Source: an uncultured Armatimonadota bacterium
GTDB taxonomy: Bacteria > Armatimonadota > Fimbriimonadia > Fimbriimonadales > Fimbriimonadaceae
Direction: 5' to 3'
NCBI GenBank assembly: GCA_903927345.1
Contig: CAIYMO010000014.1
Span: forward strand, 1 to 64,000
Length of the DNA: 64,000 nucleotides
Positions 1 through 64,000 of the stretch are shown here, in pieces. Every line of letters begins with the position of its first letter. The first letter of the stretch is position 1. Under the pieces are notes generated by a model. The model did no database searches. It had not been told where the DNA came from and saw only the letters and a list, made by a program, of their open reading frames with translations. A program made the position numbers and the translations under genes.

Positions 1-1
1 C

Positions 2-76
2 TGGAGCCCCAGACAGGAATCGAACCCGCGACCTCCGCTTTACAAAAGCATTGCTCTACCGCTGAGCTACTAGGGC
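2..76 (-). tRNA. tRNA-Thr (anticodon UGU), CCA encoded
   Basis: The reverse strand folds as a complete cloverleaf. The seven-base acceptor stem pairs GCCCUAG with CUGGGGC (one U-G pair). The D arm contains AGCUC..GAGC and the T arm has the GGUUCGAUUCC consensus. The seven-base anticodon loop reads UUUGUAA, giving anticodon UGU, which reads ACA threonine codons. The discriminator base is U, usual for tRNA-Thr in many bacteria, and the 3' CCA is encoded in the DNA at 2-4. It lies 20 bp downstream of the small basic-protein gene on the same strand and could be cotranscribed with it. Confidence 0.93.
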
Positions 77-96
77 GTATCTCTTATTATGGCGTT

Positions 97-513
97 TTAC
101 GCGCCTTTCTTGCGACGGGTACGGGTCTTCACCAGCTTTGGCGTTCCATCCGCACCCACACCAAGTCGGTATCCTGCGGGAAGACTCTTGAGTGCTTCGG
201 CCAGAGCCGCTGGGAGTTCCACTGCAGACTTATCTTTTTTCGCACCGCGTGGCTTTTTGGTCGCCGGCTTCAAAGCCTCATAAGCCGCACTTCCGTCGGC
301 GCCCTTATCCATAGGCTTCAGCGTCTTTCCGCTAACTTCGTAAAGCTCAGAAGAAGCACCAAACGAGAGGAACATAAACTTCCCGTCACTCATCATTCGT
401 GCTTTATGCGGAATCACAAACTTCTTAACGCCAAACCGGACCGTAAGAAGACCGTCCTTTTCATCTGCTTTAAACTTGAGGCTATTCTTGACCTCTTGTA
501 CACTTTTACTCAT
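97..513 (-). CDS. small basic protein of unknown function
   Basis: This 138-residue protein is not one I recognise. The first 65 residues look like a compact mostly-beta domain (alternating hydrophobic stretches such as LLTVRFGVKKFVI and KFMFLSFG). The C-terminal half is rich in Ala, Lys and Arg and ends in the cluster KTRTRRKKGA, so nucleic-acid binding is possible but only inferred. No signal peptide or membrane segment is visible. The reading frame is clean and the tRNA-Thr gene follows in the same direction. The start is the ATG at 513; no convincing Shine-Dalgarno precedes it. Confidence 0.72.
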   Translation of the reverse strand: MSKSVQEVKNSLKFKADEKDGLLTVRFGVKKFVIPHKARMMSDGKFMFLSFGASSELYEVSGKTLKPMDKGADGSAAYEALKPATKKPRGAKKDKSAVELPAALAEALKSLPAGYRLGVGADGTPKLVKTRTRRKKGA

Positions 514-563
514 CTAAGTAATCCGCTAAACCGCGCTTCATGCGCTCAGCGATAGATATTACC

Positions 564-1376
564 TTACGAGAATATAATGTTATCAATCAGCCGAGTTGTC
601 CCTAATTTTGCCGCGACTATAATTGCTGAGCTAGAAGTTGCATGATCGACTTGCACAAAGCGAGTTCTGTCAATCAACTCAAAATAGTCAACTGCAAAAC
701 CTAAAGAGTTTAAGGAGAATCGGCACTCCTCAAGTACTTCAGCGCTTGGTAAGCCATCACTAATCGACTGCTTCGCTTTCGTGAGCTGCTGATAAATACT
801 GGGTGCAACTTGTCGGTCAGCAAGTGACAGGTAAACGTTACGACTCGACATCGCCAACCCATCTGCTTCGCGCATCGTCGGTTCAATTTGCAAGGAGACC
901 GGCATATTCAAATCCTGAACCATCTTGCTGATCACCGCGCATTGCTGCAAATCCTTCTGTCCAAAGTACGCAGTCTTAGGTTGCACGATGTTGAATAGCT
1001 TTGACACGATAGTCGCCACCCCATCGAAATGGCCAGGTCGAGAACTCCCCTCAAAGTGCTCGGTAACAACCGGAACATGAATCGAAGTCGATGAATCGGG
1101 ATACATCTCATCCACCGACGGCGCAAAGATGACATTCGCCCCTGCCGCTTCCGCCAGCTCGACATCCTGCTCGAAGGGTCGAGGATATCGAGAGAGATCC
1201 TCGTTGGGACCAAACTGTGTGGGATTAACAAAAATCGAAACCACTCGATTTGCGTGATCCTTCGAGGCATGGATCAATGAGCAATGGCCCTCATGCAGTG
1301 CTCCCATCGTTGGCACAAAGCCCACATCACTCAGGTTTAAAGCTCGATATTCGCTAACTGTCCGAACGATGATCAA
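564..1376 (-). CDS. panC: pantothenate synthetase (pantoate--beta-alanine ligase)
   Basis: PanC joins pantoate and beta-alanine with ATP to make pantothenate, the last step before coenzyme A synthesis proper. The 270-residue protein carries the family's nucleotidyltransferase signature VPTMGALHEGH at about residues 21-31 (HxGH class), NPTQFGPNEDLSRYPR, YFGQKDLQQ and MSSRNVYLS. The start is a TTG at 1376, which overlaps the panB stop as TTGA, so the two genes are almost certainly translationally coupled. Length is close to the family norm (about 280). Cytoplasmic enzyme, and the order panB-panC is the common pathway operon; panD is not in the window. Confidence 0.96.
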   Translation of the reverse strand: MIIVRTVSEYRALNLSDVGFVPTMGALHEGHCSLIHASKDHANRVVSIFVNPTQFGPNEDLSRYPRPFEQDVELAEAAGANVIFAPSVDEMYPDSSTSIHVPVVTEHFEGSSRPGHFDGVATIVSKLFNIVQPKTAYFGQKDLQQCAVISKMVQDLNMPVSLQIEPTMREADGLAMSSRNVYLSLADRQVAPSIYQQLTKAKQSISDGLPSAEVLEECRFSLNSLGFAVDYFELIDRTRFVQVDHATSSSAIIVAAKLGTTRLIDNIIFS

Positions 1377-2158
1377 AAACTATTCTCCGAGGTCGGAAAC
1401 TTCCCAGACTTTGTGGAGGAGATGTATTCCGTTAGTGCCGCTCCAAAAACCTCTTGGCCCTTAGCAAACCATTCAGCATGCTTGAGCTTTCTCGCACTGA
1501 GTCCAAACACATCGTGCCAGACCTGAATCTGGCCGTCGCAGTTCACTCCTGCTCCAATCCCGATCGTCGGGATGCTCAACGACTCGGTAATCCGCTGAGA
1601 AACTGTTTCAGGAATCATTTCCAGCACAATCCCAAATGCGCCAGCAGCCTGAATCGACGCTGCCTCACGAAGAACCACTTCAGCGCCTTCGCCCCGGCCC
1701 TGAACCTTATGTCCACCAAACTCGTTGATTGACTGCGGCGTAAATCCAACATGCCCCATCACCGGGATGCCCGCCTTCACAATCGCGCGAATCTCGTCCG
1801 TGTAGTCTCCTTCCAACTTCACTGCGTCCGCGCCAACCTTCATGAGCTCGATCGCCGAGCTGACGGCCTGTTCAACCGACACGTTGTACGATCCGAAAGG
1901 CAAATCAGCTACGAGTAAAGGAGAAGAGAGGCCCCGTCGGACACACTTCGTGTGATAGACCATCTCCTCCAAAGTCACGGGAACAGTCGTTGAATGACCT
2001 TGGATCACGTTCCCGAGTGAATCACCCACAAGGACGACATCCACCCCAGCCGACTCGCAAAGCAAGGCCGACGTATAGTCATAGGCTGTAATGCAGACGA
2101 TCTTTTCGCCCGCATCCATCATCTGCCGAAGACCCGGCGCCGTCACTTTTCGAGACAT
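1373..2158 (-). CDS. panB: 3-methyl-2-oxobutanoate hydroxymethyltransferase
   Basis: PanB transfers a hydroxymethyl group from methylene-tetrahydrofolate to 2-oxoisovalerate, giving ketopantoate. The 261-residue protein has the family motifs VLVGDSLGN, QGHSTTVPVTLEEMVYHT, KLEGDYTDEI and GHVGFTPQS, and the catalytic Glu region IVLEMIPE. It is the first gene of the panBC operon, overlapping panC. A TAAACT hexamer sits seven bases upstream of the ATG at 2158, suggesting a very short or absent leader. Bcp lies 10 bp upstream on the same strand, so it might also be read from that gene's promoter. Confidence 0.96.
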   Translation of the reverse strand: MSRKVTAPGLRQMMDAGEKIVCITAYDYTSALLCESAGVDVVLVGDSLGNVIQGHSTTVPVTLEEMVYHTKCVRRGLSSPLLVADLPFGSYNVSVEQAVSSAIELMKVGADAVKLEGDYTDEIRAIVKAGIPVMGHVGFTPQSINEFGGHKVQGRGEGAEVVLREAASIQAAGAFGIVLEMIPETVSQRITESLSIPTIGIGAGVNCDGQIQVWHDVFGLSARKLKHAEWFAKGQEVFGAALTEYISSTKSGKFPTSENSF

Positions 2159-2165
2159 TCTGCAA

Positions 2166-2171
2166 AGTTTA
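2166..2171 (-). promoter_or_regulatory. -10-like hexamer TAAACT before panB (N7)
   Basis: TAAACT followed by seven bases and the panB ATG. This is one base longer than the six-base spacing seen repeatedly elsewhere in the window, so transcription may start at or one base before the start codon. Confidence 0.4.
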
Positions 2172-2618
2172 GCCGATAGCGGCCCGAATCTCTGCGGCGT
2201 GACCCTGCGGCTTCACCTTCTCAAAGACATGGGTGACAACGCCGTTTGCATCCACGACGAACGTCGTTCGCAAAACTCCCATGTACTTCTTGCCATACAT
2301 CGACTTCTCAGCCCAAACTCCGCACGCTTCGCAAAGCGCCGTTTCGGTATCCGCGAGCAACGTGAACTCAAGGTTGTACTTGTCCGCAAACTTACGGTGA
2401 GATTTGACCGGGTCAGGAGAAACACCAAACACGTTCTTGCCGGGGAAGTCCGAAAGCTGCTCTTGAAACTCGCAAGCCTCAGCCGTGCAACCGCTGGTGT
2501 CATCTTTTGGATAGAAGTAGATGACTGAAACCGAGCCGGCCATGGCCTCGTTTGTGACGGTTTCGCCGTCTTGATTCAACAACGAGAAGGCAGGGAATTG
2601 ATCTCCAACTTTGAGCAT
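2169..2618 (-). CDS. bcp: thioredoxin-dependent peroxiredoxin, Bcp/PrxQ type
   Basis: A 149-residue one-domain peroxiredoxin that reduces hydrogen peroxide and organic hydroperoxides with electrons from thioredoxin. The signature YFYPKDDTSGCTAEACEF places the peroxidatic cysteine at residue 44 and the resolving cysteine five positions on, at 49, the arrangement of the PrxQ alpha-helical-resolving group. GVSPDPVKSHRKFADKYNLEFTLLAD and the conserved YGKKYMGVLRTTFVVD segment complete the fold. No signal peptide, so cytoplasmic. It is placed just upstream of panB on the same strand, with no obvious functional link. Confidence 0.95.
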   Translation of the reverse strand: MLKVGDQFPAFSLLNQDGETVTNEAMAGSVSVIYFYPKDDTSGCTAEACEFQEQLSDFPGKNVFGVSPDPVKSHRKFADKYNLEFTLLADTETALCEACGVWAEKSMYGKKYMGVLRTTFVVDANGVVTHVFEKVKPQGHAAEIRAAIG

Positions 2619-2626
2619 AGTGACTT

Positions 2627-3043
2627 CTACGCCCCTGCCGCCGCATCCATCATCAGGGCCTGCATCAAATCCACGCGAAGAACAACCCCAGCCAGAACTC
2701 CCTCATCCGTCACGGGCAAAATCGTCAATCCGCTCGAAAGCATCCGGTGCAACGCGTCCGAAATCTCCTGGTTGACATCTGCCGTCGTCGGATCTTTCGT
2801 CGCATAAACATAAGCAGGCTCCGAGGCCATGCTCACAAAATTGTCTCGCCGAGCCACTTCGCGGCTCAAATCGCCCTCTGTCAGCACCGCAATCGGCTTC
2901 AAATCGATATCCACAACCACCAGCGCAGGGAACTGATAGACATCCATTTTGTCCACCGCATCCCGAACCGTACTCTCCGAAGTAAGAGTCGGAATGTGCG
3001 CGTGGAGCACCTCGCGAAGAATCATGGCTTTAGTTTGAATCAT
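2627..3043 (-). CDS. two-CBS-domain protein
   Basis: A 138-residue protein made of two CBS domains (about residues 8-66 and 75-135) and nothing else. CBS pairs bind adenine nucleotides and act as sensors; here no effector domain is fused, so the partner is unknown. Key segments are TLTSESTVRDAVDKMDVYQFPALVVVD and SDALHRMLSSGLTILPVTDEGVLAGVVLRVDL. The open frame extends further upstream, but that part is antisense to the phosphorylase gene and has no family resemblance. I chose the ATG at 3043 because the CBS fold begins there and CATAAG lies six bases before it. It diverges from the phosphorylase gene with only 9 bp between start codons. Confidence 0.85.
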   Translation of the reverse strand: MIQTKAMILREVLHAHIPTLTSESTVRDAVDKMDVYQFPALVVVDIDLKPIAVLTEGDLSREVARRDNFVSMASEPAYVYATKDPTTADVNQEISDALHRMLSSGLTILPVTDEGVLAGVVLRVDLMQALMMDAAAGA

Positions 3044-3046
3044 AAT
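3041..3046 (+). promoter_or_regulatory. -10 element CATAAT, six bases before the 3053 ATG
   Basis: CATAAT-N6-ATG. The geometry predicts transcription initiating at the A of the start codon. The same bases 3041-3043 are the reverse-strand start codon of the CBS gene. Confidence 0.6.
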
Positions 3047-3049
3047 CGG

Positions 3050-3055
3050 CTTATG
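3050..3055 (-). promoter_or_regulatory. -10-like CATAAG, six bases before the 3043 ATG
   Basis: On the reverse strand CATAAG-N6-ATG; the hexamer contains the phosphorylase start codon (3053-3055). The final position is G rather than T, so it is a weaker match than its forward-strand counterpart. Confidence 0.42.
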
Positions 3056-3787
3056 AAATTCGATGCGGCGATCATTGGTGGCACCGGAGTTGGCTCCCGC
3101 CTCATCGCACTGGGCGGAGCGCCGGTTCACATTCCAACGCCCGTAGGCACAATCCGCGGGCGGCATCTCGAGCACCAAGGAGCAAATATCCTCCTCCTCA
3201 GCCGACACTCCGCGGGTCACAAGGTTCCGCCTCACAAGGTCAACTATGTGGGAATGGCAACCGCCCTCGCGCAGCTTGGGGTGAAACACTGCCTCGCTTC
3301 CGCCGCAGTCGGCTCCCTGCGCGAAGAGTGGGGTCCCGGAACATTCATCGCTTGCTCTGACTTCCTCGACTTCACGTTCCGAAATACAACCATTCACGAC
3401 GCCACCGTCGTCCACACTGGCTTCAACGACCCATTCTCACCCGACCTCCGGTCAAGCTTCATCTCCCAAGGTGCAAAGCTCGGAGTCAAAGTCGAGCCAA
3501 AGGGAATCTATCTCGCCGGGAACGGTCCCCGTTACGAGACCCCCCACGAAATCACTCTCTATCGCCAATTCGGGGCGGACATCGTTGGAATGACTGCAAC
3601 ATCCGAGGCCATCGTCATGAAGGAATCGGGCGTCCGATACGGTTGTCTCGCAATCGTGACCAACCTCGCCGCCGGAATTTCTCCCATCGAGCCGAATCAC
3701 CAAGAAGTTGAAGAGGAAATGAATCGATCCGGAGAGAAAGCTGTTCAAATCCTCCTTGGAACTGCCGTCGAGCTAGCCCAAAAATGA
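3053..3787 (+). CDS. MTAP/PNP-family purine nucleoside phosphorylase
   Basis: A 244-residue member of the family that phosphorolyses methylthioadenosine, methylthioinosine or purine nucleosides. It begins KFDAAIIGGTGVGS, the phosphate-binding loop typical of MTAP; KVNYVGMATALAQLGVKHCLASAAVGSLREEW and GNGPRYETPHEI follow. Near the C terminus TNLAAGISP has Asn where adenosine-specific MTAPs have Asp, which in the family points to 6-oxopurine substrates (methylthioinosine or inosine/guanosine). I therefore do not give a symbol. The ATG at 3053 is fixed by the conserved N terminus. The gene overlaps the next by ATGA, so it is coupled to the DprA-like gene, an unusual pairing. Confidence 0.88.
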   Translation: MKFDAAIIGGTGVGSRLIALGGAPVHIPTPVGTIRGRHLEHQGANILLLSRHSAGHKVPPHKVNYVGMATALAQLGVKHCLASAAVGSLREEWGPGTFIACSDFLDFTFRNTTIHDATVVHTGFNDPFSPDLRSSFISQGAKLGVKVEPKGIYLAGNGPRYETPHEITLYRQFGADIVGMTATSEAIVMKESGVRYGCLAIVTNLAAGISPIEPNHQEVEEEMNRSGEKAVQILLGTAVELAQK

Positions 3788-4602
3788 GCCCCACCCGCCG
3801 AACGTTCACCTTGGCACTGGCGATGACGCCAGGAATTGGTGGACGTTCGGTTGTTCGGGTTCTCGCAAGAAACGACCTCCTCAGCCGCACCCCCGAAGAG
3901 TTCCTCTCCCTCTCAATCGAGGCATATCGCGAAGAGTACAAGCTTAGCGTAAAGTCGGCAACCTACCTCGCCGAACATCGCGAAGGACTCTTCAATGAAG
4001 TCGCCCCAATGGAGCGCCGGCTAGAGACTCTAGGAGTCCGCTGGACTGTCATCACCGACGCCGGCTATCCCGAGCTCATCGAAGCATTCGATCCCGATCC
4101 ACCGGCAATGCTCTTCCTTTACGGAAACACGAAGCTCCTGGGCGCCCGAACGTTCTCGGTTCTCTCTTCCCGAAACGCCACCCGAAACCAGCTCGACGAG
4201 ATCGAAAGGCTGACCGAGGAAGGTGTTCTCAACGGCGAAGTGATCGTCACCGGACACGACAAGCCCGAGTATCAGCGCAGTGCTGTAGTGCCTCTGCGCT
4301 GGGGCGCACCGCGCATCCTCTGCCTCGACCGGGGCCTCTTCCAAGTCCTCGGCGAAGACCTCCGCAACGAGGCCTTCCGCATGGCTCGCCTCTGGCGCTA
4401 CGAATTCGACCCCACAACCGACCTCGTCATCTCCCCGTTCCGCCCCGAGGCATCTTTCGTCGGAGTCAACAACCAGGTCAGAGATCGTGTCGTCGCCGGT
4501 CTCTCTCAGCGACTCGATTTTGTCAAAATCTCACCGGGCGGCAACATGGAAAAACTTGCAAAGATGGCCGAGAAGGCGGGCCGAACGGTCCGCCTTTTCT
4601 GA
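3784..4602 (+). CDS. degenerate DprA/Smf-like protein
   Basis: This 272-residue protein follows the DprA plan (DNA-processing protein that loads RecA on incoming single-stranded DNA). It has an N-terminal helix-hairpin-helix-like part (LAMTPGIGGRSVVRVL), the DprA landmark YPELIEAFDPDPPAMLFLYGN at about 95-115, VLSSRNAT where the family has (I/V)VGSRxxT, and C-terminal VRDRVVAGLSQRLDFVKISPGGNMEKLAKMAEKAGRTV, matching RNRxIxGLS...SGxLxTAxxAxxxGR. The central GG..SGxAxGID nucleotide/DNA loop is not recognisable (GEVIVTGHDKPEYQRS). It may have changed function. The C-terminal winged helix is absent. The ATG overlaps the previous stop. Confidence 0.75.
   Translation: MSPTRRTFTLALAMTPGIGGRSVVRVLARNDLLSRTPEEFLSLSIEAYREEYKLSVKSATYLAEHREGLFNEVAPMERRLETLGVRWTVITDAGYPELIEAFDPDPPAMLFLYGNTKLLGARTFSVLSSRNATRNQLDEIERLTEEGVLNGEVIVTGHDKPEYQRSAVVPLRWGAPRILCLDRGLFQVLGEDLRNEAFRMARLWRYEFDPTTDLVISPFRPEASFVGVNNQVRDRVVAGLSQRLDFVKISPGGNMEKLAKMAEKAGRTVRLF
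4575..4598 (+). terminator. intrinsic terminator inside the end of the DprA-like CDS
   Basis: GGCGGGCC-GAAC-GGTCCGCC followed by TTTT, with one G-T pair. The T run encodes the penultimate codons and the TGA stop lies 1 base beyond it, so the coding end and terminator overlap. It separates this operon from the convergent PrpD gene. Confidence 0.55.
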
Positions 4603-4634
4603 AGCCACGCGCCCTTTACGTTTGGGCAGAGAAC

Positions 4635-6164
4635 TTAACCGTCAATCGCCGCGTGTTCGGCAATCGGGAAGTCATACAGCCCCATCAACTCTGACGAAGA
4701 CATCGAACCGAGCCCGTTCAGTCGCGAAACCAGCCCGGCAACATCGCCGCCCGCCGGAACAGCAATCGTCCCAAGCATCTTGAACTTATGGTCCAAAATT
4801 CCCGCGAGGTCCGCCGCCGTGTTCCGCGCATGACCAGCGGGATACATCACAAAGCCAGAATCCAAAACAGTTCCGTCGTTCAAGACAGCCACAATGGAGG
4901 TCGGAATTCCGTCCGGATAGTTGCGATCGTACTCCTCTCCGCCGTGCTCAAACTGAATCTTCTCCATCAGCGTCCGGGTAGCCGTGTTATGAAGAGCATC
5001 AGCACCGTAATCCTCTGGCGAGAGCATCAACGACTTCCAACGCGAGTCGTTATCCTCACCGGCCCCCTGCTCTGAAGCCTTTCGGAGCAGCGTCGCAACG
5101 ATGTAGACCATCGAGTGATCCGCCGACTGGCGCGTCTTAGGGTCTCGCTTGGCTGGGTCTCCAATGATGCCAAACGCAGGTTCATACGCCTTGATCGTCA
5201 TCGAAGCCACGTTTGAAACGAACGAAGAATCCTTACCGAGCAAGTCCAAAGCGCCCTGCAAAGCTCCTGCCGACTGGTGCTCATAAAGCCCCAACTTGAA
5301 GTGCATCCCCATCACCGCAAAGTCGTCGCCCGAATGGGTCAAGTGCAAATCAAATGGCGACTCGCCCGCCGTCTTAATGAACTGCCTGAACATGGACTCA
5401 GGGTTTCGGAAGATGTCCTTCGGGCCAACAAAGCCCCGAAGTGCACGTCGCGCACAGAGAACTGCCGCCTCCGCACTAATGGCCGCCGAGGCTCCCTTTG
5501 AGTCGCTAAGCTGCTTTCCTGCTCGAATTGCTCGCCAAGGAATATAGTGAGCCACGAACATTCCAATCGCGTGCTCGGACTGCTCAGCGGTTCCTCCGTG
5601 GAGGGCAACATAAACCGCTGCCGATGCAATCGCACCATGAACAACGTGATCAATTTTGTAAGTCTTAAGGCTAAAAACTTCAGCTAATCGTCCGCGGATC
5701 TCGTCGATCAGAACCATGGCTCGAAGCGCCGTAGCTCCATCAAGGCCGCGCTCCTGACAAGCGGCAACCGCGACTGGATAGTAGTCGTTATGACCAAATT
5801 CACCCGCAAGGTGACCCAACGTAGGGTTGTAGCCAAAGTTGGTTCCGTTCGAATCCCACTCGCGAACCGCCGATGAGTTTGCGGCAACTGCCTTCTCCGC
5901 CTTCACTCGGACGGTCGAGCCGAAAACGGTAGCTCCACCTGCGTCAACGTACTCAAGAGCTTCTTCTCGAAGCAGCTTCGGAGCGTTGGTTTGATAGGCA
6001 AGCGCCGATGCTCCACAGAGAATGGCATCGGTATGAAACAGACGACATCGATCCAGAACCGCCTGAGAAGGACCGGGTCCTAGCTTTCCGGAAAGAAAGT
6101 CGATGGCAAATTGCCCAATTCCAAAAGCTTGGTTCGTATCGCGAGCGAGAACAACGGTGGTCAC
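4635..6164 (-). CDS. MmgE/PrpD family protein (2-methylcitrate dehydratase-like)
   Basis: A 509-residue MmgE/PrpD-fold protein, a family including 2-methylcitrate dehydratase and cis-aconitate decarboxylase. Family features are the substrate-cleft segment GTNFGYNPTLGHLAGEFGHNDYYPVAVAACQERGLDGATALRAMVLIDEI, the Lys-Ile-Asp region YKIDHVVHGAIASAAVYVALHGG, and the later lid-domain sequence RDPKTRQSADHSMVYIVATLL (the SADHS motif is strongly conserved). No prpB or prpC is nearby, so the substrate is open. The start is GTG at 6164, supported by TAAACT exactly six bases upstream and by the absence of any Shine-Dalgarno. Confidence 0.88.
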   Translation of the reverse strand: MTTVVLARDTNQAFGIGQFAIDFLSGKLGPGPSQAVLDRCRLFHTDAILCGASALAYQTNAPKLLREEALEYVDAGGATVFGSTVRVKAEKAVAANSSAVREWDSNGTNFGYNPTLGHLAGEFGHNDYYPVAVAACQERGLDGATALRAMVLIDEIRGRLAEVFSLKTYKIDHVVHGAIASAAVYVALHGGTAEQSEHAIGMFVAHYIPWRAIRAGKQLSDSKGASAAISAEAAVLCARRALRGFVGPKDIFRNPESMFRQFIKTAGESPFDLHLTHSGDDFAVMGMHFKLGLYEHQSAGALQGALDLLGKDSSFVSNVASMTIKAYEPAFGIIGDPAKRDPKTRQSADHSMVYIVATLLRKASEQGAGEDNDSRWKSLMLSPEDYGADALHNTATRTLMEKIQFEHGGEEYDRNYPDGIPTSIVAVLNDGTVLDSGFVMYPAGHARNTAADLAGILDHKFKMLGTIAVPAGGDVAGLVSRLNGLGSMSSSELMGLYDFPIAEHAAIDG

Positions 6165-6170
6165 CCCAAG

Positions 6171-6176
6171 AGTTTA
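6171..6176 (-). promoter_or_regulatory. -10 element TAAACT, six bases before GTG 6164
   Basis: TAAACT-CTTGGG-GTG on the reverse strand. A leaderless GTG start is implied. Confidence 0.58.
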
Positions 6177-6192
6177 CTGCCAAGCCCAAGTC

Positions 6193-6876
6193 TTAAGAAG
6201 CCGAGGGCTCAGAGCCGTTCAGGATGTTCGCATCCGCTAACTCACGCACAAAGACAGTCACAACTTGCCCTTGAGGCGTCTTCATCGCGCTCAAAGTCGT
6301 CGCCGTCAGGAACTCAGTGCCATCTTTTCGAACCGCAGGCGTGCCATAGTGGTCGCCCATTTTTCGCTTCGTTGGTTCAGCGAGGTACCGGGCCCGATGT
6401 TGCGAATGTAGACCGTGGAATCTCGGAGGGACCAAGAGCGATACGGGGTGGTTGGCAAGCTCATGCGCGCCGTAGCCAAAGAGGCGCTCCGCCTCCTCGT
6501 TGGCGTACTCGATGAGGCCATCCTCGCTTACCAGCAAGATTGCGTCAGGCGCCGCGCTCAAAACTCTACGAAGGAGCTCCGCTTTACCTCGGGCTTGATC
6601 AGCAGTTTTCGACTTCAGTTCAAGTTCCACCTGAAGCGCCTCGTTCTGCTTGCGCATCTCGTCCAACGTGGCCGCTGCTTTCCCGCGCATGTAGTTCGCA
6701 ACCAACTCCGTACGCGAGTGGTGCCCTAGCTTGGTGCGAATGCGCCCCCAGTAGGTGCCAACAGTTGCCGAACTAATCTCTAGCTTTTGTGCGATTCCTG
6801 CGTCCGTCAAACCCTTCGCCGCAAGGAGCATGATCTGCCTCTCGCGCTTACTCAGACTCTCCAAGGCGTCGCTCAT
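6193..6876 (-). CDS. LuxR-type HTH regulator with C-terminal PAS domain
   Basis: A 227-residue protein. Residues 5-65 form a LuxR/GerE-type winged HTH (LSKRERQIMLLAAKGLTDAGIAQKLEISSATVGTYWGRIRTKLG); 70-100 is a likely coiled coil (LDEMRKQNEALQVELELKSK); 105-215 is a PAS domain (SAAPDAILLVSEDGLIEYANEEAERLFGY). The order, DNA-binding domain first and sensor last, is the reverse of most LuxR-family regulators. No receiver domain or membrane segment, so it is probably a soluble one-component regulator whose ligand is unknown. It lies between the PrpD gene and an M48 peptidase gene on the same strand, downstream of a terminator. Confidence 0.88.
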   Translation of the reverse strand: MSDALESLSKRERQIMLLAAKGLTDAGIAQKLEISSATVGTYWGRIRTKLGHHSRTELVANYMRGKAAATLDEMRKQNEALQVELELKSKTADQARGKAELLRRVLSAAPDAILLVSEDGLIEYANEEAERLFGYGAHELANHPVSLLVPPRFHGLHSQHRARYLAEPTKRKMGDHYGTPAVRKDGTEFLTATTLSAMKTPQGQVVTVFVRELADANILNGSEPSAS

Positions 6877-6892
6877 GTACTACGATGTTAGC

Positions 6893-6924
6893 AAAAAAGC
6901 CCAGGCAATTCCATGCCTGGGGCT
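6893..6924 (-). terminator. intrinsic terminator after the M48 peptidase gene
   Basis: On the reverse strand AGCCCCAGGCA...TGCCTGGGCT is followed by TTTTTT (6898-6893). It isolates the M48 gene from the HTH-PAS gene. Confidence 0.85.
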
Positions 6925-6947
6925 TTCTATTTACCGAGAATCTCGGA

Positions 6948-8813
6948 TTAGTGGGAAGGGCAGACCGTAATGCCAGCGACCTTCTTGTCCTTCACAAAGA
7001 TGCCAAAGTTGAGTCCCTGGAAGTAGATCCAATCCTCCATCGCCGCATTGTGGATCAGCTGCTTTGCCTCACCACTCTTGGAATCCAAGAACTTGTCAAA
7101 GTCTTCAACCGTCATGCCTACGGTAACTCGGTAAGAAGTATTGACCCTCTCGTCCTTCGACCGGATCTCAAGATAGGCTCCAGGGTTGTAGCTCGTCACC
7201 CGAATGACTTCCAGACTTGAAACAAGTTGAGGGGTTATCTTTCCGTCGTTAGGATCATTCTCGTCATATCCCTTTTCAGTCAGAATTGAGAAGTTTCCGC
7301 CCTGCCAAACGAACTCAAGCAGTCCCGAATACTTGTTGCTGTATCCCTGAATCGCGTCGAGAGCGCCAATCTTCTTGTAGTAATTTTCAAAAGGATCGAG
7401 CAAGAAAACTGTCTTGTCCCCGTCAACAAGTGAGAATGCAGTGCAAATGGGAACACCTTGTCGAGTGATCTCCTTAGTCGTCACATTAAGTTTCTTACAC
7501 AAAGCTCGGAAGTTGCTTTCTACCTTGCTGTAACCTGTCGCTTGCGGATTGGTATTGCTCAAGTAGGTGAACAGGACGTTAACCGCCAGAGTCGCATCAG
7601 CTCCCTTGATCTTGTCCGGGAGTGCCTGAGCTCCCAGGTTGGCCGCGAGGAATCCGTTGTAGTTGGTCGTCTTTTTTTGCTCAGCAAACATCTTATCAAT
7701 CGCCGTTGTAATGTTTCCTTGTCGTTGGTATCCAATCGCAAGGTTGTTCGCAATTCGCAAGCGGTCATCGGCCGTCACCGCCGTGGTTAATGCCTTCTCA
7801 AGCAGCTTGACTCCTTCGGAAATCGTTGCCGCCTTACTGTCTGGCTCGAGGACAAACGCGAGTCCCTGCAGTTCGCTACCGTCGGCGCGGGTTGGCGACT
7901 GCCCAACAACCTTCTCAATGCGCTTAAGTGCCTCAAGATAGTTGGCTCGGTCTTGGTCGTTCGGAACCGGTGGCTTCGAGCCACTGGGGGGCAAGTACAT
8001 ACTCGGGCCAAAATCGGGCTGGTACCACAGGTCACGAAGAGTCGGAGTGAGCTCATCATAGTACTTGAGCAATGCCGCTTGGGCTGCGTTGAATTTGGCC
8101 TCAAAGAATGTAGGTGCCTGCTCCACCGCCTTGTCGAACTGCATCATCGCCTTGTTGTAGGCGCGAACGTCCATGTAAGCCTCACCATTGGTGAATGAAA
8201 CCATCGACCGAAGAACCAAGTTGCTCTTATCGACGTTTGCCGCTCTTCGTTGGCAGTCCGCATGATCTCCCATGACTTTAAGGCTTGCCGGGGCTGTGCG
8301 GGCAACCTCGCCCAAGCGAAGAAGCATGTCCGTCATGTCTTTGCGCGAGTAACCGCACTTCTCCAAAATCGCCGCACCGGTAGCGTCAGCTTCGTACTCT
8401 TGCTGCCGTGTGAAGATCAAGTCCAGGTCAGCCGCCTTCATGCCCGTTCCAACGTGCTTCTTAGAAAGGTGAGCAAGCTCGTGGGCAACAACTGCACGAA
8501 CAAGTCGGATGTCGTTATTCATCCACTTGAACAGACCGGTAAAAACCGTCATCATCGCCGTTGGCTTCGTTCCCTTCGGAGCATCCTTCGCAAAGAATGG
8601 TGAAGCGTAAGCGTTCACCTCTTCATTGGTCTCCACAACGCACTTGACCGGATAGACCATACGCGTATCCTCCGGGAGGTACTTGGTGAGTTCCGTCACC
8701 ATCTTCTCCAGGTCCGCAGTCGTAAACTTAACGTCCTGCTTGGCAAAAGCCGAAGACGTCATCAAAAGAGCTAAGACTCCCGCCCCAAACATCGCAAATG
8801 GTTTTTTAATCAT
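6948..8813 (-). CDS. secreted M48-family metallopeptidase with TPR-like region
   Basis: A 621-residue exported zinc peptidase. Residues 1-25 are a signal peptide ending SSAFA-KQ. The catalytic HELAH is at 111-115 within VVAHELAHLSKKHVG, and EYEADATGAAIL, about 25 residues later, supplies the third zinc ligand as in the HtpX/Oma1/BepA family. After residue 190 come TPR-like helices (AYMDVRAYNKAMMQFDKAVEQAPTFFEAKFNAAQA and a second set near 360-400), as in BepA. The C-terminal 200 residues are unassigned. It probably acts in the periplasm on envelope proteins. GGAAG precedes the ATG at 8813, so this gene has a conventional ribosome site. Confidence 0.88.
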   Translation of the reverse strand: MIKKPFAMFGAGVLALLMTSSAFAKQDVKFTTADLEKMVTELTKYLPEDTRMVYPVKCVVETNEEVNAYASPFFAKDAPKGTKPTAMMTVFTGLFKWMNNDIRLVRAVVAHELAHLSKKHVGTGMKAADLDLIFTRQQEYEADATGAAILEKCGYSRKDMTDMLLRLGEVARTAPASLKVMGDHADCQRRAANVDKSNLVLRSMVSFTNGEAYMDVRAYNKAMMQFDKAVEQAPTFFEAKFNAAQAALLKYYDELTPTLRDLWYQPDFGPSMYLPPSGSKPPVPNDQDRANYLEALKRIEKVVGQSPTRADGSELQGLAFVLEPDSKAATISEGVKLLEKALTTAVTADDRLRIANNLAIGYQRQGNITTAIDKMFAEQKKTTNYNGFLAANLGAQALPDKIKGADATLAVNVLFTYLSNTNPQATGYSKVESNFRALCKKLNVTTKEITRQGVPICTAFSLVDGDKTVFLLDPFENYYKKIGALDAIQGYSNKYSGLLEFVWQGGNFSILTEKGYDENDPNDGKITPQLVSSLEVIRVTSYNPGAYLEIRSKDERVNTSYRVTVGMTVEDFDKFLDSKSGEAKQLIHNAAMEDWIYFQGLNFGIFVKDKKVAGITVCPSH

Positions 8814-9008
8814 TCAAAACTTCCAAAGAGTCAAAAATTCTTGACTCGCATCCAGAGTTATCCAACGAACGTGTTTCACAACCGTTTCACGCCAGGTTAT
8901 CTTAAGGGACGGTGAAGAACGAGCCGCTGCCCCTGAAAATCAGGATAATTTGAATCTGAAACGGACTTTTCCTTTGTCCCGCTACAAAGGCGTTGTAGGA
9001 CCCAAAAA

Positions 9009-10175
9009 ATGAAAGCAAAATACGTCATCCTCGGAGCAGGTATGCAAGGCACCGCCGCCGCATACGACCTCGCCAAATTCGCTGACGCCGAATCAATCAC
9101 CCTCGCAGACATGAGCCTTGAACAGGCCCAAAAATCTGCCGACCGCGTCAACAAGCTGGTCGGCACCAATGCCTGCCAAGCCGCCCAAGTCAACGCAAAG
9201 GACGCCGCATCACTAAGCGAGCTACTCGGTCCAGCCGACGTACTGCTCTCGTGTGTGCCGTACTACATGCACCCATCCATCGCCAAAGTTGCTATCGCAA
9301 CTGGCACCTCAATGCTCGATCTCGGTGGCAACACCGACATCACGATGGAGACCCTCGCCATGAACGAAGCCGCCAAGGCTGCCAGCGTCACCCTGATTCC
9401 CGACTGCGGACTTGCGCCCGGCTTGGTCAACTCGCTCGGCTGCTGGCTCATCGAGAATCTTGACGCCTGCGACTCCGTGAAGCTGTACTGTGGCGTTCTC
9501 CCCCAGAACCCCGTTCCCCCTCTGAACTACAAAGTGACCTTCAACGTCGAAGGACTTGTCGCCGAATACGACTACCAAGCCGTTGTTCTGCGAGACGGCC
9601 AAATTCAAATGGTCGACACTCTCACCGAGCTCGAGAGCCTCGTGGTCGACGAACTCGGCGAAATGGAAGCCTTCGTAACATCCGGCGGAACGAGTATGGC
9701 GCCCTACTCCTTCCAGGGCAAAGTCACCAATTACGAATATAAAACCTTCCGCTTCCCCGGCCACTGCCACGCCATGAAGCTCTACAAAGACTTCGGATTC
9801 TGGCGAGAGGACGAAGTTGAAGTGAAAGGCGTTAAGGTGCGCCCCAAGGATGTCTGGTGCCGAGTCTTTGGCGAAGAACTCTCAAAGATCAAAGACATCG
9901 ATCAGTGCATCATCCGCGCCGTCGGAGTTGGAACCAAGGCCGGAGCCCACAAGAAGCTCCAAATTGACATCCACGATCGACAGTGCGAAGCCACCGGATT
10001 CACGAGCATGGAGCGCCTCACCGGCTTCTCGCTCGCCATCTACGCCATCGACGTCGCCAATGGCAAAACAGAAAAGGGCGCGCTCCGATACGAGCTCGCC
10101 CTTTCCGGAACTCGCTTTGTGGAAGAAATCCAAAAGCGAGGAATCCACCTCAAGTTCAGCGAAGAAACCGCTTAA
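9009..10175 (+). CDS. saccharopine dehydrogenase-family oxidoreductase
   Basis: A 388-residue NAD(P)-dependent enzyme. The Rossmann loop is ILGAGMQGTAAAYDLA at 7-22. LLSCVPYYMHPSIAKVAIATGTSMLDLGGNTDI and PDCGLAPGLVNSLGCWLI are typical of the saccharopine dehydrogenase / lysine 6-dehydrogenase group, and the second domain (residues 150-340) contains PAPY-like and FRFPGHCHAMKLYKDFGFW segments of that group. The exact substrate (saccharopine, lysine or another amino-acid adduct) cannot be told from sequence. The gene is alone, divergent from the M48 gene across 195 bp and convergent with the small beta-barrel gene, with which its stop overlaps by 4 bp. Confidence 0.85.
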   Translation: MKAKYVILGAGMQGTAAAYDLAKFADAESITLADMSLEQAQKSADRVNKLVGTNACQAAQVNAKDAASLSELLGPADVLLSCVPYYMHPSIAKVAIATGTSMLDLGGNTDITMETLAMNEAAKAASVTLIPDCGLAPGLVNSLGCWLIENLDACDSVKLYCGVLPQNPVPPLNYKVTFNVEGLVAEYDYQAVVLRDGQIQMVDTLTELESLVVDELGEMEAFVTSGGTSMAPYSFQGKVTNYEYKTFRFPGHCHAMKLYKDFGFWREDEVEVKGVKVRPKDVWCRVFGEELSKIKDIDQCIIRAVGVGTKAGAHKKLQIDIHDRQCEATGFTSMERLTGFSLAIYAIDVANGKTEKGALRYELALSGTRFVEEIQKRGIHLKFSEETA

Positions 10176-10699
10176 CGTGCGAAGGAGAAGAGTGCTTGGA
10201 CGCGGAAACCGCTGAAATTCAGGTTTCCAGCGTCCGGCATCAATAGGTACTGAGCCGAGAGGGTCAGCTGCTTGCTCAAAACAACGCCAGCCTCGAACGT
10301 GGTAATCGGCCGAATGTATCGGTCGGTCGAAGGAGTCAACGGCGCGCTCAGGCTGAAATCGTAGTAGGAAAGACCGGTGTTCGCGCGGAAGTAGGTCATC
10401 GTGTTGGTGTCTCGTCCCGACTGAACTTCCCAACCGTAGGTAGCGCCAAAGGTCTGGAATCGGTTGCCAGGAGCGTTCAGGCTCAAGCCAACGAGGTCCC
10501 AGCCGCCGCCCTCACGGTTCGATCGATCAGCGCGACCAAGACCAATTCCCCAGGCAAACGCGTTTGATCCGAAAACGCTTCGAACTGAAGAATCGTTTGC
10601 GGAGTAAAAACCGGCGCTAATAGCGAGCTGAGCATTTGCTGCTCCAGCAAGGCCAAGAGTAGCCAAACCGAGGGTGGCAAGTCGATTAATCTGCATCAC
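10172..10699 (-). CDS. small secreted beta-barrel-like protein
   Basis: A 175-residue protein with a signal peptide (LATLGLATLGLAGAANA, cleavage near residue 23). The rest alternates polar and hydrophobic residues and ends with ALFSFAR, a terminal aromatic-containing strand typical of outer-membrane barrels; repeated FGATYGWEV, YFRANTGLSYYDFSL and LTLSAQYLL stretches also fit strands. Family unknown. The start may be GTG 10699 or the adjacent ATG 10696; I prefer GTG because TACAAT lies exactly six bases before it. The stop codons of this gene and its convergent neighbour overlap. Confidence 0.75.
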   Translation of the reverse strand: MMQINRLATLGLATLGLAGAANAQLAISAGFYSANDSSVRSVFGSNAFAWGIGLGRADRSNREGGGWDLVGLSLNAPGNRFQTFGATYGWEVQSGRDTNTMTYFRANTGLSYYDFSLSAPLTPSTDRYIRPITTFEAGVVLSKQLTLSAQYLLMPDAGNLNFSGFRVQALFSFAR

Positions 10700-10705
10700 A
10701 TCACT

Positions 10706-10711
10706 ATTGTA
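10706..10711 (-). promoter_or_regulatory. -10 element TACAAT, six bases before GTG 10699
   Basis: TACAAT-AGTGAT-GTG-ATG on the reverse strand. One of the best -10 matches in the window, and no Shine-Dalgarno is present. Confidence 0.62.
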
Positions 10712-10738
10712 GGCAATTCTTATGCCAACAAACAGTCC

Positions 10739-11563
10739 CTAACCCTTCAGAGCGCCCGCAAGCATCGTCTTTTGGATCTGCTCTCGGAAGATCAAGTACA
10801 CGATCATAACGGGCACCATAACAATTACGATCCCCGCAAACAGCGCGCCCCAGTCACCCGCATACTGCTGGTTCTCTGTCAGGTTAGCGACGCCAACCGG
10901 AAGCGTAGTGAAGTCCGGAGTATTGGCAAGCACCAACGCCAGCGGATACTCGTTCCACAGCCCAATCAGGTTGAAAATCGCAACGACAAGCACGCCCGGC
11001 TTCGCCAAAGGAAGCATCACCTTCCAGAACGTCGCATTGTCCGAACACCCATCCAGTCGAGCCGCTTCCATCAATTCGCCCGGAAGCGCCTGGAAGAATC
11101 CGTGAAGAACAAACACCGTAAAGGCCAGCGAATAAGCAACATAAACCAGAATCAATCCGATCTTGCTATTCAAAAGCCCCAGTTTGTCCACCAACAAGAA
11201 CAAAGGCACAATCACCAAGAAGTTAGGGAACATGAGGCCACCCATGAACCCACCCAAAATGAACTTCGACCCCCGAAACGGATACTTCGCCAGCACATAA
11301 GCCGCCATCGATCCCACCGGAATCAGCACCACCAACGTCCCCACCGTGACAATCAGAGAGTTGACAAAGTTCTTGGCAAATCCACCCTCACCCCAAGCGA
11401 CCGAGAAGTTCTTAAAGCCCTGATTAACATCCGTCGGAAGCGACCAAGGCGAAGCCAAAATGTTTGCGCCACTCTTGAACGAGGTGTACAGCACCCAAAT
11501 AAATGGCCCCACAATCGAGATCAAAAAGATCAGAAGCAACAGCTGTCCGAGAAACCGATTCAT
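10739..11563 (-). CDS. carbohydrate ABC transporter permease, MalG/UgpE type
   Basis: A 274-residue inner-membrane permease with about six transmembrane helices, the first at residues 5-28 (LLLLIFLISIVGPFIWVLYTSF). The cytoplasmic EAA loop that docks the ATPase is EAARLDGCSDNATFWKVMLPLAKPG. It is the last gene of an operon with the UgpA-type partner (overlap of 4 bp) and a Gfo/Idh/MocA oxidoreductase. No ATPase or binding protein is in the operon; a shared MsmK-like ATPase elsewhere and a binding protein elsewhere (possibly the one at 28379-29734) are inferred. Confidence 0.93.
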   Translation of the reverse strand: MNRFLGQLLLLIFLISIVGPFIWVLYTSFKSGANILASPWSLPTDVNQGFKNFSVAWGEGGFAKNFVNSLIVTVGTLVVLIPVGSMAAYVLAKYPFRGSKFILGGFMGGLMFPNFLVIVPLFLLVDKLGLLNSKIGLILVYVAYSLAFTVFVLHGFFQALPGELMEAARLDGCSDNATFWKVMLPLAKPGVLVVAIFNLIGLWNEYPLALVLANTPDFTTLPVGVANLTENQQYAGDWGALFAGIVIVMVPVMIVYLIFREQIQKTMLAGALKG

Positions 11564-12426
11564 CGCGATTTCTCCGGATTGCGTCCAATCACAAGGGTCG
11601 CGATTCCGCCAAGCGCCATCGCCACAATGAATCCGTAAACCGCCAAAGTCGCCGCCTGACCCATCTGCGATTCATCCCATCCGCGCTGGTAAACCAGCGT
11701 CAAAAGCGACTGAGTCGAGTTGTCCGGGCCCATCTTCGTCAGCAACTTCGCAATCGCAAACATTCCCATCACGTTCGCAACAACGTAAACCACCGCGACC
11801 TTCTTCACCGACCAGAGCAACGGCCAAGTGATCTTCTGGAACCGGTGCCATCCGCCCGAGCCATCCAGCTCCGCCGCTTCCAAAACCTCACCGTCAATGT
11901 TCTTGATCCCGGCGCCAAATAGCATCACATAAAACCCAATCGCATGCCAGCAGAACACCAGCAACACCGCCGCATTCGCCCATCCCGCAGTCCCCAGAAC
12001 GCCATTATCTAGCTTCGGCCAACCCAAAGTCCGTGAAATTCCAAAGCTCGGGTTAAAGAGGAACGACCACATGATTCCCACAACAACAATGGAAACCACC
12101 TGAGGAAACAGCATGACCGTCTGAACCGTCCGCGCCAACTTAGTCGGCTGGGCCAACGCATGAGCAATCGCCACGCTAAACCCAATCAGCAACAACCCGC
12201 CGCAAACCAACAGCAAAAGCTGGTTGATCGCCGCTTTGTGCATCACCTCATCCTGAGCAACCGTAACCAGGTTCTTCGGACCCACAAACGTCATCTTCTT
12301 CGACAGTCCCTTCCACCGGAACATCGAGTAGTAAAACGTCTGAATCAGCGGAACGCCGACAAACAGACCGTACAACAGCACAGCCGGCGAAAGGTAAGCC
12401 AGGACAAAGAGGCGACGTTTTAGCAT
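11560..12426 (-). CDS. carbohydrate ABC transporter permease, MalF/UgpA type
   Basis: A 288-residue permease partner. It begins with a hydrophobic helix after a short basic start (KRRLFVLAYLSPAVLLYGLFVGVPLIQTFYYSMF), a hallmark of UgpA-type subunits, and carries the EAA loop EAAELDGSGGWHRFQKITWPLL near residue 190. About six membrane helices. The ATG at 12426 shares a base with the stop of the oxidoreductase gene upstream, so translation is coupled. The imported sugar is unknown; the linked dehydrogenase suggests a sugar, inositol or amino-sugar. Confidence 0.93.
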   Translation of the reverse strand: MLKRRLFVLAYLSPAVLLYGLFVGVPLIQTFYYSMFRWKGLSKKMTFVGPKNLVTVAQDEVMHKAAINQLLLLVCGGLLLIGFSVAIAHALAQPTKLARTVQTVMLFPQVVSIVVVGIMWSFLFNPSFGISRTLGWPKLDNGVLGTAGWANAAVLLVFCWHAIGFYVMLFGAGIKNIDGEVLEAAELDGSGGWHRFQKITWPLLWSVKKVAVVYVVANVMGMFAIAKLLTKMGPDNSTQSLLTLVYQRGWDESQMGQAATLAVYGFIVAMALGGIATLVIGRNPEKSR

Positions 12427-13397
12427 TAAGCCTTCGACAATTCTATCTCGCGCAGGGTCAACTGAAGGCTCTCAATCGAAGTCTCTGGAGTGGTGACATC
12501 AAACGGCTTACCGCTGGTAACTCGGTCCACATAGTGCTTGATCTCGTGGTAGTAGCCGCCCATGTCGCTGATGTTCCCACCGCCTGCCGCGGCCATCTTC
12601 GGGAATTCCGGCACGAACGGATCTTTGCCCTTTTCGTAAATCGTCATTGGACCGCCGTCCATGATCACCGCACCCTGCTCAAATACCGCCCGAAACGCCA
12701 TCTTAAACGGAGTCTGAGGAGGCATGTTCCAGCCGCCCTCAAGGTGACAAACCGCCTTGTCATAAACAAAGGTCGAGAAGATGTGGCTCACGCCCTTCTC
12801 ATCCACCGTCCCCCGCGAGAAAACTTCCTTCGGAGCACCGAGAAGGTACAGCGCGAAGTCCGTGTCATGGATGTGCATATCCAAAGCACCGCCGCCCGCC
12901 TTGCTTTCATCCGCCAGCCAGTTGTCGCTGCCCCAGTGAGGGAACTCGCCGTAGCGGGTCATATTGATGCTCAGTAGATCGCCCAAATTACCGGTCAAAG
13001 CAATCTGCTTTAACATCGCATACTCCGGCCAGAACCGGATGCAGTGCGCAATCATCAAGCGCACGTTGTTTTCTTCACAAGCTGCCTTCATGGCCTCGGC
13101 ATCGGCAACTGTAAGCGCCATAGGCTTCTCGCAAAGAACATGCTTCTTGGCGTTTGCCGCCTTAACGGTGAACTCCTTGTGCAGATAAGTCGGAAGACAG
13201 ATATCAACGGAATCAACCTCAGCAAGAAGCTCTTCAAAGGACGCAAACGCCTTGATTCCGTGCTTCTCCGCAAAAGCCTTCCCCTTTTCCTGATTCGCGT
13301 CGAAAACACCCACCAGGGTCGCTTCGTCAATCGCCGAGTACACATTCGCGTGCATCGAACCCATGAAGCCGCATCCAACCAATCCAACTTTCAACAT
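12426..13397 (-). CDS. Gfo/Idh/MocA-family oxidoreductase
   Basis: A 323-residue NAD(P)-dependent sugar or inositol dehydrogenase-like protein. The Rossmann loop is VGLVGCGFMGSMHANVY at the N terminus, and the family motif EKP occurs in LCEKPMALTVADAEAM at about 94-109. The C-terminal domain has GALDMHIHDTDFALYLLG, with Asp and His positioned as in the catalytic DxxxH of the family. First gene of the transporter operon, so it probably processes the imported sugar. A TAATCT lies nine bases before the ATG, compatible with a leader of about three bases. Confidence 0.93.
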   Translation of the reverse strand: MLKVGLVGCGFMGSMHANVYSAIDEATLVGVFDANQEKGKAFAEKHGIKAFASFEELLAEVDSVDICLPTYLHKEFTVKAANAKKHVLCEKPMALTVADAEAMKAACEENNVRLMIAHCIRFWPEYAMLKQIALTGNLGDLLSINMTRYGEFPHWGSDNWLADESKAGGGALDMHIHDTDFALYLLGAPKEVFSRGTVDEKGVSHIFSTFVYDKAVCHLEGGWNMPPQTPFKMAFRAVFEQGAVIMDGGPMTIYEKGKDPFVPEFPKMAAAGGGNISDMGGYYHEIKHYVDRVTSGKPFDVTTPETSIESLQLTLREIELSKA

Positions 13398-13430
13398 CGT
13401 GGGAATAGATTAGCCGTTTTCGAAGGGGCA

Positions 13431-13476
13431 AAAAAAGAGAACGGGACGATCAATCGTTGGACTGATCATCCCGTTC
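13431..13476 (-). terminator. intrinsic terminator after aconitase
   Basis: On the reverse strand a 14-bp stem (GAACGGGATGATCA / TGATCGTCCCGTTC, one G-T pair) with a 10-base loop is followed by TCTTTTTTT. It lies between the acnA stop and the oxidoreductase gene. Confidence 0.85.
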
Positions 13477-13490
13477 TGAAATGTCGTGAC

Positions 13491-16205
13491 TTAGCCGTTC
13501 AAAAGCGACCGCAGAACATACTGCAGAATGCCGCCGTGGACGTAGTACTGAGTCTCCTGAGGAGTGTCGATGCGAACCTTAACCGGGAACTCCTGAACGG
13601 ATCCGTCTGGAGAAGTTGCCTTCATCGTCAGAACCTTTCCACCGGCGAAATCGGTTGCAACCGCATCCGCAAGCCCTTGGAGGTCGAACACTTCGTGTCC
13701 GGTCAGCCCCAGAGATTCCTTCGAAGCTCCATCCACGAACTCGAGAGGCAGAACACCCATTCCAACGAGGTTGGATCGGTGAATGCGCTCGAACGACTGC
13801 GCCAGAACCGACTTCACGCCCAGCATGAACGTGCCCTTCGCAGCCCAGTCTCGGCTAGAACCTGAACCGTACTCCTTGCCCGCGATGATGAACAGCTTCG
13901 TTCCCGAAGCCTTGTACTTGACGGCAGCGTCGTAGATGAACTCAACCTCACCCGTCGGCAGGTAAGTGGTGTATCCACCCTCCGTACCCGGGGCAAGCTG
14001 GTTGCGAAGCCGAATGTTCGCAAACGTTCCGCGCACCATCACGTCGTCGTTTCCTCGTCGCGATCCGTAAGAGTTGAACATCTTCGCCTCAACGCCGCGA
14101 CCAATCAAGAACTGACCGCCCGGAGTGTTGGCCTTGATCGAACCCGCAGGCGAAATGTGGTCAGTGGTAATCGAGTCACCAAGAACCGCCAAAGCGCGCA
14201 TCGCGTGAAGATCAGGAACCGTCGTCGGAGCCGTTGCCGACATTCCGTCGAAGTAAGGAGGATTCTTGATGTAAGTCGAAGCCGCGTCCCAACCAAATCG
14301 GTCCGAACCTTCAACTCCAATCGCCTGCCACTTCTCGTCGCCCTTAAAGACGTCGGCGTAGTGCTTATTAAACAGGCCAGTGGTCACCGCACCGGCAACT
14401 GCCTCGGCAACTTCGTGCTGAGTCGGCCAGATGTCCTTGAGATAAACCGGAGCTCCGTCCTTGTCCGTACCAATCGCATCGGTGTTCAGGTCGATGTTCA
14501 CCGTGCCCGCCAGAGCGTAGGCAACAACCAAAGGAGGCGACATCAGGTAGTTAGCCTTAATGTCTGGTCCAATGCGTCCCTCGAAGTTTCGGTTGCCCGA
14601 AAGAACGGAGGTTACGACCAAGTTTTCGGCATTAACCTTGTCGCTAATCGCTTGAGGGAGTGGTCCAGAGTTTCCGATACAGGTGGTGCATCCGTAACCA
14701 ACGATGTGGAAGTTCAATGCCTCCATGTACTCAAGCAGACCAGCCGCTCGGTAGATGTCTCCCGCCACGCGTGAACCCGGAGCCAGCGACGTCTTCACCC
14801 AAGGCTTGACGTTCATGCCCTTCTCAACGGCCTTCTTAGCGACCAAACCAGCCGCAAGCAGAACCGATGGGTTCGATGTGTTGGTACAAGACGTAATCGC
14901 CGCAACCACGACTGATCCATGATCAACCGATCCCACCGAAGCGTTCGCTTCAGCCTCGGTCTCGGTGAGGGTCTTCAGTCCAGCCTCAAGGCCGCCCTTA
15001 GTTGCTGGGGTCGCGATCTGATCCTTAAACGTCGACTGGAAGTTCGACCGAATTTCAGAAAGAACCAGTCGATCCTGAGGTCGCTTAGGACCCGCAACGC
15101 TTGGCTCAACCGTGCTCATATCGAGCTCGAGGACGTCGGTGAACACTGGGTCTGGAGCGCCTGGCTCCCAGAACATGCCCTGAGCCTTGTAGTAAGCCTC
15201 AGTCAGTTCAATCGACTCCTGTGATCGACCCGTCAAAGACATGTAGCGCAGAGCTTCAGCATCGACTGGGAAGATTCCGCAGGTTGCGCCGTACTCAGGA
15301 GCCATGTTTGCAATGGTCGCTCGGTCTGCCAAAGGCATGGTCTCAAGACCAGGGCCAAAGAACTCCACAAACTTGCCAACCACGCCCTTCGCGCGGAGCA
15401 TCTGGGTAACGGTGAGAACAAGGTCAGTCGCCGTGGTGCCTTCCTTCAGCTTGCCCGTCAGCTTAAAGCCAACAACATGAGGAATCAACATGGTGACCGG
15501 CTGACCGAGCATTGCTGCCTCCGCCTCAATGCCGCCCACGCCCCAGCCCAAAACGCCAAGACCGTTAATCATCGTCGTATGGCTATCGGTGCCAACCAGG
15601 GTGTCTGGGTAAGCAACCCCTTCTGGGTTTACAAAGGTGACGCGCGCCAGGTTCTCAAGGTTAACCTGGTGAACAATTCCCGTATTCGGAGGAACAACAC
15701 GGAAGTTGTTCAGAGCCTTCTGGCCCCACTTCAAAAACTCATAGCGCTCTTGGTTTCGCTCAAACTCAAGGTCGCGGTTGATCAAAAGCGCCGCTTCCGA
15801 ACCGTAGGCGTCAACTTGAACCGAGTGGTCAATAACCAACTCGACCGGCTGAAGCGGGTTGATCTTGGTTGGGTCGCCACCCAAAGAGGCCATTGCGTCG
15901 CGCATTGCGGCAAGGTCAACCACGCAAGGAACGCCCGTAAAGTCCTGAAGGATTACGCGAGCTGGAGTAAAGCTGATCTCCTTCGTCGGCTCAGCCTTCG
16001 CGTCCCAATTTGCCAGTGCCTCGATATCTGCCTTGAAAACCGACTTGTTATCCTCAAGTCGCAACAAGTTCTCAAGCAGAACTCGCAGCGAGTAGGGAAG
16101 GCGGCTAACATTGAACCCCTGTCCCTCAAGGCTCTTCAGCGAGTAATAGGTATAGCTCTTTCCGCCGGACTCCAGTGTGCTCTTCGTGCTAAAGCTGTTG
16201 ATCAT
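13491..16205 (-). CDS. acnA: aconitate hydratase A
   Basis: A 904-residue aconitase of the AcnA/IRP1 group, isomerising citrate and isocitrate in the TCA cycle with a [4Fe-4S] cluster. Cluster ligands are in [10 protein letters not shown] and [12 protein letters not shown] (the CxxC pair). Other landmarks are [45 protein letters not shown], and the swivel-domain [16 protein letters not shown] and [12 protein letters not shown]. The frame is open 13 codons further upstream, but GGAGGG ending six bases before the ATG at 16205 decides that start. Followed by a strong terminator; single-gene unit. Confidence 0.97.
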
Positions 16206-16683
16206 GTAGTTCCCTCCGAACGGAATCCCTTTTTGGTGATTCAAAAGAGGTGCAAAAAGAGCCCGTGCGCGTGAATAGAGAATACCCCCGCACGCCCGGG
16301 AGTCGGTAAGCCTAGCGAAGCGGTGATTCTGTTGTCGTCAAGCATCCCCACAACTGGATACACCCGTTCCAATTCCATCTGCGCTTTAGGTCGGACACCT
16401 CTTGGCTGAATAGAAGCGATGATGTAACCTCATTCATCTCCAGGTCAATAAGAATACTTTCCCCGTAAAACACGAATTCGCATAAATTAGGAATAGTTGT
16501 TATAGTGATTAATAGGAAATCCTGAATGGTCCTACTCTTCGCCGTCATGCCCTCTGTCTACGTCTCCCAATCCCGAAGAATAGACGGTTCCTTCACAACA
16601 GCCGGCTACTCATTCAGTGGCTCCAAAGCTCAGTCCGCGATTGCCGGAAAAGCGCCATTCTCACCTCAGAAAGGAAGGTGCAG
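16206..16683. other. intergenic stretch between acnA and the 16684 gene
   Basis: About 480 bp. It contains the acnA ribosome site (GGAGGG at 16212-16217 on the reverse strand) and AAGGAAGG just before 16684. A 78-codon reverse frame at 16312-16548 has no recognisable features. The central part (16430-16530) is more A+T-rich than the surroundings. I see no RNA gene, repeat or convincing promoter. Confidence 0.5.
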
Positions 16684-17409
16684 ATGACCCCAGTTGCACT
16701 GTGCATTGCATTGGCTCTAGGGCAGCAAAAGGCTGCAAAGACCGATCAGTATCATCAGTTCCTTCACGATAAGCTCAAGTCTTTTCGAGGCATGTCAGTG
16801 GACGCGCTGACGAGTTCGATGTCGAACGAGTACCAGCGCATGAAGCGCTTGAAGAAACCCCTAGATACCGACATTCTGGGAGTCTGTGCGAACGGCCTGG
16901 CATTTCGATTCTATCATTGGCGATATTACACTGGTAAGGACAGTTCCGAAGTCGCGAAAGACATGGCAAGCTGGATTGCAACCCTCAAACCAAGCGCCGA
17001 GAGAGACATCCTGATCGAACTCTTCATAGAGCGCAGCCTTGCCCCGAACTCTCGAAATATAGACCCCTCTCTTGCCTCAAAATACTATCCGATCGCCTTC
17101 GCTGCCGCTCTTGGATGGACGATCAAGTGCAAGTCCGAAAAGGACCTAACAAAATTTAAGGCAGCTCGCCTCGCCCTTTACGACTCTGGTCTCTCGAAAA
17201 TCTATGAAGGATTCTTCGAAGCGAACTACGAGCTTGAATGCTATTTTGTTCGTAAGGACTTTGACGCTCTTGAGCGAGCGATCAAAGTCGGGAAAACCAC
17301 CGCGAAACTAACCAAAGATCCAAATCAGATCAAGGCGGTGGATAAATGGTACGCCCAGTTCGAGCCACAGCTGAAAAAGCACCAGCGCGGGGGAGGGAAC
17401 ACTAAGTGA
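16684..17409 (+). CDS. putative exported protein, intact member of a local paralog array
   Basis: A 241-residue protein I do not recognise. The N terminus (MTPVALCIALALGQQ) could be a short signal peptide or anchor; the rest is helical and charged, ending PQLKKHQRGGG. The ATG at 16684 is chosen because AGGAAGG lies five bases upstream; a GTG two codons earlier overlaps that site. Two decayed stretches immediately downstream resemble its C-terminal third (CYFVRKDFDALERAIK), so it appears to be the surviving copy of a tandem duplication. Function unknown. Confidence 0.68.
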   Translation: MTPVALCIALALGQQKAAKTDQYHQFLHDKLKSFRGMSVDALTSSMSNEYQRMKRLKKPLDTDILGVCANGLAFRFYHWRYYTGKDSSEVAKDMASWIATLKPSAERDILIELFIERSLAPNSRNIDPSLASKYYPIAFAAALGWTIKCKSEKDLTKFKAARLALYDSGLSKIYEGFFEANYELECYFVRKDFDALERAIKVGKTTAKLTKDPNQIKAVDKWYAQFEPQLKKHQRGGGNTK

Positions 17410-17441
17410 TCGCCACGACTTGCCTCATTTGTATCTCTTCA

Positions 17442-17703
17442 ATGCTTCGACTTGAATATGGAGCCTCATTGCGCACTTCTCTGAAGTTGTATGATTTGCC
17501 GATTTCGCAGAGTCAAGCTGGATAAAGCCTTCGGATTGGCAAAAATGGGTAGTGGCAACGTCAGAGACGCGGAGGTCATTGATGTGGCTGTAGGGTATTT
17601 GGCGAATTGGTTCTTTCACTTGGAATCTAAACCCTTGGCTCAAAAGAAACAAATCAAACAATGGCTGGAGATTAAGCTACCCCAACTAAAGAAGTCCGCG
17701 TAA
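17442..17703 (+). pseudogene. decayed paralog fragment of the 16684 gene (copy 2)
   Basis: Two short overlapping frames. The first (17442-17525) reads MLRLEYGASLRTSLKLYDLP, recalling ARLALYDSGLSKIYEG of the intact copy. The second (17491-17703) reads VKLDKAFGLAKMG and ends QWLEIKLPQLKKSA, recalling RKDFDALERAIKVG and KWYAQFEPQLKK. Start and N-terminal two thirds are missing. The similarity is by eye and modest, so this could instead be an unrelated short gene. Confidence 0.45.
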
Positions 17704-18109
17704 TCAGCGGCGCTGACCACTGCAATATTTAACACTGACCCTCCACGGCCAGGGGAATTTGATCTTTCTAATGTGCAAGCTGACCCGTTGGTCGCAAACT
17801 GTATTCTAACGAGCTTCTCGAACTACAGAATCAAAACCGCATCGGACATGCAGAGTGCTGATCGCCTTCTGACTATTCTGAGGGCCAGTCACGCACATCA
17901 TGGGCTCATGCTCTACGCCGAAAGCGGTGTCCTCATGGAGAAAAACTTTTTTTACGAAGAAGCTTGATTTCCTTGAACAGGCAGTTGCTAAACGGGAGGC
18001 AACTTTGAAAATTGACACGCGTGCGGACGAGGTCGAATTCTCAAAGCCGTTCCTAGAGTACTGGAAAGCCAAGATCGCAAAGAAGAAAAAAGCAGGTGGC
18101 GGAGGCTAA
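17704..18109 (+). pseudogene. frameshifted paralog fragment of the 16684 gene (copy 3)
   Basis: The frame of copy 2 continues open after its TAA (17701-17703) to 17967, with SDMQSADRLLTILRASHAHHGLMLYAESGVLMEKNFF, and then stops. The neighbouring frame continues the similarity: TKKLDFLEQAVAKREATLK to KKKKAGGGG at 18109. The switch point is a run of seven T at about 17949-17955; removing one T restores a single frame that aligns with YELECYFVRKDFDALERAIK of the intact copy. Either a true frameshift, a sequencing error, or a slippery site. Confidence 0.5.
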
Positions 18110-18440
18110 GATACGCACTTGGCGGTTATAATGTTCGCCTCGCGGGCTTCCCTCTAGGGCTAAATTTACCGATTCTCAGCCTCCAACTTCGAGCCGGTGG
18201 TTGACGTCTTCCCCGAATCGTCGCCTATAAGTGATGACCGAGTTTCGATGCGCTACTGATGAAGCAACGGCCTTCCCACCGCTCGCAAACCGCGCGCCCA
18301 TTAACGCCCACTTCAGACCTAAACACGTCCCAGCGTTGAACCTAACGCGCCTATTGCGCCCCACACACATCTCTCGCTCTCAGCCAAGAAATGACCGCCC
18401 ACCACTGCACCTGCCAGGCAAGAGCTCCGTCGCGGCGATC
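18110..18440. other. intergenic stretch downstream of the paralog array
   Basis: About 330 bp before the fabG stop. No open frame with credible composition, no hairpin followed by T residues and no repeat found by eye. Possibly remnant sequence of the decaying array. Confidence 0.4.
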
Positions 18441-19166
18441 TTAAAGGAAAAGTCCGCCGTCCACCGTCAGCGTCTGCCCCGTAACATACGCTGCATCTGC
18501 CGACGCCAAGAACAAGACCGCCGGAGCGATGTCCGCCGGAGTACCGAGCCGTCCCGCCGGAGCGCGCTTCACGACGTCGTCCTTAAACTCCTGCGGCAAA
18601 GCCTCGGTCATATCGCTCTCGATAAACCCAGGCGCCACTGCGTTGCAAGTAATTCCGCGCGAACCAAACTCCTTCGCGATTGTCATGGTCAAACCAATCA
18701 GACCGGCCTTCGCCGCCGCATAGTTTGCCTGACCCGCTCCGCCGTGCAATCCAATAACGCTCGTAATGTTGATGATTCGCCCGTAGCGAGCTTTCATCAT
18801 CGGCTTGGCAATCGTCCGAGCCGTAATAAACGCACCCTTGAGGTTGACGTCGAGAACTCGATCCCAGTCGTCATCCTTCATCCGAAGCATCAACGTATCG
18901 CGCGTAATGCCCGCGTTGTTAACCAAAACCGCAGGAACACCGAGGTCAGCCGTAATTGCCGCAAAGACTTCCTCGACCGACTCGGTCGACGAAACATCGC
19001 AAGCGTAGCCCTTACCGCCAATCGCCTCGGCCGTCTTATTCGCTCCGTCCAAGGTGGTTGCAATACAGGCGACCTTTGCCCCTTCTGCGGCAAATGCCTC
19101 GGCAATCGTCCGCCCAATCCCCCGGCTAGCACCGGTAACAATCACAACCTGATCCTGAAAACGCAT
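18441..19166 (-). CDS. fabG: 3-oxoacyl-[acyl-carrier-protein] reductase (SDR)
   Basis: A 241-residue classical short-chain dehydrogenase that reduces 3-oxoacyl-ACP with NADPH in fatty-acid elongation. TGASRGIG at 10-17 binds the cofactor; LVNNAG, then INITSVIGLHGGAGQANYAAAKAG give the catalytic Ser, Tyr and Lys (YxxxK in NYAAAKAG). VAPGFIESDMTEALP and VTGQTLTVDGG are typical of FabG rather than other SDRs. The ATG at 19166 is chosen over one 8 codons upstream because TATTCT lies six bases before it and the longer frame runs into the upstream terminator. No other fab genes are nearby, so a specialised SDR remains possible. Confidence 0.86.
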   Translation of the reverse strand: MRFQDQVVIVTGASRGIGRTIAEAFAAEGAKVACIATTLDGANKTAEAIGGKGYACDVSSTESVEEVFAAITADLGVPAVLVNNAGITRDTLMLRMKDDDWDRVLDVNLKGAFITARTIAKPMMKARYGRIINITSVIGLHGGAGQANYAAAKAGLIGLTMTIAKEFGSRGITCNAVAPGFIESDMTEALPQEFKDDVVKRAPAGRLGTPADIAPAVLFLASADAAYVTGQTLTVDGGLFL

Positions 19167-19172
19167 TCCACT

Positions 19173-19178
19173 AGAATA
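19173..19178 (-). promoter_or_regulatory. -10 element TATTCT, six bases before fabG ATG
   Basis: TATTCT-AGTGGA-ATG on the reverse strand; decides the 19166 start and implies a leaderless transcript. Confidence 0.6.
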
Positions 19179-19186
19179 CTTTAAGC

Positions 19187-19223
19187 ACAAAGGGCGAGAC
19201 TCCGATGGAGACTCGCCCTTTGT
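19187..19223 (-). terminator. terminator hairpin after glutamate dehydrogenase
   Basis: ACAAAGGGCGAG[A]CTCC and GGAG[A]CTCGCCCTTTGT form a 17-bp stem with one mismatch and a three-base loop. The T run after it is short (CTTTGTGCTT), so termination may be moderate. Confidence 0.7.
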
Positions 19224-19241
19224 ATTCCAAACCCTGACCGA

Positions 19242-20495
19242 TCAGGGGAAGATTCCGCGTCGAACAGTCGCATCCGCAACTCGCTTGACACCGATAATCA
19301 ACGCCGCAGTGCGCATATCTGTCTTGTGTTGTCGCATCGTGGCGTCAACCTGACCGTAAGCCCGCTGCATGATCTTGGTGAGCTGATCGTTAACGCGATC
19401 CTCCTCCCAGAAGAAGTTCTGAAGATCCTGAACCCACTCGAAGTAGCTGACAACAACGCCGCCAGCGTTAGCCAAAATGTCCGGCACAACGTGGATCCCT
19501 CGGTCGTGAAGAATCTTGTCCGCTTCAAACGTACAAGGTCCGTTCGCACCTTCAACAAGCAGCTTCGCCTTTATCTTGTTCGCGTTGCTCTCATCGATCT
19601 GAGCCGCAATCGCCGCAGGAATCAAAACGTCACAATCAAGCTCAAGAAGCTCCTTGTTCGTAACCTTCTCAGCTTCCTTGTATTCCTGAATGCCACCCTC
19701 TCGACCGGCATACCGGTTCGTGAGTTCAGCAATAGGAAGTCCCTTTGGATTGTAAATTCCGCCGACCGCGTCGGAAATTCCGACGACCGTGGCGCCGTGC
19801 TCCTCAGCAATCTTCGCCGCCGTCGCACCAACGTTTCCAAATCCTTGAACGATAACCTTGGCACCGCCGAGGTTCATGTTCATCGTCTTCGCAGCTTCTT
19901 CGGTTGCAACAATTACGCCGCGACCCGTCGCCTCAACGCGACCCAGCGATCCGCCAAGGTCAACCGGCTTACCGGTAACAACACCGGGAACCGTGTAACC
20001 CTTCTGCATCGAGAAGGTATCCATGATCCACGCCATCGTCTGAGCGTTGGTGCCAATGTCAGGAGCCGGAATGTCGCTGCGCTCACCAAGAATCATATTG
20101 ATCTCAGTCACGTAGCGACGTGTGAGCTTTTCAATCTCACGTCGGCTGAACTGCTTCGTATCAACCTTAACAGAGCCTTTCGCTCCGCCATAAGGAATGT
20201 TGACAACCGCACATTTCCAGGTCATCCACATCGCCAAAGCGGTGGTCTCGTTGACGTCAACGTCGGGGTGATACCGAATTCCACCCTTAGTCGGTCCTCG
20301 TGAGGAGTTATGCTGAACACGGTAGCCCTCAAAACACATCACCTCGCCATTGTCGAGAACGACAGGGAAGTTGACGATGAGTTGCCGCATGGGCTTGCTC
20401 AGAACTTGATGCAGCCCTGCATCCAGATCAAGGTACTTGGCCGCTACGCTAAGCTGCTCGCGGGCCATGCCGAGGACGTCGTGGTGTGCGCTCAT
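19242..20495 (-). CDS. gdhA: glutamate dehydrogenase
   Basis: A 417-residue hexameric-type glutamate dehydrogenase interconverting glutamate and 2-oxoglutarate plus ammonia. The substrate-binding region reads EGYRVQHNSSRGPTKGGIRYHPDV and the catalytic lysine lies in CAVVNIPYGGAKGSVKVD; APDIGTNAQTMAWIMDTF follows. The cofactor loop is VQGFGNVGATAA, with an acidic or neutral following strand that does not let me fix NAD versus NADP. Its ATG is 3 bases after the mreD stop, so it is probably the last gene of the remA-mreBCD transcript, an odd partner for cell-shape genes. Confidence 0.95.
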   Translation of the reverse strand: MSAHHDVLGMAREQLSVAAKYLDLDAGLHQVLSKPMRQLIVNFPVVLDNGEVMCFEGYRVQHNSSRGPTKGGIRYHPDVDVNETTALAMWMTWKCAVVNIPYGGAKGSVKVDTKQFSRREIEKLTRRYVTEINMILGERSDIPAPDIGTNAQTMAWIMDTFSMQKGYTVPGVVTGKPVDLGGSLGRVEATGRGVIVATEEAAKTMNMNLGGAKVIVQGFGNVGATAAKIAEEHGATVVGISDAVGGIYNPKGLPIAELTNRYAGREGGIQEYKEAEKVTNKELLELDCDVLIPAAIAAQIDESNANKIKAKLLVEGANGPCTFEADKILHDRGIHVVPDILANAGGVVVSYFEWVQDLQNFFWEEDRVNDQLTKIMQRAYGQVDATMRQHKTDMRTAALIIGVKRVADATVRRGIFP

Positions 20496-20498
20496 GAT

Positions 20499-20981
20499 TT
20501 ATCTCGTTTTGACGCCGGACAACCTTTCCACTGGCGTGTAGACCAGGGCGGCGAGAACGGCGTTGTACATCGCTGATATCAGTGTATCTCTCAGACTCCC
20601 TAGTATGTTCGGCTGAGAAGTTAAGAACAAGAAGACTAGACCAGCGATTAGGGTCGCAACAAAACAAGCTAATGCTGCAATCAGGAAGTTCCTCTGAAAT
20701 CGCATCTCAATTAGCGAGCCGCCGATCCAGCCAACAATCAACCGAGTGACAACGTACTGCCACATATTCGCTCCCGTAATTGCCCCCTGGAAGAAACCGC
20801 CCGTAAAGCCCGCTAACGCTGCTCCACGCAGGTCGGTGAGCATGCTGATAACCACTGTCGCAACGATGAGAAAGTCGGGCTGAGCACCGAACAAAGCGAT
20901 GTCCTTTGCAACTCCTTCGTTAAGTCCGCCACAAATCCAAAACGTCGCAATCGCGGTCCAGATCACTGAATTCCGATTCAC
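20499..20981 (-). CDS. mreD: rod shape-determining protein MreD
   Basis: A 160-residue membrane protein with about five hydrophobic helices (SVIWTAIATFWICGGLNEGV; FLIVATVVISMLTDLRGAALAGFTGGFFQGAI; FLIAALACFVATLIAGLVFLFLT). MreD sequences are poorly conserved; the assignment rests on topology, size and its position overlapping mreC by 4 bp. It works with MreB and MreC in the elongasome for lateral peptidoglycan synthesis. Confidence 0.85.
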   Translation of the reverse strand: MNRNSVIWTAIATFWICGGLNEGVAKDIALFGAQPDFLIVATVVISMLTDLRGAALAGFTGGFFQGAITGANMWQYVVTRLIVGWIGGSLIEMRFQRNFLIAALACFVATLIAGLVFLFLTSQPNILGSLRDTLISAMYNAVLAALVYTPVERLSGVKTR

Positions 20982-21763
20982 TTCAGAATCACCACCTCAC
21001 GAAGATTCCCTGGGTTCACTTTCGGCAAAATTAGCGCTCGCGAAGCACCGACTTCGGGCCTCGTTTCCGTGTTCAACACCCGTCCAATCACAATCCCCCG
21101 AGGGATTCCCCTAGGCAACTTCTCGGAAAATCCACTGGTGACAATGATGTCGCCACTCTTAACCGGAGGCTTATCGTCTTGGAAGCCCAAGATCAAGGTC
21201 TCGGTATCGTCACCACGGATCAAGCCGTAGGGCGAAGGATTATAGCCGAGCGCAGTCGCTCCAATTTGGAAGGACGGCGCGGTGATCAGCAGGGCTTGAC
21301 ACTCTCGAGGAGCAACCGTCTGAACTCTCCCAACGAGCCCCGCCGCGCAAACCACAACCATGCCCGGTTCAATCCCCTTGTTCGTTCCAGCGGCAATCGT
21401 GATGCGATCCTCAATCGAAGAATAGTAAATCACATCCGCCAGAACCTTGGGTCGATCAAAAGTCTTCTCAAGCTCCGCAAGTTGCCGTAGCGAGTCGACT
21501 TGGAACTCAAGGTCTTTAATCTTATCGTCGTAGAGGCTCAGCGAATCCAGCTGACGCTTGAGTCTCTCGTTCTCAAGCGCGTAACGATCGCCCTGTACGG
21601 CGCCGGAAAGGAATCCGGCTAGAGCCTGAAAAGTCTTATTAGAGACAGTCGCGATAGGCTGACAAATGGTGCGAACGACCAAGTCGAGCGGGCTCGTCTT
21701 GCCGTTATTGCGCTGAGAGGATTGTACGTAAGAAATAGCAAACCCTAGGATCATTAGTCCCAA
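20978..21763 (-). CDS. mreC: rod shape-determining protein MreC
   Basis: A 261-residue bitopic protein. An N-terminal membrane helix (MGLMILGFAISYVQS) is followed by a coiled coil at about 60-95 (ENERLKRQLDSLSLYDDKIKDLEFQVDSLRQLAEL) and the MreC beta-barrel domains: VIYYSSIEDRITIAAGTNKGIEPGMVVVCAAGLVGRVQTV and DIIVTSGFSEKLPRGIPRGIVIGRV, the latter a family signature. It sits between MreB inside and the penicillin-binding proteins outside. The start may be further upstream, since the membrane helix begins right at Met1 with no charged lead. Confidence 0.93.
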   Translation of the reverse strand: MGLMILGFAISYVQSSQRNNGKTSPLDLVVRTICQPIATVSNKTFQALAGFLSGAVQGDRYALENERLKRQLDSLSLYDDKIKDLEFQVDSLRQLAELEKTFDRPKVLADVIYYSSIEDRITIAAGTNKGIEPGMVVVCAAGLVGRVQTVAPRECQALLITAPSFQIGATALGYNPSPYGLIRGDDTETLILGFQDDKPPVKSGDIIVTSGFSEKLPRGIPRGIVIGRVLNTETRPEVGASRALILPKVNPGNLREVVILK

Positions 21764-21798
21764 GAACCAGAGGATCGGACGGGGTTGTTTATCTCTTC

Positions 21799-22845
21799 TT
21801 ACGGCTGTGAGGACCTCTCAAGCATTTTGCGAATCAGGGCGTTCTCGTTCATCTCTTCCACGATAATTCCGGTCCCCAGAGCAACGCAACTGAGCGGATC
21901 ATTAGCAATATGAACGGGAACCAAGGTTTCCCTAGAAATCAATTTATCCAGGCCACGCAGAAGTGCGCCTCCACCAGCCAAGTAGATGCCTTTCTCCATT
22001 GCATCACCAGCAAGTTCAGGGGGAGAAGCCTCAAGCGTCAGCTTGATCGCATCAACAATTTCTCGAACGGGTTCGGCAATTGCGGTTCGAATCTCTTCGG
22101 ATGTGACGACAGCAGATCGTGGCAAACCGGTGACAAGGTCTCGACCCTTGATCACCATGTCCATCTCCTGCTCAAGCGGATAAGCCGACCCAATCTCGAT
22201 CTTAACCTGCTCAGCAGTCCGATCGCCAATCGCGAGGTTAAACGCTCGGCGAACATAGCTGATAATTGCTTCATCAAGCTCGTCACCAGCGGTCCTAACA
22301 GACTTCGATGAAACAATGCCGCCCAAGGAGATGACTGCGACTTCGGTTGTTCCACCACCGATATCGACGATGATTGAGCCACTTGGCTCAGAAACAGGCA
22401 GTCCAGCTCCAATCGCTGCCGCCATCGGCTCCTCAACAACATACGCGGCGGTGGCTCCCGCTTTGCGAGCTGCTTCAATGACCGCTCTCCGCTCAACTTC
22501 TGTAACGCCAGAGGGAATTCCAACGACGACCGTCGTTCGGAATGCGCCACGGCTGATTGCCGAACCAATAAAGTGCCGAAGCATCTCTTCGGTCTGCTCA
22601 TAGTCAGCAATAACGCCATCCTTCAGTGGCCGTACGGCAATGATATTCGCAGGGGTGCGACCCAGCATCCGCTTAGCCTCAGCTCCAACCTTGATGACCT
22701 TTCCATCGTCTTGGCTGACGGCAACAACACTTGGCTCGCGAAGGATGATTCCGCGTCCGGCTACGTACACGAGCGTATTGGCAGTACCAAGATCGATACC
22801 GATATCACGGTGAAATCTGCCAAACAGGCTGCGCAAAAAACTCAT
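21799..22845 (-). CDS. mreB: rod shape-determining protein MreB (actin homolog)
   Basis: A 348-residue bacterial actin that polymerises on the inner membrane and guides the elongasome. It begins [28 protein letters not shown]; the hydrophobic-basic N terminus fits membrane binding. Nucleotide-site motifs include [38 protein letters not shown] and [21 protein letters not shown]. The open frame extends 36 codons upstream through the end of remA, so the ATG at 22845 is taken from family alignment; it lies 7 bp after the remA stop. Confidence 0.97.
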
Positions 22846-22852
22846 TTTCAAT

Positions 22853-23134
22853 TTACTCTTCCGCTTCTTCAGCGTCGTCAGGCGTATGCTCAACCTCGCT
22901 GAGTCGGCGGGCAAGCGTTTCCTGCGAGATTGCAGAAAGCACCACGTCGCCACTCATCGTAAATACAACCGACTTGGTTTTCCGACCTTGGGTGGCATCA
23001 ATGACCTTCCCCGATTGTCGTAGCCCTTGTACCATACGCCGCATTGGCGCAGATTCAGTGCTCACCATCGCGATAATTTTGTCCGTCAGCACATAGTTGT
23101 AAAACCCAACATTGAGAACAACAGGTGCCGGCAT
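22853..23134 (-). CDS. remA: RemA family protein (DUF370)
   Basis: A 93-residue protein with the DUF370/RemA pattern: [72 protein letters not shown]. In Bacillus subtilis RemA is a DNA-binding activator of biofilm-matrix genes and forms a ring; homologs are widespread. Here it heads the mre operon, so it may regulate envelope or cell-shape genes. GGGAG eight bases before the ATG is its ribosome site, and that GGGAG is part of a terminator-like hairpin (23137-23172). The acidic tail [10 protein letters not shown] is an extension beyond the core. Confidence 0.9.
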
Positions 23135-23136
23135 AG

Positions 23137-23172
23137 AAAAAACTCCCAGAAGCGAATCGCAACTGAGAGTTT
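23137..23172 (-). terminator. terminator-like hairpin overlapping the remA ribosome site
   Basis: On the reverse strand AAACTCTCAG...CTGGGAGTTT (one T-G pair), then TTTTTT up to 2 bases before the remA ATG. The 3' arm contains the remA Shine-Dalgarno GGGAG. It would terminate reading from the 23212 gene and, if read through, mask remA translation. Confidence 0.6.
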
Positions 23173-23211
23173 ACTTGATTTAGGTTGGCGTAAAACGAAC
23201 CAGTTTCAGGC

Positions 23212-23553
23212 TTACTGGTCGGATGGTGAGCTCATTCCGCCACCGCCCATCGCTCCACGTCCGCCACCCATTGGGCGTCCGCCCGCTGCACTTGGACCAC
23301 CAGGCATTCGTCCGCCACCCATAGCTGCTCCGGCACCTGCTCCACCGCCTGCACCAGGAAGGGTGTTACCCATCTGAACGCCAGGATCCGGAAGCTTAGC
23401 TGCCGTCGTGTTGACCGCCGCTGGAGCTGGATCTGGAACGAGGGCTGGCTTGGTGAACATCAAAACCAAAACCGCAATCACGGCGATCACTGGGGCGACG
23501 ATAGATAGCACCAGATTAAGTTGGGTGTTTGGGCCTGGACCAGTGTTGCTCAT
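23212..23553 (-). CDS. small membrane protein with Gly/Pro/Met-rich tail
   Basis: A 113-residue protein with one membrane helix (LVLSIVAPVIAVIAVLVLMF, residues 14-33), a Pro/Ala-rich linker (PALVPDPAPAAV) and a low-complexity tail of repeated GGGRMPGG and GRPMGGG units to the end. Likely anchored with the tail outside. Not recognised as a known family. AAGGA precedes the ATG at 23553. It follows purH by 69 bp and precedes the remA terminator hairpin. Confidence 0.7.
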   Translation of the reverse strand: MSNTGPGPNTQLNLVLSIVAPVIAVIAVLVLMFTKPALVPDPAPAAVNTTAAKLPDPGVQMGNTLPGAGGGAGAGAAMGGGRMPGGPSAAGGRPMGGGRGAMGGGGMSSPSDQ

Positions 23554-23622
23554 GATGTTTAGTTCCTTGGATGCAAGGGTTAGAGGTGTAGGTTACACCA
23601 TTTTCCCAGATTTGCCAAGGGG

Positions 23623-25155
23623 TTAGTGGTTAAAGTGTCGCGTTCCCGTAAAGCACATCGCAATTCCCAACTCGTTAGCTCGATTGATCACGTCCTGATC
23701 CTTCTTGCTTCCTCCGGGTTGAACAATTGCCGCAATACCTGCCGCTGCAGCTGTCTCAATCGAGTCGGGGAACGGGAAGAACGCATCACTCGCTAGCGCC
23801 GCCCCGGTCGAGCCCTCGCCCGCCTGATCCAACGCAAGGCGAACGCTTTGCACGCGGTTCATCTGTCCTGCACCGACGCCCAGTAGCTGTGCCGAGTTTC
23901 CAACCACGATCGCATTGGACTTCACATGTTGGACAATCGCCCACTGTAACTTAAGCGCCGCCATTTGTTCGGCGGTCGGAGCAACCTCAGTGACAACCTT
24001 CCAGTCGTTAGCCGGATCTTCATCGCTCTGCTGAACAATCGCTCCTCCACGAATCGCCTTGACCGTCATGAATTCCTGACGAGGAGGCAACGCAACCTCG
24101 AGAAGTCGCACATCCTGCCCCCAACCAGCACGGTTCTTGAAGATTTCAACTGCCTCAGGCGTGAAGCTGGTCGCCAGAACGACTTCCAAGAAGTTCCCCT
24201 TAGCGGTCATCGCTTCGGCTGCTTCGAGATCGACCACGCCATTGAACGCCGCGATTCCTCCAAATGCCGAGATCGGATCAGAAGCACGAGCTAAGTTGTA
24301 GCTCTCACCAAACGAGGCACTCGTCGCCGCACCGCAAGGGTTTCCGTGCTTGATGATCGCGCATGCATTCTCCGGCAAATCTCCAACAAGCTCCCAAGCT
24401 CCAACCGAGTCATTAATGTTGTTATAGCTAAGTTCTTTGCCCCAAAGTTGTTTAGATTGTGGGAGCCCTGGCTGACCCAGTCCGTCGGCGTAAAGCGCGC
24501 CTTGCTGGTGAGGATTCTCGCCATAGCGGAACGCCTGGATCCGCCGAAGCCCAACCGCAAGAAACTCGTTCTCAAGCTCGTCAACGCCGCTTGCCGCGAA
24601 CAAATACTTAGAAATCAGGCTGTCATAGTAAGCGGTTAGGCGGAACGCCTTTGCCGCCAGCTTCGGTCGAAGTTCTGCAATTGTGCCTTCCTTAAGAGAC
24701 GAGAGAACTCCGTCATAGTCCTTCGGGTCGGTGACGATCGCGACCGAAGCGTGATTCTTCGCCGACGCCCGAATCATCGCCGGTCCGCCGATATCAATCG
24801 ACTCAATCGCCTGTGGAAGGTCGTGGGGCTTAGAGACGGTCTCCTCGAAGCGATACAGGTTCACCGCAACGACAGAAATCGGCTTGATCCCGGCCTCATC
24901 CATTGCGCTCACATGTGCAGGATTCCCGACCACCCCAAGCAAGCCACCGTGCACCATCGGGTGCAGGGTCTTGACCCGACCGTCCAGCATCTCTGGAAAT
25001 CCGGTGACTTCGCTGACGTCCGTAACCGGCAGTCCAGCTTCGCGTAAAGTTTTAGCCGTTCCGCCGGTACTCAGCAGCTCATATCCGAGCGCGCTGAGAC
25101 CTGTTGCAAACTCAACGATTCCTGACTTATCAGTCACGGAAAGGAGTGCTCTCAT
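23623..25155 (-). CDS. purH: bifunctional AICAR formyltransferase / IMP cyclohydrolase
   Basis: A 510-residue enzyme for the last two steps of IMP synthesis. The N-terminal cyclohydrolase domain (residues 1-190) has SVTDKSGIVEFATGLSALGYELLSTGGTAKTLREAGLPV and DGRVKTLHPMVHGGLL. The transformylase domain has RYGENPHQQGALY, CAIIKHGNPCGAA (the Lys-His pair), and VKSNAIVVGNSAQLLGVGAGQMNRV, and ends SDAFFPFPDSIETAAAAGIAAIVQPGGSKKDQDVI. The ATG overlaps the stop of the preceding gene by ATGA, so it is coupled to the Ig-like membrane protein. Confidence 0.97.
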   Translation of the reverse strand: MRALLSVTDKSGIVEFATGLSALGYELLSTGGTAKTLREAGLPVTDVSEVTGFPEMLDGRVKTLHPMVHGGLLGVVGNPAHVSAMDEAGIKPISVVAVNLYRFEETVSKPHDLPQAIESIDIGGPAMIRASAKNHASVAIVTDPKDYDGVLSSLKEGTIAELRPKLAAKAFRLTAYYDSLISKYLFAASGVDELENEFLAVGLRRIQAFRYGENPHQQGALYADGLGQPGLPQSKQLWGKELSYNNINDSVGAWELVGDLPENACAIIKHGNPCGAATSASFGESYNLARASDPISAFGGIAAFNGVVDLEAAEAMTAKGNFLEVVLATSFTPEAVEIFKNRAGWGQDVRLLEVALPPRQEFMTVKAIRGGAIVQQSDEDPANDWKVVTEVAPTAEQMAALKLQWAIVQHVKSNAIVVGNSAQLLGVGAGQMNRVQSVRLALDQAGEGSTGAALASDAFFPFPDSIETAAAAGIAAIVQPGGSKKDQDVINRANELGIAMCFTGTRHFNH

Positions 25156-26750
25156 CGGCCCGTGGTTCCTCCCGTAGTCGTGCCCGAATTGCCTCGGAGA
25201 TCGCCCCCATCGCCTGGGTCAGTTGTTGGAGGTTCGGGTTGCTTTTTCACTTGCACTGTTATAGATTTTGTCACGACTTTGCTGTTGGCGTCAGTCGCTT
25301 TGAGGGTGAACGTCGTCTTGCCGACAATCGGGATTTCAGTCGTGCCGCTCGCGTCGAGTGTGTAGATTTGGCTGCCGGTGTAGCTAAATTCGATCTTGGA
25401 GGCCTTTTCAACCTGCCAGTTCATCGTTACCTTGCCGCCTTCTTCAACTTCGAGCGGGGAGATATCAAACTTTAGAATCTTAACCAAGACCGGTTCGATC
25501 ATTTCGACTTTGAAGGTTCGTTTGACGCTCTTGCCTGCCGAGTTTTCGGCAACGACGGTGTACTCGTTCTCGCCGAGCTTTGTCGGTTCAATAAGAATCG
25601 TATTGAGTCGAAGATCGAGATCAATATTGTCAGGCCCCAGTTTCGCCTTGGTGACGGCGGGGTCGAACTTATATGTCAATGTGAACTTCTCACCCTTGTT
25701 CACGGAGATCGGCGACGGCGTCAGATCAAGAATCTTAGGCTCCGGAATGATCGGTGCCGCATCGACCTTGATGGAAACGGTAGCCGGATCACTTTGCCGG
25801 TTATCTCGGAAAGCCACCGCCTGAATCGTCAGAGTTCCGATCAGAGGCGTTTCTACTTCTTGGGTTCCCTCAGGAGGCAAATTCTCTCCAATCGGAATTC
25901 CGCCCGCAACCAGTTTGACCGCAGAAGCGTTGCTCGCAACCCAGTGCACAGTGACCTTTGTGCCCTGCGTAACCCGTGTAGGGCTCATCATCAAGTCGAG
26001 AGTTACCTCGGGCCGCTTCGGTTGGGTGAGCCAAACGGTCAAGGCTAGAATCGACATGATGAAGAAGACAATAATCGTCGCCGGGGTGATAAACGGTCGG
26101 ACCTCAAGCTGGGCTTGGCTCGAAGCAACCACTCCTGGGGTCGTCGTACTGCGCGCAGTGACCGCAAACCCGATGAGTCTAGGCGATCCCAGCGGCGACC
26201 CTTTCTTCGGGTGAACGGCAAAATCGACATCGCGCTGTTGCCCTGGCCCCACGGTGATCTGCTCGTCGTCAAATTCGTAGGTGCAGGAGTTCTCGGGGTC
26301 GTCTGCCATCAGCTGCATGGTGTGCTCGCTGTTCCCCATGTTCATCACCGTCGCCGCGAAGATATTCTGCGTCTTGGTCGCGGTGACAAATCCTTTCTTA
26401 GGGCTCAGTTCCAGCGTGATCGAGTTAAAGGGCTTGATCGTCAGAATCCCCTGAGCAATCCGCTGGTCACCCGTTGCCAAAGACCGAACTTTAGCGACAA
26501 ATGGGAAGTTCCCCGCAGTGCTCTCGCTCTGGCGGGGCGGCTTGAAGAAAACCTTTAGGCTTTGGCGCTCTCCCGGCTTGAGTTCGACCGACGGGACAGG
26601 GATCGCGATCCACTCGCCATCAACTCCCTCAATCCCAATTTCAATGTTCTCGGTTGACTCACCGCGATTTTCCACCTCAAGGGTAAGCGGTGCAGTGGCT
26701 CCTGGTTCGACAACGACCGACTCAGAAGAGATTGAAGCAACGAGAGACAT
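25152..26750 (-). CDS. large protein with Ig-like domains on both sides of one membrane helix
   Basis: A 532-residue protein. Residues 1-215 contain two beta-sandwich, CARDB/NEW3-like units (VVVEPGATAPLTLEVENRGESTENIEIGI; FVTATKTQNIFAATVMNMGNSEHTMQLM). Residues 222-242 are a clear membrane helix (ATIIVFFIMSILALTVWLT) followed by QPKRP. Residues 245-505 form three more Ig-like units (VTQGTKVTVHWVASNASAVKL; SVNKGEKFTLTYKF; VEEGGKVTMNWQVEKASKIEF), and the end is GT-rich. There is no N-terminal signal peptide, so one side should be cytoplasmic. Family unknown. TACAAT lies nine bases before the ATG. Confidence 0.78.
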   Translation of the reverse strand: MSLVASISSESVVVEPGATAPLTLEVENRGESTENIEIGIEGVDGEWIAIPVPSVELKPGERQSLKVFFKPPRQSESTAGNFPFVAKVRSLATGDQRIAQGILTIKPFNSITLELSPKKGFVTATKTQNIFAATVMNMGNSEHTMQLMADDPENSCTYEFDDEQITVGPGQQRDVDFAVHPKKGSPLGSPRLIGFAVTARSTTTPGVVASSQAQLEVRPFITPATIIVFFIMSILALTVWLTQPKRPEVTLDLMMSPTRVTQGTKVTVHWVASNASAVKLVAGGIPIGENLPPEGTQEVETPLIGTLTIQAVAFRDNRQSDPATVSIKVDAAPIIPEPKILDLTPSPISVNKGEKFTLTYKFDPAVTKAKLGPDNIDLDLRLNTILIEPTKLGENEYTVVAENSAGKSVKRTFKVEMIEPVLVKILKFDISPLEVEEGGKVTMNWQVEKASKIEFSYTGSQIYTLDASGTTEIPIVGKTTFTLKATDANSKVVTKSITVQVKKQPEPPTTDPGDGGDLRGNSGTTTGGTTGR

Positions 26751-26771
26751 GCTTAATAGATTGTAGCAGGG

Positions 26772-28337
26772 CTACTGGGTACGAATCTCGATTGTCCCAA
26801 CGCCATAGGCCGGCAATGAGAACAAAACCCCAGACGATCCATAGTCAATCCCAAGGCTATCTGGCTCATACGGGTTCTTGACGTTTGCTTGGTACCCGAC
26901 GGCTTTCGACCCCTTAGGGATCGAGAGGCTCACTCGAATCGCTTGTTCCTTCGCAAGTTTGTTCACCGCGACAATCACGATGCGTCCCTTGATTGTTGGA
27001 TCAATACTCGCGTACACGGAGTTCGCCGCAGGTGTTTCCCCGACGACGTTGAGACCAATGCTCCCAAACCTCCCACCTTTACCATCGAAATTGGTGAACG
27101 CGCCGAAGCCCGCCACTTGCGCCGGTCGGTCGTGATTGATTCCCCAGTGACAGGCTGCAAACACCCCGAATCGGCCATAGATTCCGAGCACGTCTGCCTG
27201 GGCAACCATCCCACTCGGCTCGCTCCCCCCGCCAAAATCGTATTCGGTAATCCCCAGTTTGGTCCCTGGGTAGTTCTTCGAAATCTGCCCAATCGTCCGC
27301 GGCAGGAGACTAATCGGCTTCTTCCCAAGAGAGTCTGCGATCCAACTCGACTCGACATACGAGGGATCCCACAGCGAGCGACCCGCTTGCGCACGAGCAA
27401 GGTCCGTCTCCGCGTTGTTCTTCTCTCCGCAAATCCGATTTCCTCCCCCTTGCGCTTCCGGGTACCAATGAATATCCAAAACGTCAAGCAGTCGCTTGCC
27501 CGTCCTCACTTCCGCCTCTTTCATTTTCGCAAGATAGAACTCGAGGAAGTCTCGATCATTCCGATCAGGTGCATCTTGAAACGTGCGGTAACCGTGCCAG
27601 CCGTAGCTCGCCGGTCCGAAAACCAGTGACCCAGGAGCGACCTTTTTGACGGCGGTCGCGTATGCGATTCCGCGCTCCAAAATCCCCGCGAAACCAACAT
27701 TCTGGGGCACGATGCGCACGTGAGTCGATTGCCAAAGATCGGGCTCATTATCTAGGCTGTACCAAGTCTTGGCACCTGCTGGCTTGGACTTCTCAACAAA
27801 GTTGACAAACTCATCCTGATAAACCGATCGGTCGCTCGTATTCGGATTTAGCGAATAGCTTCCACCGGGCTTGGAGGCAAACGATTTGTTAAACCTTGCT
27901 TCCAAGTAGTTCGGAGTCTTGTTCACATCCCCATCGGGTCCCTTGTCTGCGGCAACGTAGCCCGCGCAGGGAACGGTCAGTATTGAAACCGACCCGTTCG
28001 CGGCGGCCGGCTTGTAGAAATCTGAAACCGCCTTGCCTGGCTCTTCCGTGCTGCCCATATATCCATCGTTCTGATACCGATAGTCGTTGCCGGCATTGCT
28101 AGCATTTGTCTCCCAGTTGTAGGCCGTCGTCCGATTTCCGCCCATCCGCGCCACCGTAAAGCCCTTTGCGAACTGAACCCACTTCGGATCCTTCGAATTG
28201 AACGGAAAATTCGCACCATAGATGTAAGGCGAGATAGGCGTTTGTTTAGAAACATCAATCGTAATCTGACCAAAAGCCTTCGGAGCGTCCTGGGCAAACT
28301 GGGACGACTGAAAACAAAACAGGAGCAGTGCGATCAT
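26772..28337 (-). CDS. glycoside hydrolase family 44 (endoglucanase/xyloglucanase-like)
   Basis: A 521-residue exported glycosidase. A short signal peptide (IALLLFCFQSSQFAQ) is followed by the GH44 core: PYIYGANFPF, RMGGNRTTAYNWETNASNAGNDY (family hallmark), SLDNEPDLW with the acid/base Glu near residue 198 and LGITEYDFGGG with the nucleophile Glu near 365, DILDIHWYPEAQ-type segment VLDIHWYPE, and a C-terminal beta domain. Family members cut beta-1,4-glucans. It follows the sugar-binding lipoprotein by 41 bp, suggesting uptake of its products. AGGAG precedes the ATG, but a perfect 10-bp hairpin encloses this site and start codon. Confidence 0.9.
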   Translation of the reverse strand: MIALLLFCFQSSQFAQDAPKAFGQITIDVSKQTPISPYIYGANFPFNSKDPKWVQFAKGFTVARMGGNRTTAYNWETNASNAGNDYRYQNDGYMGSTEEPGKAVSDFYKPAAANGSVSILTVPCAGYVAADKGPDGDVNKTPNYLEARFNKSFASKPGGSYSLNPNTSDRSVYQDEFVNFVEKSKPAGAKTWYSLDNEPDLWQSTHVRIVPQNVGFAGILERGIAYATAVKKVAPGSLVFGPASYGWHGYRTFQDAPDRNDRDFLEFYLAKMKEAEVRTGKRLLDVLDIHWYPEAQGGGNRICGEKNNAETDLARAQAGRSLWDPSYVESSWIADSLGKKPISLLPRTIGQISKNYPGTKLGITEYDFGGGSEPSGMVAQADVLGIYGRFGVFAACHWGINHDRPAQVAGFGAFTNFDGKGGRFGSIGLNVVGETPAANSVYASIDPTIKGRIVIVAVNKLAKEQAIRVSLSIPKGSKAVGYQANVKNPYEPDSLGIDYGSSGVLFSLPAYGVGTIEIRTQ

Positions 28338-28347
28338 CACTGCTCCT
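28311..28347 (-). promoter_or_regulatory. hairpin enclosing the GH44 ribosome site and start; possible terminator
   Basis: On the reverse strand AGGAGCAGTG - ATGATCG - CACTGCTCCT: a perfect 10-bp stem whose 5' arm is the Shine-Dalgarno and whose 7-base loop is the start codon plus four bases. GTTTTGTTTT follows, so the same element can act as a terminator for the sugar-binding protein gene upstream. Confidence 0.65.
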
Positions 28348-28378
28348 ATCGTAGTCGATTTTGTTCGTTAACGGAAGA

Positions 28379-29734
28379 TCAGAGTTTGTGCTTTGTGATC
28401 GACTCGTCGTCTCGGGTTGCTTGAGCAGCCTTTTCAGCTCGCTCGCAGAACTCTTCCGGAGTCGCCTTGCCGCTAACAAGTGCGGTCGTCGCGTTCTCAA
28501 GCTCCTTGAACATCGCTGGGTACCAGCTTCGGAACTGGACTGACCAGATGTCCTTGCTCTCCTTATAGATGCGCGCAGGTTCGACCACGTGCTCTGGAAC
28601 TTTGGCTCCATCTGCGCTGCCCTTGATCGCCATCAAGGTGCCTTTTTCTTCCAAGAACTGCTTCGCCTTTTCTACCGACGTCATGTACTTGTAGAAGTCG
28701 ATTGCCAGCTCAGGGTTTTGAGCTTTGGTAGGCACCATCCAAGGTTCGATTGCAACCTGAATCGCGGTCGGGTCGCCCTTACCGCCATCGACCGTCGGAG
28801 GAAGCATGAACGCAATCTTTCGACCCTTTGGCCAGCTGTCCTTCATTTCAGGGTGGATCCAGGTTCCGCAAGGAACAAAGGCGGCCTTCCGGTTCAGGAA
28901 TCCTGCCTGAGCCTGCGTATGGCTCATGCCCACGGCACCTGTCTCAAAGAATCCCTTATCGCGCAAGGTGGCGATCATCTGAGCTGCCTTCAGCATGCTC
29001 GGTGATTTCCATGCTCCTGGTTCCAAGTTCTGGCAAGCGGTGAGGGCGGATTGTCCACCTTCGCTGACTACCCAAGGAAGCATCATCATGCAGAGCATGT
29101 AGAACGGATATTGACCCTGGAAGGTGATCGGTGCCATCCCCTTAGCCTTGATCTTGTCGCTAACGGCGAGAAGCTCGTTAAAGGTCTTCGGAACGGTCCA
29201 GCCATTCTCCTTGAACAGCTCGGTGTCGTACCACCATCCGTAAAGAATGACGTAGTAGGGAAGCGTCCACTGCTTTCCGTCTAGCTGTCCGAGCTTGAGC
29301 AGCGCTGGCTCAAAAGTTTCTCCCCACGGAGTCTTTCCATCGGCAGCCGGAGTCTTGAGGGCTTCTTCAAGTGCGATGACCTGACCTTCCTCGGCGAGGC
29401 CCCAGTGATCCATTCCCCATCCTGGGAATGTGAGATCAGGAACCTTTCCGCTAACAAATCGTGGCTTGAGTTGTTCCCAAACCCGAGGGTTTCCATCAAC
29501 AGAGATCTCTGTACCGGCGTGCTTTGCGGTGTATTCCTTTGCGGCAGTCTGGAAAAAGTCGATTCCGTATCCACCCTTAAAGGACTGAACTTCGATCTTT
29601 CCGGTTGGTGCTTTCGCTGCTCCTACTTTTGGTGCAGGTGCCGAGTCGCCTTCGGCGGGATCAGCAGAGCCAGAAGAGCCGCAGCCCCAGAGCGAGACGG
29701 CGAAAAGGGCGAGAATCGAGGTGCTCCATCGCAT
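28379..29734 (-). CDS. sugar ABC transporter substrate-binding lipoprotein
   Basis: A 451-residue family-1 extracellular solute-binding protein. The lipobox is SLWGC with Cys at residue 18, followed by a Gly/Ser/Asp linker. Typical segments are QTAAKEYTAKHAGTEISVDG, PDLTFPGWGMDHWGLAEEGQVIALEEAL, LPYYVILYGWWYDTELFKENGWTVPKTFNELLAVSDKIKAKGMAPI and VSEGGQSALTA. The frame is open much further upstream, but that part is antisense-like and lacks homology; the ATG at 29734 fits the lipoprotein signal. Cotranscription with DinB (8 bp upstream) and GH44 (downstream) is likely. No permease or ATPase is adjacent. Confidence 0.92.
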   Translation of the reverse strand: MRWSTSILALFAVSLWGCGSSGSADPAEGDSAPAPKVGAAKAPTGKIEVQSFKGGYGIDFFQTAAKEYTAKHAGTEISVDGNPRVWEQLKPRFVSGKVPDLTFPGWGMDHWGLAEEGQVIALEEALKTPAADGKTPWGETFEPALLKLGQLDGKQWTLPYYVILYGWWYDTELFKENGWTVPKTFNELLAVSDKIKAKGMAPITFQGQYPFYMLCMMMLPWVVSEGGQSALTACQNLEPGAWKSPSMLKAAQMIATLRDKGFFETGAVGMSHTQAQAGFLNRKAAFVPCGTWIHPEMKDSWPKGRKIAFMLPPTVDGGKGDPTAIQVAIEPWMVPTKAQNPELAIDFYKYMTSVEKAKQFLEEKGTLMAIKGSADGAKVPEHVVEPARIYKESKDIWSVQFRSWYPAMFKELENATTALVSGKATPEEFCERAEKAAQATRDDESITKHKL

Positions 29735-29742
29735 GGTTGCCA

Positions 29743-30195
29743 CTATCTTACACCCCACTCCCAAAGCCCATAAGCAACTTTGTCCGACAGTGGTCGCCCA
29801 GATTGCCGCAACGCCAACTCGATACACGTACGATGAAAGGCCTCGTGTGAGATCAAGTAACCCGCAAATGCCGCCGCATGCGGTTTGAAGCCCTTCACCT
29901 TCCCGCTCGGACGTTCTGCCCGTCTTAAAATCTCGGAAATTGCTGCAGTTGAAGCCGCCAGTGAGTCGATCAATTCCTGTCGAGAGGGGCTTTCGAGTTT
30001 CAAAATTGAGTCGTGAAGGTCGATTGCCGCCGATTTCACCCACATTTTTCGAACATTGTGCATGTGGGAGAAGTTTCCTAAAATAGATTTTCCCTTCTCG
30101 AGCTTGACCGTCAGCTGGTCGTCCGAAATTGCCTCTAATAGATACAAATTGAGTCTGGAATTGATCTCCCAAGCCTCGATGAGTTCCGCATTCAT
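29743..30195 (-). CDS. DinB-like four-helix protein
   Basis: A 150-residue DinB-fold protein. Pattern AWEINSRLNLYLLEAI, FSHMHNVRKMWVKSAA, and KPHAAAFAGYLISHEAFHRTCIELALRQSG, with His residues in positions used as a metal triad in the family (HMHN, SHEAFH). Ends YGLWEWGVR, characteristic of one DinB subgroup. Members include thiol-dependent transferases such as YfiT and bacillithiol transferases; the reaction here is unknown. First gene of the set with the sugar-binding protein. TACAAT lies nine bases before the ATG. Confidence 0.82.
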   Translation of the reverse strand: MNAELIEAWEINSRLNLYLLEAISDDQLTVKLEKGKSILGNFSHMHNVRKMWVKSAAIDLHDSILKLESPSRQELIDSLAASTAAISEILRRAERPSGKVKGFKPHAAAFAGYLISHEAFHRTCIELALRQSGRPLSDKVAYGLWEWGVR

Positions 30196-30259
30196 AGAAT
30201 GAGAATTGTATTCGGACGGAGCAGAGGAGTCAAAAGCCCCGACAAAATACGAGGAAATC

Positions 30260-30288
30260 TTGCATTGTTTACATGCGTATGTGATAAT
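30260..30288 (+). promoter_or_regulatory. sigma70-type promoter of the first SLH porin
   Basis: TTGCAT (30260-30265), 17-bp spacer, GATAAT (30283-30288) preceded by TG. Predicted start near 30295, giving a leader of about 165 bases. Confidence 0.65.
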
Positions 30289-30291
30289 GAA

Positions 30292-30312
30292 GTTGACTCA
30301 ATGCGAGTCAAC
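30292..30312 (+). promoter_or_regulatory. perfect inverted repeat at the porin mRNA 5' end
   Basis: GTTGACTC-AATGC-GAGTCAAC. It begins 3 bases after the -10 hexamer, so it is either an operator for a repressor or a 5' stem-loop that stabilises the leader. Confidence 0.5.
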
Positions 30313-30458
30313 AGACGCAGGAAGCGCGCCGAGCAGATTTGATCGTGTGGCTTGGGACTCACAAGGAACATAGGAAAGTGTGGGAAACAACTCCGATTAG
30401 GTCTAACGAAGTTCGCGGATCGTGTCGAAAATCTAAAACGGAGAAAACACGAAGAAAC

Positions 30459-32369
30459 ATGAACAAAACGTTCAAGTACGCTCTTTCGGCTGTCCTCGGC
30501 GTCGCTATGGTAACCCCAGCGTTCGCACAGGGCTTCCCAGACGTCCAAGATACTCACTGGGCATACGAAGCAGTCACCCGACTCAAGAAAGAAGGAATCA
30601 TCACGGGCTACCCAGATGGAACCTTCGGTGGAAAGAAGAACATCACTCGATACGAGATGGCTACTCTTCTTTACGCGATCTACCAGAACATGAAGAACGT
30701 CACCGACGGTCTCAATTCTCAGATCGAAGCTCTTGAAGCACGAGTCAACGCTATCAAGCCTGCACAAGGCGGCGGCACCGACACCACCACCCTGGCTGCA
30801 CTCAACGCTCTGAAGAGCGATGTGTCTTCCATGAAGGCATGGGGCGACGACATCAGCCAGCTCAAGAAGATGGCTTCCAGCTACGAGAAAGAGCTCAGCT
30901 CGCTCGGAGTCGATGTCGAAGCAATGAAGAAGGACATCAAGGACATGGACGCTCGCGTCAAGGCCCTTGAGAACAAGAAGAGCGCTGTCCAAATTAGCGG
31001 CGACGTCAACTTCTTCATCTCGGCTGGATCCAAGGGTTCTGCTGGAAACGCTGTCATCAACCAAGATGGTAAGTTCGCTGGCGGTTCAGCAACCGGTGCT
31101 GGTATCGATTCCCTCGGAGTCAACCACGAGCTCGCGTTGAGCCTCAAGACTGACACTGCAAAGGCAACCCTCGTGATCGGTAACGGTCTCGGAACTGGTT
31201 CGGCTTTCAACAACCAGTCATTCTCGCAAGAGCGATTTGACACCGCTTACGGTCAGAACGGCGCAAGCAACATCTACATCCACGAACTCTACGCCAACCT
31301 CAGCGACAGCCTGGTTGGAATGAACTTCGACGCAAAGATCGGCCGACAAGGCGTCAAGATCAGCCCGATGGTCATGCAGCGACTGGACACCACCTCATTC
31401 TTCGAGAATGATCGATACGACAACGGCGAATTCGCTCTTGACGGTATCACCGCTGGTTTCAACTTTGGTGGCAGCACCAAGCTTGGTCTCTTCCTCGGAA
31501 ACGTAGGCGGAGCTAACCTCGGCGTCAACAACGTTCAGCCAATTCGAATCGGTGCAGAAGAGTTTGGTCTCGCATCCGCTGACACCCTCAACGTCGCACG
31601 AGCTATGGGCGCTGTCCTGAAGTTCGGCCTCGGCGAGAACGGTGGAATCACCGCTTCCCTCGTTGAATTCGACGGAAACACTGTCTCCACCGGAACGGCT
31701 CAAACCGCTGCGGCAGGCTTCAACCGACTCGAAGTCTACGGACTTGATCTTGATTACAAGCTTTCCGGCAACTTGTCCTTCGCGGCTGGTACCGGTAAGA
31801 GTTCGTTCAAGACCAACAACTCGGACAACAGCTCCGGTAACAACCAACGACAGAACTTCAGCGTTAAGTACGGCGCTGGCGATCTCTCGGTTGGCGTTGG
31901 CTACCGCAAGATCGAAGCCAACTACCAGGCTCCTGGTGATTGGGGCCGATTCGGCGTGTTCCGCAACCTTAACGACGTTAAGGGTGTTGACTTCTCGCTT
32001 GGATACAAGGTTTCCGACTCGCTCAGCCTGAGCGGTTCGCAAGCTAACCTCGACACCATCACCTTCGGTGGCGGCGTCCGAGGAGTCGAGTCGACCACCA
32101 TCGGCGCGAACTACAAGATCAACTCGAACTGGACCCTCATGGCTACCCTTGAGGACACCAAGTTCAAGAATGGTTTCTACAACAACAGTGAGTTCAAGTA
32201 CACCACGTTGGGCTTCGGCTACGACATGGGTGCAAACCAGCTCTTCAAGTTGTGGTACCAAGTCGGCGACAACCTCCTCAACACTGCATTCCCTGCAGGT
32301 CAAGGCGGCGCTGGAACCGGTGCTAACAAGGGTGCTTTCATCGGCGCTCAGTTCTCGGTCAAGTTCTAA
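30459..32369 (+). CDS. SLH-domain outer-membrane porin, OmpM/SlpA-like
   Basis: A 636-residue protein with signal peptide 1-23 (VTPAFA-Q), one SLH domain at about 25-78 (FPDVQDTHWAYEAVTRLKKEGIITGYPDGTFGGKKNITRYEMATLLYAIY), a coiled-coil stalk at about 80-175, and a 450-residue beta-barrel rich in Gly, Asn and aromatic residues ending GAQFSVKF. In diderms such as Deinococcus, Thermus and Negativicutes such proteins are abundant porins whose SLH domain grips pyruvylated cell-wall polymer, tethering the outer membrane. The ATG at 30459 is fixed by the signal peptide. Long leader, strong promoter and terminator suggest high expression. Paralog of 53865-55703. Confidence 0.9.
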   Translation: MNKTFKYALSAVLGVAMVTPAFAQGFPDVQDTHWAYEAVTRLKKEGIITGYPDGTFGGKKNITRYEMATLLYAIYQNMKNVTDGLNSQIEALEARVNAIKPAQGGGTDTTTLAALNALKSDVSSMKAWGDDISQLKKMASSYEKELSSLGVDVEAMKKDIKDMDARVKALENKKSAVQISGDVNFFISAGSKGSAGNAVINQDGKFAGGSATGAGIDSLGVNHELALSLKTDTAKATLVIGNGLGTGSAFNNQSFSQERFDTAYGQNGASNIYIHELYANLSDSLVGMNFDAKIGRQGVKISPMVMQRLDTTSFFENDRYDNGEFALDGITAGFNFGGSTKLGLFLGNVGGANLGVNNVQPIRIGAEEFGLASADTLNVARAMGAVLKFGLGENGGITASLVEFDGNTVSTGTAQTAAAGFNRLEVYGLDLDYKLSGNLSFAAGTGKSSFKTNNSDNSSGNNQRQNFSVKYGAGDLSVGVGYRKIEANYQAPGDWGRFGVFRNLNDVKGVDFSLGYKVSDSLSLSGSQANLDTITFGGGVRGVESTTIGANYKINSNWTLMATLEDTKFKNGFYNNSEFKYTTLGFGYDMGANQLFKLWYQVGDNLLNTAFPAGQGGAGTGANKGAFIGAQFSVKF

Positions 32370-32391
32370 ACTAGGCTAAGAGAAAAGGATT

Positions 32392-32421
32392 GGGGGCGAA
32401 CCTAAGGGTTCGCCCCCTTTT
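32392..32421 (+). terminator. intrinsic terminator after the first SLH porin
   Basis: GGGGGCGAACC - TAAG - GGTTCGCCCCC followed by TTTT; perfect 11-bp stem. Confidence 0.9.
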
Positions 32422-32436
32422 CATTTATGGGTCGGC

Positions 32437-32442
32437 TAAACT
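32437..32442 (+). promoter_or_regulatory. -10 element TAAACT, six bases before 32449
   Basis: TAAACT-TGGAAT-ATG. The region where a -35 would fall is the terminator of the previous gene, so the -10 would have to work without a good -35. Confidence 0.58.
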
Positions 32443-32448
32443 TGGAAT

Positions 32449-35400
32449 ATGAAACGACTGTTTAGCTTTGCACTCGGGGCGCTCGCCCTAGTCTCGGCTT
32501 CGGCAATGGCCGAAGACATCAAAAGAATCCAATACCCCGCTCTCTCACCTGACGGAGCAACGATCCTTTTCTCGTGGCAGGGTGATATCTGGTCCGTCCC
32601 ACGCGACGGTGGAAAGGCCATTCGCCTCACCGTGCACTCCGCTCCAGACAGCCGACCTATTTGGTTCCCCGACGGATCACGATTCGCATTTGCATCCTCA
32701 CGCTACGGGAGTATCGACATCTTCTCCCTGAAACCAGATGGCACTGACCTCCGACGGATCACCTTCGACTCGTCCTCCGAACTTCCTACCGCAGTCTCCC
32801 CCGACGGACGCTATATTTACGGCTCTACGTCACTTTGGTCCCGAGGAGACGTCTTCCGGGTACCGGCCAACGGTGGCGACCTTCAACGCCTAACGAGCCA
32901 CCCCTTTGAAGCCACATTTTCACCAAGCCTGTCCAGAGACGGTTCAAAGGTCTATTACTCCCGAGGAGCCTATCGAGAAACCGCGTGGCAAAAAATGGGC
33001 ATGATCAGCTCCGCGCTCCCTGAAATCTGGGTGGCAGATAACACCGTTCCGTTGTCCAATCACAAGCGACTCACGAACAACGAATTCACCGACCAGTTCC
33101 CATTGCCCCAAGCCGATGGATCGATCATTGCGGTGACGAACCGCAGCGGAGCTCCGAATATCTGGCGACTTGGAAAAGGCGACAAGCCCCTCACGACCCA
33201 CACCAACGGCTCGAGCCGAAACCCCTCCGCTAGCCGAGACGGGCGCTTCGTAGCCTACGAATTCGAGTCCGATCTGTATGTTCTGGACACAGTAAACGGC
33301 CAAACCTCCCTCGTCAAGGTCGAAGTTCCCGCTGACGATAGAATCAATCCCGTCCAAGAGATCACCGTCACAAGCGGAGTAACCGAGTTCTCCGTTTCAC
33401 CAGACGGCAAGAGGATCCTTGCCGCCGCGCGAGGCGATGTCTTCCTCTTGCCCGAGAAGGGAGGAACCACCCGACGCGTAGTGGACAACCTCGGTCGAGA
33501 CTACTCAATCGCCTGGCTAGATGCCAAAACGGGCCTCTACACCGCCCTCGAAAAGGGTCATCGACGCATTAAGCAAGTGAGCATTGAGGGGGGCATCAAG
33601 GACTTCATCACCGACGAGAAACTGGATGTCATGTCACCTGTTGTCTCACCTGATGGCAAAATGATTGCGTTCCACAGAGGCGCAACCGAAATCTGCGTCG
33701 TCGAGAGCGACGGTAAGGGCTTGCGCACCCTCATCAAGGGCAACTTCACCGACGCCTACGAAGGCGCGGCGCTAGTCAGCTGGTCACCCGACAACGCCTA
33801 TCTCGCCGTCAGCCTGCAACAGGGTCGCCGGACGCTCGTCTCCATCGTCGACGTCAAAACCGGAAAGGTCACCACCGTCGCAAAGATGGTGAATCGCCCC
33901 CAACGCGGCTCAGTCAGCGTCCCCCAGTTCACCGGGAACGGACGTTCACTCTTCTTCATCTCGCCCGAGTATGACAACCCAGACCTGTTTGTGGTGGACC
34001 TCGTCCCCGCCGACATCACCTTCTCAGAAGATGACCTTGATAAGATCGACGAAGCTCCGAAAAAGGACAAGCCGCCTGTCGAAGTCAAGGTCTACGAGCC
34101 AAACCTCGAAGCCCGACTCCGTCGGCTCTCTACTACCGGATGCGGAGCTGCAATCCCGTCTCCTGACGGTCGCTCAATCCTCGCCCTCACGGATGCCGGA
34201 TTGGCACAAGTCAACCCCGCAACAGGTTCGGCGTCCACGCTGATCTCCGCCACCGCCCCTGGCGTCCGCTTGCAAGGCATGTTCCTCTCCGGAGGAAAGG
34301 TCTATGCCCTTAATGCGGGCACAATGGCAAGCGTAAACATCGCTGGACCTGCATCCAGCCTGTCTCCCATCTCAATGAGCGCCAGCTACACCGTTAACGC
34401 GAAAGGCGAAGAGAAGGCCCTCTTCGAAGAGATCTGGTGGACCCTCGACTCCCAATACTACGACCCAAAGATGAACGGAAAGGATTGGAACGCGATCCGA
34501 ACGAAGTACGCTCAGCTGGTCCCGTTCGCATACGATCGATCTGACTTCTATCGCATGATGGGCGAAATGATGGAGGAGCTCGAGTCCTCGCACCTCGGCG
34601 CAACCGCGCCTCCCGTCGACTTCCCCGGGTCCGGAACTGAGTCAACCGCGTTCCTCGGCATCGACCTCGACCCTGTTTCCCTCTCACGTGACGGCTCTGC
34701 AGTAGTCGCTAAAGTCATTGCCAACTCCCCAGCCGACCATCCCTCCTCCATGCTCAAAGTCGGCGACAAGATCGTCGAAGTCGACGGTGAAAAGGTTGCT
34801 GGTTCGTCCTTCGCCCAGGTTCTCAACAAGAAGACTTCACGCAAGGTCACTCTCCGCGTCGAACGAGAAGGGAAGTTCGAAACCGTCACCATCAAACCCT
34901 CCTCGTCCGCCCTACGATCCGCCCTCGACTACGACAACTACGTCAACGAGACCCGCGCTCGAGTCGAAAAACTCAGCGAAGGCAAACTAGGTTACGTCCA
35001 CATCAAAGCGATGGATAAGCCAAGCCTAGATCAATTCCTCCGCGAAATCCGAACCCAAGGCGAAGGTCGAAAGGGACTCATCATCGACGTCCGCTTTAAC
35101 GGCGGCGGATCGACCGCGGTCGACGTCCTCAACACCCTCATCCGCTCTCCATGGCTCATCCGAACCACCCGAGGCGAGTTCGGACTTAAGTTGTCCGAGA
35201 ACGTCTATCGGAGCGACGCGCTTGAGTTGCCCACCGCGCTGATGTGCAACACCTTCTCGTTCAGTAACGCAGAGGTCATCACCGAAGGGTTCCGAAAACT
35301 CAAGCTCGGCCCGATCATCGGAGAACGCACCCCCGGCTACGTCATCGGAACCGGTGCTGCTTCACTCTGGGACGGTGGAATGATCCGAATGCCGGTCATC

Positions 35401-35547
35401 GGAGCCTACGCAGTCAATGGAGAAAATCTCGAAAACGGCGGTCGCCGACCCGACCACACCGTCTGGTTCGACCCCAATGCCTGGACGGAGGGTCGTGACC
35501 TCCAAATAGAAAGAGCCGTCGTCGAGCTACTTAAATCCGCGAAGTAA
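32449..35547 (+). CDS. secreted tricorn-like S41 peptidase
   Basis: A 1032-residue protein laid out like tricorn protease. Signal peptide 1-21 (ASAMA-ED); seven-bladed PD40/TolB-type propeller about 25-300 with repeats such as YPALSPDGATILFSWQGDIWSV; a second propeller 305-590; C1-type helical region 655-715; PDZ 730-825 (AFLGIDLDPVS, HPSSMLKVGDKIVEVDGEKV); S41 catalytic domain 845-1030 with CNTFSFSNAEVITEGFRKLKLGPIIGERTPG, the Ser in FSNAE being the nucleophile. It would degrade peptides in the periplasm. The exported form differs from the archaeal cytosolic enzyme. Confidence 0.93.
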   Translation: MKRLFSFALGALALVSASAMAEDIKRIQYPALSPDGATILFSWQGDIWSVPRDGGKAIRLTVHSAPDSRPIWFPDGSRFAFASSRYGSIDIFSLKPDGTDLRRITFDSSSELPTAVSPDGRYIYGSTSLWSRGDVFRVPANGGDLQRLTSHPFEATFSPSLSRDGSKVYYSRGAYRETAWQKMGMISSALPEIWVADNTVPLSNHKRLTNNEFTDQFPLPQADGSIIAVTNRSGAPNIWRLGKGDKPLTTHTNGSSRNPSASRDGRFVAYEFESDLYVLDTVNGQTSLVKVEVPADDRINPVQEITVTSGVTEFSVSPDGKRILAAARGDVFLLPEKGGTTRRVVDNLGRDYSIAWLDAKTGLYTALEKGHRRIKQVSIEGGIKDFITDEKLDVMSPVVSPDGKMIAFHRGATEICVVESDGKGLRTLIKGNFTDAYEGAALVSWSPDNAYLAVSLQQGRRTLVSIVDVKTGKVTTVAKMVNRPQRGSVSVPQFTGNGRSLFFISPEYDNPDLFVVDLVPADITFSEDDLDKIDEAPKKDKPPVEVKVYEPNLEARLRRLSTTGCGAAIPSPDGRSILALTDAGLAQVNPATGSASTLISATAPGVRLQGMFLSGGKVYALNAGTMASVNIAGPASSLSPISMSASYTVNAKGEEKALFEEIWWTLDSQYYDPKMNGKDWNAIRTKYAQLVPFAYDRSDFYRMMGEMMEELESSHLGATAPPVDFPGSGTESTAFLGIDLDPVSLSRDGSAVVAKVIANSPADHPSSMLKVGDKIVEVDGEKVAGSSFAQVLNKKTSRKVTLRVEREGKFETVTIKPSSSALRSALDYDNYVNETRARVEKLSEGKLGYVHIKAMDKPSLDQFLREIRTQGEGRKGLIIDVRFNGGGSTAVDVLNTLIRSPWLIRTTRGEFGLKLSENVYRSDALELPTALMCNTFSFSNAEVITEGFRKLKLGPIIGERTPGYVIGTGAASLWDGGMIRMPVIGAYAVNGENLENGGRRPDHTVWFDPNAWTEGRDLQIERAVVELLKSAK

Positions 35548-35614
35548 CGGCCGGTATCCCTCCCCCTGAACGCACTTGGGGGAGGGAACCAGGAGAGAAC
35601 CAGGAGGGAATGGG

Positions 35615-36256
35615 ATGCCACTCAAGAATCGTGTTGATCCGTTCAAACTCCTCCATGCCGTCCCCCAGCGGGGAGCATGGTTTGGCAACCGAGGCTGTAT
35701 TCACGACAAGCAAGGCAACATCAAGTGGCTCCAAAAAACGGATCGCTGGATTATCTGCGAACTAGAATTCAAAGACCGAAAACGCCCGCTCCTCCAACCC
35801 GGAAAGTACACCGAGCTTTTCTTTATGGACGAAGCAACCGCCCTCGCCGCCGGCCACCGACCCTGTATGGAGTGCCGCCGCCCCGCCGCCAAACAGTTCC
35901 TAGAGCTAACTGGATTCAAAACCGTCACCGCCCTTGACGCCCAGCTCAGCAAAGAACGCCTCCTCGATGGCCCCATCATCGAAGACCCCCTCTCCCTTCC
36001 TAATGGAGCCATGGTCGGCTGGCTCTTCACCGCCTATCTGGTCTACAACGGATCGCTCCACCGCTGGAGCTTCGACGGCTACCAGCGCGTCGAGTCGCTT
36101 GAAACAGACATCGAAACCAATATCATCCCGTACTCCCCAGGCTTAGAAAAGCGATGCACTAAGTTTTCGGATGAGCAGATCCGGCTTATCACCCCTTTGA
36201 CCACCATCCGAGCCATTGAGAATGGCTACTCTGCTCAGATTAGTCTCCCCAAATAG
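35615..36256 (+). CDS. conserved-looking protein with HRPCxxC motif, unknown function
   Basis: A 213-residue soluble protein I cannot name. Notable segments are RGAWFGNRGCIHD near the N terminus, YTELFFMDEATALAAGHRPCMECRRPAAKQFLEL in the middle, and a late region TNIIPYSPGLEKRC. The GHRPCMECRR segment recalls the zinc-ribbon phosphotriester-sensing fold of Ada (RPCxRCRP), so a metal or DNA-repair link is possible but only inferred. AGGAGGG six bases before the ATG at 35615 decides the start against an upstream in-frame ATG at 35576. It is convergent with the helicase gene, whose end overlaps by 22 bp. Confidence 0.72.
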   Translation: MPLKNRVDPFKLLHAVPQRGAWFGNRGCIHDKQGNIKWLQKTDRWIICELEFKDRKRPLLQPGKYTELFFMDEATALAAGHRPCMECRRPAAKQFLELTGFKTVTALDAQLSKERLLDGPIIEDPLSLPNGAMVGWLFTAYLVYNGSLHRWSFDGYQRVESLETDIETNIIPYSPGLEKRCTKFSDEQIRLITPLTTIRAIENGYSAQISLPK

Positions 36257-38424
36257 CGTATCGCTTCCAACTTATCCAGCTGCTCGTTACCCGCCTCGCA
36301 CCCAGCGAGATAGAGGCAGCTCGGGCAACCCGATTCACAACCACACTGCTGAACCTGATCAAGTGCTGCCCGGACGAGTTCCCTGGCTCGGTCATAGAGC
36401 AGTTCCGCGATCCCTACCCCGCCCGGAGTCCGATCAAACAAGAACACCGCCGGATTCCCGGTATCCACAAAATGGGTGAACCAAGCCGACCCAATATCTC
36501 CTCGATCACACCCAGCGAACAGTGGAGCCAAAGACAAAATCGCGTGCTCCACCCCATGGATACCCCCGATCTGCTGGTTCAGAGTCTCGTCGAGCTCAAG
36601 CGGCGGGAGATCAATACGCAGGCACACAGTCTCAAACGACACCTCTGGCAAATCGAGATTAACAACGTCGATCACCGTATCGCCATCAAATGACTTCTTA
36701 GCATAAGCTACGACTAAATCCGTAACCCGACAACCGGCGAGATGGAATACCGATTTAGACTTAATGGGCATTTTTGGTTCCAGTAACGATTGCACACGCG
36801 CTTGTGAGTAGTAATTACCAGTAAAGCGAATCAAATCAGCGTTCTTCGTCTCAAGATTGAGCTCAATAACCTCGAACGGCTCGCCACGATGAAGATAGAT
36901 CGCCCCGGTATGAGCCTGCGAAAGTGCTCGTTCATACTCCATAGAGCCAATCTCTTCCTGCCCAACCCGCAGCGTAACTGAATCCCGCCCCGCACCCCGG
37001 ATATTCACCTTCAGCGCCGGAGGGTCGTATGCCGGATAATAGAAGTGTCCCCCCGAAAACGTCAGCTCACCAGAACGGTCCAGCTCTTCCGCCACATCGA
37101 GGGCTCCATCCACGAACTCGGCGAGCTCCGAGGGCGCAATCGGGCGCTCGTGCGCCGCGCAAAGCAACTGAGCCGAAAGAATCGACCGATTCGATGGCTG
37201 TATCGAGACGCTCTCCGAGCGCGAATCCAAAATCCGCGAAGGATGGGTAAGCAAGAACTGCTCAAGCGGATTATCTCCAGCGACGTAAATCGCCAACCCG
37301 TCCCGGTTCCCGCGTCCGGCTCTTCCCGTCTGCTGCCAAAAACTCGCGATCGTTCCCGGATATCCGTTCAGGATCACCGCATCAAGATTCCCAATATCAA
37401 TCCCGAGCTCCAGCGCATTCGTCGCCGAAAGCCCCTTCAGTCGGCCCTTCAACAAATCCTGCTCAATCTGCCGCCGTTCCTTCGCCGTATATCCAGCCCG
37501 ATAGCTCTCAACCTGTGCCGACAGGGACTCTGGCAAACGCTTCCGTGTGTATCTTAGAACAAGCTCGGTTGCCACTCGAGACCGATTGAACGCCAATGTG
37601 CTCACCCCAGATTCGACCAAAGTAGAGAGCACCTCCGATACCGTGATGTTCGTGCTCAACCGTTCACCGGAAGGTAACTGAGGAGTATTTAGAAACACCA
37701 CCGAACGCTTTCCGGAGGGTGATCCATCGTGATCCACCACAGTAGCCCGTTTCCCTGTCATCCTCTCAAAAAGCTCTTCAGGATTCCCAATCGTCGCCGA
37801 ACCCGCAATGATCTGAGGATAATTGTGGTGCATCGCGCAAAGCCGCAGGAGCCGGCGCAGGATCAGTGCCACATGCGACCCAAAAACCCCTCGATAAGCG
37901 TGAAGCTCATCAATCGCAATCACCCGCAAAGCCTTCAGGAACTTCGTCCAGTGTGCGTGCGTGGGCAAGATGCCCGTATGGAGCATGTCCGGGTTCGTCA
38001 GAACCACGTGGGATAGATTGCGGATCGAAGACCGATGCGACTTAGGAGTATCACCGTCGTAAGTCGAAATCCGAATGCCGAGATCAATCCCCATCTTCTG
38101 GAGCCGAGCTGCTTGATCTTGGGCCAGTGCCTTCGTCGGATATATTAACAATGCCCGCGCAAGAGGCTCTTCCATGCAAGCCGCAAGTGCAGGAACCTGG
38201 AAGCACAACGACTTGCCCGAGTTCGTCCCCGTAACTACAAGAACGTCTTTTCCACTTCGTGCCGCCGCAACCGCTTCGGCCTGATGTGTATAGGGCCGCT
38301 CAGGAAGAGTTGCCAAAAGCCGTTCGTCTAAGCGCGACCATTCGCCATAAATCGGCATTCGGGCGGGCACTTCGTGGGTGAAGACAATCTGGTCAGACAG
38401 AATCTCGTGCTCAAACGGAGTCAT
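36235..38424 (-). CDS. MrfA/YprA-like DEAD-box helicase with DUF1998
   Basis: A 729-residue SF2 helicase. Walker A GTNSGKS at 66-72, motif II DELH at 172-175, SATIGNPEELF (III), LSATNALELGIDIGNLDAVILNGYPGTIASFWQQTGRAGR (V-VI). The C-terminal DUF1998 zinc module is CGCESGCPSCLYLAGC. This matches MrfA, a repair helicase for mitomycin C-type crosslinks in Bacillus, normally paired with the MrfB nuclease, which is not in this window. I chose the ATG at 38424, overlapping tatC by 14 bp, since the longer frame lies within tatC. Cytoplasmic. Confidence 0.88.
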   Translation of the reverse strand: MTPFEHEILSDQIVFTHEVPARMPIYGEWSRLDERLLATLPERPYTHQAEAVAAARSGKDVLVVTGTNSGKSLCFQVPALAACMEEPLARALLIYPTKALAQDQAARLQKMGIDLGIRISTYDGDTPKSHRSSIRNLSHVVLTNPDMLHTGILPTHAHWTKFLKALRVIAIDELHAYRGVFGSHVALILRRLLRLCAMHHNYPQIIAGSATIGNPEELFERMTGKRATVVDHDGSPSGKRSVVFLNTPQLPSGERLSTNITVSEVLSTLVESGVSTLAFNRSRVATELVLRYTRKRLPESLSAQVESYRAGYTAKERRQIEQDLLKGRLKGLSATNALELGIDIGNLDAVILNGYPGTIASFWQQTGRAGRGNRDGLAIYVAGDNPLEQFLLTHPSRILDSRSESVSIQPSNRSILSAQLLCAAHERPIAPSELAEFVDGALDVAEELDRSGELTFSGGHFYYPAYDPPALKVNIRGAGRDSVTLRVGQEEIGSMEYERALSQAHTGAIYLHRGEPFEVIELNLETKNADLIRFTGNYYSQARVQSLLEPKMPIKSKSVFHLAGCRVTDLVVAYAKKSFDGDTVIDVVNLDLPEVSFETVCLRIDLPPLELDETLNQQIGGIHGVEHAILSLAPLFAGCDRGDIGSAWFTHFVDTGNPAVFLFDRTPGGVGIAELLYDRARELVRAALDQVQQCGCESGCPSCLYLAGCEAGNEQLDKLEAIRYLGRLI

Positions 38425-39256
38425 TGCCCGCTGGAAGCTCCTCGGGGTCCGACCAAAGGAAGGCCTCCGGTGGACGTCCCCGCTGAGTGAACTTGACCGC
38501 GTAAACACTGATCGCAAAGAGCCCCGTCATCGGAATGGCAATCGCCAGCATCGAAATCGGATCGTTGGAAGGCGTAATCGCACCCGCGAGGAAGAAGATC
38601 GCCACCGCCGCATGCCGCCAATACTTCATCAGCGTCTGAGCAGAAAGCAAGTTCAATGCTCCGAGCACATACACAACCAGCGGAAGCTGGAAACCAATTC
38701 CAAAGGCCAACAAAGACTTCAGCGACAACATCGCCATGGACCCCGCCTCTTGCTTGATATCAACGCCAGGGAAGTAGTCAATGTAAGACGCAAACCACTT
38801 AAACGCCTCCGGCAAAATCATCCAGCAGAAGAATGCTCCAAGCAGGAACAAGAAGCCAGAGATCGGCGCGAGTCGCTTAAACGGCTTCTGTTCCGCCGGC
38901 TTCAGGCCTGGCGCAATGAATCCCCAAAGCTCGATGACAATAAATGGCAACGCAATGATCAACCCGACATACGCCGAGACCTTGAACACAAGGAAGAAGG
39001 CGTCGGGCATGTGAAGAATGATCTCCTCATACTTCTTGCCTCGAGGCAAGAGCGCCCGATTAACAGCAGTCGCAGCGCGATCAGTCAGAAGATTGAAGAC
39101 GAAGGGGAAGTTGAACCAGCCAACTCCAAATCCAACTAGGCAATATCCTAACGACCGAATAAGCCGCTTACGCAGTTCCTCGAGATGCCCTACCAGTGAA
39201 AGCCGAAACTCCTCAGGATCATGATCCGAGGAGTTCCAGTTGGGACGCCTTAGCAT
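38411..39256 (-). CDS. tatC: Sec-independent translocase TatC
   Basis: A 281-residue membrane protein with six predicted helices. The N-terminal cytoplasmic segment FRLSLVGHLEELRKRLIRSL carries the (S/T)HLxELRxR signature that binds the twin-arginine signal. Later helices include AYVGLIIALPFIVIELWGFIAPGL (FxPGL motif), GFLFLLGAFFCWMILPEAFKWF and GFQLPLVVYVLGALNLL. It forms the receptor for folded, Tat-exported proteins. TatA/B are not in the window. Its start lies 3 bp after the stop of the upstream secreted-protein gene. Confidence 0.96.
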   Translation of the reverse strand: MLRRPNWNSSDHDPEEFRLSLVGHLEELRKRLIRSLGYCLVGFGVGWFNFPFVFNLLTDRAATAVNRALLPRGKKYEEIILHMPDAFFLVFKVSAYVGLIIALPFIVIELWGFIAPGLKPAEQKPFKRLAPISGFLFLLGAFFCWMILPEAFKWFASYIDYFPGVDIKQEAGSMAMLSLKSLLAFGIGFQLPLVVYVLGALNLLSAQTLMKYWRHAAVAIFFLAGAITPSNDPISMLAIAIPMTGLFAISVYAVKFTQRGRPPEAFLWSDPEELPAGNDSV

Positions 39257-39259
39257 CCG

Positions 39260-40735
39260 TTACTTTTCCAACGTGAAGATGTATTGCTTGCGCACTCGAA
39301 CAAACGATTGTTGAGCAGGAGCCGCACCCTGGCCACCCATTGGTCCCATGCCAGCGCCACCCATTTGTGGGCGTCCGCCGCCTGGAGGGCCACCTTGTGG
39401 ACCACCCATTGGAGGGCGACCACCAGGTCCGCCGCGCTGCTTGATGTCCTTTGGCGATCCGCCGCGCTGAATGAAGTCTTCTGGGCTCTTACCGCCACCG
39501 CCGCCAGCAGCACCTGCGCCTGCTCGGCTAGCTTGACCGCCACCAGTGTCTCCACCGGTGCTACCCGTCGCAAATCCCATGTCGCTCTTACCTTCAACGG
39601 TAATGTCTCGGTAGTACTGAACGATCTTCTTGGTGTCAAGCGCGAACCAGATGGTCTCTTCAACCGAGATCTTTCGGTCGGCGATGTCTTGCATCTTGGA
39701 ACCAACTCGGGTCTTCAGCGGAGATCCTTGTGCGATCGAGTTCTTGATGACTGCGCATGGGTGACCTTGCTCCCATTCGACGCCCTTGAACTCTCCTCGA
39801 GCCGCGGCTGAGTTGACAACGGTGTTGACTTCAGACTTCTTGTCCAAATCAATCGCTCCGGTCTGGAACGATGGCTGCCAAGTGTCGCCGACTCGAACGT
39901 TTTTGGTTGGGAGAACTGGAAGTGGGAACGCGGCGAACAAGGCAAATCGGTTACCGGAACCAAGGTTGCCATCAAAGCCGAAGTAGTCAGGAATCGATCC
40001 AAAGACTTCTCGACCCGTCGAAGTGATCCGCATGTAAATCGGAGCCATGTCCTCTGGGTAGTACTTCTTCTGCGAGCTCTCGCCAGAAGCAGTCAACTTT
40101 GCGTATTCGCGGCCGTTGACGCCCTTATCAGGGAGAACCTGCATTCGAATAAGACCCTCGCCGTTTGGATAAGCGTTGTCGCAGGCGTACAGAAGTCGAA
40201 TTGCCTCACCCTCTTCACTGATCTGGAATGGGCGGTCGCCGCTCTTCTTCTGATCAGCTTCGCTGATGACGTTGATAACTTCGCGCTGCTGAAGTCGGTA
40301 GATCGACTCGGTGCCAGGTCGGAAAGCGTAGCGAAGGTTGATGCCTTCTTCAGGAACGTTGATGCTGGACTTGTTTGCAACAACGATGTCGACCGAGCTG
40401 GTGTCAACGATGCGTGGCTGGCTGCTGTAGTCAACGTAGAGCTTCAGTTCAAGCTTGTAGCTGCCGTCCTCAAGATCCTTGGTGTTGAAAGGATATTCAA
40501 GGTACTTGCCGTCTTTGCTTGCCTTCGGAACGAATGCCTCGCGGAATTCGCCGTTCAAGAAAACGCCAACGTATCCGGTTCCTTCAGGAACACTGCTCTT
40601 CGGCATCAAAACCTTGATGGTTTCTCGTACCTTCGAACCGTCGAACGGGCGAACGATGGTGAATGAGCCTTGGCCTGCAAATGCCAAAACTGTCGCTCCA
40701 CCAAAAATGATGCTCCAAACTGCGCGCTTCATCAC
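39260..40735 (-). CDS. secreted protein with Gly/Pro/Met-rich C-terminal region
   Basis: A 491-residue protein (one residue shorter if the adjacent ATG is used). Signal peptide 1-21 (VLAFA-GQ). Residues 25-130 resemble an Ig-like adhesion or bacterial Ig fold (FTIVRPFDGSKVRETIKVLMP). Residues 150-400 form an unassigned mostly-beta domain. Residues 400-475 are low complexity (GGDTGGGQAS, GGPGGRPPMGGPQGG), and the last 15 residues (FVRVRKQYIFTLEK) return to beta sequence. The low-complexity part sits inside the chain, unlike a terminal tail. Not recognised. Followed by tatC after 3 bp. Confidence 0.75.
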   Translation of the reverse strand: MMKRAVWSIIFGGATVLAFAGQGSFTIVRPFDGSKVRETIKVLMPKSSVPEGTGYVGVFLNGEFREAFVPKASKDGKYLEYPFNTKDLEDGSYKLELKLYVDYSSQPRIVDTSSVDIVVANKSSINVPEEGINLRYAFRPGTESIYRLQQREVINVISEADQKKSGDRPFQISEEGEAIRLLYACDNAYPNGEGLIRMQVLPDKGVNGREYAKLTASGESSQKKYYPEDMAPIYMRITSTGREVFGSIPDYFGFDGNLGSGNRFALFAAFPLPVLPTKNVRVGDTWQPSFQTGAIDLDKKSEVNTVVNSAAARGEFKGVEWEQGHPCAVIKNSIAQGSPLKTRVGSKMQDIADRKISVEETIWFALDTKKIVQYYRDITVEGKSDMGFATGSTGGDTGGGQASRAGAGAAGGGGGKSPEDFIQRGGSPKDIKQRGGPGGRPPMGGPQGGPPGGGRPQMGGAGMGPMGGQGAAPAQQSFVRVRKQYIFTLEK

Positions 40736-40837
40736 GTCTCTACTTAATCTCCAACCCTAATTTACGAGTATGACGCCCTATTCTAACGGGAAGTCACTCT
40801 TTCGCGCAAGTTTCTTTGCGGTAGTTCATAATTTTTA

Positions 40838-43066
40838 ATGCCCATGACTACCGCGCTCGACCTGGCATCCCTCAATCCCGAGCAATACGAAGCGGTTGTC
40901 CACCCTGGCGGCCCCCTGTTGATCTTCGCAGGTGCCGGTTCCGGAAAGACTCGAGTCATCACCTACCGAATCGCCCGCCTAATCCAAGAGGGAGTCCCCG
41001 CACCCTGCATCCTCGCGGTCACCTTTACCAATAAAGCTGCAAAGGAAATGGTCGAGCGCATCAGTCCGCTTGTCGGCGATAAAGCCAAAGGGCTCTGGAT
41101 TGGCACATTCCACTCCCTGTGCGCCCGAATCCTCCGTATCGACGGCTCCGCTATTGGCATTGACCGAAACTTCGTGATCTACGACGACGGCGACCAGTTG
41201 TCCATCATCAAAGATATCTTCAAGAAGAAGAACATCGACGACAAGTCAATCCAACCCCGAGCCGTCCTCAACGAGATCTCGCGGGCGAAGGAAAAGCTCC
41301 TCAGCCCCGAACAATACAAAGAGCGAGCCGCCGGATTCTTCGAGCAGATCGTCTGCGATATCTACAAGTCCTACAACGAAGCCCTGCAAAGAGCAAACGC
41401 CCTCGACTTCGACGACATCCTCTACTTCGTCAACCGCCTCCTGGAACAACGGGCCGAAGTGCGCGAGAAGTATCAGCGCCAGTTCCGCCACGTACTCGTC
41501 GACGAGTACCAAGACGTCAACCTCGCGCAGTACAACATCGTACACACCATGGCGGGCCTTCACCGCAATGTCGTCGTCGTGGGCGACGACGACCAGTCCA
41601 TCTATGGGTGGCGGGGCGCCGACGTTAGTCTCATCCTCAAATTCGGCAGCGACTACCCAGACGCCAAAATTGTCAAACTCGAGCGCAACTACCGCTCCAC
41701 CCAAAACATCCTCACTGGCGCAAACGAAGTCATTAAGAAAAACCGCTCCCGTGCCGCAAAGGAACTCTGGACCGACAACGGCACCGGGGCCCCCATCACG
41801 CTCACAATGTCCGGCACTGAGCAAGACGAGGCAATGAACATCGCCTCCGACGTCCTCCGCGACGTCCGATCAGGTCGCCGCGAGTTCCGAGACTTCGCAA
41901 TCCTCTACCGAACCAACGCCCAAAGCCGCGTGGTTGAAGAAGCCTTCCTCACCAACCGAATCCCGCACATGCTCATCGGTGGCCAGCGGTTCTACGAACG
42001 CCGGGAAATCAAGGACATGATTTCCTACCTCCGGCTCATCTTCAACACCCGAGACGACGTCAGCTTCCGCCGAGTCATCAACATCCCCACCCGAGGCATC
42101 GGCAACTCCGCAATTCAGGCCATGGAGCAATACGCGGCATTAAACAATTGCTCGCTCTTCCAAGCGTCACAAGACCAAGGCGTCCAAGCAACCCTCCAGA
42201 AGAAGGCGGCGTCTTCTGTCCGCGTCTTCTCCGACGCCATCGAGGAAGCAGTTCAAATGATGGAGCAGGGACCTGTCACCCCGATCCTTCGCCAAATCAT
42301 GAACCGCTCTGGCTACCTCGACGCCCTAAAAGCCGAGCACTCTGAAGAAGCCCTTGGTCGCCTCGAGAACCTCCAAGAACTACTCAATGTCACCTCCCAG
42401 TTTGACGAAACCGCCGAAGAGGTCAATCTAGGAATGTTCCTCGAAAGCGTATCCCTCGTGGCCGACATCGATAAGCTAGTCGATAGCTCCAACGCGGTCA
42501 CTCTGATGACCCTGCACAGTGCCAAAGGCCTCGAATTCCCCGTCGTCTTCCTCGCCGGTCTCGAAGAAGGCGTCTTCCCTCACTCGCGCTCCCTGTACTC
42601 CGATTCCGAGCTCGAAGAAGAACGGCGGCTCTGCTACGTCGGAATGACGCGAGCCCGCGAGGAACTACACATCTCCCATGCCCACCGCCGATCGCTGTAC
42701 GGTATGCCGAACTTCAACGCCCGGTCGCGGTTCATCGACGATATCCCCGCCGACATCCTTGACCTGCGCGGCGACGCTGCCCCGGGTGGCTACGGCGGAA
42801 ACTTCGAGCGCCCGGCGCGCACCGTCACCCCGACCCGAACGGGCGGATACATCGTCAACGATCCCCCAAAACCAGTCCAGAACTTCGCCGCCAAAGCCCC
42901 ATTCCAGGTCGGCGAAAGAGTGCGTCACGCCAAGTTCGGCGTCGGTGTCGTCATCGCCTGCAACCCCATCAAAGACGACTTTGAAATCACCGTCGCCTTC
43001 CCTGGCGTCACCGGAATCAAAAAACTCGTCCAGAAGCTGGCAAAATTGGAGAAGGTAGAAAGTTGA
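40838..43066 (+). CDS. pcrA: UvrD/PcrA-type ATP-dependent DNA helicase
   Basis: A 742-residue SF1A 3'-5' helicase for repair and replication-fork maintenance. Q-motif LNPEQYEAVVHPGGPLLIFAGAGSGKTRVIT (Walker A at about 31-37), FTNKAAKEM (Ia), DEYQDVN (II), GDDDQSIYGWRGA (III), LERNYRS (IV), TLHSAKGLEFPVVF (V) and EEERRLCYVGMTRARE (VI). The C-terminal 60 residues (FQVGERVRHAKFGVGVVIACNPIKDDFEITVAF) form the Tudor-like RNA-polymerase-binding domain of PcrA. CATAAT lies five bases before the ATG at 40838; an ATG two codons later is the alternative start. Confidence 0.95.
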   Translation: MPMTTALDLASLNPEQYEAVVHPGGPLLIFAGAGSGKTRVITYRIARLIQEGVPAPCILAVTFTNKAAKEMVERISPLVGDKAKGLWIGTFHSLCARILRIDGSAIGIDRNFVIYDDGDQLSIIKDIFKKKNIDDKSIQPRAVLNEISRAKEKLLSPEQYKERAAGFFEQIVCDIYKSYNEALQRANALDFDDILYFVNRLLEQRAEVREKYQRQFRHVLVDEYQDVNLAQYNIVHTMAGLHRNVVVVGDDDQSIYGWRGADVSLILKFGSDYPDAKIVKLERNYRSTQNILTGANEVIKKNRSRAAKELWTDNGTGAPITLTMSGTEQDEAMNIASDVLRDVRSGRREFRDFAILYRTNAQSRVVEEAFLTNRIPHMLIGGQRFYERREIKDMISYLRLIFNTRDDVSFRRVINIPTRGIGNSAIQAMEQYAALNNCSLFQASQDQGVQATLQKKAASSVRVFSDAIEEAVQMMEQGPVTPILRQIMNRSGYLDALKAEHSEEALGRLENLQELLNVTSQFDETAEEVNLGMFLESVSLVADIDKLVDSSNAVTLMTLHSAKGLEFPVVFLAGLEEGVFPHSRSLYSDSELEEERRLCYVGMTRAREELHISHAHRRSLYGMPNFNARSRFIDDIPADILDLRGDAAPGGYGGNFERPARTVTPTRTGGYIVNDPPKPVQNFAAKAPFQVGERVRHAKFGVGVVIACNPIKDDFEITVAFPGVTGIKKLVQKLAKLEKVES

Positions 43067-43653
43067 AGCAACTTGCGTTCGCCTTATTTGGAGTTCTGAT
43101 CGTTGGCTGTGGCAGCAACAGCACAGACTACATGCCGCTCACGAAAGGCAAAGAATGGGGCTACGAAGTTCGCGCCGGATTCCAACGAAACAACTCCACG
43201 CTCAGAGTCGTCGAACCCACATCGGTCGGCGGAGTCCGTGGATGGCGGATCGTCGGTTCGTTGGGTGAATCGAGAATGGCGTGGAAAGACACCAAGCTGG
43301 TCGTCTCAGAGTTTGCAAACTGCCGATTCTCCACGCCTGTGCCTCTCCTCGATACTGCCAAGATCCCGCCGAAGAGCAAGAGCCAAGGCGAAAGCTTCAG
43401 CCAGGCACACTCATGGAAAGGGAAGATCGAGAGTTTTGGAGTCACTCGCCCCGCGAGCGCAGTGCTTCGCCAGAGGCAAACCAAGCTAACGGGCAACAAG
43501 TCCGACCTCGTCCAATCCGTTCTCGAACTGTCGGTCGGCGGAGCAACAATGGAAGTGCGCACCTGGTTCGAAAAAGGCAAAGGCATCGTCAAGCAAGAAC
43601 AGCGAACCAACGGAAACTTGATCGTCGCGCTGGATATTCTGCAACGTGACTAG
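43063..43653 (+). CDS. putative lipoprotein of unknown function
   Basis: A 196-residue protein with lipobox FGVLIVGC (Cys 16), so probably lipid-anchored. The rest is mostly beta: YMPLTKGKEWGYEVRAGFQRNNSTLRVVEPTSVGGVRGWRIVG resembles the common secreted pattern in which a value is read out after PLTxGxxWxY. It starts with TTG at 43063, overlapping the pcrA stop as TTGA, so translation is coupled to a DNA helicase gene with which no functional link is obvious. Confidence 0.78.
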   Translation: MKQLAFALFGVLIVGCGSNSTDYMPLTKGKEWGYEVRAGFQRNNSTLRVVEPTSVGGVRGWRIVGSLGESRMAWKDTKLVVSEFANCRFSTPVPLLDTAKIPPKSKSQGESFSQAHSWKGKIESFGVTRPASAVLRQRQTKLTGNKSDLVQSVLELSVGGATMEVRTWFEKGKGIVKQEQRTNGNLIVALDILQRD

Positions 43654-43702
43654 CCGATTTGCGGAAGAACACATAAGGCGACATTGACATCAGCGAACTC
43701 AG

Positions 43703-44392
43703 ATGGAAAACATTTCAATCCTCAGTCCTAAGCCCGTAACCCTCAAAGAGGTCAAGGCGAATCCAAAGGTCAAAAAGCTCATCGACGGAGCAAACGAAGT
43801 GATGCGTGCCATGGGTTACACCGAGCACGGCCATCGCCATGTCGGAGTTGTCTCCTCAATCACCCGATACATCCTCGAAAACCTAAAACTTTCAGATCGA
43901 GAAATTGAACTGGGACAAATCGCGGCGTACCTACACGACATCGGTAACGTTATCCACCGCACAAACCACCCCATGCACGGCGCAAGCATCGCGTTTGTGA
44001 TCCTCAATGAAATGGGCATGGATGCCGCCGAAATCGCCCCAGTCCTCAGCGCTATCGGCAACCACGAAGAAATGAGTGGCGTCCCGATTTCCACAATGTC
44101 TGCCGCCCTGATCATCGCCGACAAAAGCGATGTTCACTTCAGTCGAGTCCAAAACCCCATCATCGAAACGTACGATATCCACGACCGCGTCAATGCCGCC
44201 GTCCAAAAGAGCCGAGTCGAAATGGATAACGACGCCCGTACAATCCAACTCGCGCTGGAAATCGATACGTCGAAGGCAACCGTCATGGAGTACTTCGAAA
44301 TCTTCCTCAGCCGAATGGTCATGTGCCGCCACTCCGCCGAACTCTTTGGCTACGACTTCAAGCTCGGTGTAAACGGAACCCTACTCGAGTAA
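43703..44392 (+). CDS. HD-domain phosphohydrolase-like protein
   Basis: A 229-residue protein with an HD domain. EHGHRHVGVV at 41-50 and AAYLHDIGNVIHR (His78-Asp79) give the metal-binding residues; NHPMHGASIAFVIL and GNHEE provide the following histidines, and IADKSDVHFSR a late Asp. The family hydrolyses phosphate esters, often nucleotides. A C-terminal region of 75 residues is unassigned. Substrate unknown. No close operon partner: pcrA and the lipoprotein lie upstream and a terminator for the convergent gene lies just after. Confidence 0.85.
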   Translation: MENISILSPKPVTLKEVKANPKVKKLIDGANEVMRAMGYTEHGHRHVGVVSSITRYILENLKLSDREIELGQIAAYLHDIGNVIHRTNHPMHGASIAFVILNEMGMDAAEIAPVLSAIGNHEEMSGVPISTMSAALIIADKSDVHFSRVQNPIIETYDIHDRVNAAVQKSRVEMDNDARTIQLALEIDTSKATVMEYFEIFLSRMVMCRHSAELFGYDFKLGVNGTLLE

Positions 44393-44426
44393 AAAGAGCT
44401 CCCAGCCAGTTTAGGTTGGAAGCTCT
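44391..44426 (-). terminator. intrinsic terminator after the PEP-CTERM gene
   Basis: AGAGCT[T]CCAACC...GG(C)TGGGAGCTCT-type stem on the reverse strand, with one internal mismatch, followed by TTTTT (44395-44391), which abuts the stop codon of the HD gene. Confidence 0.7.
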
Positions 44427-44448
44427 CAACAGTCGGATCGAATCGAAT

Positions 44449-45222
44449 CTACTTCTTGCGCCGCTTCGCGACAAGTCCAAATAGTCCAATGCCGAGTACG
44501 GCCATGGACGCAGGCTCTGGAACCACTTGGACCGAATCCCAGTAAACGCGTCCAACACCCGCGCCGCTGGTGCTGCTCACGCCTCGAGTGAACAAGCTGA
44601 ATCCATAAACCTTGCTTGTATTTGAGATTCCCGACTGGATAGTGAAAATATTCCCGTTGATGCCACCCTTCATCGTGCCCGCCGTAGCGTCAAAGTCGAG
44701 CGACATATCAACCCATCGATCGTTCAGTGGGCTGATCGTCCCGATGGTCGAAGTCGAGAAGCTAGAGTTTTGACCAATCACGTTCCCCGACTTGTCCAGC
44801 ATAAAGAGCGCATTGATCCCGCGCATTTGCATCCCAAACTGGCGACCCGCTCCTGAGTTGGCACTATCGATGTACTGCTTCCACTTGACCGTGAACTTGC
44901 TATAGCCCGTAAATCCATTAAAGTTCGGCGAAGCAATGCTGTAGTTGGTCACATTCGAAGTGGTGTTGTTGTAGGTAGCGACCTGACTGCCCTCAATCGC
45001 AGTAAATGCCGGCGTCCGTGTGGTAGCCGTTGCTGTTGTCGCGACCGAAAACACTGTTCCCGGCGATCCGCTTACGCTCGTGCCCCAAGGCCCCAAGAAA
45101 GGAGTAGAGCTGAGTGGGTTCCAAGTCGGGGACTCTGTTGCTTCAAAGCCCGTGTAATAAGATTGGCCAAACGCAGAACTCAAGCAAGCCGCAAATAGCC
45201 CAGTGAATAGGATTCGTTTCAT
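44449..45222 (-). CDS. secreted PEP-CTERM sorting-domain protein
   Basis: A 257-residue exported protein. Signal peptide 1-19 (CLSSAFG-Q). The C terminus is VPEPASMAVLGIGLFGLVAKRRKK: the PEP motif, a membrane helix and a basic end, the signal processed by an exosortase. The central part (YYTGFEATESPTWNPLS; FSVATTATAT; SGNVIGQNSS) is probably a jelly-roll or LamG-like beta domain. Exosortase and polysaccharide genes are not in the window. Lone gene with terminator. Confidence 0.85.
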   Translation of the reverse strand: MKRILFTGLFAACLSSAFGQSYYTGFEATESPTWNPLSSTPFLGPWGTSVSGSPGTVFSVATTATATTRTPAFTAIEGSQVATYNNTTSNVTNYSIASPNFNGFTGYSKFTVKWKQYIDSANSGAGRQFGMQMRGINALFMLDKSGNVIGQNSSFSTSTIGTISPLNDRWVDMSLDFDATAGTMKGGINGNIFTIQSGISNTSKVYGFSLFTRGVSSTSGAGVGRVYWDSVQVVPEPASMAVLGIGLFGLVAKRRKK

Positions 45223-45393
45223 ATCAAAACAACCTCGATCAACTGGGTCACCCAGGGGCGGCAGTTCATCGCGATAACATTATAGTGCACAAATCACTCT
45301 AGGTTTTAGGTTCCCGCGAAAAAAGTTGAATCACGCAAGATCGTTGGTTCGTCTCCCAGCAAATTCGAACGCGGTATACTTGTCGTCTACCTC

Positions 45394-45426
45394 TCTGTCC
45401 GACCTTCATTGAGTCGGGCTGACAGA
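45394..45426 (+). promoter_or_regulatory. rpsF leader stem-loop (possible S6:S18 autoregulatory element)
   Basis: TCTGTC-CGAC...GTCG-GGCT-GACAGA: a hairpin with a four-base asymmetric bulge on the 3' side, 15 bases before the rpsF ATG. TATACT at 45375-45380 is a plausible -10 just upstream. In many bacteria a bulged hairpin in the rpsF leader binds the S6:S18 complex; correspondence here is by placement, not verified by covariation. Confidence 0.4.
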
Positions 45427-45440
45427 CCAAAGGGAGAACT

Positions 45441-45770
45441 ATGTCTAACCGCAACTACGAAGCACTTTATATCGTCCGACCTGAGCTAAAGGAAGCCGAC
45501 ATCGCAAAGATCGCTGAGCGATTCAGCAAAGTCGTCACCGACAACGGTGGAACCGTTTCCAAGGCTGCACTCTGGGAAAAGCGAAAGTTCGCCTACGAGA
45601 TCAACGACATCAAAGAAGGCAACTACATCATCATGAACTTCGAAGCTCCAGGCACCGTTCCTGCTGAGCTCAACCGATTGATGCGCATCAGCGACGACGT
45701 TCTTCGACACACCATCGTCAAGCAAGAAGAAGTTTCTGCTCCAGCAGAAGCCGCTCCAGTCGAGGCATAA
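45441..45770 (+). CDS. rpsF: 30S ribosomal protein S6
   Basis: A 109-residue S6. NRNYEALYIVRPELKEADIAKIAERFSKVVTDNGGTV and WEKRKFAYEINDIKEGNYIIMNFEAPGTVPAELNRLMRISDDVLRHTIVK are diagnostic. GGGAG five bases before the ATG is its ribosome site. It is paired with ssb after 6 bp, but the usual next genes rpsR and rplI are absent; a terminator follows ssb. Five of its seven Arg codons are CGA. Confidence 0.97.
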   Translation: MSNRNYEALYIVRPELKEADIAKIAERFSKVVTDNGGTVSKAALWEKRKFAYEINDIKEGNYIIMNFEAPGTVPAELNRLMRISDDVLRHTIVKQEEVSAPAEAAPVEA

Positions 45771-45776
45771 GGAACA

Positions 45777-46190
45777 ATGGTCAACCGCGTCGTGCTTATC
45801 GGTCGCCTCACCCGCGACCCCGAAATGCGAACCACCAACTCCGGCAAAAACGTCGTCGAGTTCTCGATCGCTGTTAACAAGCGAGTGAAAGCCGCCGATG
45901 GCACCGATGCTGACTTCTTCCGAGTCAAGGCTTGGGGCCAAACCGCAGAATACGTCAACAGCTACCTGACCAAGGGCCGCCTCGTTGCCGTGGATGGTCG
46001 ACTCGAAACCCGAAAGTGGACCGACCAAGGCGGAGCAAACCGCGAAACCGTCGAAGTCGTTGCCGACAACGTCAACGGTCTTGACCGACCTCGCGATGAC
46101 GCAGCCGGTGGCGCCGCCTCGGCTCCTCGAGCAGCCTCCAACGCTCCTGCACCTGCCGCCGACGAATACGACCCATTCGCCGACGAATAA
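45777..46190 (+). CDS. ssb: single-stranded DNA-binding protein
   Basis: A 137-residue SSB with one OB fold (MVNRVVLIGRLTRDPEMRTTNSGKNVVEFSIAVNKRV; FFRVKAWGQTAEYVNSYLTKGRLVAVDGRLETRKW). A 30-residue Ala/Pro/Asp linker leads to the C terminus DEYDPFADE. Canonical SSBs end DDxIPF with the Phe carboxylate free for partner binding; here the PF pair is followed by ADE, so the tip is displaced by three residues. Confidence 0.97.
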   Translation: MVNRVVLIGRLTRDPEMRTTNSGKNVVEFSIAVNKRVKAADGTDADFFRVKAWGQTAEYVNSYLTKGRLVAVDGRLETRKWTDQGGANRETVEVVADNVNGLDRPRDDAAGGAASAPRAASNAPAPAADEYDPFADE

Positions 46191-46212
46191 GAAGCGTCAT
46201 AGGACGCTCACC

Positions 46213-46249
46213 AAAGCCTCGGGATCCTCGATCCCGGGGCTTTATTTTT
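46213..46249 (+). terminator. intrinsic terminator after rpsF-ssb
   Basis: AAAGCCTCGGGAT - CCTCG - ATCCCGGGGCTTT (one T-G pair), then ATTTTT. The stop codon of the convergent 46242 gene lies within it. Confidence 0.88.
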
Positions 46250-46736
46250 GGTTCACCACTCCAGGTTTGCGAATTGACCCGGAACCTTTCGTGCTCACGA
46301 AAAAACCGCCAGCCGTGAGGGATCCCAAAAACAGAAGGGTTGGTAAGGCGCAGATGCCATTGATTAGTTCGAACTGCATCATCAGAACAGGCGTTTCCAG
46401 CCCGACGATTTCGCAACCGCCATCCACCAACATTGGCTCGAATCTAGTAATCCCCGCCCATCGCGCAATCACGAAAACTCCAGAAATCATGCAGCCTGCA
46501 CTGACGATTGTCAAGTAACTCTTCGCTAGCTGAGTTATCAGCTTTCCGCTGAAACGGTGCCGGAAGAGCCATGCTAGGGAACCCTCGAGGATTCCGTAAG
46601 CCCACCAAATCTTTCCGATTTGAAATCCCGCGTGAGAAAACGGGACAAACATGTACAGCGCAGGTCCTACCCAGGCGCAAAGCCCCAGCAGGAAGAACTG
46701 ACCAACGGCCGATCGGCTAGGGAGCCGCAACCTCAT
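46242..46736 (-). CDS. four-helix membrane protein, unknown
   Basis: A 164-residue protein with four hydrophobic stretches (FFLLGLCAWVGPALYMFVPF; YGILEGSLAWLF; LTIVSAGCMISGVFVIARWAG; PTLLFLGSLTAGGFFV) and basic loops. Not recognised. Its ATG lies 20 bp inside the end of the upstream gene, so it is coupled to that propeller-like protein. Confidence 0.66.
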   Translation of the reverse strand: MRLRLPSRSAVGQFFLLGLCAWVGPALYMFVPFSHAGFQIGKIWWAYGILEGSLAWLFRHRFSGKLITQLAKSYLTIVSAGCMISGVFVIARWAGITRFEPMLVDGGCEIVGLETPVLMMQFELINGICALPTLLFLGSLTAGGFFVSTKGSGSIRKPGVVNQK

Positions 46737-47553
46737 ACATATCCCCTTGCTCGTTCGTGATGATCAACTTGTCCTTTGCGTCCCAACAAATCGCCTCGCA
46801 CTGCTTTGCGCCCCGAAAGCTGTACTGCGCCAGGGGAACCGAGAGGATCTTCTCCCGCTTCGTCATATCAAAAATCCAAACGCACTGCAACGGGGACTGC
46901 ACAAGCACCGCCAAACGCTTTCCATCCGGCGATAGGTCGCAAGCCGTCACCCATCCATCCATGCGTGGCTTCGTGTCCAGCTTCTCGGGCTTGTTTAGCT
47001 TCGTCGGAGAAGGATTCTTCAGCCGATAGATTGACGCCCCTTGTGCTGGAAACTTGTGGGTTTTATCGCGCCATTTGGTCACGAAGTACATCGTCCCCGT
47101 CCGAACCGCAAGCGCCTCGCAATCAAAGTTCCAATCTCCCGAAGGCGGAAACTCAGTCTGATCTGGCCAGGCAATCCGATAAGCCGTCGTCTTCCCGGGC
47201 TTCCCGTTGATCGGAAAGTCTTTGACCGCGTAGACCGTCAGCTCCTTCCGGAAGTTGAGGTTGTTCCCTGTATCGGCGATATAGATCGTGTCTCCGTCCA
47301 CCGCGATATCCTCCCAATCCAGATTCGCTGCCCCTTCTATTGCGTACCCACCCTCAGCTCCGACGGAAGTGCCATCCCGCCGAATAGCAAAAATCCGCGC
47401 CGAGTCTCCGCTGTCGTTGTGAACCCAATACACACCAGGGTTCTTCGAGGACCGAGCGATCCCGCTCATCTCATCAATCTCCTTGTTCTGGATTTTCCCC
47501 AGATTCTTGAGTTCAACCGGCGTTTGGGCAAGAAGCAGCGCAGCGAGGAGCAT
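46717..47553 (-). CDS. secreted beta-propeller-like protein
   Basis: A 278-residue protein with a short signal-like N terminus (LLAALLLAQ). The body is a repeat-rich propeller: MSGIARSSKNPGVYWVHNDSGDSARIFAIRRDG, WEDIAVDGDTIYIADTGNN, CEALAVRTGTMYFVTKW, ACDLSPDGKRLAVL and CEAICWDAKDKLIITNEQGDMYEV. The EMSGIA/DWEDIA/CEA(I/L)A pattern is shared with the SdiA-regulated / esterase-like propeller families; the ligand is unknown. CATAAC lies six bases before the ATG at 47553, facing the 47574 gene across 20 bp. Confidence 0.75.
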   Translation of the reverse strand: MLLAALLLAQTPVELKNLGKIQNKEIDEMSGIARSSKNPGVYWVHNDSGDSARIFAIRRDGTSVGAEGGYAIEGAANLDWEDIAVDGDTIYIADTGNNLNFRKELTVYAVKDFPINGKPGKTTAYRIAWPDQTEFPPSGDWNFDCEALAVRTGTMYFVTKWRDKTHKFPAQGASIYRLKNPSPTKLNKPEKLDTKPRMDGWVTACDLSPDGKRLAVLVQSPLQCVWIFDMTKREKILSVPLAQYSFRGAKQCEAICWDAKDKLIITNEQGDMYEVAAP

Positions 47554-47559
47554 TTCTAG

Positions 47560-47565
47560 GTTATG
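47560..47565 (-). promoter_or_regulatory. -10-like CATAAC, six bases before ATG 47553
   Basis: Reverse-strand CATAAC-CTAGAA-ATG. An alternative TATCAT lies three bases further upstream. It overlaps the forward -10 at 47562-47567. Confidence 0.5.
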
Positions 47566-47567
47566 AT
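47562..47567 (+). promoter_or_regulatory. -10 element TATGAT, six bases before ATG 47574
   Basis: TATGAT-ACGCGC-ATG. Four of its bases are shared with the reverse -10, so both promoters cannot be occupied at once. Confidence 0.6.
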
Positions 47568-47573
47568 ACGCGC

Positions 47574-48989
47574 ATGGTCACGGTTCTCGCTTCGCTTATG
47601 TTGGCTCAGGATGGATTTCCCTTCCGAGTCCACGAAGCCGATAAGATCCAAGCGGCAGAATTCGCCATCCGCCGTGCCGAGTACCTAAAATCGATCCCCG
47701 CCGGGTCGTTCGCTCTTTTGGTCACAAACCCCCTCCACCAGCGAACAAACGACACCGACTTCCCATTCCGACCCAACTCCTACTTTTGGTACCTCAGCGG
47801 CTGTGAAGAGCAAGACTCCGCTCTTCTCCTCGCCCCAGACGGAATCACCGTCAACGGAAAATCCGCTAAGGAAATTCTCTTCGTCGCCGACAAAGACCCG
47901 CGCAACGAAACCTGGACCGGCGTCTTGATGGGCCCAGAAAAGGCAAAGGAACTCCTCAAGGTCGACATGGTTCTCTCAAACCGCTCCTTCGCGACGGTCA
48001 TGGCTAGCCTAACGCAAGCCAAAGGCGCACTCATCGAGCGCCCCGACGGCCTCTCCGGCGCCGTCGCCCGCTTCGTCAAATCCTTCGATGAATGGCTCCC
48101 CAAGCACGCCGAGGAAAAGGGACTGCGAAAGCCCCTCGACGTGATGCGAAGCATCAAATCTCCTGCCGAAATCGCACTCAGCTGGAAGTCCATGAACGCA
48201 ACGTGCAATGCCCACAAGGAAGCGATCATGTCCTGCGAACCCGGAATGCGTGAGTGGGAAATCGCCTCCCTAGTCGAGTACATCTTCGCCCGAAACGGCT
48301 GTGAAGCCGTCGCTTACGGCTCCATCGTCGGCTCCGGAATGAACTCCTGCATCCTCCATTACCCGTCCCCCCGAAAGCGCATCAATAGCGGAGATTTCAT
48401 CTGCATGGATGTCGGCGGCGAGTACCACGGCTACGCGAGCGATGTCACGCGCTCATATCCTGCAAATGGCAAGTTCTCCCCCGAGCAAAAGGCAATCTAC
48501 GATATCGTCCAACAAGCTCAAGAAGCCGGAGTCAGAGCCTCAACGGTAGGCGCTCCCTTCTCTAGCGCCGATCAAGTCGCCCGAAAAATCGTCGCCGACG
48601 GCCTCATCCGACTTGGAGTAATCAAGGACGCGAAAGAGGCTAGCCGCTACTTCATGCACGGGACCTCCCACTACGTCGGCCTCGACGTCCACGACACCGG
48701 CGACTATGGCCCACTCAAAGCCAACCAAATCATCACCGTAGAACCCGGAATCTACATCAAAGAAGGCTCACCCTGCGACCAAAAGTGGTGGAACATCGGT
48801 TGCCGAATTGAGGACACAATCCTCATTGCACAAAACGGTCCCGTAAACATGAGCGGCAGCCAACTCCCCCGATCAACCTCTGAGATCGAGGCACTCATGG
48901 CAAAGAAAGGCCTCGGCAACCGCCCCGAAGGCAAAATCGCCCTCAACGGCGACCCATCAAAGCTGTTCGCGCTAAGCCACGCCCACTAA
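47574..48989 (+). CDS. M24 aminopeptidase P-like (Xaa-Pro aminopeptidase)
   Basis: A 471-residue metallopeptidase removing N-terminal residues before proline. The N-terminal domain has RTNDTDFPFRPNSYFWYLSGCEE, the AMP_N pattern of PepP. The pita-bread domain has ICMDVGGEYHGYASDVTRSYP (two metal Asp), FMHGTSHYVGLDVHD (His), VEPGIYI and IGCRIEDTILI (two Glu). A hydrophobic start (VTVLASLMLAQ) suggests export, unusual for PepP. Divergent from the propeller gene through a shared 20-bp promoter. Confidence 0.92.
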   Translation: MVTVLASLMLAQDGFPFRVHEADKIQAAEFAIRRAEYLKSIPAGSFALLVTNPLHQRTNDTDFPFRPNSYFWYLSGCEEQDSALLLAPDGITVNGKSAKEILFVADKDPRNETWTGVLMGPEKAKELLKVDMVLSNRSFATVMASLTQAKGALIERPDGLSGAVARFVKSFDEWLPKHAEEKGLRKPLDVMRSIKSPAEIALSWKSMNATCNAHKEAIMSCEPGMREWEIASLVEYIFARNGCEAVAYGSIVGSGMNSCILHYPSPRKRINSGDFICMDVGGEYHGYASDVTRSYPANGKFSPEQKAIYDIVQQAQEAGVRASTVGAPFSSADQVARKIVADGLIRLGVIKDAKEASRYFMHGTSHYVGLDVHDTGDYGPLKANQIITVEPGIYIKEGSPCDQKWWNIGCRIEDTILIAQNGPVNMSGSQLPRSTSEIEALMAKKGLGNRPEGKIALNGDPSKLFALSHAH

Positions 48990-48997
48990 GGACCGAA

Positions 48998-49552
48998 TCA
49001 CAAACCCATACGGACTTGGTGAAGGAACCGCCGTGCATCTACATCGGGCCCGCCCAGCTCAATGGTCGAAATCTCTTCGATATCCAGGTACTGGATTCCA
49101 TCCTCCAGCCCCGACTTATTCACCTCGATCAGCTCGAGGTGTTCCTTCGTGAATTCCTGAACGAACCCGAAGAAATTCACATCGACCCAAACGCTCAACA
49201 TCAGCCTGTTTCGATGGGCATACTTCAACAAATCAGAAAATGCATCAAGAGGTGGCAGCTCATGCTCCGCACCCTCCGAGGACCGTGCGCGCTCCGTCAA
49301 AAGCCGCACTGCGGTCAAGTATTGAGTCCCTGTCGCCAGGCGAACAACATCATCCAACCGGCCCATATAGTGCCCGTTATAGCGCCCCTTCGCATCCACC
49401 TTCTTCACAAAGTAGGTGTCGTCGCTCACCGCAACAATGAATCCAACCTCAAACTTATCAAGGTCCTGCGAGTCGTCATAAATCTCAACTAACTCGTTCT
49501 TTCCGGCGTACCGCCGAAGAATCTCCCTGAACCGATCAACTGCCGCCGCCAT
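48998..49552 (-). CDS. tandem paralog B with duplicated small beta-barrel units
   Basis: A 184-residue protein of a family I do not know. Two matching halves: residues 20-95 (ELVEIYDDSQDLDKFEVGFIVAVSDDTYFVKKVDAKGR) and 115-183 (LMLSVWVDVNFFGFVQEFTKEHLELIEVNKSGLEDGIQYLDIEEISTIELGG), each patterned like an Sm/SH3-type barrel (a GF(I/V) strand followed by acidic and hydrophobic strands). It ends RRFLHQVRMGL, as its neighbour ends RMFLNRVRLGL. Starts 3 bp after the stop of paralog A, so the two are an operon and could form a hetero-oligomer. Confidence 0.7.
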   Translation of the reverse strand: MAAAVDRFREILRRYAGKNELVEIYDDSQDLDKFEVGFIVAVSDDTYFVKKVDAKGRYNGHYMGRLDDVVRLATGTQYLTAVRLLTERARSSEGAEHELPPLDAFSDLLKYAHRNRLMLSVWVDVNFFGFVQEFTKEHLELIEVNKSGLEDGIQYLDIEEISTIELGGPDVDARRFLHQVRMGL

Positions 49553-49555
49553 CGC

Positions 49556-50107
49556 TTATAACCCCAACCGAACTCGGTTCAAAAACATGCGCGACTCCTC
49601 GTCTGGCCCACCGTAGGTCAGACGCGTGATGTCGTCCACCGGCATAATCCGCGTCCCGTCCTCGTACCCTAGGAAGCTAATCTCCTCGAGCTCTACGTGG
49701 TCGGTCGAATAGGCCCTCACGTATCCGTAAAGTGTGCTTCCTTCTTCGTTATGGAGCCCCACAACAATATTGCGACTCTTACAGAACTCCAGCAGTCGCT
49801 CCATCTCGAGCGAGTCCGGAGCCCCACGCGAAGGAGTCGCGCCTTGCTTGATCCGTTCCATCAAAAGCTGAACAGACTGCATGTATTGGGTGCCGTGCTG
49901 GGTGCGCAGTACCTTATCAAGTGTCCCAACGAATGACCCCCAGTTCTGCCCATACCGGTCGATTCGCTCGAGGCGGAAAGACTCGCCATCAAACTCCCGA
50001 ATGAATCCGACTTCAAACACATCGGGCTCATAGTGAATCCCAATGAGCTCCTCTCGATCCAAGCAGTTTTGGATCGCATGGCGCAAGCGTTCGAAGAGTT
50101 CTGACAC
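49556..50107 (-). CDS. tandem paralog A with duplicated small beta-barrel units
   Basis: A 183-residue paralog of the downstream protein. Half 1: ELIGIHYEPDVFEVGFIREFDGESFRLERIDRYGQ, then HGTQYMQSVQLLMERI matching GTQYLTAVRLLTERA. Half 2: VVGLHNEEGSTLYGYVRAYSTDHVELEEISFLGYEDGTRIMPVDDITRLTYGG. Soluble, no signal. Function unknown; RNA-binding is possible by fold analogy only. Start is GTG at 50107 because TACAAC lies six bases upstream and no ribosome site is visible. Confidence 0.7.
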   Translation of the reverse strand: MSELFERLRHAIQNCLDREELIGIHYEPDVFEVGFIREFDGESFRLERIDRYGQNWGSFVGTLDKVLRTQHGTQYMQSVQLLMERIKQGATPSRGAPDSLEMERLLEFCKSRNIVVGLHNEEGSTLYGYVRAYSTDHVELEEISFLGYEDGTRIMPVDDITRLTYGGPDEESRMFLNRVRLGL

Positions 50108-50113
50108 GTCCCG

Positions 50114-50119
50114 GTTGTA
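50114..50119 (-). promoter_or_regulatory. -10 element TACAAC, six bases before GTG 50107
   Basis: Reverse-strand TACAAC-CGGGAC-GTG; leaderless start for the paralog pair. Confidence 0.52.
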
Positions 50120-50124
50120 CCTCT

Positions 50125-50766
50125 TTACAGCGGAAGCGTGATGTCTTCCAGCGAGGACACAAACTTGTCTGCCTTGCTAAAGTTGAGGTGCTCTGTAGTT
50201 GGGTTCGGGCAGACGATGGTGCGGAGACCAGCAGCCTTTGCCGCCGTAAGTCCATTCTCCGAGTCTTCCAGCGCCCAAACTTGTTTGGGCTTCAAATCGG
50301 TTTTTTCCAAACAGCGAAGATACAAATCCGGCGCCGGCTTGGTCGGTACTCCCTCGTCACGGGTAGTCAGCGTTTGGAAATGCTCGCGAAGTCCCAAATC
50401 ATTCAGGTGACCCTCCACCCATCGTTTTTCGCTGCTCGAAACAATGTGCAATTCGTATCCCAATCCAACTGCGTCCGAAATCAGCTTCTCAACGCCAGGC
50501 CGGGCAACCTTTTCCAAGATCTGAAAATAGCGAGCTCGAAACGTCTTATAGAGGCGCTCAGGAGCATCGCCCAATTCTGCCATCCGAACCAGAATATCCT
50601 CCGGTTTTTCCGAAATTTGGTCAGGACCTCGACCAACAATCGACTGCCAAATTTCCTTCGGGTATTCGAGATTGTGCTGGGCAAACATCCACTCCCAGGC
50701 TCGGACTTCAGGGGTTTCAGTGTCTAAGATGAGCCCATCAAAGTCAAAAAGAAGTCCTTTTCTCAA
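50125..50766 (-). CDS. HAD-superfamily hydrolase (beta-phosphoglucomutase/phosphatase-like)
   Basis: A 213-residue HAD phosphatase. Motif I DFDGLILDTE has nucleophile Asp8 and Asp10; VSSSEK gives motif II; KPAPDLYLRCLEKTDLKP gives the motif III Lys; and ALEDSENGLTAAKAAGL gives motif IV. A helical cap lies at 20-90. The substrate is a phosphorylated metabolite, unknown. The open frame extends upstream across the ftsE start, but the fold begins at the TTG at 50766, which has TATATT exactly six bases before it. No in-frame ATG is better placed. Confidence 0.86.
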   Translation of the reverse strand: MRKGLLFDFDGLILDTETPEVRAWEWMFAQHNLEYPKEIWQSIVGRGPDQISEKPEDILVRMAELGDAPERLYKTFRARYFQILEKVARPGVEKLISDAVGLGYELHIVSSSEKRWVEGHLNDLGLREHFQTLTTRDEGVPTKPAPDLYLRCLEKTDLKPKQVWALEDSENGLTAAKAAGLRTIVCPNPTTEHLNFSKADKFVSSLEDITLPL

Positions 50767-50772
50767 GAATTC

Positions 50773-50778
50773 AATATA
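50773..50778 (-). promoter_or_regulatory. -10 element TATATT, six bases before TTG 50766
   Basis: Reverse-strand TATATT-GAATTC-TTG. It supports a leaderless TTG start for the HAD gene. Confidence 0.55.
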
Positions 50779-50790
50779 CCCGTCGCTAGG

Positions 50791-50796
50791 TATTGT
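50791..50796 (+). promoter_or_regulatory. -10 element TATTGT, six bases before GTG 50803
   Basis: TATTGT-ATGGGG-GTG. If used, the in-frame ATG at 50797 falls at -6 and is not transcribed, so the true ftsE start would be the GTG. Confidence 0.55.
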
Positions 50797-50802
50797 ATGG
50801 GG

Positions 50803-51684
50803 GTGGAGCAAGGGCAACCGCATATCGAATTTCGGGCGGTAGAGGTCTCGTACCGAACGCACAAGGATGCCCTCCAGTCCTTCTCGCTTCAAATCAAGAA
50901 GGGAGAGTTCGTATTCCTTGTCGGAACAACCGGAGCAGGGAAGAGCACCCTCCTAAAACTCCTCAGCCGTGAAGTAAATCCCAGTAAAGGTGCGGTGGTT
51001 GTCGACGGCAAAGAAATCAACCGTCAACTCGCTCTGTTCATCCCACGGCTGCGCCGAAAAATGGGAATCGTTCCCCAGGACTACGCGCTCCTCCCCAAAA
51101 AGACGGTCGAAGAAAACATCGCTTACGCCAGCCGCGCTGCCGGCAAAACGCGCCGACAAACCCGACGTAGAACTCCCTTCATCCTGATGGGAGTACACCT
51201 GCTCCACAAAGCAAAGAGCTTCCCCGAAGAACTATCCGGCGGTGAGCGTCAGCGAGTCGCTATCGGTCGATCTCTCGTCAACGATCCTCCGCTCATCCTT
51301 GCCGACGAGCCCACCGGAAATCTCGATCCCGAGCACTCCATGGAAATCATGCAGTTGCTTTTAGACCTTAACGATCGCGGATCAACCGTCATCGTTGCAA
51401 CCCACGACATGCTTGTCGTCGACCAAGTCCCCGCCCGCATCATCCGCCTCGAAGAAGGACGGATTATTAGCGATTCAGGCCCAGTCGAGCGACCCAAAAG
51501 CGAACCTGTCGAGACTGAAGTCATTCCGCTTATCGCCGTTGTTGAAGGTAACGAGGATGCCCCAATCGAGCCTGTAGAAGAGCTTGAACTTCACGTTGAA
51601 GAATCCGGCACCGAAGAAGTTCAGCAAAAGCCGGACGAGCAACCAGAGGCTGTCGAAACCAAGGAGGACGGCGAAGATGCTTGA
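50803..51684 (+). CDS. ftsE: cell-division ABC ATPase FtsE with acidic C-terminal extension
   Basis: A 293-residue ATPase that with FtsX controls peptidoglycan hydrolases at division. Walker A GTTGAGKST at 41-49, signature LSGGERQRVAIG, Walker B LILADEPTGNLDPE, switch VIVATHD. Usual FtsE is about 220 residues. Here residues 225-293 add an acidic tail (EVIPLIAVVEGNEDAPIEPV, EESGTEEVQQKPDEQPEAVE) of unknown role. An unusual KTRRQTRRRTPFIL basic stretch lies before the signature. GTG 50803 is preferred over ATG 50797 from the -10 spacing. ftsX overlaps its end by 8 bp. Confidence 0.93.
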   Translation: MEQGQPHIEFRAVEVSYRTHKDALQSFSLQIKKGEFVFLVGTTGAGKSTLLKLLSREVNPSKGAVVVDGKEINRQLALFIPRLRRKMGIVPQDYALLPKKTVEENIAYASRAAGKTRRQTRRRTPFILMGVHLLHKAKSFPEELSGGERQRVAIGRSLVNDPPLILADEPTGNLDPEHSMEIMQLLLDLNDRGSTVIVATHDMLVVDQVPARIIRLEEGRIISDSGPVERPKSEPVETEVIPLIAVVEGNEDAPIEPVEELELHVEESGTEEVQQKPDEQPEAVETKEDGEDA

Positions 51685-52555
51685 CCGTCTGCTGTTCATC
51701 CTTTCTGAGGCTCTCGTCTCGCTAAGGCGAAATCTCGGAATGGTGGTCCTCAGCGTTCTCACTACCGCGGTTTGCCTCTATGTCCTCGGCGGACTCGGAC
51801 TTCTTTACCTCGGGCTCCAGAAGGGAGCAAAAGGCATGACGGGCTCACTCGAAATGCGCGTTTATCTCCGGGAAACAACCACTCAGGAACAGGTCTCGAT
51901 CCTCCTGCGAGAGGTCCGTGCGACCCAAGGCGTCGATAAAGCAATTCTGATCCCGAAGGACAAAGCCTGGGCAAAGTTTTCTCGCGAGAACCCAGGAATT
52001 GCAAAGGACATCGCAAACCCCTATCCCGACGGCCTCAAGATCACACTCAACGATCTCAGTCGCGGCGACGCCATCGCCACCCAGATGCGCGCCCGACCGG
52101 AAGTCGAGCCTGAAAATGGAGTCAACTATCTCCAGAAAGAGCAAGATCTTCTCGAACAGGCGATGAAGCTCCTTCGCTGGGTCGGAGTCACCGCCGGCGG
52201 AATGCTCCTCCTCGTCGCCGGAGTCCTGATCTTCACCGTCACCCGACTCGCTGCCATGTCACGGCGTGTCGAGATCCGGATCATGCGCCTCGTCGGTGCG
52301 GGCTACTCCACCATGTACTTGCCCATGATCCTTGAGGGCAAGGTCCAAGGCGTTCTGGGTGGGCTACTTGCTGCTGGCTTGCTCCAGCTCACCTACCGCC
52401 AAGTCACCCACGTCGTTGCTGCATACGAGTCCATTCCGCCTCTTCCCGCCTTCCCGCTTCAGTCCGTGTACATCTACACGGTGATCGCTGGAGCGGCGTA
52501 CGGAGTGGTTTGCTCCTGCCTCGCCCTAATCCGCCTGCACAAGAGGATTCGATGA
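51677..52555 (+). CDS. ftsX: cell-division permease-like protein FtsX
   Basis: A 292-residue membrane protein. Short cytoplasmic N terminus, first helix at about 20-45 (GMVVLSVLTTAVCLYVLGGLGLLYLGL), an extracellular domain at 50-165 (SLEMRVYLRETTTQEQVSILLREVRATQGVDKAILIPKDKAWAKF; YPDGLKITLND), and three C-terminal helices (GGMLLLVAGVLIFTVTRLA, GKVQGVLGGLLAAGLLQL, YIYTVIAGAAYGVVCSCLALI). FtsX relays ATP hydrolysis to an EnvC or PcsB-type hydrolase regulator. AAGGAGG lies nine bases before the ATG at 51677. The M23 gene follows with ATGA overlap. Confidence 0.95.
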   Translation: MLDRLLFILSEALVSLRRNLGMVVLSVLTTAVCLYVLGGLGLLYLGLQKGAKGMTGSLEMRVYLRETTTQEQVSILLREVRATQGVDKAILIPKDKAWAKFSRENPGIAKDIANPYPDGLKITLNDLSRGDAIATQMRARPEVEPENGVNYLQKEQDLLEQAMKLLRWVGVTAGGMLLLVAGVLIFTVTRLAAMSRRVEIRIMRLVGAGYSTMYLPMILEGKVQGVLGGLLAAGLLQLTYRQVTHVVAAYESIPPLPAFPLQSVYIYTVIAGAAYGVVCSCLALIRLHKRIR

Positions 52556-53682
52556 AGCGGCTCTGGCTTGTTGCCCTTATCCTGGTTCCCCTCGGAGTCG
52601 TGGCGCAGAAAAAGCCCTCAATCGATCAACTCAAAAAAGATCTCAAGAAGATTGAGAAGAAAAAGGACCAGGCAAAGGATCAACTCGCCGAAGCGAACAA
52701 AGATATTCGCGACGTCCGATCAGAGATTTCCAAGGTTGACTCCCGGCTGGAAGAAGCCGACGACATCGTCGAGAAAACCGGAGAGCAACTCGCCCGAGCT
52801 CAGGTGAGACAAGGAGACCTCGGGAGATCCCTCGCCGAAGCCCAAGCCCAATTGGCGGCAAAGCAGTCGGAAGTGCGTCGCCGCCTCCGAGCAATGTACA
52901 TGAGGGGCCAAGAAACAACGCTTTCCGTCCTCCTTGGACTCGCCAACTCCGGAGACATCGCATCGCGCCAGTTCATCCTGGATCGTATCGCCAAACGTGA
53001 CCGCAAGCTGTTCGAGGAATACATCGTCGCCAAGAATCGCATCGAAGCCGACAAGCGCGAGCAAGACGCCCTTGTCGCAAACATTGCGTCAATGGTGCAA
53101 ACCCAAAAGTCGAAGCAGGACGAGCTAGAAAAGGCCCGCGCCGACAAAATCGCCTTGATGGACTCCCTCAAGGATCGCCGAGAAGATATCGAACGGATCG
53201 TCAAAGAGTTCGACGACGACAGCCAAAAGATCGAGGATCAGCTCAACGAGCGCATGCGTGCCGCACAAAAGTCAGGCAAGTCCTCGCCGCCCGTCGGCGA
53301 TGGACGCTTCGGCCCTCCCGCATCCGGCGGTAGTACCAGCCGATTCGGTATGCGATTCCACCCCATCCTCAAGTACAAGCGGATGCATAATGGCATCGAC
53401 TTTGGTGGCGGCTACGGAGCTCCGGTCTACGCCACTGCAGACGGAGTTGTCATCAGCACCTCCCGGCTCGGCGGCTACGGCAACGCAATCATCATTGAAC
53501 ACGGTCGCGGACTTTCCTCGGTCTACGGCCACCTCAGCCGGATCATGGTCTCCTCCGGAGCGACTGTCCGGCGCGGTCAAAGGATCGGCTCAATCGGCTC
53601 CAGCGGGCTCTCAACAGGTCCCCACCTTCACTTCGAAATCCGCCAAAATGGGCGCCCAGTGAACCCATCTTCGTATTTATAA
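52552..53682 (+). CDS. secreted M23 peptidase, EnvC-like (FtsEX partner)
   Basis: A 376-residue exported protein. Signal peptide 1-19 (LGVVA-QK); long coiled coil at about 25-235 (IDQLKKDLKKIEKKKDQAKDQL; ARAQVRQGDLGRSLAEAQAQLA); LytM/M23 domain at 270-375. Zinc residues are present: RMHNGIDFGGGYGAPVYATADG (HxxxD), VYGHLS and GPHLHFEIRQNGRPVNP (HxH). EnvC-type activators lack these residues, so this copy may be catalytic itself. Coupled to ftsX by ATGA; the set mirrors FtsEX-EnvC in E. coli. Confidence 0.93.
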   Translation: MKRLWLVALILVPLGVVAQKKPSIDQLKKDLKKIEKKKDQAKDQLAEANKDIRDVRSEISKVDSRLEEADDIVEKTGEQLARAQVRQGDLGRSLAEAQAQLAAKQSEVRRRLRAMYMRGQETTLSVLLGLANSGDIASRQFILDRIAKRDRKLFEEYIVAKNRIEADKREQDALVANIASMVQTQKSKQDELEKARADKIALMDSLKDRREDIERIVKEFDDDSQKIEDQLNERMRAAQKSGKSSPPVGDGRFGPPASGGSTSRFGMRFHPILKYKRMHNGIDFGGGYGAPVYATADGVVISTSRLGGYGNAIIIEHGRGLSSVYGHLSRIMVSSGATVRRGQRIGSIGSSGLSTGPHLHFEIRQNGRPVNPSSYL

Positions 53683-53693
53683 GCACCTCCCCC

Positions 53694-53723
53694 TTGTATC
53701 TACCAGGGCGAAACAGCGATAAT
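53694..53723 (+). promoter_or_regulatory. sigma70-type promoter of the second SLH porin
   Basis: TTGTAT (53694-53699), 18-bp spacer, GATAAT (53718-53723). Predicted start near 53730, leader about 135 bases, containing CTTGA-TTCG-TCAAG (53745-53758), a UUCG-loop hairpin. Confidence 0.55.
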
Positions 53724-53864
53724 CAGCGTGTGGCATTGCGCCAACTTGATTCGTCAAGGCCAAAACTCAGTGAGTAAGAAACTTAGGAAAGTGCTTGCGG
53801 AGTGCGGTGGAAGCGAAGAGAGTGGGATCAACTGTCGCAATTGATAGGAGAATCTATTCTAAGC

Positions 53865-55703
53865 ATGAAGCGAACATACAAGATTGCCCTTTCCTTGGTT
53901 TTGAGCCTCGGGATCGTGGCACCTGCAATGGCCCAGGATTCATTCCCGGACGTTCAGGATACGCACTGGGCCGCAGACGCTGTTAAGCGACTGAAGCTCG
54001 AGAAATTCATCCAAGGCATGCCAAACGGCAACTTCGAAGGCGCTCGTGGCATCACCCGCTACGAAATGGCTTCGTTGGTTTACGCTGTTTACGCAAAGCT
54101 CGTCTGCTTTGACGAAGAAGTTGCGGTCAAGATCAAGGATCTTGAGGCCAAGATCAACAAGAAGACTGGAGAAGTTTCAACTCCAGCCAAGTCAGATAGC
54201 TCAGACCTGAAGGCAGCTCTCTCGTCGCTCAAGAGCGACGTTGGAACCATCAAGGCATGGGGATCCGACATCTCGATGCTCAAGAAGATGACGTCGACCT
54301 ACGCGAAGGAGCTCACCTCCCTCGGCGCAGACGTCAGCGGAATGAAGAAGCAGCTCAACGACCTGTCACTCCGAATCACGGCCCTCGAAAAGAAGACCGA
54401 CAACGTAGTGATCAGCGGCGACGCAAACCTCTTCGCATTCGCAGGTCTCAAGGACGCAGCTTCCACTTCTGGTTACAACCAGGATGGTCGATACGCACAA
54501 GGTAGCACCACCGGCGCTGGTCTTGACACCCTCGGTGTCATGCACGAGCTCGGACTCAAGCTCTCAAGCGGCGGATCCGCTGAGCGAGCATGGGGCGCAG
54601 AGTTGGTCGTTGGTAACGCAGCCGTTGGTGGCTTCGGCAACCAGTCCGACTTCGCTGGCCAAATCGGTAGCGCATACGGTACCAGCGCAAACACTGAGGT
54701 CTACCTCAACACTGCGTGGGCAGCTCTTCCAGAAGTTCTGAACTCGACCGTCGGCCGACAAGGTCTCAACCTTGGCAGCTACATCCTCGCTCGACCAGAC
54801 TTCACCAGCTTCTACAGCCAAGATCGATGGGACAACGGCGCTTACCTAATGGACGGTCTCAAGACCGGTACCTACGGTTTCGGCGGAATCACCATCAACG
54901 GCTTCGTGGGACGATTTGGTGCAACCACCTCAACCGGAGCAGCTGTTCAGCCTGTTCTCGTTGGCGCAGTTAACCCAAGCCGAGTCCTCGGCGGCCAGAT
55001 CGGCTTCAACCTTGGTAGCGTTGCCAAGTTGACCGGAACCTACGTCAACCTTGACGGTGACGCAGGCCCTGTCAACCGACAAGAAATCTACGGCGTAGAC
55101 GGCGATTTCAACATCGCTGGCCTCGGTTTCAAGGGTGGCTACGGAAAGTCTGTTCGCAAGTTCAACTCCGGAACCATCTCCGACGCCGATAACGTCCGAT
55201 ACAACGTTTCCACCTCCATCTTTGGCGATATCAACGTTGGCTACGACCACATCGAGCAGAACTACTCGGCACCAGGCGACTGGGGACGAACTGGCGTGTT
55301 CCGCAACCTCGTCGATGTCAACCGCTTCTCGGCTGATCTTGGTTTCTCGATCAATCCAAAGTGGCACGTCAACGGCGGCTACACCAGCAACAAGGCTATC
55401 CTCGGCGCTGGCGAAACCAAGGGTTGGAACGTCGGCCTCAAAACCGCTCTGACTCCTAAGTGGCAGATGATGCTCACCCACGAGAACACCCAGTTCGACG
55501 GCGGATTCCAAGGCTTCGGTCCTGGCTCCTTCGCTCGATTCTCCACCATCTGGCTGGACTACGATGCAGGCAGCAACTCGCTCCTCAAGTTGTTCTACCA
55601 AGTTGGCGATACCAGCGGATTGCTCCCAACCCCGGGCGCAGGTCCAGCTATCGGCAACCAGAAGGGTGGCTTCTTCGGAATGCAGTACGGCATCAAGTTC
55701 TAA
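53865..55703 (+). CDS. SLH-domain outer-membrane porin, OmpM/SlpA-like (second copy)
   Basis: A 612-residue paralog of 30459-32369. Signal peptide 1-23 (VAPAMA-Q); SLH 25-78 (FPDVQDTHWAADAVKRLKLEKFIQGMPNGNFEGARGITRYEMASLVYAVY); coiled coil 85-180 (LKSDVGTIKAWGSDISMLKKMTSTYAKEL, matching LKSDVSSMKAWGDDISQLKKMASSYEKEL of the other copy); then a Gly-rich barrel ending MQYGIKF. Shared barrel segments include NGGYTSNKA and APGDWGRTGVFRNL versus APGDWGRFGVFRNL. The two genes are 21 kb apart and may be alternative major porins. ATG 53865 fixed by the signal peptide. Confidence 0.9.
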   Translation: MKRTYKIALSLVLSLGIVAPAMAQDSFPDVQDTHWAADAVKRLKLEKFIQGMPNGNFEGARGITRYEMASLVYAVYAKLVCFDEEVAVKIKDLEAKINKKTGEVSTPAKSDSSDLKAALSSLKSDVGTIKAWGSDISMLKKMTSTYAKELTSLGADVSGMKKQLNDLSLRITALEKKTDNVVISGDANLFAFAGLKDAASTSGYNQDGRYAQGSTTGAGLDTLGVMHELGLKLSSGGSAERAWGAELVVGNAAVGGFGNQSDFAGQIGSAYGTSANTEVYLNTAWAALPEVLNSTVGRQGLNLGSYILARPDFTSFYSQDRWDNGAYLMDGLKTGTYGFGGITINGFVGRFGATTSTGAAVQPVLVGAVNPSRVLGGQIGFNLGSVAKLTGTYVNLDGDAGPVNRQEIYGVDGDFNIAGLGFKGGYGKSVRKFNSGTISDADNVRYNVSTSIFGDINVGYDHIEQNYSAPGDWGRTGVFRNLVDVNRFSADLGFSINPKWHVNGGYTSNKAILGAGETKGWNVGLKTALTPKWQMMLTHENTQFDGGFQGFGPGSFARFSTIWLDYDAGSNSLLKLFYQVGDTSGLLPTPGAGPAIGNQKGGFFGMQYGIKF

Positions 55704-55724
55704 AAGAACCTGAGACCAACCTGA

Positions 55725-55762
55725 ACCACCCCAAGACTCTGGTCTTGGGGTGGTTTTTTTTG
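55725..55762 (+). terminator. intrinsic terminator after the second SLH porin
   Basis: CCACCCCAAGAC - TCTG - GTCTTGGGGTGG, then eight T residues. Perfect 12-bp stem. Confidence 0.93.
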
Positions 55763-55786
55763 GGAACTCACTCCCTTGAAATCAAG

Positions 55787-55792
55787 TATTGT
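55787..55792 (+). promoter_or_regulatory. -10 element TATTGT, six bases before ATG 55799
   Basis: TATTGT-TCTCTG-ATG; a leaderless start for the putative HEXXH protein. Confidence 0.55.
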
Positions 55793-55798
55793 TCTCTG

Positions 55799-57262
55799 AT
55801 GTTTTCATCTGCGATCGCAGCACTGATTCTCGGCGAGCCAATAGTCAGGTTGGATGCGCGCTATGAGCCGCTCCCCAACCTTCTCTATCAACTCGATGTG
55901 GTTAGTGGCTACTTAGGCTCCGATCAGAGTCCGTCCCTTAACAGGCTATGGAAGGAAAGAATCGCAATTGAGCCCAGTGATGCTAAGTTGCTGGAAAGGT
56001 GGCGCGACATCATGCGGAAATTGGAAACCACCGGACAACCCGAGTTCGATCCTGGATTCCCATTCTCCGTCTCAACCATTCAGAGCGATGCCGAACGAAC
56101 ACGAGAGATCGGTCTTAGGTCCGCCAGCCAAATCGAATTTCTTCGGCGAATAGCAAAGGAAGTAGCACCGGATACTGCGCGAGCGTTAGGCGAGATCATT
56201 GGCCATTTCCAATCCGCGTTTTTGAGCTGGTGGAGCCAAGAAGCCGAACCTGAGGGACGTGCATTTCAGCAAAAGGCTTCGCAGCTTCTCGCCGGCGAAA
56301 AACTTCAGAAACTATCGCAAACGCTCGTCCATTTCTATCAACCAGACTTGCCGGACGGCTACGTTGTCCCAATTCAATTCATGTATAAACCTAAAGCCTC
56401 CGAGTCCTCCCATGGAGGTCAAGTCGGCTCGGCAGCGTTCATGGAATTCTTTAAGGGAGACTCTCCCGCAAATCAAATTGATATCACAATGCACGAACTG
56501 TCCCACTTCCTTCTAAGTAAGGTTCCGGTGGCCAAGCGCAAAGCACTCGCGAAACAGTTCTCTAACAGCACTGACCCAAGCCGAATGGCAATTCTTTCCA
56601 TTATGGATGAAGGACTGGCCACCGCTCTCAACAACGGCATGGTGGCCGAAGCTCTCATGAAGCCTGAGCCGTTCAGACAGTACCGAGATACCCCACTTTC
56701 TTGGTACGCAAACCCTGCCATCGACGGCACCGCTAAGGCAAGCTATGATTGGCTTAAGGCGTACGCCGAAAAAGGCGGAACCCTTCACGATTCTGGCTTT
56801 GCAACCGCCTATGTGCGTGCCGTCAGGCAGGGTCTTGGACCACTCACCGACGCTCCAATCCTCCAGCTTTTCGGCGTTAACCTTGTCTGGAACCAAGCAT
56901 GGCCAGACGATCTCAAATACCTTCCGAGTCAGTATCTTCAAAGCACAGTGTCTGCTCGCTTCTCCGACTCCAGAGTGGAACTTGCCTTCGCGGAAGCCAC
57001 AAAGTCGAGCCCGCTCCTCAGCACCCTCCTGATCCTCAAGCCATCTGAACTGGCGAATGTAGCCCGTCGTGAACCGCTCATTAAGCAACTAGAAGCTTCG
57101 ATCAACAAGGCGATCAAGATCGACGGAAGCGCGTTAGCAGGCACTAGGAGAACAAGTGGAGTGGCTCTATACATCATCGTTGCAAGCGGTGTTTCGGGCG
57201 TAGAAAAACAACTCAAAAGACTGGCCAGCCAAAAGGCCGATATGGCCGGAGTCTTGCCGTAA
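55799..57262 (+). CDS. putative HEXXH metallopeptidase-like protein
   Basis: A 487-residue protein of no family I can name. The hydrophobic start (MFSSAIAALILGEPI) may be a signal. ITMHELSHFLLSK contains HELSH (232-236), and MDEGLATALNN has a Glu at 271, 35 residues downstream; this is the gluzincin-like arrangement of two His and a Glu for zinc. The rest is helical with no other hallmark. The frame is open far upstream across the porin end, but the ATG at 55799 fits the promoter and the N terminus. Peptidase activity is inferred from motif only. Confidence 0.72.
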   Translation: MFSSAIAALILGEPIVRLDARYEPLPNLLYQLDVVSGYLGSDQSPSLNRLWKERIAIEPSDAKLLERWRDIMRKLETTGQPEFDPGFPFSVSTIQSDAERTREIGLRSASQIEFLRRIAKEVAPDTARALGEIIGHFQSAFLSWWSQEAEPEGRAFQQKASQLLAGEKLQKLSQTLVHFYQPDLPDGYVVPIQFMYKPKASESSHGGQVGSAAFMEFFKGDSPANQIDITMHELSHFLLSKVPVAKRKALAKQFSNSTDPSRMAILSIMDEGLATALNNGMVAEALMKPEPFRQYRDTPLSWYANPAIDGTAKASYDWLKAYAEKGGTLHDSGFATAYVRAVRQGLGPLTDAPILQLFGVNLVWNQAWPDDLKYLPSQYLQSTVSARFSDSRVELAFAEATKSSPLLSTLLILKPSELANVARREPLIKQLEASINKAIKIDGSALAGTRRTSGVALYIIVASGVSGVEKQLKRLASQKADMAGVLP

Positions 57263-57265
57263 AAT
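57260..57265 (+). promoter_or_regulatory. -10 element TAAAAT overlapping the previous stop codon
   Basis: TAAAAT-AGCCTT-ATG(57272). Its first three bases are the TAA stop of the HEXXH gene. Confidence 0.6.
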
Positions 57266-57271
57266 AGCCTT

Positions 57272-57739
57272 ATGACCTATTACGTCGTCGCCCCAGACGG
57301 ACAGAAATATGGCCCCGGTGACGTCGTCACCCTCAACCAGTGGGCCCAACAGGGCCGCGTCCTCCCCACCACCGTCCTCGAAGACGCCTCAACCGGAGCC
57401 CGCTTTGCCGCCAGCCAAGTCCCGGGCATGACCTTCGCCCCCGCCCCGGCCAACGACTTCGCCCAGCCCCCCAGCTACCAGCAATACCCCCGCATGGGCT
57501 ACGGCGTCTCCGACAACGGCGATAGCGACTACCAAAAAGCCCTCATCTTCGGCATCCTTGGCCTGCTTTGCTGCCCCCTCATCTTCAGCTCAATCGGCAT
57601 CTACTTCGCCTCGCTGGCTCAGCGGAAAGGTCACCCAAAGGGCCAAACCATCATGACCTTTTGTATCGCTAGCCTTGTGATCGGATTCGTCCTCGGAGCA
57701 ATCCTCAACACCGTCGTTTCCGGCTTCTCCCGCCTCTAA
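57272..57739 (+). CDS. GYF-like domain membrane protein
   Basis: A 155-residue protein. Residues 1-50 form a GYF_2-like module (YYVVAPDGQKYGPGDVVTLNQWAQQGRVLPTTVLEDASTG), a small domain that binds proline-rich ligands. A Pro/Gln linker (PPSYQQYP) leads to two membrane helices (ALIFGILGLLCCPLIFSSIGIYFASLAQRKG and IMTFCIASLVIGFVLGAILNTVV), like DUF4190 proteins. The N terminus should be cytoplasmic. Function unknown. Leaderless start predicted. Confidence 0.82.
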   Translation: MTYYVVAPDGQKYGPGDVVTLNQWAQQGRVLPTTVLEDASTGARFAASQVPGMTFAPAPANDFAQPPSYQQYPRMGYGVSDNGDSDYQKALIFGILGLLCCPLIFSSIGIYFASLAQRKGHPKGQTIMTFCIASLVIGFVLGAILNTVVSGFSRL

Positions 57740-57802
57740 AGATTCGTCACCCAAGAAACCCTTCGTCATTCTTGGTGAGCAGAGCAGCGTCAGCAATGGG
57801 TT

Positions 57803-57808
57803 TACTAT
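57803..57808 (+). promoter_or_regulatory. -10 element TACTAT, six bases before ATG 57815
   Basis: TACTAT-CCCCAA-ATG. Confidence 0.6.
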
Positions 57809-57814
57809 CCCCAA

Positions 57815-58918
57815 ATGCTGTCGCTTGCTCTCTTTGCCGTCCTCGCCCGACCGGAAGTCCCTTCCGACCACCGCTTCCTCCCCCACTACAACGCCGAAGC
57901 AGATCAGCAGTACAAGAGCATGGCCGAGTGGCCCGACTCCCGAGCTGTGGCCAGCAACCCGGAAGAGAAGCATCTCGCCAACATCCGCCAGCTCACTTTC
58001 GGCGGCCAAAACGCCGAAGCCTACTGGAGCAAAGACGGTCAATCCATCGTCTATCAAACCCTCCAACCCGGCTTCCCCGACGAGCAAATCTTCCTGATGA
58101 ACGCCGACGGGTCCAACAAGCGCATCATCTCCACCGGAAAAGGCCGATGTACCTGCAGCTACCTCTCACCGGACAATAAGTACATCTATTTCAGCTCAAC
58201 CTTCGCCAAAAACGAAGGCCCTCAAAAGAAGCTTGACCGCAGTAAAGGCTACGTCTGGATGGTCAATCCCGAGTTCGCCCTCTACCGGCGAAACCTCAAA
58301 ACCAACGTTATCGAAACGGTTATCAGTAGCAACAGCTACATCGCCGAAACCACCGTCGACCCTAACGGCAAATACATCACCTTCACCAGCGATAAGGACG
58401 GCGACCTCGAGGTCTATCGCGCCGATCTAAAAGGGAAGAACATCAAGCGCCTCACGAACGAGCAAGGCTACGACGGTGGTCCCTTCGTTAGCTGGGACGG
58501 CAAAAAGATCGTCTGGCGACGCGACCTGATCGAAAACGAAGAAGAGCGAACCGACTACACGGCCCTCCTCAAAGAGCACATGGTTCGTCCCTCCAAGCTC
58601 GAAATCTGGCTCATGGATGCCAACGGAAAGAACCAGAAGCAGATCACGACCCTCAAGTCCGCCTCCTTCGCCCCGTTCCTCCATCCCAATGGTAAGCAGA
58701 TCATCTTCTGCAGCAACTCCGGTGACCCCAAAGGCCGCGAATTCGACCTCTTCCTCATCAACACCGACGGCTCCATGCTCGAACGAGTCACCACCACCCC
58801 CGACTTCGACGGCTTCCCCATGTTCAGCCGAGACGGCAAAAAGATCGTCTTCGCCAGCAACCGCTACGGCTCAGTACCCGGCGAAACGAACATCTTCGTC
58901 GCTGACTGGAAAGACTAA
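57815..58918 (+). CDS. secreted TolB/PD40-type beta-propeller protein
   Basis: A 367-residue protein with a brief hydrophobic start (LSLALFAVLA). It then forms PD40 blades: NIRQLTFGGQNAEAYWSKDGQSIVYQT, QIFLMNADGSNKRIISTGKG, YLSPDNKYIYFSSTF, TVDPNGKYITFTSDKDGDLEVYRADLKGKNIKRLT, FLHPNGKQIIFCSNSG and FPMFSRDGKKIVFASNRYG. The family binds peptides or acts as scaffold in the periplasm. No protease domain follows, unlike the tricorn homolog in this window. Convergent with the 58915 gene, stops overlapping. Confidence 0.85.
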   Translation: MLSLALFAVLARPEVPSDHRFLPHYNAEADQQYKSMAEWPDSRAVASNPEEKHLANIRQLTFGGQNAEAYWSKDGQSIVYQTLQPGFPDEQIFLMNADGSNKRIISTGKGRCTCSYLSPDNKYIYFSSTFAKNEGPQKKLDRSKGYVWMVNPEFALYRRNLKTNVIETVISSNSYIAETTVDPNGKYITFTSDKDGDLEVYRADLKGKNIKRLTNEQGYDGGPFVSWDGKKIVWRRDLIENEEERTDYTALLKEHMVRPSKLEIWLMDANGKNQKQITTLKSASFAPFLHPNGKQIIFCSNSGDPKGREFDLFLINTDGSMLERVTTTPDFDGFPMFSRDGKKIVFASNRYGSVPGETNIFVADWKD

Positions 58919-60855
58919 CCCCCGTCGCCATCATCTTTCTTGAGTTCTTCTCCGCGCTTGCGGAGTTTCTCAAGAAAGACCCGATCAAGGGACGAAAACG
59001 GAACTGCCTTCGAAGTCGCCTGCCAAGAAGACTCGATCTTGTTGTCCGCCGACTTCGACTCAGTACGTAGCGAGATCTCCAACGTCGCGCAAGACGCCGG
59101 AGCAAGATACAGTTCACCACCTACATTCGGCAGGAGCCCATCTGCGTACAAGAAAGCAAGGTCGTCGTAAGATTGGTTGAACAGAGGCTCCAACCTTCCT
59201 TTCACATTTCGAGACAACATGTATCCGTTCGAAGTGGAAACCTTCCCTCGGAGCCATAGACCCTGCTCAACGCCAGGAAACGCAACTGCAGGGATTCGCG
59301 CGTCAAGGTTCCCCAGGATGTCTTCCGACAAGAACATCTGCTCTCGGAAAACCTGCCGAGCATTTCCGTTCAGCGAGCCAAGCGGAATCAGTTGCCCACT
59401 CAACAAACGTCTCCGCTCGTCCGGAGTCAGCGCACCGATCAACGGCACGAAGGTCTCGTTCTCGCCAGGGATGGTGAACTCAAAATCAAACAAATTGAGT
59501 CTAGAAATTCGGTCCACTCGGCCCTGTAGAGCATCGTATTGAGCCGTCGCCCGCCGAAAAATGCCTTCAATTCCCGGCCACAAGTCGTCCTTGCGCAAGT
59601 TCGACGCATACGGTGCGCTCCGAGCCACCGCCCGCCGATCCGCCCGCTTCCGCCGAACATCAAACTGGTTCCGCTGGGAACCCAGCAACCACCCACCATC
59701 ATCAAGCCGATAGGGACCGTAGTTCAACCTCGGAGATTCCAGTGCTGCCACCGAAGAAACACTATCGGCAAGCAAAGCCATCATTGGCTGAGCCTTCTCT
59801 CGAGAGAGTTGCTGCCAGTCATCCCCGCCATAAAGAGCCAGCGGATCATCCTGCTCGCTGCGACTCAGTCGCTCACGCAGCTTTTGCACCAACACGGTCA
59901 ACTGCGCTCGTTTGGCCGGATCCTCAGCCACCGAGCCGTCATCCTCGAAGTTGATGCTCTCCCTGAACCCCTGGTCCGCCGTCGCCAAATCGCGGATCAG
60001 CTGCGAAAGTGGAGCAACCGACTTCGTCTGCTGAACCATCAAAGACTCTTTAGGCCGCTCAAAGTCAAGGAAGAAATCGACCAACGTTCCCGTCTTGTCA
60101 TACAGATCCACACTCAGAACCGCAGAGTTTCTCGTCTGTGAAATCCGAAAAAGCGCTCCCACCGGCTCATCAGGCATTCTTTCATCCTCCGAGCCCGCCC
60201 GGTCATCGATCATCTGCTTCTCATCGGCAAACAACTTGAGCGGCTGCCGCAAATCAAGAGGCGTGTAGTCGTGCAAAACCAACTTATCGGTTGCAAAAAC
60301 ATGACCTTCCCAATCCAAGTCCGCCGGCACAAGTTGCTCGGGCTTGATCTGGTTAAAAATCCTCGCAACCAACCGTCCCTGTGGTCCCGAACGCCGGTTT
60401 TCCAGGTCGTAGTTGCGCCGCGCCGCCGGACTCAGTTCCGAACTCGGCTTCTTCGTGCTTCGTTCGTACCAAGTGTTAAACTCCTTAGCCGTCCAAACAC
60501 CCTCCGAGTAGTGCTTGCTCAGCCCACGAATCTTCTCCGCCAACAGTTCCACCATCGACGCCCGCTGAAAATCGCGATCCGCTTTCTGCTGCTCACTGGT
60601 CTGGGTCAGGACAAACCGCCCATCCTTCTCCTCCCAGGTCGCGTTCAAAACCTTCGCCAGGTTCGCCTTAACCTCTCCCCAAGGCCGCCCCATCGTCCGA
60701 ATCGAGACGACATCATTCTCAAGCAAAGGCACCACGCTCAACGGCAACCGACTCTCGGCCGCCAACTTCGGCACCAAATTCACCACCCGAATCCCCGGAC
60801 TCTCCACATTGATCGGAGTCGACTGAATAACCAGTCCCAAGGTCAAAGCGAGCAT
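58915..60855 (-). CDS. large secreted protein with STN-like N-terminal domain
   Basis: A 646-residue protein I do not recognise. The N terminus is signal-like (MLALTLGLVIQSTP). Residues 20-85 (IRVVNLVPKLAAESRLPLSVVPLLENDVVSIRTMGRPWGEVKANLAKVLNATWEEKDGRFVLTQ) follow the secretin/TonB short N-terminal (STN) pattern. The rest is a mixed alpha/beta region with no known motif. It ends KLRKRGEELKKDDGDGG. Convergent with the TolB-like gene. TATGAT lies six bases before the ATG. Confidence 0.68.
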   Translation of the reverse strand: MLALTLGLVIQSTPINVESPGIRVVNLVPKLAAESRLPLSVVPLLENDVVSIRTMGRPWGEVKANLAKVLNATWEEKDGRFVLTQTSEQQKADRDFQRASMVELLAEKIRGLSKHYSEGVWTAKEFNTWYERSTKKPSSELSPAARRNYDLENRRSGPQGRLVARIFNQIKPEQLVPADLDWEGHVFATDKLVLHDYTPLDLRQPLKLFADEKQMIDDRAGSEDERMPDEPVGALFRISQTRNSAVLSVDLYDKTGTLVDFFLDFERPKESLMVQQTKSVAPLSQLIRDLATADQGFRESINFEDDGSVAEDPAKRAQLTVLVQKLRERLSRSEQDDPLALYGGDDWQQLSREKAQPMMALLADSVSSVAALESPRLNYGPYRLDDGGWLLGSQRNQFDVRRKRADRRAVARSAPYASNLRKDDLWPGIEGIFRRATAQYDALQGRVDRISRLNLFDFEFTIPGENETFVPLIGALTPDERRRLLSGQLIPLGSLNGNARQVFREQMFLSEDILGNLDARIPAVAFPGVEQGLWLRGKVSTSNGYMLSRNVKGRLEPLFNQSYDDLAFLYADGLLPNVGGELYLAPASCATLEISLRTESKSADNKIESSWQATSKAVPFSSLDRVFLEKLRKRGEELKKDDGDGG

Positions 60856-60861
60856 GACTTA

Positions 60862-60867
60862 ATCATA
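60862..60867 (-). promoter_or_regulatory. -10 element TATGAT, six bases before ATG 60855
   Basis: Reverse-strand TATGAT-TAAGTC-ATG. Confidence 0.6.
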
Positions 60868-60976
60868 CGATACAAAGCTCAAGTTCCGCTAACGACAAAA
60901 GACCGACGAACAATGACAAACACCCCCCAACTTGCACTAATCCACCAAACCATCTATCATAATCACCACTTGTACA

Positions 60977-62437
60977 ATGCGGTCCAAGGTGGAGAGTCAA
61001 GTGGATTGGAACGCAAGCGAACAGGGATTTGACGAAATCTGGCTGAAGCCAGGCAAGCCGCGCAAGCACTACGAGCAACTGCTCAAGTCCTTCGGAAACA
61101 TGTCGCCCGAAGAGATCGCCCGAAGGGAAAACCTTCAATACCTCTCTCTTCTCAACCAGGGCATCACCTTCAACGTCTACGGCGAAGCCGAAGGCCGCGA
61201 GCGTGTCTTCCCATTCGACTTCGTCCCCCGGATCATCACCGCCCCTGAATGGGACCACCTGAAACGCGGTCTCACCCAGCGGATCACCGCCATCAACCGC
61301 TTCCTGCTCGACATCTACGGCGAGCAAGACATCCTCCACAAAGGCGTCGTTCCCTGGGAGCTCATCCTCTCCCGAAAGGAATACCGAAGAGAACTCCGAG
61401 GCATCATCCCGCCCCGTAAAGTCTTCACCCACGTCTGCGGAACCGATCTCATCCGCGACGACCGAGGCGACTTCCTCGTCCTAGAAGACAACTGCCGCTG
61501 CCCCAGCGGAGTCTCCTATGTCGTCGAAAACCGAAACCTCCTCGCGAGGACCTTCCCGGAGCTGTTCAATCGCTACCCAGTCCGCCCCGTCCGCGACTAC
61601 CCGCAGATGCTGCTCGACACGCTCAGCTTCGTCGCTCCGCACTACGGCGAAAACTCTCTCGCCGTGGTCCTAACCCCCGGCAGCTACAACTCAGCGTTCT
61701 TCGAACACTCGTTCCTCGCCCGAGAAATGGGGATCCCCCTCGTCGAGGGTCGCGACCTGATCGTTGAAGACAACCAAGTCTTCGCACGAACCACCGAAGG
61801 TCGACAGCGCGTCAGCGTCATCTACCGTCGTATCGATGACGACTTCATCGACCCCGTCGCCTTCAACCACGACAGCACCCTAGGCGTCCCCGGACTGCTT
61901 AACGCATACCGAGCAGGAACTGTCGCCCTCGCCAACGCCCCCGGCGCCGGCGTCGCCGACGATAAGGCCGTCTACGCCTTCATCCCGGAGATCATCCGGC
62001 ACTACCTCTCCGAAGAGCCAATCCTCAAACAGGTCACAACCTTCACTGGCTACAAGCCCGACGACTTCAAATACATGGTCGACCACGCCAGCGAGCTGGT
62101 CATCAAAACCACCGGCGATGCCGGCGGCTACGGCATGCTCATGGGCCCTATGGCAAGCAAGAAAGAAGTCAAAGAGTACGTCGCCAAGATGCACGAGAAC
62201 CCCGGCAACTACGTCGGCCAACCGCTAATCGAGCTCAGCAGTCACTCCACCTTCATCGACGGCAAGTTCGTCCCGCGCCGAATCGACCTTAGACCCTACA
62301 TCCTGTACGGCGACCGAGTCAGAATCCTCCCCGGCGGATTAACACGCGTCGCTCTAAAGGAAGGCTCATACGTCGTCAACTCGAGCCAAGGCGGCGGAAG
62401 CAAGGACACCTGGGTCCTGGAGGATCGCCGAGCATGA
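60977..62437 (+). CDS. circularly permuted ATP-grasp type 2 protein (DUF407)
   Basis: A 486-residue ATP-grasp enzyme of the permuted class. Typical segments are ITFNVYGEAEGRERVFPFDFVPRII, WDHLKRGLTQRITAINRFLLDIYGEQDIL, CGTDLIRDDRGDFLVLEDNCRCPSGVSYVVENR, RRIDDDFIDPVAF and GVPGLLNAYRAGTVALANAPGAGVADDKAVYAFIPEIIRHYL. The family is predicted to form amide or peptide bonds using ATP. It is the first gene of a tight operon with an alpha-E protein and a transglutaminase-like gene (overlaps of 4 bp). The start is uncertain; a GTG four codons in is an alternative. Confidence 0.92.
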   Translation: MRSKVESQVDWNASEQGFDEIWLKPGKPRKHYEQLLKSFGNMSPEEIARRENLQYLSLLNQGITFNVYGEAEGRERVFPFDFVPRIITAPEWDHLKRGLTQRITAINRFLLDIYGEQDILHKGVVPWELILSRKEYRRELRGIIPPRKVFTHVCGTDLIRDDRGDFLVLEDNCRCPSGVSYVVENRNLLARTFPELFNRYPVRPVRDYPQMLLDTLSFVAPHYGENSLAVVLTPGSYNSAFFEHSFLAREMGIPLVEGRDLIVEDNQVFARTTEGRQRVSVIYRRIDDDFIDPVAFNHDSTLGVPGLLNAYRAGTVALANAPGAGVADDKAVYAFIPEIIRHYLSEEPILKQVTTFTGYKPDDFKYMVDHASELVIKTTGDAGGYGMLMGPMASKKEVKEYVAKMHENPGNYVGQPLIELSSHSTFIDGKFVPRRIDLRPYILYGDRVRILPGGLTRVALKEGSYVVNSSQGGGSKDTWVLEDRRA

Positions 62438-63378
62438 TGCTCTCCCGCATCGCCGACTCACTCTACTGGATGGGTCGCTATATCGAGCGAGCAGAGAACA
62501 CCTGCCGCCTGCTCAAAGCAACCCACGAATTCACCGTCGAGCTCTCCGGCCTCAACGACGAACTCGCCGAGCAAGAATGGGAACTGCTCTTCGGGCCACC
62601 CCCAATGAACGAGGGTCTGACCCTCAACGCCCGCTACATCGACTCGTTCATGTACGACGCGTCGAACCCGTTTTCGGTCATCTACAGCATCGAACAGGCA
62701 AGAAGTAACGCCAGAAGCATCGGCGAAGTCCTGACCCGCGAAGTCATCCAACAGCTCAATGAGATGTACCACGCGATGGTCTCCTCCCGCCAAGCCGTCG
62801 CGCTCAACCCTGCACGGCTAACCGACTTCACCGAAGCGACCCATAAAGACATCCTCACCCTCCTCGGCGCCATCGAGCACACCCTCACAAGGGACCAAGG
62901 CTGGACCTACATGAAGCTCGGTGAAGCCATGGAGCGAACCCAACGCACTCTTCGAGTTATCGAGCTCAAACTCCCAACCCTACGAGCCGCCCACAAAGCG
63001 AAAGATCTCTCGATGACCTTCGCTTTCGGTCGCAAAATGCTCCTTGATCTCGCTTCGCTCGAAAACTACCGTCGCGTCTACGGCGCCCGGCTCGAACCAG
63101 ATCAGGTGCTCCGATTCTTGCTATTCAACGACCAAACTCCGAGGTCCGTCCACAGCGGTCTCAAACGAATGAAATCCTACGTCGATGTCCTGCCATCCGC
63201 CCATCCCGGAATGCCGACAATGCGGCGAATCCTCGGCCGCCGACTCGCCGAGGCACAGTACGACGAGGCCCGAATCATGGCAATGAACGACCTTTCCGAG
63301 TACACAGAGCGCGCCTACAGAGACCTGCTGAGTGCTCACGAAGCAATGGTCAAGCCGCAACATGAGGTGGAAGCATGA
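62434..63378 (+). CDS. alpha-E domain protein (DUF403)
   Basis: A 314-residue all-helical alpha-E protein. MLSRIADSLYWMGRYIERAENTCRLLKATHEF is the family's start, and SVIYSIEQARSNARSIGEVLTREVIQQLNEMYHAM and YMKLGEAMERTQRTLRVIELKL follow. Found almost always beside the ATP-grasp type 2 protein and a transglutaminase, its biochemical role is unproven. Overlaps both neighbours (ATGA at each end). Confidence 0.93.
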   Translation: MMLSRIADSLYWMGRYIERAENTCRLLKATHEFTVELSGLNDELAEQEWELLFGPPPMNEGLTLNARYIDSFMYDASNPFSVIYSIEQARSNARSIGEVLTREVIQQLNEMYHAMVSSRQAVALNPARLTDFTEATHKDILTLLGAIEHTLTRDQGWTYMKLGEAMERTQRTLRVIELKLPTLRAAHKAKDLSMTFAFGRKMLLDLASLENYRRVYGARLEPDQVLRFLLFNDQTPRSVHSGLKRMKSYVDVLPSAHPGMPTMRRILGRRLAEAQYDEARIMAMNDLSEYTERAYRDLLSAHEAMVKPQHEVEA

Positions 63379-64000
63379 TTCTCGATATTGAACACCGCCT
63401 TAATTTCACCTACTCCGGATTCATTAGTGAGTCCTCAATGGAGCTCCGTGTGGAGCCCACCAGCAACCAGCACCAGACCGTTCGCTCGTTCTATATCGCC
63501 GTCGGACCAGTCACCAAAGTCTTCCGCTACATCAACTGGCTCGGCGCTCCGACCCACCACTTCTCCATCACGGACTACCACAAGGAAATCCAAGTGATCT
63601 CACGATCCGTTGTCGAGTCACATCCAAAGCATCCGGGCTTAGAAGAGATCCTTGATTCAGTCGAAGACATCCCCACCGATGGGCCAATCCTCGACTCCTT
63701 GATGTTCACCGAACTCGTCGTGGACTCAGAAAAGCTTCGCCAATTCTGCTCCAGCGTCGATACCTCTGCCACCCTCGGTGGAGTCGTGCAACAAGTTGCT
63801 GAGCTGGTGAATCAGCACATGACCTATGTCGCCGAAGTCACCACGGTCGCCACCACCAGCGACGAAGTCCTTGATCACCAAAGCGGAGTCTGCCAAGACT
63901 TTGCCCATCTCGCCCTCGCCATGCTCCGCAGTCTCGGAATCCCCTGCCGATACGTCTCCGGCTACTTCCATGTCTCCGAGCCGACAAAGCCCAGCGAAAG
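63375..64000 (+). CDS. transglutaminase-like protein, 3' truncated by window end
   Basis: Begins ILDIEHRLNFTYSGFISESSMELRVEPTSNQ, the beta-sandwich N terminus of bacterial transglutaminase-like proteins, and reaches DHQSGVCQDFAHLALAMLRSLGIPCRYVSGYF, with the catalytic Cys in GVCQDFAH and the family's YVSGY. The His and Asp that complete the triad lie beyond 64000. Third member of the ATP-grasp / alpha-E / transglutaminase operon, which may build or cut an isopeptide-type modification. Confidence 0.9.
   Translation, partial: MILDIEHRLNFTYSGFISESSMELRVEPTSNQHQTVRSFYIAVGPVTKVFRYINWLGAPTHHFSITDYHKEIQVISRSVVESHPKHPGLEEILDSVEDIPTDGPILDSLMFTELVVDSEKLRQFCSSVDTSATLGGVVQQVAELVNQHMTYVAEVTTVATTSDEVLDHQSGVCQDFAHLALAMLRSLGIPCRYVSGYFHVSEPTKPSE

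Follow-up and report, generated by a model that had tools for sequence, protein, structure and literature searches.

In this study, we found that the start region of remA carries a hairpin in which the remA Shine-Dalgarno sequence (SD) and a predicted promoter box are combined, and we consider it likely that this element is a compact gate, made of a promoter, an anti-SD hairpin and a possible terminator, which shields remA-mreBCD from purH read-through. The window (the whole stretch of 64,000 nucleotides that was analysed) carries the element on the minus strand, where the order from the purH side to remA is TAAACTCTCAG-TTGCGATTCGCTT-CTGGGAGTTTTTTCT-ATG. Sequence, fold and covariation define the 5' arm AAACTCTCAG (23163..23172) and the 3' arm CTGGGAGTTT (23140..23149), which form ten pairs, one of them G-U, plus a 3-pair inner stem. 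The initial annotation had placed the remA SD in the 3' arm and the end of the T tract two bases before the remA ATG, and both statements were confirmed: GGGAG (23143..23147) is inside CTGGGAGTTT, and the tract TTTTTT (23137..23142) is followed on the minus strand by CT and then ATG (23134-23132). It had also described a TAAACT hexamer just upstream, on the 5' arm. The hexamer (23168..23173), the predicted -10 of the remA promoter according to hexamer enrichment and genus conservation, is indeed on the arm; it overlaps it, with only its first base before it, and is not wholly upstream.

All genes around the hairpin are on the minus strand. The gene that would be gated, remA (22853..23134), belongs to the Pfam RemA-like family PF04025 and is followed 7 nt past its stop by mreB (21799..22845, Pfam MreB), then by mreC (20978..21763, Pfam MreC) and, as judged by position, a probable mreD (20499..20966) with no Pfam match. 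Upstream of remA there is a gene for a small Gly-rich protein with no Pfam family (23212..23553), preceded by purH (23623..25155, Pfam AICARFT/IMPCHase); 77 bp separate the 23212 gene from remA. The protein of the 23212 gene shows by eye one likely membrane segment, and a similar ORF lies between purH and remA in the relative's locus L121.

The folding calculations confirmed that the hairpin before remA is real. For the 81-nt region the predicted energy is -20.2 kcal/mol (z = -2.57), a value that 3 of 200 dinucleotide shuffles reach or surpass; the hairpin by itself is predicted at -16.8 kcal/mol, and the first three Ts of the T6 tract pair with the AAA of the TAAACT hexamer. The duplex of GGGAG with the anti-SD was calculated at -6.8 kcal/mol; two of the 20 genus genomes had a 16S end with CCTCC, and none was found in the genome's own assembly. 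The SD of the long RNA is predicted to be inside a stable hairpin, with an opening cost of 13.7 kcal/mol when the 5' arm is present, which falls to 3.9 kcal/mol in a locally started mRNA. The cost of 13.7 ranked first among the 102 SD genes of a 329-kb own-genome sample and second among the 202 SD genes of a 729-kb sample (median 4.7).

The assignment of TAAACT as a -10 box was made from promoter statistics of the same genome. The first own-genome sample consisted of the window and 20 further stretches (L075-L094), 329 kb together, in which 278 genes were called by a simple script that gave no bonus to TANNNT in the choice of starts. In the region from -22 to -6 of these gene starts, TAAACT was the most enriched hexamer (11 seen against 0.34 expected). 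A TANNNT box at -15 to -11 was found in 58 of the 278 genes, most commonly with its first base at -12 (23 of 58), and the consensus of these boxes was G-TA-A-A-C/A-T. A TANNNT box at -12 is the pattern of putative leaderless genes, in which +1 would be the start codon. Such genes appear to be common in the own-genome sample. Start choice in the 729-kb sample favoured TANNNT starts, and the TAAACT position counts obtained there were left out of the evidence.

The remA TAAACT has its first base at -39. TAAACT stands at the -10 spot of the presumed leaderless genes, and the offset of 12 from the hexamer start, taken from the -12 peak, predicts the transcription start of remA at -27 (23161 on the minus strand, maybe a few bases off), just past the 5' arm. 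A -35 box could not be made out clearly, and a generic promoter scan listed no sigma-70-type pair at the element. It is by sequence statistics only that the promoter is placed beside or in the 5' strand and its RNA without that strand. The idea, already put forward in the initial annotation, that a message started by TAAACT may be without the 5' arm, which would leave the SD free, is well supported by these genome promoter statistics and by the comparative evidence. TAAACT was also seen in another setting: ahead of a gene for a class I tRNA synthetase of the I/L/M/V type, a perfect inverted repeat of 12 bp (L088:9445-9491) carries the hexamer in its 3' arm, some ten bases from the start; this repeat had no Rfam match.

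In the mechanism that we propose, a polymerase coming from purH and the 23212 gene would copy both arms, and the hairpin in this read-through RNA would hide the remA SD; where a T run follows the hairpin, the transcript could also end there. The -10 of the remA promoter would lie in the DNA of the 5' arm and the RNA would begin just past it, so that the hairpin could not form and remA would be translated. With read-through silenced and the local RNA free, expression of remA, and probably of the mre genes that follow, would depend on the operon's own promoter. If true, this would explain how the cell-shape operon, with a purine operon 77 bp ahead of it, achieves independent expression.

A similar arrangement is known in phage T4. 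A T4 review describes that for gene e, and also for soc, gene 49 and I-TevI, long transcripts started upstream hide the SD in a hairpin, and that the 5' strand contains, in its DNA, the late promoters of gene e, whose transcripts are without that strand and well translated (PMC3014915). The long transcripts of gene e are the early ones, and the layout is kept in related phages, according to the same review (PMC3014915). The remA element resembles the gene e leader in the SD hidden in the long RNA and in the promoter, here predicted, within the 5' strand DNA, and it would work like it. They differ in that the T4 system provides timing with late promoters, whereas the remA element belongs to a bacterial chromosome and has a housekeeping gene cluster on either side; moreover, the predicted -10 of remA is of the TAAACT type, and some species have a T run at which transcription could end as well. 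In a search of open-licence papers, no precedent was found for a chromosomal use of a gene e-type leader, and only loosely related papers on RemA/DUF370 with mreB were met. Open-licence papers gave nothing useful on leaderless genes in Fimbriimonas or Armatimonadetes, Armatimonad- promoter motifs or terminators overlapping promoters.

The effect of the 5' arm on the SD was then compared across relatives. remA was present in 52 of 61 genomes; with the genus genomes, named loci and further stretches added, 70 distinct upstream regions and that of genome G017 were collected. L110 was dropped for a too short upstream region, which left 70 loci; for some of the distant ones, the start codon is the script's choice and may be incorrect. 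A -10-like box with a score of at least 7 was present in 29 of the 70, and 4 of these (L011, L024, L095, L096) were excluded, their predicted start being at or past the SD or the SD being missing. In 24 of the 25 testable loci, opening the SD was predicted to cost more in read-through RNA than in RNA from the promoter, L027 being the exception. Each locus was compared with 300 shuffles that kept the -10, the SD and the coding start, and kept base composition within segments only. The Fisher combined p over the 25 loci was 9e-11 for the cost and 8e-14 for the difference, with related genomes treated as independent. When one value was taken from each of 14 clades, drawn by hand and by eye, the cost gave p = 3e-6 with the first member and 1.6e-4 with the worst member, and the difference gave p = 1e-8 with the first, 4e-7 with the median and about 4.6e-6 with the worst. 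The single-locus p for the difference was above 0.1 in 12 of the 25.

These data bear on the reading that TAAACT followed by CC pairs with GGAGT by chance. Even on their own, the ACT of the -10 and the AGT that follows the SD are complementary, and the shuffles keeping -10 and SD had a mean opening cost of about 6 kcal/mol at most loci, which speaks for it. However, the best loci cost far more than their shuffles, the inner pairs of the stem covary, and strong start-proximal hairpins are otherwise rarer at starts, with 20 of 278 starts against 36-43 of 275-278 places at six control offsets. The chance reading is thus already disfavoured, and we regard it as very improbable.

Within the genus, remA was found in 19 of 20 genomes, and the 20th (G017) has a strongly diverged remA-like ORF with no Pfam match. 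Its locus (L121:1526-1747) suggests that remA has diverged or decayed there; the hairpin, the promoter box and similar neighbours persist. A -10-like box, TAAACT or TACACT in a plausible place, was present in 19 of the 20 genus loci, all except L013. An SD-masking hairpin with a cost of at least 8.9 was present in 13 (L001, L002, L003, L004, L007, L008, L015, L019, L022, L023, L028, L031, L121), and the other seven, L024 among them, were below this value. In L011 and L024, TAAACT is at -12 and -16 from the remA ATG, respectively; remA looks leaderless there, or nearly so, and the hairpin is missing.

According to the initial annotation, a missing stem in relatives would have refuted the reading; the stem proved to be present in them. 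MAFFT misplaced the 3' arm in some rows of the alignment, and the arms were therefore anchored on GGAG by script. Twelve loci were anchored on both the hexamer and GGAG, and the CTC/GAG core was invariant in them, as a promoter and an SD would demand. Three inner pairs varied on both sides in these 12 loci and remained complementary (C-G/T-A in one, A-T/T-A/C-G in another, and G-C/C-G/T-A/A-T in the third). The total of contiguous inner pairs was 42 with the loci's own arms and 25 with swapped arms (permutation p = 5e-5, which for related species is not a strict probability). The stem ACTCCTCGGT/ACCGAGGAGT of L008 is different, as its 5' arm has moved and the loop contains the TACACT box; by eye, L018, L072 and L071 have layouts like that of L008, with weaker statistics.

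An inverted repeat over a -10 could also be a DNA operator, bound by RemA itself or by a repressor. The RemA-like family consists of DNA-binding regulators, and the palindrome does cover the -10. On the other hand, the hexamer start is 21 to 31 bases away from the GGAG end, depending on the locus among the 12, which argues against a protein site of fixed spacing; the letters of the inner half-sites differ yet remain complementary, and in L008 the repeat has moved off the -10. An operator thus seems improbable to us, and the gate remains the preferred reading. We regard the finding as sound: the relatives add support to it, with promoter placement and masking as its core and termination as an option.

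The element has the layout of an intrinsic terminator in the window, a GC-containing stem followed directly by a T run. A generic terminator scan did not list it because its loop is longer than 8. With loops up to 15 allowed, a hairpin with a T run was found at 27 of 257 gene ends against 0 of 257 mid-gene windows in the 329-kb sample; therefore, this genome does use such terminators. The remA hairpin is among the 27. It lies 49 nt beyond the last codon region of the 23212 gene; its 13-nt loop is longer than most of theirs and its score lower than most. Thus the stem, the T run and the place shortly after a gene end are like those of an intrinsic (Rho-independent) terminator, but the next gene has its SD in the 3' arm and its predicted -10 in the 5' arm, and the T run is unconserved. 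A run of at least five Ts right after GAG was found in 8 of the 13 hairpin-bearing genus loci and was absent in L003, L007, L015, L019 and L023. Therefore, masking looks like the more constant feature, and termination may be an extra in some species. The initial annotation had expected read-through transcripts to terminate or to have remA masked, and of this the masking part was supported, with the hairpin in 13 of 20 genus loci, and the termination part came out weaker.

The hairpin could also be only the intrinsic terminator of the purH operon, with the overlap of the remA SD and promoter as a by-product of a short intergenic gap. The hairpin with Ts at the usual spot after a gene end speaks for this reading, and a scan with loops up to 10 found no other terminator-like site in the 200 nt before remA. 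Furthermore, a separate upstream terminator was found in 3 of the 7 genus loci without a strong hairpin (L013, L021, L027) against 0 of the 13 with it (Fisher p = 0.03, with thresholds set post hoc). However, the SD pairing remains in the 5 of 13 hairpin loci that lack a 5-T run, and the link to a separate terminator is weak over all 70 loci (as a plain count, 0 of 12 at a cost of at least 10 against 8 of 58 in the rest); an association between a missing hairpin and a separate terminator was not clear beyond the genus. We consider a mere terminator unlikely, though the least unlikely of the rival explanations.

In E. coli, one hairpin, the frd terminator and ampC attenuator, ends one operon and begins the next. 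The remA element, read as a gate, is similar in that a single hairpin would serve both an operon end and the start of the next operon. The difference is that the frd/ampC hairpin is downstream of the ampC start site, whereas the remA hairpin would be missing from the locally started RNA. The initial annotation had also seen the same logic at the GH44 junction, which was not supported: the hairpin and T run at 28318-28350 have the SD in the 5' arm and the start codon inside the hairpin, and no TAAACT box was seen just upstream.

Masking of an SD by a hairpin is a common expression platform, and a switch regulated by a metabolite, temperature or a small RNA could act on messages begun further upstream. 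An Rfam search found no family at the hairpin with E up to 5, the one sub-threshold match being ToxI at 23558-23604, and this speaks against such a switch. Upstream of the TAAACT block, the three closest relatives show little sequence conservation; therefore, no aptamer or second promoter is evident there. Moreover, a simple hairpin needs no partner. A regulated switch would be still less probable than an operator.

The sequence pattern of the gate, TAAACTCCN{4,18}GGAGTTT, had 10 distinct sites in the 20 genus genomes, of which 9 are at the remA-mreB junction, G017 included, and four further sites, none before remA, in a set of 121 genomes that includes those 20. The looser pattern TAAACTCN{8,22}GAGTTT had two sites in the own genome, one of them at remA. 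The drop in SD cost from read-through to promoter RNA was the largest at remA among the 14 own-genome genes with an SD and a -10 in 729 kb. We had considered that the same gate is used genome-wide, and this was unsupported, with remA standing alone among these 14; therefore, this genome does not use the gate as a rule.

As a tentative and broader view, the element may be a selected chromosomal three-in-one boundary element, combining a promoter -10, an anti-SD hairpin and, in certain species, a terminator, which would make the cell-shape operon blind to the transcription of its neighbours. In leaderless-rich lineages, SD genes may need such gates because an SD would otherwise work on any read-through RNA. 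If true, the trick of T4 gene e would also be a boundary between bacterial operons, squeezed into about 40 bp, and the pattern to seek elsewhere would be a -10 in or inside the 5' arm with an SD in the 3' arm.

Two other places deserve mention. One of the four further sites in the 121 genomes, L131:1501-1540 in another genus of the family, has a remA-like layout, TAAACTCC...GAGGAGTTT, with GGAG six bases before an ATG, and the ORF behind it is presumably an alanine dehydrogenase; from its sequence, this site is a possible second gate. In the own genome, a strong hairpin with a T run (L141:10214-10245, minus strand) abuts the next called start after a gene that we take to be rpsU. The SD would be in its 3' arm, with a cost of 14.3, the highest of the 202 SD genes; no good -10 box was picked there.
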